Below, one piece after another: positions 1 to 20,469 of a DNA stretch of 20,469 bases. The stretch comes from an uncultured Clostridia bacterium. GTDB lineage: Bacteria; Bacillota_A; Clostridia; Oscillospirales; Oscillospiraceae. The translations under genes and the position numbers were made by a program. The DNA lies in assembly GCA_949289625.1 (NCBI GenBank), contig CASEPH010000263.1, positions 1 through 20,469 of the forward strand. The letters run 5' to 3'. Each line of letters starts with the position of its first letter. The stretch's first letter is position 1. The notes under the pieces were generated by a model. That model worked only from the letters and a program-made list of their open reading frames with translations, did no database searches and was not told where the DNA came from.

Positions 1-377
1 GGGATCCATCCCCGGCTTTTGGCGAAGAACAGCGCACCCGCTGCCGCAAAAGACGCTGCGGTGTGTCCCGAGGGAAAGGAGTAATCCCCCGGCGGTGCAA
101 TCAGCAGCTGGATCTCCGGCCGCAGCACAAAAGGCCTGGTCCTTGCCACTAGGGGCTTGATCAGGATGTTGCAGAGCAGCAGATCCACCAGCAGCGCTGC
201 CGTCACTGCGATTCCCAGGCGTCTAGTCCGGGGAATGGCCAAGAGTACCAGCGCCAAAAGGATCCAAACCACGCCGCCGTCTCCCAGTTTGGTGATCCAG
301 GGAGTGACTGTATCTAAAAACTGACACTGCCAATGGGCTTGAATCCAATCCAGTATGGATAAATCCAGTTCCGTCAT
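1..377 (-). CDS. PAP2-family membrane phosphatase, 3' part beyond the window
   Basis: Reading leftwards from an ATG at 377, the frame stays open to the window edge (125 codons), so the C-terminus is missing. It shows two of the three PAP2 signature motifs: K-x6-RP (KPLVARTRP) and PSGH (SFPSGHTAASFA). Two hydrophobic segments are visible, one after about residue 35 (VVWILLALVLLAI) and one in the run AVTAALLVDLLLCNILI. The third motif (SRxxxxxHxxxD) would lie outside the window. The start has a good ribosome site, AGGAAGG, about 5 bases upstream. Members of this family dephosphorylate lipid phosphates such as undecaprenyl pyrophosphate, phosphatidylglycerol phosphate or phosphatidate at the membrane; the substrate cannot be told here. 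The terminator at 469-510 separates it from the ABC operon upstream, so it probably has its own promoter in 378-468, though I could not pick a convincing one. Confidence 0.88.
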   Translation of the reverse strand, partial: MTELDLSILDWIQAHWQCQFLDTVTPWITKLGDGGVVWILLALVLLAIPRTRRLGIAVTAALLVDLLLCNILIKPLVARTRPFVLRPEIQLLIAPPGDYSFPSGHTAASFAAAGALFFAKSRGWI

Positions 378-468
378 GGGTATCCTTCCTTTCTGTTTCT
401 GTGATGCTTGAAGCTATTGTAACACAGGTTGTCAAATTCATACAGGCGTGGGCATTAGTTTGCGCCGT

Positions 469-510
469 AAAAAGAACGTGGGCCAGCCGCAACCGGTGCG
501 GCTGGCCCAC
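469..510 (-). terminator. Rho-independent terminator of the ABC operon
   Basis: A near-perfect inverted repeat at 478-510 (GTGGGCCAGCCGCA on one side, TGCGGCTGGCCCAC on the other) is followed on the minus strand by TTCTTTTT. It lies 18 bases past the permease stop codon. Confidence 0.9.
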
Positions 511-528
511 TGCATTTAAAAGATCGTT

Positions 529-2382
529 TCAGTCGAAATGGAATGTAAAGCCCATTTCCTCCAGGCATGCTATAGTTTCTGCCATATTCACATTCAGATC
601 CACGGAGGCATACGTCGTCTCCACGGTATCCACATACTGCTGATAGGTACCGTAAGTCGGGCTGTAGGGCTCTTTAAAGCATTGAAAATCCACGCAGCCA
701 AAGGTTTTGGTCCGATCCGAGTCCTCAAAACCCCAGGGCGTCAGAGAGCCGTTTTCAATATCTCGTAGAATCGCTTGATAAAGGGCTGCAGCCTGCTTAG
801 CTGTCAGCTCCATAAAATCTCCCCGCCAGACCGCCAGGTCTGTGGTCACATATTCTTTTTGGTTCCCATTTTCGTCCCAGTTATACGCCTGGAATCCGCC
901 GTAGTGGTAATTATCCTCGGTGACGGCGTCCAGATCGCCAAACCAGGACTGCCGGCAGTAATCCGGTGTGCGGAAGATTTCCAACGCGGCCTGGGAGATA
1001 GGGTCCGGAAGCCGGTAGCCGTCTTCACCATAGTCGCTCTCTACCCAGTAGCAGCGCTGGATCTGTTTCCCGTTTTCCAGCTCGTAGCTGATCTCTAGGG
1101 GATAGTAGTTTCCTGCCGGATTGTTGGACAGAGCCTGGCGGTTCTCCAATACAATTTCGTGAATTGCCTCCGCATCCTCCGTTGTTATCTGTACGGAGTT
1201 GCCGTAGAAGCAAGTGACTTTGGCGGAAACCACATCCTCCGGCTCCGGAATATAGCGGACTACACCTGTAACATCAAAATGGCCGGCCAGGGAAACACAT
1301 GCCAACAGCAGCAGATACACACAGCAGGTTGCGGCAGTGCGCCGATGAAACACCCGCAGCGTCTTTTGAATTACCATTTCCGCAGCGTACCAGCCGATAA
1401 CGCCAAAGCCCAGGATGGAAAGAAGAATCAGGAAAAATGGAATGTTGTTCTGAATCATCCCGCTGGCCAAAAGCACATTGGAACCGCCTATGGTCACCAC
1501 CAAGGCACCAAATAGCTTGCACAGCCGCCGTAGCACAGGGAAAGCAATCATCTCCCCGGACATTTCACTGCGGCGGATCTGATAAAGGACCCCGGACAAG
1601 ATGCTCAGCAGGATACCCACCCCGGCGTAGATCCAGAACACGGCCGGTTCTGTGAATCCGGCAGGCAGAGGCATGGTATTCGTGATTGCCGATGGATACC
1701 GGATTGCAGCGGCATCAATCAGGCGGAGTACCGGCGTCAGCCATTCGGCGGTCCGATGGGTGAAGCTGAGTCCGGGCATAAACATGGATGCCAGATTGCC
1801 GGCCCCAGCTGCAATGACCAATACGGCAAAATTGAGCCCGCCATAGACAAGCACCGTGCCAAAGGTCTGTCCTGCAACGCAGCAGGCGATCACGGCCAGA
1901 GCATAGAAGATCAGCAGTGCAGCCATGCCGGCTCCCAGCAGTTCCAGCAGCGGCAGGATTGCTGTGCTGACGCCCGAGACCGCTACCGTCACAAGACAGA
2001 GTCCGATGCCAACGGCAAAGGGAATCGCAAGCATCCCCAGGCCGGTCAAATAGCAGGAAAGAAACAGGCAGCGGCGTTTCAGGGGCAGAGCGTGATAAAA
2101 CTGGATTTCCCTGCGGCTGTGGAGATGATGGAAGGTAAGGGCTGCGGCCAGAAGGGAGGCCAGCAGCATCAAAACGAACATCATCGTAGAGGCGTTGCAG
2201 ATCTGGGTCAGCAGAGATATCTGATGCTCTGTGTCCGTCAGCCCATTGGGCTGGAGCTGGCCCACCATGGGCAGCAGAAGCAGCAGCAAGACGGACAGCA
2301 GCACCGCCACAGGCAGGGGCCAAAATCTTCGGAGATAATTCCGGCAAAGCACCGGATTAAAGCAGGATGTCTTGGACCTCAT
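529..2382 (-). CDS. ABC transporter permease of the YtrB-associated type (617 aa)
   Basis: A large integral membrane protein. The first ~380 residues carry many hydrophobic helices (e.g. VAVLLSVLLLLLLPMVG, then paired helices to ~residue 370), with charged loops such as the HSRREIQFYHALPLKRR segment. The last ~230 residues form a soluble domain rich in acidic and aromatic residues, as in the large permeases paired with YtrB-like ATPases. I chose the ATG at 2382: it has GGGAGG 8 bases upstream, whereas the longer GTG start at 2391 would fall inside that ribosome site. It overlaps the ATPase gene end (2357) by 26 bases, indicating translational coupling. Together with the ATPase it would form an exporter; in Bacillus the related ytr operon responds to cell-wall-active antibiotics. 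The substrate is unknown. Family placement is inferred from architecture and context; the fold of the C-terminal domain is not recognised with certainty. Confidence 0.82.
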   Translation of the reverse strand: MRSKTSCFNPVLCRNYLRRFWPLPVAVLLSVLLLLLLPMVGQLQPNGLTDTEHQISLLTQICNASTMMFVLMLLASLLAAALTFHHLHSRREIQFYHALPLKRRCLFLSCYLTGLGMLAIPFAVGIGLCLVTVAVSGVSTAILPLLELLGAGMAALLIFYALAVIACCVAGQTFGTVLVYGGLNFAVLVIAAGAGNLASMFMPGLSFTHRTAEWLTPVLRLIDAAAIRYPSAITNTMPLPAGFTEPAVFWIYAGVGILLSILSGVLYQIRRSEMSGEMIAFPVLRRLCKLFGALVVTIGGSNVLLASGMIQNNIPFFLILLSILGFGVIGWYAAEMVIQKTLRVFHRRTAATCCVYLLLLACVSLAGHFDVTGVVRYIPEPEDVVSAKVTCFYGNSVQITTEDAEAIHEIVLENRQALSNNPAGNYYPLEISYELENGKQIQRCYWVESDYGEDGYRLPDPISQAALEIFRTPDYCRQSWFGDLDAVTEDNYHYGGFQAYNWDENGNQKEYVTTDLAVWRGDFMELTAKQAAALYQAILRDIENGSLTPWGFEDSDRTKTFGCVDFQCFKEPYSPTYGTYQQYVDTVETTYASVDLNVNMAETIACLEEMGFTFHFD

Positions 2383-3256
2383 AGCTGGCACCTCCCAACT
2401 CGTAAATAAAAATTTCCTCCAGTGTCAGGGGCAGGGCCTCCAGGTACAGCGGATTGTATGCGGAAAACCGCTGCAGTGCCGCCTCGTGGTTCCCGCGGAC
2501 AATATAGGTACGCATTCTTCCGGTATTGGAGCAGTGGAGCACCTCAAGTTCCGCCGTTTGCTCCGGGGGATCTCCTTCAAAAAGAACTTGGATTTTGGAG
2601 ACGCTGTCCTGGAGATCGCTGAGACTCTGCTCCAGCAGTACTTTGCCCTTGTGAAGAATACCCACATGGTCGCAGACGTCTTCCAATTCCCGCAGGTTGT
2701 GGGAGGACAGCAGCACAGTGGTACCGTGTTCTGCCACGTCTCCCATGAGCAGGGACCACACCTGCCGCCGCATTACCGGATCTAACCCGTCCACCGGCTC
2801 GTCCAGCACCAGGATCTCCGGCTGGCAGCAGAGTGCCAGCCAGAAGGCGCTTTGCTTGAGCATTCCCTTGGACAGGCTGCGAAGGGGCTGATTATCCTTG
2901 ATTTCGGGAAAAGCCTCCCGCAGTGCTTCATAGCGTTTTTCGTCAAAGTTGGGGTAAAGTCCTTGATAGAAGCGCTTGAGATCCCGGGTGGTGGCATACA
3001 TATAATAATAGATGTCATCATAAATGCAAAAGATCTTTCGCTTCACTTCCGGGTTGTCAAACACGGGGACGTCATCCACCAGGATGGTTCCCGCGTCCGG
3101 ACGGTAAATTCCGGTGATGTGCTGAATCAGAGTGGATTTTCCAGCGCCGTTTGGCCCCACAAGACCATAGACTGTCCCGGTAGGTACTGTCAGATTGACG
3201 TCATTCAGGGCCTGAGTAGAGCCAAAGGACTTTCGTAAATTTCGAATTTCAATCAT
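2357..3256 (-). CDS. ABC transporter ATP-binding protein (YtrB-like)
   Basis: A 299-residue ATPase. Visible motifs: Walker A GPNGAGKST (residues 34-42), an ABC signature LSKGM (128-132), Walker B with catalytic Glu ILVLDEP (148-154) followed by a D-loop GLDP, and the H-loop His in LLSSHNL. The Q-loop position reads CIYDD, with no obvious Gln. The start is the ATG at 3256, which overlaps the stop of the upstream GntR gene as ATGA and has GAGGTG just upstream; the frame extends to 3310 but that part lies inside the regulator. The ~100-residue C-terminal extension past the nucleotide-binding domain is usual for exporter ATPases of this group. It powers the permease encoded next. Co-regulation by the neighbouring YtrA-type repressor is inferred from operon structure. 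Confidence 0.93.
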   Translation of the reverse strand: MIEIRNLRKSFGSTQALNDVNLTVPTGTVYGLVGPNGAGKSTLIQHITGIYRPDAGTILVDDVPVFDNPEVKRKIFCIYDDIYYYMYATTRDLKRFYQGLYPNFDEKRYEALREAFPEIKDNQPLRSLSKGMLKQSAFWLALCCQPEILVLDEPVDGLDPVMRRQVWSLLMGDVAEHGTTVLLSSHNLRELEDVCDHVGILHKGKVLLEQSLSDLQDSVSKIQVLFEGDPPEQTAELEVLHCSNTGRMRTYIVRGNHEAALQRFSAYNPLYLEALPLTLEEIFIYELGGASYEVQDILL

Positions 3257-3627
3257 TCCCGCACCTCTTTTCCATAGACGCGCTGTATTTCCTCCGTAAG
3301 CTCCTGCCATGTCATACCGAGAAGCTTGAGTTCCTGCAGCGTTTGCCGCAGTATGGTGGTCAATTCTTCCCTACGTCTGACGGCAGCTTTGCCGTCGGAG
3401 GCGGCAAAGGCCCCTTTGCCGGCCACCGTATAAATCAGACCGTCTCCTTCCAGCTCCCGATAGGCCCGCTGGATGGTGTTGGGATTGATGGCCAGCGTTC
3501 CGGCCAATTCCCGGACCGATGGCAGCTTCTCCTCCGGCTTAATGGCTCCGCTGAGAATAAGCTGCCGCAAGGCGTCCCGAACCTGTTCGTAGATGGGCCG
3601 CGGGTCCTTGTAGTTGATACTCAGCAT
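3253..3627 (-). CDS. GntR-family repressor, YtrA subfamily
   Basis: A 124-residue regulator with an N-terminal winged helix-turn-helix (about residues 8-75; IYEQVRDALRQLILSGAI, then LPSVRELAGTLAINPNTIQRAY and a wing ending in GLIYTVAGKGAFA). It has only a short helical tail of ~45 residues, too short for a FadR or UTRA effector domain; this is the YtrA subfamily architecture. The start ATG at 3627 has AAGGGGTG upstream. It is the first gene of a three-gene operon with the ABC ATPase (ATGA overlap) and permease. A perfect 8+8 palindrome lies between its -10 box and start codon, so autorepression is likely. What relieves repression is not visible. Confidence 0.92.
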   Translation of the reverse strand: MLSINYKDPRPIYEQVRDALRQLILSGAIKPEEKLPSVRELAGTLAINPNTIQRAYRELEGDGLIYTVAGKGAFAASDGKAAVRRREELTTILRQTLQELKLLGMTWQELTEEIQRVYGKEVRE

Positions 3628-3646
3628 GGCGGCACCCCTTTCACTT

Positions 3647-3669
3647 CTGTATTAAGTGTTCTAATACAG
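3647..3669. promoter_or_regulatory. Palindromic operator of the YtrA-type repressor
   Basis: CTGTATTA and TAATACAG form a perfect inverted repeat separated by 7 bases (AGTGTTC). It begins 2 bases downstream of the -10 box and covers the expected transcription start, an ideal place for a repressor. Its assignment to the GntR protein is inference from position and from the usual GntR preference for inverted repeats. Confidence 0.75.
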
Positions 3670-3671
3670 TT

Positions 3672-3700
3672 ATCATATACGATTTTGAAAAGGTTGTCAA
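3672..3700 (-). promoter_or_regulatory. Sigma-A promoter of the GntR-ABC operon
   Basis: On the minus strand: TTGACA (3695-3700), 17-base spacer, TATGAT (3672-3677). The -35 box is perfect and the -10 has five of six consensus bases. Confidence 0.88.
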
Positions 3701-3736
3701 GTCGTTTTTGGGAAGAAAGTGTCGGATGATTTCTGA

Positions 3737-3790
3737 ACAAAAAATGTGACCCAACGGCGGATGTCTGGAAAGGACAGGCCATTGGGTCAC
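3737..3790 (-). terminator. Rho-independent terminator of the GH3 gene
   Basis: An inverted repeat with arms GTGACCCAACGG and CCATTGGGTCAC (one mismatch) spans 3746-3790, with a long loop. On the minus strand it is followed by ATTTTTTG. It lies about 70 bases past the glycosidase stop. The rest of 3791-3861 holds nothing I can identify. Confidence 0.85.
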
Positions 3791-3861
3791 AAATATTTCT
3801 GATTCGGATTCACAATCGCAAGGACCGGAAACGTCTGACTTTGCGCACAGCAAAGAAGCGC

Positions 3862-5205
3862 TTAGGAAATAATCCCGTATTGAAGTTTTGCGGTCAGAAT
3901 GCGCATCACGCTTTCGTCGATGCGGGCCTCGGAGATTGAGCCGGTGTCTACGGCCTCGGTTACGGCGTCGATGGCGCCGGACACATTGGAGATGCAGAGC
4001 AGCATATCGCAGCCGGCTTCGATGGCCTTGACGGCGGCCTCTCCGGAAGTGTAAAGGTCGGTGATGGCGCTCATACTCAAAGAGTCGGTAATGATGATTC
4101 CGTCATAACCCATCTGTTCCCGCAGGATTCCGGTGATCACAGCGTTGGACAGAGAGGCAGGATTTTCGCTGTCGATCTCCGTCATAGTCATGTGGCCCAC
4201 CATAATCATGGGTGCTCCAGCATCCATGGCAGCCTGGAAGGGAAGCAGATCGCAGTTTTGCAATTCCTCTAAGGTTCTGGAGGAAGCGGCAAAACCGTCG
4301 TGGGTATCGCCGCCGGTACTGCCATGGCCGGGGAAGTGCTTGGGTGCGCAGAGGATCCCGCTTTCCACAAAGCCCCGGACTTCCTCGGAGACCATGGAGG
4401 AGACCAATTCCGGGTCAGAGCCAAAGCTCCGATCCTTGACCACTGTGTTTTCCTCGTTGGTCAGAACATCGGCTACCGGGGCAAAATCCACATTAAAGCC
4501 CAGGGATTTGAGATCAGCCGCCAGTGTGGTACCGATTTCATAGGCCTTTTGGGTGTCGCCTTCTGCGCCGTAAACGGACATATCCTCAAACTCTGTGGTG
4601 CCCAGGCTGTCGGCCAGCCGCGCCACAGAGCCGCCTTCCTCGTCCACGCCGATAAACAGACCCAATCCACCGTCTTCCTGGGCGTAGGATTGAATATTTT
4701 CGATCATTTCGGTAGTTTGATCCATGGTAACCAAGTTTTCGGAGAAATAAATGATTCCGCCCACCGGATATTCCTGAATGGAGGTGCGTGTGGCATCTCC
4801 ACTCTGAGTCACCCGGCCATAGCCGGTCAGGGCTTCCGGTGTGACAAAAAGCATCTGGCAGATTTTTTCTTGCAGCGTCATCTCTGACAGCAGTGCCTCG
4901 GCACGAGCGGTATGCTCGGAAGAGGCGACAGACGTGTTTTCAGTTGGTTCTGGGGAAACTTCCGGAGTTGGTGTTGCATCGGATTCCAAATCAGAACCAG
5001 AGGCAGCCGGTTCTACAGGGGTGTTGGAGACCACAGGTAGCTCGTCGGTCTGGCCAAAGGTCTCATCGCTGGGCGTCGATGCGGCTTCTGACTGAAGCGC
5101 AGACAGATCCTGATAGTCCTGGTGAAAGATAAAAGCCGCCCCCGCTGCAACGCCGACGACGATGAGAAGAAACAGCAGCAGAGAGACCAAAAAACGTTTA
5201 CCCAT
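3862..5205 (-). CDS. Membrane-anchored GH3 beta-N-acetylhexosaminidase (NagZ-like)
   Basis: A 447-residue protein. Residues 1-28 are a short positive start plus a hydrophobic segment (signal-anchor; no lipobox Cys, so membrane-tethered rather than a lipoprotein). Residues ~29-98 are an acidic Ser/Pro/Thr/Glu-rich spacer. The GH3 TIM barrel begins near 104 (MTLQEKICQMLF) and runs to the end. NagZ-type hallmarks are present: KHFPGHG (289-295) followed by GDTHDG, whose Asp/His dyad (D300, H302) replaces the separate acid/base of other GH3 enzymes, and IITDSLSM with D374 as the likely nucleophile. No C-terminal GH3 beta-sandwich is present, as in NagZ. The expected role is removal of terminal beta-linked GlcNAc from peptidoglycan fragments outside the cell. 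GGAGG sits 9 bases before the ATG. It is monocistronic and divergent from the lectin-domain gene. Confidence 0.92.
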   Translation of the reverse strand: MGKRFLVSLLLFLLIVVGVAAGAAFIFHQDYQDLSALQSEAASTPSDETFGQTDELPVVSNTPVEPAASGSDLESDATPTPEVSPEPTENTSVASSEHTARAEALLSEMTLQEKICQMLFVTPEALTGYGRVTQSGDATRTSIQEYPVGGIIYFSENLVTMDQTTEMIENIQSYAQEDGGLGLFIGVDEEGGSVARLADSLGTTEFEDMSVYGAEGDTQKAYEIGTTLAADLKSLGFNVDFAPVADVLTNEENTVVKDRSFGSDPELVSSMVSEEVRGFVESGILCAPKHFPGHGSTGGDTHDGFAASSRTLEELQNCDLLPFQAAMDAGAPMIMVGHMTMTEIDSENPASLSNAVITGILREQMGYDGIIITDSLSMSAITDLYTSGEAAVKAIEAGCDMLLCISNVSGAIDAVTEAVDTGSISEARIDESVMRILTAKLQYGIIS

Positions 5206-5246
5206 AAAGGAGAACCTCCATAATTTATGATCCAGTGTGTTTTCCT

Positions 5247-5275
5247 AGTATAGCGCATTTCCCGTGGATTTTCTA
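5247..5275 (-). promoter_or_regulatory. Probable promoter of the GH3 gene
   Basis: Minus strand TAGAAA (5270-5275), 17-base spacer, TATACT (5247-5252). The -10 is good and the -35 matches four of six bases. Confidence 0.6.
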
Positions 5276-5408
5276 CTGATTCCCGGGAAAAGTTACATAT
5301 TTTTAAGAAATCCCGGCTGTGCTTGGCGAGAAGGCTGTCTAAATGGAAAGAAACTTCCTGCTTTTTTCGACAAATTTCGCAGATAACCAACACAAAGCCG
5401 GGAAACTA

Positions 5409-5417
5409 TGCTATAAT
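5409..5417 (+). promoter_or_regulatory. Extended -10 promoter of the lectin-domain gene
   Basis: TGC immediately precedes a perfect TATAAT (5412-5417), giving an extended -10. The -35 region is weak. The start codon lies about 50 bases downstream. Confidence 0.7.
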
Positions 5418-5470
5418 AAGCCCGAAATCGGCATCAGCCGGATAATCCATGCAAGAAAGGACGGAAGCAT

Positions 5471-7156
5471 ATGGCTGACACATCCTCTGTTTATAAGATT
5501 TGTCCGCATTGTGGACAGTCCGTATCGGTGGCGGCAAAGTTCTGCCCCACCTGCGGTTCGCCGTTTACGGCGGAAAGCTCCGATTTTGTTGCGTATGAAC
5601 GCTATTCCACACCGGAAACGCAACAGCCCACCCAGCAGATGACGGATGCCACCATGACATTTACGCCTGTGTCCGGGCAACCGGGAAACGGCACCTTTGC
5701 GGGACAGTCCCAGCAGGGAAACACGGAAGGGATTACACCCAATGTCTCTTTGTATGTGGGACCGGATCACAGTGGCAGTGGTGCCGTAAACCAGCCCAGA
5801 CCGGTGGCTCCAGGCGCTCCGGCACAGACGGATCCGTTCGGAGGCGGCCTGTTCCAGGATGGAGCCTCCATGGACCAGCAGGAGCAGGGCTATCATGGTG
5901 TGCAGTCAGGGCCTACCATGGCCGAGGCGGCCCAGCAGAACTGGGACTTTGACGACGATGACGGCAGCACACCGCCCCCTATGGGCGGCAGACCTGGAGG
6001 ACCGGATGATGATCGTCGCAGAAAAGGGATTATCGTTACAGCCGTTGCAGCGGTACTTCTGATCGCTGTGGTGGTTGCCGGTGTGGTCATGGCCTTTAAG
6101 CTGGGCGTTGTTGGGGGCGAGGATACGGAAGATCCCATGACCCTGGCCCAGGAAGCCTATGACAACCAGAAATATGACGATGCCATTACCCAGCTGGAAC
6201 AGATGCTCCAGGAGGGAACCACCACCACAGAGGTTTATCAGCTTCTGGCCGATGCGTTCAGCGCCAATGGTGAACAGCAGAAGGCAGCAGAAGCCTATCT
6301 CAAGGGCTATGAGACCACCCAGGATGGGACCTTGAAAAAAGCGGCCCAGGACGCCTACCTAAAGCTGGGAGACCAGGCCAAGGAGGATGGTGATCTGGCA
6401 GCGGCCCGGGAATACTATAACACCGTGCTGGAACGTTTGGACGCCAGCAATTCCACTGCCATTGCGGGACTGGCCAGCTTGAGCGACAGCGAGACGCAGA
6501 CCTCACAGACGCCTACTGTCAGCGCATCCCCGTCTCCTGGCGGTGGCACCATCGCTCCGCCTTCTCCCTCTACCAGCGAGAATACGGTAACGGAAGGAGA
6601 AGAAGCAGTTGCAACCCCAACCCCGACGCCAACGCCCACGCCAACACCGTCGCCCTCTCCGTCGCCTTCGACAAAACCGAGTCCGTCTCCTTCGCCCTCT
6701 CCCTCCCCGTCCCCCTCGCCCGCTCCCTCTCCGTCGCCTTCTCCGTCCCCAACGCCCGTTCCCACTACCTTTGAACTCAACGGGCACAAATATGAGTTGG
6801 TCATCAATGACTATAGCTGGTGGGGCGCCAAGCAGGACGCAGAAGAGAGAGGCGGCCATCTGGTCACCATCAACTCCGAGGAAGAGTTCAATGCCTGCGC
6901 CAAACTGGCGGCGGCCAACGATGTGGTGTTCCTGAGGCTGGGAGCTTATGTGGATGACGTCTCCGAATGGGACAGCACCACCTGGATTACCGGTGAGAGC
7001 TTCGATTATCAAAAATGGTATGACGGCGAACCCAGCGGTGGAGATGAATATTTCCTCTGTATGTTCTCTGTCAGCGGTACCTGGTATTACAATGATACTA
7101 TGGATCTGGTGGATGAGTATTCCGGCAAAAAAGGATACATTGTAGAATATGATTAA
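5471..7156 (+). CDS. Zinc-ribbon / membrane helix / TPR / C-type-lectin-like mosaic protein (561 aa)
   Basis: Domains in order: a zinc ribbon (C11, C14, C25, C28; CPHC and CPTC); a Gln/Gly/Pro-rich region to ~165 with an Asp run; one membrane helix (~187-211) preceded by DDDRRRKG; a TPR-like region (~221-335; pairs such as AQEAYDNQKYDDAITQLEQ and AAREYYNTVLERL); a Thr/Pro then Ser/Pro repeat linker (~381-432); and a C-terminal C-type-lectin-like domain (~434-561) with SWWGAKQDAEERGGHLVTI, WITGE, YQKWYDGEPSGG and GTWYYND. The charge pattern and single helix suggest the ribbon is cytoplasmic and the TPR, linker and lectin domains are outside. The classic lectin disulfide is absent: the usual final ICE reads IVE. 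EPS occupies the position that reads EPN or QPD in sugar-binding members. The substrate or partner is unknown. The ATG at 5471 follows AAAGGACGG. It is a single gene between its promoter and a shared hairpin. Confidence 0.87.
   Translation: MADTSSVYKICPHCGQSVSVAAKFCPTCGSPFTAESSDFVAYERYSTPETQQPTQQMTDATMTFTPVSGQPGNGTFAGQSQQGNTEGITPNVSLYVGPDHSGSGAVNQPRPVAPGAPAQTDPFGGGLFQDGASMDQQEQGYHGVQSGPTMAEAAQQNWDFDDDDGSTPPPMGGRPGGPDDDRRRKGIIVTAVAAVLLIAVVVAGVVMAFKLGVVGGEDTEDPMTLAQEAYDNQKYDDAITQLEQMLQEGTTTTEVYQLLADAFSANGEQQKAAEAYLKGYETTQDGTLKKAAQDAYLKLGDQAKEDGDLAAAREYYNTVLERLDASNSTAIAGLASLSDSETQTSQTPTVSASPSPGGGTIAPPSPSTSENTVTEGEEAVATPTPTPTPTPTPSPSPSPSTKPSPSPSPSPSPSPSPAPSPSPSPSPTPVPTTFELNGHKYELVINDYSWWGAKQDAEERGGHLVTINSEEEFNACAKLAAANDVVFLRLGAYVDDVSEWDSTTWITGESFDYQKWYDGEPSGGDEYFLCMFSVSGTWYYNDTMDLVDEYSGKKGYIVEYD
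6621..6769 (+). repeat. Thr-Pro / Ser-Pro low-complexity tract
   Basis: In-frame imperfect hexanucleotide-type repeats (ACNCCN then TCNCCN) encode an alternating Pro linker. Codon choice varies between copies, so selection acts on the protein rather than on recent DNA slippage. It is the wall- or surface-spanning spacer of the lectin-domain protein. Confidence 0.8.
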
Positions 7157-7161
7157 CTATG

Positions 7162-7194
7162 CAAACGCCGCAGGTTTTAGACCTGCGGCGTTTG
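7162..7194. terminator. Shared hairpin between convergent genes
   Basis: A 14-bp perfect stem (CAAACGCCGCAGGT with ACCTGCGGCGTTTG) and 5-base loop sit 6 bases after the lectin-domain stop. The stop codon of the convergent GIY-YIG gene (TAA, 7177-7179 on minus) lies in the loop. Neither side has more than three T residues, so termination strength is uncertain. Confidence 0.65.
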
Positions 7195-7434
7195 ATATGC
7201 GGCAATCAGCCGAAGTTTTTCAGTTCTCGATAAACGCTTGATTTCCGCTTCCCGCCGAAGAGCGGCGGATTTGTCCGGCTGCGTTTCCCGATAGACCAGA
7301 AGTACCGGCAAACGGCTCCTGGTGTATTTGGCGCCTCGACCGCTGTTATGAACCTGAAGCCTTCGCTCTGCATCCCGGGCAATGCCGGTGTAAAGGGTGC
7401 CGTCGGCACAGGATAGTATATAAACCTCATACAT
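7177..7434 (-). CDS. GIY-YIG domain protein (UPF0213 type)
   Basis: An 85-residue single-domain protein. It starts MYEVYILSCADGTLYTGIA, where the family GIY and YIG elements read VYIL and YTGIA, followed by Arg in the RDAERRLQVHNSGRG stretch and by YTRSRLPVLLVYRE. The conserved Glu of the active site would be in REAEIKRL. Length and composition match the small stand-alone GIY-YIG proteins common in Firmicutes, whose cellular role is poorly known although a nuclease fold is established. GGAG lies about 12 bases before the ATG at 7434, inside the T-run that ends the upstream terminator (see findings). The last residues are encoded by one arm of the hairpin shared with the convergent gene. Confidence 0.88.
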   Translation of the reverse strand: MYEVYILSCADGTLYTGIARDAERRLQVHNSGRGAKYTRSRLPVLLVYRETQPDKSAALRREAEIKRLSRTEKLRLIAAYQTPQV

Positions 7435-7445
7435 GACATACGCTC

Positions 7446-7476
7446 CAAAAAGGACGCCGGCAAACTGCCAGCGTCC
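7446..7476 (-). terminator. Rho-independent terminator after the mgsA-like gene
   Basis: Minus strand GGACGCTGGC / GCCGGCGTCC stem (7452-7476, one mismatch, 5-base loop), followed by TTTTT. It is 15 bases past the mgsA-like stop and immediately before the GIY-YIG ribosome site. Confidence 0.88.
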
Positions 7477-7491
7477 TTCCTCATTGTAAAC

Positions 7492-7908
7492 TTAATATAG
7501 GGGCGCAGATTTTCCGCTGCCCTCACGCCAATCCAGATCGCCTCTGGCAAGGCCCAGAATCAGCATTTCCGCCGTGGCCAGATTGGTGGCATAGGGGACG
7601 TTGTGCATATCGCACAGGCGTTCAATCTGCAGCAGGTTCTGCTCCTGCACCGGGTCATTGCAGGTGGGGTTTGTGAAAAACAGCAGGAGATCCACCTCGT
7701 TGTAGGCAATGCGTGCGCCCACCTGCTGCTGACCGCCCTGGGCCCGGGAGAGATACAGGGTGATGGGGAGGCCGGTTGCTTCGGCCACCAGACGGCCTGT
7801 GGTGTTGGTAGCTGACAAATTGTGTTTTGCCAGAATCCCTTTATACGCGATGCAAAACTGAATCATCAATTCCTTCTTCTTATCTTGAGCCATAATTGCA
7901 ATGTTCAA
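7492..7908 (-). CDS. mgsA: Methylglyoxal-synthase-like protein with substituted active site
   Basis: A 138-residue protein with the methylglyoxal synthase fold signature throughout: MNIAIMAQDKKKELM at the start, ATNTTG in the phosphate loop region, GGQQQVGARI, DLLLFF and NVPYATNLATAEMLI. The enzyme turns dihydroxyacetone phosphate into methylglyoxal. Relative to the E. coli enzyme (residues recalled from knowledge of the family), His19 is Gln8, Gly46 is Asn35, catalytic Asp71 is Gln60 (codon CAG), Asp91 is Asn80, and the HDPD motif is disrupted (NDPV). Catalysis is therefore doubtful. The start is taken as TTG at 7908: GGAGG lies 8 bases upstream and the family begins M-N-I-A; the frame's upstream TTG at 7929 has no such support. 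It follows minD by 28 bases in one operon, an order seen in clostridial min-rodA-mgsA clusters. Confidence 0.8.
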   Translation of the reverse strand: MNIAIMAQDKKKELMIQFCIAYKGILAKHNLSATNTTGRLVAEATGLPITLYLSRAQGGQQQVGARIAYNEVDLLLFFTNPTCNDPVQEQNLLQIERLCDMHNVPYATNLATAEMLILGLARGDLDWREGSGKSAPLY

Positions 7909-7936
7909 AGTGCTTTCCTCCAACTCCAAAGGTTCG

Positions 7937-8680
7937 TCAATATCGTATGTGCATCAGGGGGGCTTCCATGCCCAGCAGTCGCCGGGAGATATGGAGACAG
8001 GCCAAAGCTGCGCCCTTGCGGCTGCGCAGCACCAGCGCACTGCCATGGGCAGCGGCCACGGGAACGGCTTGATCCTCTGGGATCAGCCCCAAAAGCGGCA
8101 GTCCCACCAGGTCCATCATGTCGTCCACGTTGGACCGAATGGAACCCAATAGCCGCCGAGTAACCCGGTTGACCACCAACTGGATAGGATCCAGACCTCG
8201 CTCCACCAGTAGTGTGGCGGTATGCTGGGCATCCCGAAGGGATCCGGGATCTGCTGTGGCGACCACAATTCCGCGGGTGGCGTAGTTAGTGGCCAAATCA
8301 AAGCCAAAACCAATTCCAGCGGGAGCGTCCAGAAGCACCCAATCATAGGATTCTGCGGCTTCTTCAATCAGCCGCCCAAAGATAATATCATCCACCAGAC
8401 CAGCGCGGGTTTTGGTGGGAGCGGTGAGCAGCTGCAGACCTGGGATCAGAGGATGCTCCGGGGCGTCGGACAGATAGTGATTCTCCATCATAACATCCAG
8501 AAAACTGATGGTGGCACAATCCGTCATACCCAAGGCGATGTCCAGGTTGCTCAGACCAATATCGCAGTCAATGGCCAAGACCCGCTGTCCCATTGCGGCA
8601 AGACATGAGGCGATTCCAGCACACAGCGTTGTCTTTCCAGTACCGCCCTTGCCGGACGTGATGACTAAAACCTCGCTCAT
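7937..8680 (-). CDS. minD: MinD-like division-site ATPase
   Basis: A 247-residue ParA/MinD-family ATPase. It shows a deviant Walker A with the signature Lys (GKGGTGKTT, residues 10-18), switch I with DCDIGLSNLDIALG, and Walker B WVLLDAPAGIGF, all typical of MinD rather than plasmid ParA. The family protein cycles on the membrane to position the division septum with MinC. The C-terminus (ACLHISRRLLGM, then EAPLMHIRY) has no clear separate amphipathic membrane helix beyond the domain's last helix. No minC or minE is adjacent. The ATG at 8680 has AAGGAGG upstream; the longer open frame to 8842 crosses the promoter. It is transcribed with the mgsA-like gene. Confidence 0.85.
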   Translation of the reverse strand: MSEVLVITSGKGGTGKTTLCAGIASCLAAMGQRVLAIDCDIGLSNLDIALGMTDCATISFLDVMMENHYLSDAPEHPLIPGLQLLTAPTKTRAGLVDDIIFGRLIEEAAESYDWVLLDAPAGIGFGFDLATNYATRGIVVATADPGSLRDAQHTATLLVERGLDPIQLVVNRVTRRLLGSIRSNVDDMMDLVGLPLLGLIPEDQAVPVAAAHGSALVLRSRKGAALACLHISRRLLGMEAPLMHIRY

Positions 8681-8711
8681 GTTGGGATCCTCCTTCTGCT
8701 CATGCATTACC

Positions 8712-8739
8712 ATTATACCAGCATTTCGGCAAATTTCAA
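8712..8739 (-). promoter_or_regulatory. Promoter of minD-mgsA
   Basis: Minus strand TTGAAA (8734-8739), 16-base spacer ending in TGG, then perfect TATAAT (8712-8717), an extended -10. Confidence 0.8.
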
Positions 8740-8796
8740 CAGGATTCTTGTGATATCTTCTGTGAAATGTGTAGAATTTGTAAAAATATAGCATCA

Positions 8797-8842
8797 ATGG
8801 CTGCCGGTTTTTGCTGGATTTCCAGGGGATACGGGCAGCCAT
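8797..8842. other. Stem-loop in the rsmG-minD gap
   Basis: ATGGCTGCC (8797-8805) and GGCAGCCAT (8834-8842) form a perfect 9-bp stem. Inside the loop is a smaller hairpin, CTGG/CCAG. On minus a T-run (ATATTTTTAC) follows about 11 bases after the stem. It could terminate rsmG, but the gap to the T-run is long for that. The rest of 8843-8942 shows nothing else. Confidence 0.4.
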
Positions 8843-8942
8843 AGCATAGCGTATTCATAAGCCAGGGAAATCATTCCAGCAAACGGGAAAACGAAGTGCA
8901 AACCTGTAGATGCGGGATGGAGCCAAGGAATCCTCCAGACAG

Positions 8943-9644
8943 TTACAGAAGAGGTGCCTGCTTGATCTTAGAGAACCGCCTTGGGTATTGGGCGGGGGTT
9001 TTGCGCACCTTTTGGATGATGACGGCACGATGGACCGTATCCGTGCCGGGAATCTCATAGTCTTCAATCCGCAGGAGCTTTCCTCCCAGTAGCTCGATGC
9101 CGTGGGCAGCCTGGGAAATCTCTTCGTCGCAATCCGTGGATTTCATGGCGATGAAAGCGCCCCCTACCCGCACCAACGGCAGACACAGCTCTGAGAGCAT
9201 ATTCAGCCGTGCCACAGCCCGGGATACCGCAATATCATAGCTTTCCCTGTGATCGGCGGCATATTCCTCTGCCCGGGCCGAGACACAGTCTGCGTCTACC
9301 TGCAGCGTGGGAAGTACCTGGGACAGCCAGGTGATCCGCTTGTTCAGGCTGTCCAACAGGGTCAGCTGCAGAGAAGGCTCCCCGATCTTCAGCGGAACGC
9401 CCGGAAAGCCTGCGCCGCAGCCCACATCAATCACAGACTTTTGAGAAAAGTCCCACAGCTTCAGCAGTGCGAGACAGTCCAAAAAATGCAGCCGGGCTAC
9501 AGATTGCGGCTCAGTAATGGCGGTGAGGTTCATGACCTCGTTTTTTTGCAGCAGCGCCTGACCAAAGGCACAGAGCATTTCTACCTGTGTTTCGGTCAGG
9601 GCCAGTCCCAGGCCGGGCAATCCTGTCATCAGAGCCTGTTTCAT
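8943..9644 (-). CDS. rsmG: 16S rRNA (guanine-527-N7) methyltransferase RsmG
   Basis: A 233-residue protein. The family pattern is clear: N-terminal helix with QKNEVMNLTAI, the HFLDCLALL segment, the SAM-binding motif VIDVGCGAGFPGVPLKI, LLDSLNKRITWL, and SRAVARL. The enzyme methylates N7 of G527 in 16S rRNA using S-adenosylmethionine; its loss is a known route to low-level streptomycin resistance. The ATG at 9644 has GGAGG 5 bases upstream; the frame extends further to 9692 but that would run through the terminator hairpin. An intrinsic terminator ends directly before its ribosome site, so its transcript source is unclear (see findings). It is not next to mnmG or parA, its common partners. Confidence 0.94.
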   Translation of the reverse strand: MKQALMTGLPGLGLALTETQVEMLCAFGQALLQKNEVMNLTAITEPQSVARLHFLDCLALLKLWDFSQKSVIDVGCGAGFPGVPLKIGEPSLQLTLLDSLNKRITWLSQVLPTLQVDADCVSARAEEYAADHRESYDIAVSRAVARLNMLSELCLPLVRVGGAFIAMKSTDCDEEISQAAHGIELLGGKLLRIEDYEIPGTDTVHRAVIIQKVRKTPAQYPRRFSKIKQAPLL

Positions 9645-9658
9645 GTTGTCCTCCAATC

Positions 9659-9688
9659 TAAAAAGGGAGGGGCTGCACCGCCCCTCCC
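9659..9688 (-). terminator. Rho-independent terminator of the glyS-transketolase unit
   Basis: A perfect 9-bp stem (GGGAGGGGC / GCCCCTCCC, 9665-9688, loop TGCACC) is followed on minus by TTTTTAG. It starts 11 bases past the transketolase stop and ends about 5 bases before the rsmG ribosome site. Confidence 0.9.
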
Positions 9689-9698
9689 GCAAGCGCGA

Positions 9699-10640
9699 TT
9701 ATTTTTTCAGTGTCAGGGCGTGCCGTACCTTTTCTACGATGCCTGCGGCATTGAGTCCGTAGGCGTCCAGCACGGCCTGAGCCTTACCGGAACGGCCAAA
9801 GACATCCTCTACGCCATGACGAACCACAGGGACGGGGCAGCCTTCCGAAACCACTTCCGCAACAGCGGAGCCCAGACCGCCCATTACATTGGCTTCCTCG
9901 GAGGTGATGATACAACCGGTTTCCCGGGCAGCCTGAAGCACCAGGTCCCGGTCGATGGGTTTGATGGTGTGCATATCAATGACGCGAATATCCAGTCCCT
10001 CGGCGGAGAGAGTATTGGCAGCTTCATAGGCACACTGGACCATCATGCCGGTGGCGATAATGGTGGCATCCTTTCCGTCTTTCAGGACGCTGCCTTTGCC
10101 CAGGGCAAAGGTGTAGCCGGGAATAGTATCCGTGACGGACTCCACAGCCAGCCGGCCCAAACGCATATAGGCGGGGCCGTCATACTCCAGCAGGGCTTTG
10201 ACCGCCAGCTCCATTTCCGGTCCGTCACAGGGGGAGAGTACTAGCATCCCGGGAATGGCACGCATAATGGCGTAATCCTCGATGCACTGATGGGTGGCGC
10301 CGTCTTCGCCCACACTGAGACCGCCGTGGGATCCGATGACCTTCACGTTGAGGCCGGGATAGGCGATGGAATTGCGGACCTGCTCCCAGGCCCGGCCGGC
10401 GGAGAACATGGCGAAGGAATTCATAAAGGGCTTTTTTCCGCAGGTGGCAAGACCGGCGGCCACACCGGCCATATTGCCCTCAGCAATGCCCATATCAAAG
10501 AACCGATCAGGATACCGGTCTGCAAAGGTTTTTGTCATGGTAGAGCCGGAGAGGTCGGCGTCCAATACCACCAGCTCCGGATACTGCTCTGCCAGGTCGG
10601 CCAAAGCCTGACCATAGGCAGCACGGGTTGCAATTTTCAT
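9699..10640 (-). CDS. Transketolase, C-terminal subunit
   Basis: A 313-residue half-transketolase: the pyrimidine-binding domain (residues ~1-165, with DADLSGSTMTKTF, FDMGIAEGNMAGVAAGLA containing the cofactor-activating Glu, and SHGGLSVGEDGATHQ) plus the C-terminal domain (~185-313, VIDMHTIKPID). It pairs with the N-terminal subunit encoded just upstream to make one enzyme, which moves two-carbon units between sugar phosphates in the non-oxidative pentose phosphate pathway. Only 2 bases separate the upstream stop (10643) from this ATG; GGAGG lies inside the end of the upstream gene. Substrate choice within the split-transketolase group (pentose phosphates or related sugars) is not certain from sequence alone. 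Confidence 0.93.
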   Translation of the reverse strand: MKIATRAAYGQALADLAEQYPELVVLDADLSGSTMTKTFADRYPDRFFDMGIAEGNMAGVAAGLATCGKKPFMNSFAMFSAGRAWEQVRNSIAYPGLNVKVIGSHGGLSVGEDGATHQCIEDYAIMRAIPGMLVLSPCDGPEMELAVKALLEYDGPAYMRLGRLAVESVTDTIPGYTFALGKGSVLKDGKDATIIATGMMVQCAYEAANTLSAEGLDIRVIDMHTIKPIDRDLVLQAARETGCIITSEEANVMGGLGSAVAEVVSEGCPVPVVRHGVEDVFGRSGKAQAVLDAYGLNAAGIVEKVRHALTLKK

Positions 10641-10642
10641 GG

Positions 10643-11488
10643 TTATTCCGCCTCCAATCTGCTCAGGAGCTCCGTGAGCTCTGTTTTGCCGGTTTCGTAC
10701 TGCTCCTGGTTGGGGGCTTTGCCGTGCCAGCCGGCGTTGTTCTCCATATAGGAGATGCCCTTGCCCTTGACGGTGTTGGCCAGGATCATGGTGGGCTTGC
10801 CCTTGACAGTCTTAGCGGCTTCAAAGGCGGCCTCGATGGCCTCGTAATCATGGCCGTCGCAGTGGATCACATGCCAGCCGAAGGCCTCGTACTTCTTGTC
10901 CAGAGGCTCAGAGGGCATGACGTCGGAAGTTTTGCCGTCGATCTGCAGGCCGTTGACATCCACCACCGCGCAGAGATTATCCAGCTTGTACTTGGCCGCT
11001 GCCATAGCGGCTTCCCAGGTTTGTCCTTCCTCGATCTCGCCGTCACCCAGAATGGTGTAGACCCGATAGTCCTTTTGATCCAGCTTGCCGGCGATGGCCA
11101 TACCAACGGCAGCAGAAATGCCCTGTCCCAGGGAGCCGGTGGACATATCTACGCCCTTGACATGGACCATATCAGGATGGCCGGAGTAATGGGCGTCGAT
11201 CCGGCGGAACTTGTGCAGCTCCTCCACGGGGAAATAGCCCCGCAGTGCCAGGATGGAGTAGAGGGCGGGGGTACAATGTCCCTTGGACAGCACAAAGCGG
11301 TCCCGATTCGGATCCTGGGGCTTTTCTGGGTCGATGTGCATGACGTCAAAATACAAAACCGTCAGCAGGTCCATGGCGGACATGGAGCCGCCGGGATGGC
11401 CGGAGGCTGCCTCATAGACGCACTGCAGCGCCAGAAGGCGGCCCTTAGCAGCCGTGATGGCCAAGGCTTTTTTCTGCGTTTGATCCAT
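10643..11488 (-). CDS. Transketolase, N-terminal (thiamine diphosphate-binding) subunit
   Basis: A 281-residue N-terminal half. It contains SGHPGGSMSAMDLL, FVLSKGHCTPALYS, STGSLGQGISAAVGMA and the diphosphate/Mg2+ binding motif GDGEIEEGQTWEAAMAAAKYKLDN with the following VVDVN. It needs the next gene's product to complete the active site, which forms at the interface. The ATG at 11488 has AAGGAGTG upstream. The glyS stop is 35 bases away with no terminator between, so glyS and both transketolase genes are probably one transcript ending at 9659-9688. Confidence 0.94.
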   Translation of the reverse strand: MDQTQKKALAITAAKGRLLALQCVYEAASGHPGGSMSAMDLLTVLYFDVMHIDPEKPQDPNRDRFVLSKGHCTPALYSILALRGYFPVEELHKFRRIDAHYSGHPDMVHVKGVDMSTGSLGQGISAAVGMAIAGKLDQKDYRVYTILGDGEIEEGQTWEAAMAAAKYKLDNLCAVVDVNGLQIDGKTSDVMPSEPLDKKYEAFGWHVIHCDGHDYEAIEAAFEAAKTVKGKPTMILANTVKGKGISYMENNAGWHGKAPNQEQYETGKTELTELLSRLEAE

Positions 11489-11523
11489 TATTTTCTGTCA
11501 CTCCTTACAAAACGTCTAAATGA

Positions 11524-12954
11524 TTAAAATGCAATTTTCTCAGAAATATAGGCAGCTACCTGATCGATGGGCATACGCACCTGCTCCATGGTATCCCGAT
11601 CCCGGACGGTGACGCAGTTGTCTGCCGGTGTGTTTTCGTCGCCCACGGTCTGGAAATCCACAGTGATGCAGAAAGGTGTGCCAATCTCGTCCTCCCGACG
11701 GTACCGTTTGCCAATGGAGCCGGTCTCGTCATAGTCGCACATAAAGTGCTTGGAAAGCTCTGTATAGATTTCCGTGGCCTTGTCCCCCAGCTTCTTGGAC
11801 AGGGGCAGTACCGCGCATTTAAAGGGAGCCAGAGCGGGATGGAAGTGCATGACCACGCGCACGTCGTCCTTGCCATTTTTATCCTGACCTACCACCTCTT
11901 CGTCGTAGGCGTTCACCAGGAAGGCCAGAACAGACCGCTCCACACCGAGGGAAGGCTCGATGACATAGGGGATATAGCGGGTGTTCTTCTCCTGATCGAA
12001 GTAGGTCAGATCCCGACCGGAGGTGTTTTGATGCTGGGTCAGGTCGTAGTCGGTACGGTCCGCCACACCCCAGAGCTCACCCCAGCCGAAGGGGAAGAGA
12101 TATTCAAAGTCCGTGGTGGCCTTGGAGTAGAAGCACAGTTCCTCGGGATCATGATCCCGCAGCCGCAGGTTTTCCTCGGTCATACCCAGGGAGAGCAGCC
12201 AATCATGGCAGAAGGAACGCCAATACTGGAACCACTGAAGATCAGTGCCGGGCTCACAGAAGAACTCCAGCTCCATCTGCTCAAATTCCCGTACACGGAA
12301 AATAAAGTTGCCGGGAGTAATCTCATTCCGGAAGGATTTGCCGATCTGGCCAATACCAAAGGGCAGCTTTTTGCGGGTGGTGCGCTGAACATTGACGAAG
12401 TTCACAAAGATGCCCTGGGCCGTTTCGGGACGGAGGTACACGGTATTTTTCGCATCCTCGGTGACACCCTGGAAGGTTTTGAACATCAGGTTGAACTGCC
12501 GAATGTCAGTGAAGTTGTGCTTGCCGCAGGTGGGACAGGGAATGTTGTGTTCTTCGATAAAGGCTTTCATCTCTGCCTGAGAGAAGGCGTCGATGGGCTT
12601 GTCCAGGGTGACGCCGTTTTCTCCGGTCCAGTCCTCGATGAGCTTGTCGGCCCGGAACCGTTCGTGGCATTCCCGGCAGTCCATCAGAGGATCGGAAAAG
12701 CCGCCCAGATGGCCGGAGGCAACCCAGGTCTGGGGATTCATCAAAATGGCGGAATCCAGGCCCACATTATAGGGATTCTCCTGGACAAACTTTTTCCACC
12801 AGGCCCGCTTGACGTTGTTTTTCAGCTCCGCGCCTAACGGTCCGAAGTCCCAAGTATTGGCCAAGCCGCCGTAGATCTCGCTGCCTGAAAAAATAAAGCC
12901 TCTGTTTTTGCAGAGGGCAACGATTTTATCCATGGTTTTTTCCGTGTTTTTCAT
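11524..12954 (-). CDS. glyS: Glycyl-tRNA synthetase, single-chain class II type
   Basis: A 476-residue alpha-chain-only GlyRS (the archaeal/eukaryotic-like form, not the GlyQ/GlyS alpha-beta form). Class II motifs are clear: motif 2 as [21 protein letters not shown] and motif 3 as [15 protein letters not shown]. The early [18 protein letters not shown] block is typical of the family. A CxxC pair (C93/C96) and a second (C140/C143) look like an intact zinc site. A C-terminal anticodon-binding domain with the ending [12 protein letters not shown] is present. It attaches glycine to tRNA-Gly. GGAGG lies 10 bases before the ATG at 12954; an alternative start at Met8 has no better site. It is transcribed from 13017-13044, with no T-box leader seen. 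Confidence 0.96.
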
Positions 12955-12992
12955 ATGAAATTTGCCTCCTCAGCAACATTCTTTCATAAATC

Positions 12993-13008
12993 TGGCATAG
13001 ATATGCCA
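12993..13008. promoter_or_regulatory. Palindrome at the glyS transcript 5' end
   Basis: TGGCATA-GA-TATGCCA is a perfect 7+7 inverted repeat beginning just downstream of the expected glyS transcription start. It could be a protein operator or a 5' hairpin that stabilises the mRNA. Confidence 0.55.
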
Positions 13009-13016
13009 ATAATAAC

Positions 13017-13044
13017 ATTATAACCGCTCCCGGGCCAAAGTCAA
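13017..13044 (-). promoter_or_regulatory. glyS promoter
   Basis: Minus strand TTGACT (13039-13044), 16-base spacer, TATAAT (13017-13022). The leader to the glyS ATG is then only about 55 bases. Confidence 0.82.
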
Positions 13045-13157
13045 CCACGATTCATGGTTTTTCCAGTGTTTTGGGGCTTTTTGTGGCACAATACAAATTC
13101 AGAACGGAAAAGGCCGGGCAATTACGTCGATTTTACGACAGGGCAGAATATACAGGT

Positions 13158-13198
13158 GCAGGCGGACAGTCCCCTTGAACTGTCCGCCTGCGATTTTT
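13158..13198 (+). terminator. Strong hairpin with a plus-strand T-run, no plus gene before it
   Basis: A perfect 13-bp GC-rich stem (GCAGGCGGACAGT / ACTGTCCGCCTGC, loop 13171-13178) is followed on plus by GATTTTTAG. The only gene upstream on plus lies more than 5 kb away across opposing genes. On minus the hairpin has no T-run but could be the 3' end of the candidate RNA described at 13158-13390. Confidence 0.7.
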
Positions 13199-13390
13199 AG
13201 GAGTGTATGTGTTGGTCGTGTGTGTTGCGCAGCCCCGGCCCTCTGGCAAGGGCCGGATCAGCTGTGCCGGACAGACGGTTCTGGCAGCCGTCTGATCCCA
13301 AAAGAAGGAGATATGAGTGTGTGGCCTTCTGTGATACTGGCATATCACTGGCTTGAAACGTACCACTTGTTACATACGTTTCGACCACGT
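13158..13390 (-). ncRNA. Candidate structured RNA with three identical-loop hairpins
   Basis: Minus-strand RNA expected to start near 13388 from a strong promoter. Back-to-back perfect stems fill 13235-13382: GAAACGTA/TACGTTTC (13355-13382); GTGATA/TATCAC (13331-13348); AGAAGG/CCTTCT (13303-13330); GGATCAG/CTGATCC (13255-13298) enclosing ACGG/CCGT and CTGT/ACAG, which would form a three-way junction; and CCGGCCCT/AGGGCCGG (13235-13256). Three of the loops carry the same hexamer, TGCCAG (13243-13248, 13281-13286, 13337-13342). An A/C-rich unpaired stretch and a 13-bp hairpin follow. Small ORFs on either strand here lack usable ribosome sites. I recognise no known RNA family, and no T-box, 6S or SRP hallmark is visible. 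It could be an independent RNA or part of a long glyS leader. Confidence 0.55.
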
Positions 13391-13394
13391 TGCC

Positions 13395-13423
13395 ATCATA
13401 CCACAGTCGTACGGATGTGTCAA
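13395..13423 (-). promoter_or_regulatory. Strong sigma-A promoter for the structured RNA
   Basis: Minus strand TTGACA (13418-13423), 17-base spacer, TATGAT (13395-13400). The -35 box contains the stop codon (TGA, 13420-13422) of the acyltransferase gene. Confidence 0.85.
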
Positions 13424-14460
13424 TACCTTTTTCGGCGAAAATGGGCGAAAATCACCGGTACTGGGTTGGGGCAGTTGGTAAGCCGGGCCGGCAGCGAAAT
13501 CCGGCTGGTCACAAACCGGCGATAGAGGCAGCCCAGCACCAGACAACCCAGAAGGATGCAGGCCCAGTAGCGGTTCCGCAGGGAGACTGTTGCCAGAAAG
13601 ATCTTATAGATTGCCATATGTATCATCAGTATTTCTCCGGAGGCTTCTCCACACCGCTCCACGGGACGCATCAGCATGGAAAGAAATCTGCTTTTTCGGA
13701 GCAGCGCGGCCAGATCCGCCACCATGATAGCACCGCCAGGGATCAGCAGGGCAAAGGGATACCACCACAGCCCCAGGGAGTTGCCGTAAGTCCATCCGAT
13801 CCCCCAGAAGGTGACAGGGACCAACCACAGGCCCACCAAGGCCAGGGGGTAGGCAATGGCCCGCAGGAGCCATTGCTTTGAAAAGCCACGCTGTTCCAGA
13901 CAGCCGAAGAGAATCCCTGTGAAAAATACAGGCAGCCGGGTGACGATCACTAAAAAACGGTCCGCAGGACAAAACAGGCACAGGGGAAATGACAGGACGG
14001 TCAGACAGAGCCAGAGCAGAACGGGATGTTTGACCCGGCTAAACAGGCGGTAGAGAGGGACGGCCAGCAGGAAGAACAGCCATACGGCGGAGAAATACCA
14101 GTTGAGCTGATTCATCTGGCCGAACCACCAGCCGATGAGGGTGATGCTGCCCAGTACGGCCAGGCCGCTCATCAGGCCCATCAAAAACATGATCAGGCAC
14201 CAGGGGATCAAAATCAGGTAGAGGCCCGGCAATAGCCGCAGGGCACGTTGGCGAAGGTAGCCCCAGCCGCCCCGGCTGCGAATGGAATGACAGGCGCCCA
14301 AGCCCGATAAAAAGAGAAACATGTCCACGCCGCAGTAGAGCATATCGTGGAGCAGCTTCAGCCAGGGATTATGGATCACAAAGGGCGCATGATAAAAGAC
14401 AACGCCGCAGATCGCCAGTCCCATGAGCAGACTGCGGGCAGATCGAAGATTTTGAAACAA
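13420..14460 (-). CDS. Acyltransferase family 3 membrane protein
   Basis: A 346-residue integral membrane protein with about ten hydrophobic segments. The N-terminal LLMGLAICGVVFYHAPF carries the family's conserved His in the first helix, and GVDMFLFLSGLG matches the second conserved block (usually G-v-d-l-F-F-v-l-S-G). Later helices include WYFSAVWLFFLLAVPLY and YWACILLGCLVLGCLY; the tail is basic (FRRKRY). The family transfers acetyl or other acyl groups to sugars in exopolysaccharide, lipids or cell wall; the acceptor is unknown. The start is TTG at 14460, two codons past the stop of the CbiE/CbiT-like gene, with AGGTGA upstream. The genes are thus coupled. No terminator separates its end from the RNA promoter downstream. 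Confidence 0.83.
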   Translation of the reverse strand: MFQNLRSARSLLMGLAICGVVFYHAPFVIHNPWLKLLHDMLYCGVDMFLFLSGLGACHSIRSRGGWGYLRQRALRLLPGLYLILIPWCLIMFLMGLMSGLAVLGSITLIGWWFGQMNQLNWYFSAVWLFFLLAVPLYRLFSRVKHPVLLWLCLTVLSFPLCLFCPADRFLVIVTRLPVFFTGILFGCLEQRGFSKQWLLRAIAYPLALVGLWLVPVTFWGIGWTYGNSLGLWWYPFALLIPGGAIMVADLAALLRKSRFLSMLMRPVERCGEASGEILMIHMAIYKIFLATVSLRNRYWACILLGCLVLGCLYRRFVTSRISLPARLTNCPNPVPVIFAHFRRKRY

Positions 14461-14461
14461 A

Positions 14462-15358
14462 TTACTTCACCTGACCAGCCAGAAGCCATGGAGCAGGCTC
14501 CTGTTCCATGTTGCCCTTACTGCCCAGCCGGGAAACACCGATCTGAATGGCTTCAGTGAGGGCGATCCCATGACGTGCGAAGATGGCGGGGGTTTCCGAG
14601 AGCCAGTGGAAGTCCAGCGTGTATACGAACAGGCGTACCTTGGGATTGCGGCGGATCAGCGCAGCAATTTCCCGTTCCATATGTTCCGAAGCCACCAGAA
14701 ATGCGGTATTTGGTACCGGCAGGTTTTCGGCGTCGTCAATGTTGCCCACCACTGTGACGTTGTTGAGGCCGAATTTCTTCGCATTTTCTTCCATGGTGGC
14801 ACAGTCCCGGGGATCATGCTCTACGGCCACCAGAGAGCCTTCCGCTGCCACCAGAGCCGCTTCCACAGCAATGCTGGCTGCCCCCACGGTGAGGATGGAA
14901 TCCCGCAGCTCCGCCTGCAGCTTGGACATGATAACGGCCCGGATCTCACTGCTCACATACCGAATGGAGCCGCTGCAGAACTGCTGGTTGCTGAGGCCGA
15001 TCTGATAGGTGCTGCGATAGCCCTCGTTGATGATCAGCATTCCAGCAGGCGCGTTGATGCCTCGGTCGATCATGTCCTGGAGTTTGTCGTGCTTGATGGG
15101 GCCTGTGGGTTCGCTTCCCTCATTGTACCAGATGTCGCAGTCCCCCAGACCGGCGTCCCACATGTCATAGAAAATATCCGGATGGCCGGCATCGGTGAGG
15201 ACCATAACCTGCCGGGAGGACTGAACGGCGGGAATAATATTTTTATTTTCCCGGGTGATGTCCAGAATTTTTAAGGTTCCCAGATCCAGTTGGCTGTACT
15301 GGGAAAAATAGCCCAGCCACTGCAAAATGGCTTCATTGTTGAAATCGAGTTCTTTCAT
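14462..15358 (-). CDS. Orphan CbiE/CbiT (CobL)-like protein with altered SAM motif
   Basis: A 298-residue protein resembling precorrin-6Y methyltransferase. Residues ~48-115 look like the second half of a CbiE tetrapyrrole-methylase domain (QVMVLTDAGHPDIFYDMWDAGLGD). Residues ~119-290 follow CbiT: IRYVSSEIRAVIMSKLQ (usually T-K-x-E-V-R), EAALVAAEGSLVAVEHD, NAKKFGLNNVTVVG, and a tail EAIQIGVSRLGSKGNM matching the CbiT end. The glycine-rich SAM loop, D-x-G-A-G-T-G in CbiT, reads TVGAASIAVEAA, about two residues short and without Gly-x-Gly. The first half of CbiE is absent. No other cobalamin genes are in the window. The function is therefore unknown; I would not call it a working corrin methyltransferase. 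The ATG at 15358 has AAGGAGG upstream. It heads a two-gene unit with the acyltransferase. Confidence 0.65.
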   Translation of the reverse strand: MKELDFNNEAILQWLGYFSQYSQLDLGTLKILDITRENKNIIPAVQSSRQVMVLTDAGHPDIFYDMWDAGLGDCDIWYNEGSEPTGPIKHDKLQDMIDRGINAPAGMLIINEGYRSTYQIGLSNQQFCSGSIRYVSSEIRAVIMSKLQAELRDSILTVGAASIAVEAALVAAEGSLVAVEHDPRDCATMEENAKKFGLNNVTVVGNIDDAENLPVPNTAFLVASEHMEREIAALIRRNPKVRLFVYTLDFHWLSETPAIFARHGIALTEAIQIGVSRLGSKGNMEQEPAPWLLAGQVK

Positions 15359-15398
15359 GGGTGTGCCTCCTTCGATTGGGATAATTTCACTCCTGTTC

Positions 15399-15427
15399 AT
15401 TATAGCACAGCTTTTGCCCTGTGAAAA
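15399..15427 (-). promoter_or_regulatory. Promoter of the CbiE/CbiT-like-acyltransferase unit
   Basis: Minus strand TTTTCA (15422-15427), 17-base spacer ending TGC, perfect TATAAT (15399-15404). The extended -10 compensates for a weak -35. Confidence 0.72.
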
Positions 15428-15467
15428 TGACCGAAAGCATTTTATTTCTTGTTTTGACTTCGGACCG

Positions 15468-15496
15468 TTGCATAACGAACTATTTTGTGCTATGAT
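15468..15496 (+). promoter_or_regulatory. Promoter of the beta-helix gene
   Basis: TTGCAT (15468-15473), 17-base spacer ending TGC, TATGAT (15491-15496), again an extended -10. The leader is about 25 bases and carries AAAAGGAGG. Confidence 0.72.
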
Positions 15497-15526
15497 GGGG
15501 ACAAATCCCAAAAGGAGGAATACCAG

Positions 15527-17785
15527 ATGAGTCTGTTCAAAAAAGTAATGGACCCCGGCCCGGGCATGCCCATGGGAGGACCGGGAGGCCCTGGCGGTCC
15601 GGGAATGCCTATGGGAGGCCCTGGTGGTCCTGGAGGCCCTGGCGGCCCGGGCATGCCCATGGGAGGACCGGGAGGCCCTGGCGGTCCTGGTGGCCCCGGT
15701 GGTCCTGGTGGTCCGGGAGGACCGCCGCCCATGGGACCCACCAAGCCCGGCGATCCTGCGGAACTGGAGGATTTTGCCGAAGTTCAGCACAAGGAGGCTG
15801 TGGCCCTGTGCTACAACCTGGAGCTGATTGAACCAGTGGAGGAGGATGGCAAGTTCTATCTCAAGGCCCAGGCACCCATGGAGGCCCAGGACCGAAAGAT
15901 CATGGCGGAAAAGGCGGCCAAGCTGAAAAAGCTGGAGACGGCCTATGTTCCTGCTGGTCCTTCCTTGGATGAAGCCTGTGCCCAGCTGGTGGAGGCCATG
16001 AAGTCCGGAACGGAAGGACTTCCCTGTTTGAAGCTGGTGCCGGAAACGGTACAGCTGGATTCCCTGACCATTGGGGAAACAGAACTTTATGTGGCAGCGC
16101 CGGGAAAGGATTTGACCATGACGGTTTCCGGGGTGGGAACCAACATGAAGCCCGGTACCTATCAGAACGTGACCCTTACGGTCACTGATGCCTATACCAA
16201 GACCACCGGCGGTCCTGGCGGCGTACATACCCACCACTTCCGTGCCGCGCTGTTTGTCAAGGACGGGGCCATTGAGGAAAATAAGTCCGTAAAGGCGGCG
16301 ATTCTGGCAGGTACGGCCGACGGCAGCAAGGCTGAAGGCCTGAAGATCGACGATCATCAGCATCTGTTCAATGGTGTCATGGTGACCGGCGGCAAATATG
16401 CCATTGAGGGGGCGGACCTCTCCTTTGTGGGCCATGGCGGAAACGACTTCCAGGGCTATGGCGCAGGGATTATGACCACCGGCGACGCGGATGTTACGGT
16501 GGAGAATTCCAGAATCCATGTGGAGGGCGCCATCCGCTCTGCGGTCTGGTGCGGTGGAGAGAGCCATCTTATAGTGAAGGATTCCGTCATTGATTCCATC
16601 GACGCGGATCCCTTTGACGAGGATTTCCGCAGCCTGTCTGTGCCCATGATGAAATCCGTGCCCTTTGCACTGGGCCTCATTGGAAACTGCCGGGCCACCA
16701 ATGTGCTGGATGCCGGCCAGGTGACCTATGAAAACTGCATTGTTGTGGCGGACAACTGGGCGCCCCTCTCCACGGATTCCGGCCATCCCCCCACGTCCCT
16801 GACGGTCAAAAACGTGCTGGCCGGTGTGGGCCGTCTGGAGGAAGCGCAGCCCGGGAAAACCTATACTGCCACCAAGACGGTGGCCGGAAAGACCTGGGGC
16901 TACACTATGGGCGGCAGCGGCTATATTGCCTATGGCGACGGCGGCGTGGTGGATACCTTCGAGGACTGCCAGTTCTATTCTCCTGACTATCTGTTGATCT
17001 GCACCGGCGTTCAGCCCATGACCTTTAAAAACGTCACCGGTAAGGCAGGCCGGGCCCTGGCCATGTGGCACCAAGCCCGTGGTGGACAGCTCTTCATTGA
17101 GGGCGGCTCCTACGACATTGAGAAGTGCGCCTTCCAGATCAAATCCGGCGCCTATGTCCATATCGACATGAAGGATGCGGCGCTGAAGCTGGGGGATGGC
17201 GGTGTGCTGATCCAGCAGCTGGAGAGCGATGATGCCGGCGGTATCGTCACCCGGAAATATGAGGTGCCCATGCAGGAGGACGATTGGTCCACTGTGGCGC
17301 CGGCCCAGCAGGAGATCCCGGATTCTACGGCGGTGTTTACTAATGAGACGCTGAAGGGTGATATTTTTAACTCTGTCTATGGGTCAAAGCATGGCCTTAG
17401 CGTCACGCTGAAGAATACCACCCTCACGGGCGTCGTTTCCTCCTCCAACGCCAATCACCTGTTTGCCGATGGCACGGTAGCGCCTGGCGGCACGGTGTTT
17501 GAGCAGGACAATCATTGGGATGCAAAAACGGCAGCAGATTATAAGATTATCGACCCCAAGGCGTATCTCTACGCGGGGCGGCTGAAAAACACCCCGGCTC
17601 CTGCGGTCAATAACCCGGTGAAACTGAGCCTGGAGGATGGTTCCGTGTGGAATGTGACTGGAACCAGCTATCTGGCAGGTCTGGCCTTCTCCAAGGATAG
17701 CAAGGTATGCGGAACCATCACGGTTAATGGTACTGAGGTGGATGCACCGGGAAGCTATGTGGGTGAAATTGTGGTAACGCCATAG
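15527..17785 (+). CDS. Collagen-like / beta-helix repeat protein (752 aa), no signal peptide
   Basis: The start ATG at 15527 follows AAAAGGAGG by 8 bases. Residues ~9-70 are Gly-Gly-Pro triplets broken by PGMPMGG blocks (collagen-like). Residues ~75-170 are an acidic, Lys-rich helical region (ELEDFAEVQHKEAVALCY; EAQDRKIMAEKAAKLKKLE). From ~185 to the end it is Gly/Asp/Val-rich with repeated short strands such as GADLSFVGHGGNDF, ADVTVENSRIHVEG and LIVKDSVIDSID. This is the pattern of a right-handed parallel beta-helix as in pectin-lyase-fold proteins. There is no signal peptide, membrane helix or LPxTG sorting signal, so either it is cytoplasmic or it leaves by an unusual route. I recognise no catalytic motif. 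It is a single gene between its promoter and a bidirectional terminator. Confidence 0.85.
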   Translation: MSLFKKVMDPGPGMPMGGPGGPGGPGMPMGGPGGPGGPGGPGMPMGGPGGPGGPGGPGGPGGPGGPPPMGPTKPGDPAELEDFAEVQHKEAVALCYNLELIEPVEEDGKFYLKAQAPMEAQDRKIMAEKAAKLKKLETAYVPAGPSLDEACAQLVEAMKSGTEGLPCLKLVPETVQLDSLTIGETELYVAAPGKDLTMTVSGVGTNMKPGTYQNVTLTVTDAYTKTTGGPGGVHTHHFRAALFVKDGAIEENKSVKAAILAGTADGSKAEGLKIDDHQHLFNGVMVTGGKYAIEGADLSFVGHGGNDFQGYGAGIMTTGDADVTVENSRIHVEGAIRSAVWCGGESHLIVKDSVIDSIDADPFDEDFRSLSVPMMKSVPFALGLIGNCRATNVLDAGQVTYENCIVVADNWAPLSTDSGHPPTSLTVKNVLAGVGRLEEAQPGKTYTATKTVAGKTWGYTMGGSGYIAYGDGGVVDTFEDCQFYSPDYLLICTGVQPMTFKNVTGKAGRALAMWHQARGGQLFIEGGSYDIEKCAFQIKSGAYVHIDMKDAALKLGDGGVLIQQLESDDAGGIVTRKYEVPMQEDDWSTVAPAQQEIPDSTAVFTNETLKGDIFNSVYGSKHGLSVTLKNTTLTGVVSSSNANHLFADGTVAPGGTVFEQDNHWDAKTAADYKIIDPKAYLYAGRLKNTPAPAVNNPVKLSLEDGSVWNVTGTSYLAGLAFSKDSKVCGTITVNGTEVDAPGSYVGEIVVTP
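15557..15735 (+). repeat. Gly/Pro tandem repeats of the collagen-like tract
   Basis: A 44-base block beginning GGCCCGGGCATGCCC occurs at 15557-15600 and again, identical, at 15644-15687, 87 bases (29 codons) apart. A diverged middle copy starts near 15600. Exact identity at third codon positions points to recent duplication or slippage, unlike the codon-varied Ser/Pro linker at 6621-6769. Confidence 0.85.
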
Positions 17786-17870
17786 AGCAAAGGTGGTTTT
17801 GGCCGGCAATATGTTGCACGGACTGACTACAAAGGGAAGACTTTACGATTAGATTAAACATATAATTGCA

Positions 17871-17914
17871 AAAATCGGGTGGATCACCGCGGACATGGTG
17901 AGCCACCCGATTTT
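17871..17914. terminator. Bidirectional terminator between convergent genes
   Basis: AAAATCGGGTGG (17871-17882) and CCACCCGATTTT (17903-17914) form a perfect 12-bp stem. TCACC/GGTGA extends it inward. T-runs lie on both strands, so it can end the beta-helix gene (plus) and the small membrane protein gene (minus). Positions 17786-17870 hold nothing I recognise. Confidence 0.9.
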
Positions 17915-17951
17915 ACATTATGCGTTGATTGGCGATAAGGATTGTAAACAT

Positions 17952-18278
17952 TTATTTGTGCGTACTCTGGTCTGAATTAACGGACTGGGATGAAAGATGC
18001 ATTTGTACAGAGCTGTCTATGCTGCACACTCTGTCGACCAGTTCACCGAAACCGGCAAGCACCAAATTGGAAAGCCAAGCAAGAAGAATGCCGACGACTA
18101 AAACGACAATAGCTGAAATAATGGAAAATCCATAATTTCCGTTATGATAACTGGATCCGCCTGTCAGAGCCCAAACAAGCCGATAAGCGCCTACTGATGC
18201 AATGCAAGATACAATGACACCAATGTAAGCAAAAATCTCCGCAACACGTTTTATGCTTTGTCCGGTCTTCTGATACAT
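17952..18278 (-). CDS. Small two-helix membrane protein, function unknown
   Basis: A 108-residue protein with two clear membrane helices (IFAYIGVIVSCIASVGAYRLVWAL, ~residues 15-38, and a longer one at ~51-75 containing ISAIVVLVVGILLAWLSNLVL). A short polar Ser/Tyr/Asn loop (TGGSSYHNGNYG) lies between them. The polar tail begins GFGELVDRV. The helix spacing and the W-L-S...GFGELV stretch recall a group of small uncharacterised clostridial membrane proteins; I do not know a function. The ATG at 18278 has GGAGG 7 bases upstream. It diverges from the Xre regulator gene, with a palindrome over both promoters, so it is probably that regulator's target. Confidence 0.82.
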   Translation of the reverse strand: MYQKTGQSIKRVAEIFAYIGVIVSCIASVGAYRLVWALTGGSSYHNGNYGFSIISAIVVLVVGILLAWLSNLVLAGFGELVDRVCSIDSSVQMHLSSQSVNSDQSTHK

Positions 18279-18311
18279 TGTAAACCCTCCGTTTCATTGT
18301 TTTATGGCATG

Positions 18312-18340
18312 AGTATAATACATTTTGTTTTAAAAGTCAA
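18312..18340 (-). promoter_or_regulatory. Promoter of the small membrane protein gene
   Basis: Minus strand TTGACT (18335-18340), 17-base spacer, TATACT (18312-18317). Confidence 0.8.
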
Positions 18341-18353
18341 TATAACAAAATGT
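18320..18353. promoter_or_regulatory. Candidate Xre operator spanning divergent promoters
   Basis: ACATTTTGTT (18320-18329) and AACAAAATGT (18344-18353) form a perfect 10+10 inverted repeat with a 14-base spacer. The spacer and arms overlap the -35 box and spacer of the minus promoter and reach the edge of the -35 of the plus promoter. Confidence 0.65.
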
Positions 18354-18382
18354 TTTAGACTAATTTATGTGTATGCTATAAT
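18354..18382 (+). promoter_or_regulatory. Promoter of the Xre regulator gene
   Basis: TTTAGA (18354-18359), 17-base spacer ending TGC, perfect TATAAT (18377-18382). The leader is very short, about 10 bases, with AGAAGGTG within or at its start. Confidence 0.75.
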
Positions 18383-18398
18383 CGAGAAGGTGTGCACA

Positions 18399-18623
18399 AT
18401 GTATCCGCGAATTCGAGATTTGCGAGAAGATAGAGATTTGAAACAAAGGGAATTGGCAGAATACTTGGGATGTTCCCAAGTCTGCTATTCGTTTTATGAA
18501 ATTGGGCGACGGGATATTCCGACGGAGGTGCTGATTCGGTTGAGTTATTTTTATGATACCAGTGTGGACTATTTGCTGGGGATTACAGATAGCAAGGCTC
18601 CATATCCAAGGAAACGCCGCTGA
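18399..18623 (+). CDS. Xre-family helix-turn-helix regulator
   Basis: A 74-residue single-domain regulator. The helix-turn-helix is DLKQRELAEYLGCSQVCYSFYEIG, followed by IPTEVLIRLSYFYDTSVDYLLGITD, which is the usual Cro/CI-type core. There is no effector domain, so it probably acts as a dimer on the palindrome just upstream and controls itself and the divergent membrane protein. The start at 18399 is chosen because AGAAGGTG lies 6 bases upstream and the homology begins there; the frame runs open to 18258 but without a site. The tail KAPYPRKRR is basic. Confidence 0.88.
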   Translation: MYPRIRDLREDRDLKQRELAEYLGCSQVCYSFYEIGRRDIPTEVLIRLSYFYDTSVDYLLGITDSKAPYPRKRR

Positions 18624-18628
18624 GGCCA

Positions 18629-18657
18629 TTGCACTTTTGCCAATTTAGGCGTATACT
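18629..18657 (+). promoter_or_regulatory. Possible promoter of the aminopeptidase gene
   Basis: TTGCAC (18629-18634), 17-base spacer, TATACT (18652-18657). The -10 is good and the -35 weak. It lies just after the Xre stop, so read-through from that gene is an alternative. Confidence 0.5.
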
Positions 18658-18693
18658 ACCCTTGAAACAACCATGAGAAAGAGGGTTTTCATC

Positions 18694-20469
18694 ATGCGAA
18701 AGGAATTGCTGGAGCTGCGGTCTGCCATGGCCGGGGCCGGAATCGACGCCTATGTGATCCCCACGGACGATTTCCATGGGGCGGAATATGTGGGAGATTA
18801 TTTTAAGTGCCGGCACTATGTGTCCGGCTTTACCGGCTCGGCCGGAACCCTGGTGGTGACGGAAAATTGGGCCGGACTGTGGACCGATGGCCGATACTTC
18901 CTGCAGGGCGCCCAGCAGCTTGCGGGCACTGGCATCGAGCTGTGCAAGATGGGAGAACCGGGAGTGCCCACCGTGCGGGAGTGGTTGGCAGCCCATCTTC
19001 ATGCCGGACAGGTTCTGGGCTTTGACGGGCGAACCATGATGCTGGAGACAGGCCGGGGATTGGAACAGGCCATGACCGACCGAGGCGTAAAGCTGGTATA
19101 TGACCGGGATCTGGTGGGAGAGATTTGGAAGGATCGGCCTGCCCTACCCACGGCACCGGCCTGGGAGCTGGATACGGCCTATGCGGGCCGGACCCGGAAG
19201 GACAAGCTGGCAGCGCTGCGGCAGGACGTGGAAAAGGCTGGCGCAGACTGCTACATTCTGACCTCTCTGGACGACCTGGCCTGGCTGCTCAATATTCGGG
19301 GAGACGACGTGGAAAGCTGCCCGGTGGTGCTGGGCTTTTTGATCCTGGACGCTGCTGGCATCCGGCTATATACGGATGAAGCAAAATTCTCTCCGGAGCT
19401 GCGTGGAGCGTTGGAGGCGGACGGCATTACCTTCCGGCCCTATCTGGAAGCGTTTGCGGCGGTCAAGGAACTGCCTGGGGGCAGCCGTGTGCTGATCGAT
19501 CCCACCAAGGCCAGCTATGCCATTGTAAAGAGCATTCCCGCTGCGGTACAGATTGTGGAAGGGGCGAATCCCACGGAGTATCCCAAGGCGGTGAAAACCC
19601 AGGCGGAACAGGAGAATGAGCGGCTGGCCCACATCAAGGACGGCGTGGCTCTGACCCGGTTTATGAAGTGGCTCAAGGAGCATGTGGGACGGGAACCTAT
19701 CACGGAAATTTCCGCAGCTCACAAGCTGGAGCAGCTTCGGGCGGAGCAGGAGCACTATCTGGAGCCCAGCTTTGCACCCATCTTCGGCTATGGACCCCAT
19801 GGGGCCATCGTCCATTATTCTGCTACGGAGGAATCTGACGCGGCTTTGAAACCGGAGGGATTTGTGCTGTCGGACACTGGCGGACACTATCTGGAGGGCT
19901 CCACCGATGTGACCCGGACCTTTGTCCTGGGCCCGCTGACCCAGGAGATGAAACATCATTACACCCTGGTGCTGCGGGGACATCTGAATTTGGCGGCAGC
20001 CAAGTTCAAGGCGGGGTGCTCCGGAGCGAATCTGGACTACATCGCCAGAAAGCCCCTGTGGGACGAAGGCTTGGACTACAATCATGGTACCGGCCATGGG
20101 GTGGGGTATCTGCTGGGGGTTCATGAGGGGCCTCAGAACATCCGGTATCGCTCTGCATCCGGCCATGGGCCGGACACGCCTCTGGAGCCAGGCATGATTA
20201 CCTCCGACGAACCGGGACTCTATCTGGAGGGGAAATACGGCATCCGGCTGGAGAATCTGCTGCTTTGCGTGGAAAAAGAGAAAAATGAGTACGGAACCTT
20301 CCTGGGTTTTGAGGCGCTGACCATGTGCCCCTTCGAGCTGGAGGCCATTTTGCCGGAGGAAATGACGGCACAGGAAAAAGAACTGCTCAATGCCTATCAC
20401 CAGAAGGTATTTCAGACGCTGTCCCCCTATTTTACCGAAGAAGAAAAATCCTGGCTGCGGGAAGCCACC
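18694..20469 (+). CDS. Xaa-Pro aminopeptidase (M24B), 3' end beyond the window
   Basis: 592 codons are open to the window end with no stop, close to the full length of the three-domain ~600-residue aminopeptidase P class. The N-terminal creatinase-like domains include DAYVIPTDDFHGAEYVG and FTGSAGTLVVT (residues ~17-55). The metallopeptidase domain holds all five expected metal ligands: D394 (LSDTGG), D405 (STDVTRTF), H468 (GTGHGVGYLLGVHEGP), E506 (DEPGLY) and E520 (IRLEN). It removes an N-terminal residue preceding proline; its location should be cytoplasmic as no signal peptide is seen. The start ATG at 18694 has AAGAGGG about 8 bases upstream. An in-frame ATG at 18673 would fall before that site and lacks its own. 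Only the last few residues can be missing. Confidence 0.93.
   Translation, partial: MRKELLELRSAMAGAGIDAYVIPTDDFHGAEYVGDYFKCRHYVSGFTGSAGTLVVTENWAGLWTDGRYFLQGAQQLAGTGIELCKMGEPGVPTVREWLAAHLHAGQVLGFDGRTMMLETGRGLEQAMTDRGVKLVYDRDLVGEIWKDRPALPTAPAWELDTAYAGRTRKDKLAALRQDVEKAGADCYILTSLDDLAWLLNIRGDDVESCPVVLGFLILDAAGIRLYTDEAKFSPELRGALEADGITFRPYLEAFAAVKELPGGSRVLIDPTKASYAIVKSIPAAVQIVEGANPTEYPKAVKTQAEQENERLAHIKDGVALTRFMKWLKEHVGREPITEISAAHKLEQLRAEQEHYLEPSFAPIFGYGPHGAIVHYSATEESDAALKPEGFVLSDTGGHYLEGSTDVTRTFVLGPLTQEMKHHYTLVLRGHLNLAAAKFKAGCSGANLDYIARKPLWDEGLDYNHGTGHGVGYLLGVHEGPQNIRYRSASGHGPDTPLEPGMITSDEPGLYLEGKYGIRLENLLLCVEKEKNEYGTFLGFEALTMCPFELEAILPEEMTAQEKELLNAYHQKVFQTLSPYFTEEEKSWLREAT

Follow-up and report, generated by a model that had tools for sequence, protein, structure and literature searches.

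A candidate structured small RNA beside glyS in one genus of Oscillospiraceae, with repeated UGCCAG loops, CUCCU segments and a 5′ motif shared with ppdK leaders

Among described small RNAs (sRNAs), SR1, FsrA and RoxS/RsaE stand closest to the RNA considered here. According to the parts available of one account (PMC8464778), SR1 of Bacillus subtilis is a 205-nt RNA with a sigma-A promoter that blocks translation by base pairing and whose transcription is tied to central carbon metabolism, FsrA has C-rich regions proposed to pair with ribosome-binding sites, and RoxS/RsaE pairs with its targets through pyrimidine-rich segments, Hfq not being needed in the case of ppnKB. In the same parts of that account, the sole pairing of FsrA proven in vivo, with gltAB, bypassed its C-rich regions (PMC8464778).

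The RNA that we describe lies beside glyS in a stretch of 20,469 nt from an uncultured Clostridia bacterium of the Oscillospiraceae (contig CASEPH010000263.1), the whole of which is called the window below. In kind it comes close to FsrA, RoxS and SR1, but no test places it in any of them. With SR1 it has in common that it appears to be a stand-alone sRNA of similar length with a sigma-A promoter, and that it would act on translation through base pairing and be linked to central carbon metabolism, sequences having been compared only through Rfam. SR1 encodes a small protein, whereas the RNA beside glyS has no peptide shared beyond two nearly identical copies (G194 and G043); this difference was judged by the peptides shared among five copies. 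SR1 is controlled by CcpN, and Kinase-PPPase is encoded next to ccpN in B. subtilis. A CcpN-type neighbourhood was dropped as a candidate, its marker Kinase-PPPase (PF03618) being found in 0/5 genomes; since this search covered only the marker PF03618, the parallel with SR1 is one of kind only.

FsrA (84 nt) and RoxS/RsaE (115 nt) differ from the RNA beside glyS, which would measure about 230 nt and may contain a three-way junction besides its repeated UGCCAG loops. What it shares with them is unpaired CU-rich segments complementary to Shine-Dalgarno sequences, namely ACACUCCU in all five copies and UAUCUCCUU in four. Another likeness, that of several hairpins with one repeated loop, is to CsrB and RsmZ, which carry repeated GGA motifs in hairpin loops; here the loop is UGCCAG instead, and none of the five hairpin loops of the window fold holds GGA.

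To our knowledge, little work deals with riboregulation in uncultured gut Oscillospiraceae. Our searches for CUCCU sRNAs in clostridia, C-rich anti-Shine-Dalgarno sRNAs and Oscillospiraceae RNA motifs found no literature, subscription titles being mostly outside their coverage, and none of the papers on UGCCAG loops, in the parts available, appears to describe an sRNA beside glyS.

Promoter, limits and spread of the RNA

The features of the RNA are collected in Table 1. We compared five copies, from the window and from the relatives G194, G043, G133 and G243, of which G194 and G043 are nearly identical.

Table 1. Positions in the window of the promoter and of the elements of the candidate sRNA
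Feature	Position	Strand	Remarks
Sigma-A type promoter TTGACA-17-TATGAT	13395..13423	minus	TTGACA 13423-13418, TATGAT 13400-13395
P1, 5′ arm GUGGUC	13383..13388	minus	at the inferred start; not so paired in the minimum-energy fold of the window
P2 hairpin GAAACGUA-UGUAACAAGUGG-UACGUUUC	13355..13382	minus	AACAAGUG invariant in 5/5; motif also in ppdK leaders
P3 hairpin GUGAUA-UGCCAG-UAUCAC	13331..13348	minus	4/5 copies, replaced in G243
P1, 3′ arm GGCCAC	13321..13326	minus	closes the three-way junction
Segment UAUCUCCUUCUUUU	13300..13313	minus	complementary to Shine-Dalgarno sequences; UAUCUCCUU in 4/5 copies
P4 hairpin CAGACGG-CUGCCAGAA-CCGUCUG	13272..13294	minus	loop absent in G194, G043; CGCCAG in G133
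P5 hairpin CCGGCCCU-UGCCAG-AGGGCCGG, outer stem CAGC/GCUG	13235..13256	minus	4/5 copies
Segment ACACUCCUAA	13197..13206	minus	ACACUCCU invariant in 5/5 copies
Terminator-like hairpin	13158..13191	minus	last hairpin in 5/5 copies

The promoter of the original prediction is present with 11/12 matches and a TG before the -10 box, and from its position transcription would start near 13388. TTGACA-17-(TATGAT or alike) stands before all five copies, while the identity of the window spacer is 13/17 with G194 and G043, 14/17 with G133 and 4/17 with G243. Among the window, G194, G043 and G133 the spacer CATCCGTACGACTGTGG (13401-13417, minus strand) agrees at 13-16 of 17 positions, which is unusual for a spacer; those of G194, G043 and G133 contain ACAAGTG, which is absent from that of the window.

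At the other end, a U-run follows the last hairpin in G194, G043 and G243; the window has none on the RNA strand and G133 none that is clear. A terminator scan of the G194 locus called no terminator. Around the terminator-like hairpin of the window (13157-13192) the T-run is on the plus strand, with no obvious plus-strand gene before it. The plus strand folds nearly as well as the minus strand (z -5.7), so fold energy does not set the direction, which rests on the promoter and on the U-runs of G194, G043 and G243. No peptide with a Shine-Dalgarno-like site is shared across the five copies on either strand beyond the near-identical G194 and G043, and a protein-coding gene on either strand was rejected, peptides being common only to these two. 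The plus strand carries an RBS-like AAGGAGATATG. Judged by these sequence features, the locus probably encodes a separately transcribed, structured sRNA of about 230 nt running from about 13388 to 13158 on the minus strand.

In G194 and G043 the acyltransferase gene, the RNA and glyS are kept together, and in G243 glyS follows the RNA. In G133 the RNA sits away from glyS, between genes which we take from their translations to be SDR-like and MATE-like, and both promoter and body are kept. Since promoter and 3′ hairpin accompany the RNA at this other site, it is best read as its own transcription unit. Were it instead a cis-acting leader or attenuator of glyS, its place on the same strand directly upstream of glyS in 4/5 copies would follow naturally; this reading is nevertheless very improbable. 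The RNA is set apart from glyS by a terminator-like hairpin and by a promoter-like site of glyS itself (13044-13017), and in G133 it is retained without glyS as its neighbour. At the 80 named glyS loci among the matches listed, BLAST detects no copy of it (no E value under 0.30), and neither a T-box nor any other Rfam leader reaches the gathering score. We accordingly do not count it among the cis-acting glyS leaders or T-boxes, which lie upstream within the glyS transcript, a position that it does not appear to take. Between the promoter-like site of glyS and the glyS ribosome-binding site there is an inverted repeat, TTGGCATA-TC-TATGCCAG (12992-13009, minus strand), which by eye is absent from the glyS leaders of G194, G043 and G243.

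No known family had been recognised at first sight, and the Rfam search that was proposed as a check agrees: Rfam 15 has no match at gathering score in the window. Seven matches below threshold fall within 12950-13600, the best being a trypanosome snoRNA on the terminator hairpin (E 0.03). Used as a DNA query, the RNA matches 4 of 400 genomes of the same family at E 0.001, and these four (G194, G043, G133 and G243) are all the genomes of one genus in the searched set. The window glyS itself is near to that of other Oscillospiraceae, with 85-86% identity to Faecousia and Oscillibacter as the best of the 80 named loci listed. We also scanned for pairs of TGCCAG hairpins lying in a span of 150 bases, and none turned up at these 80 named glyS loci or in 20 stretches of G043; the scan is insensitive, because it recovers only the window and G133 of the five known copies. 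Phages gave no match, and 21 plasmid records matching one 25-base piece at E 0.8 were taken as chance. That this is a real structured sRNA gene, new to description and so far restricted to one genus, seems to us very probable.

Elsewhere in the window, transketolase is encoded as two adjacent genes for its N-terminal and C-terminal halves (9699-11488, minus strand). A 766-aa ORF (15485-17785, plus strand), which has a long Gly-Pro-Met repeat close to the N-terminus, matches nothing in Pfam or NCBIfam at E 0.001.

Fold and conservation among the five copies

That the promoter is followed by packed hairpins holds on the minus strand, three of the hairpins having a UGCCAG loop. The sharing of this loop, claimed in the original prediction, is borne out as well: TGCCAG is found on the minus strand at 13342-13337, 13286-13281 and 13248-13243, and in the minimum-energy fold every copy is part of a hairpin loop. 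The middle copy is in a 9-nt loop, CUGCCAGAA; the first and last can be hexaloops, which the program draws as GCCA loops closed by a pair between the outer U and G. For the full 266 nt the folding energy is -111.1 kcal/mol, versus -80.1 ± 4.9 for 200 shuffles (z -6.3), and for a 193-nt piece without the terminator hairpin z is -4.7, with none of 2000 shuffles equally stable. In the same piece, any hexamer common to at least three hairpin loops arises in 1/2000 shuffles and any pentamer in 10/2000.

The three-way junction proposed for one segment is not in the minimum-energy fold of the window, but its closing stem P1 can form there. All four relatives have P1 in their minimum-energy folds, where this closing stem forms around two hairpins. 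The window, G133 and G243 fold P2 in one and the same register; in G194 and G043 this first hairpin inside the junction is in a different register, AUGGAAC/GUUCCAU, with AACAAGUG 0.58-0.59 unpaired.

Common to all five copies are AACAAGUG, ACACUCCU and UUGCCAG. Stem bases change among the relatives, partly on both sides, while loops and segments stay. The expectation of a conserved loop proved right for P3 and P5, where UGCCAG is kept on varying stems in four of five copies each, but the P4 loop varies, UGCCAG being found there in the window and, by alignment, in G243. The G243 copy is shorter, with another hairpin in place of P3 and CCUCCC instead of the first segment; its single UGCCAG, the one aligned with P4, lies outside the hairpin loops of the predicted fold (mean unpaired probability 0.32). 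The best conserved parts lie outside the UGCCAG loops and had been missed by the original prediction: they are AACAAGUG, ACACUCCU, UAUCUCCUU and the motif that recurs in ppdK leaders.

With helices placed by hand, 5-6 of 6 pairs of P1 and 6-8 of 8 pairs of P2 can form in the five copies, and 7 of 8 pairs of P3 and 7-8 of 8 pairs of P5 in four, G243 being left out. Standard pairs that differ on both sides occur at two positions each in P1, P2 and P3 and at none in P5. In a four-row alignment, which includes the near-identical G194 and G043, the share of cells that pair is 89.5%, as compared with 20-64% when partners are slid, and 27/500 shuffles reach the same share. The check for compensatory changes in the stems that had been suggested gives two both-sided changes in this alignment, a number reached by 44/500 shuffles. 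When a covariance model was trained on four copies (window, G194, G043 and G133), it recovered the fifth, left-out copy of G243 at E 9.6e-6. With strict filters it matches 6/380 genomes, only two of them outside the genus, and these two we regard as noise, as their E values are 0.044-0.048 over 380 genomes. The predicted structure is supported by the pairing and by the model test, and by the covariation counts only modestly.

The UGCCAG loops and the 5′ motif shared with ppdK

The analogy drawn with CsrB, with CsrA as the partner, is not supported: CsrA (PF02599) is found in none of five genomes, the four of the genus and G021 (with a control positive in 3/14 and assemblies that may be incomplete), and the loops are without GGA. 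A CsrB-type sponge for CsrA is unlikely. Hfq is found in G021 and in none of the four genus genomes, whose assemblies may be incomplete. Alternatively, the RNA could be a sponge or scaffold in which UGCCAG provides repeated sites for a protein that is not CsrA, leaving the CUCCU segments a secondary role. Such a role would suit three identical loops on different stems, a pattern reached in 1/2000 shuffles, and the retention of UGCCAG in P3 and P5 while stem bases change; it sits less well with the lower counts in relatives, two in each of G194 and G043 and a single copy, outside hairpin loops, in G243, and with CsrA being found in none of the five genomes, and we hold it to be unlikely.

UGCCA is also the core of the anticodon loop of tRNA-Gly(GCC), possibly by coincidence. 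The proposal that the UGCCAG hairpins mimic the anticodon arm of tRNA-Gly (U33-GCC-A37) and bind glycyl-tRNA synthetase draws on this match and on glyS following the RNA in the window, G194, G043 and G243. It is highly doubtful, given that the RNA of G133 is not beside glyS, the loops have 6 or 9 nt instead of 7, a promoter-like site belongs to glyS itself, and a five-letter match is weak. A tRNA scan of 18 loci found only tRNA-Gly(CCC) among glycine tRNAs. UGCCAG is, in addition, a motif reported for m6A in E. coli mRNA, the enzyme there being unknown according to the available parts of two papers (PMC7509114, PMC12096079), and the title of the latter denies a specific benefit. Both likenesses of UGCCAG, to the m6A motif and to the anticodon loop, may be coincidence.

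The 5′ hairpin motif YGTATNNAACRAGTGNNAYG is found exactly at eight places in five genomes: in the sRNA of all four genus genomes, in the ppdK leaders of G194, G043 and G243 and in the gapdh leader of G021, ppdK and gapdh being names that we assign from the translations. The exact AACAAGTG motif is in the gapdh leader of G021, a genome outside the four-member genus. When 29 ppdK upstream stretches were inspected by eye, only G194, G043 and G243 had the motif; 29 of 40 genomes had matched ppdK at E 1e-100, and ppdK of G133 was not found at that threshold. In 345 genomes of the order the motif occurs only in G194, at both places, with one control match.

A looser form, searched in 400 genomes of the family, gives 13 places in 12 genomes (control matches in two genomes), 6 of them leaders or the sRNA and 7 coding stretches; these seven were dropped, as they lie inside a stretch reading VYNKCD or VFNKCD. 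A short form with one mismatch has 7 matches in ten genomes versus 9 for the reversed control, and a longer form with two mismatches has 18 in five genomes versus 8 for its control. Of these 18, eight are exact; the other ten look like coding sequence or noise and were set aside. Exact matches in 15 viral contigs were also discarded, being by eye apparent coding sequence of a few repeated kinds. What counts is therefore the exact form alone, together with its position directly downstream of a promoter.

It appears that this 5′ element may act either as RNA or as DNA. Its unsymmetrical core and the pairing partly kept through G-U in the sRNA speak for RNA; the near-fixed distance from the -10 box, the spacer sequence ACAAGTG, the poor pairing in leaders and the other register speak for DNA. 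At its furthest, the DNA reading makes the shared sequence nothing but an operator; the body would then be an sRNA that evolves fast, and its folds would reveal little of how it works. The GTAT of the motif lies 16-17 bases after the -10 box in the sRNA and ppdK promoters (13 in gapdh), the promoter spacer is itself conserved (with ACAAGTG in G194, G043 and G133), two of the four leaders, those of G243 ppdK and G021 gapdh, pair at only 5/8 positions in the hairpin, and the sRNA of G194 and G043 folds in the other register. For a DNA site, however, the core AACRAGTG lacks symmetry and the several arm changes of the sRNA that keep pairing, some via G-U, would be needless, and the RNA body keeps its other loops and segments. 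An operator only is, in our judgement, unlikely.

CUCCU segments and a proposed mode of action

Both CUCCU segments hold the core of the anti-Shine-Dalgarno sequence. For the CUCC of ACACUCCU the mean unpaired probability is 0.99 in the window, 0.99 in G194, 0.97 in G043, 0.49 in G133 and 0.46 in G243; for that of the upstream segment it is 0.41, 0.92, 0.92, 0.93 and 0.60, respectively, so that six of the ten values are at 0.92-0.99 and four at 0.41-0.60. Further CUCC in G194, G043 and G243 is mostly paired (0.20-0.28 unpaired). As far as can be told from sequence, two conserved CUCCU segments are the anatomy of an sRNA that would cover ribosome-binding sites. They name no target, because CUCCU pairs with almost any good Shine-Dalgarno sequence: the energies of the segments with 16 start regions of window ORFs range from -2.5 to -15.3 kcal/mol and yield no defensible target. 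Duplex energies of the whole sRNA with leaders were discarded, since the program joined distant pieces.

We propose the following mode of action. The 5′ part can fold as a three-way junction, the UGCCAG hairpins come further on, and the terminator-like hairpin would close the RNA. Between the hairpins, the two CUCCU segments would pair with the Shine-Dalgarno sequences of other mRNAs and so block ribosome loading, the hairpins holding these segments open and stabilising the RNA. The UGCCAG loops would probably be a docking site for some partner. By way of the 5′ motif, which recurs in the ppdK leader, a single regulator may control both the RNA and pyruvate phosphate dikinase; it would act either on RNA or on the DNA immediately downstream of the promoter. 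For the CUCCU pairing the gltAB case of FsrA serves as a warning. Taken as a whole, an sRNA that pairs at Shine-Dalgarno sequences via CUCCU, with loops for docking and a control element shared with ppdK, has in our view about an even chance of being right. A bolder version, which we consider rather unlikely, would make it a new RNA class that forms a circuit with ppdK, in which the 5′ control element AACRAGUG is common to the sRNA and this mRNA of central metabolism, UGCCAG is read by an RNA-binding protein or a modifying enzyme and CUCCU serves silencing, with neither Hfq nor CsrA detected.

If the proposal is true, a conserved sRNA with repeated loops would be an entry to a new RNA-binding partner, and a control element common to this sRNA and ppdK would be an entry to the regulation of the PEP-pyruvate step.
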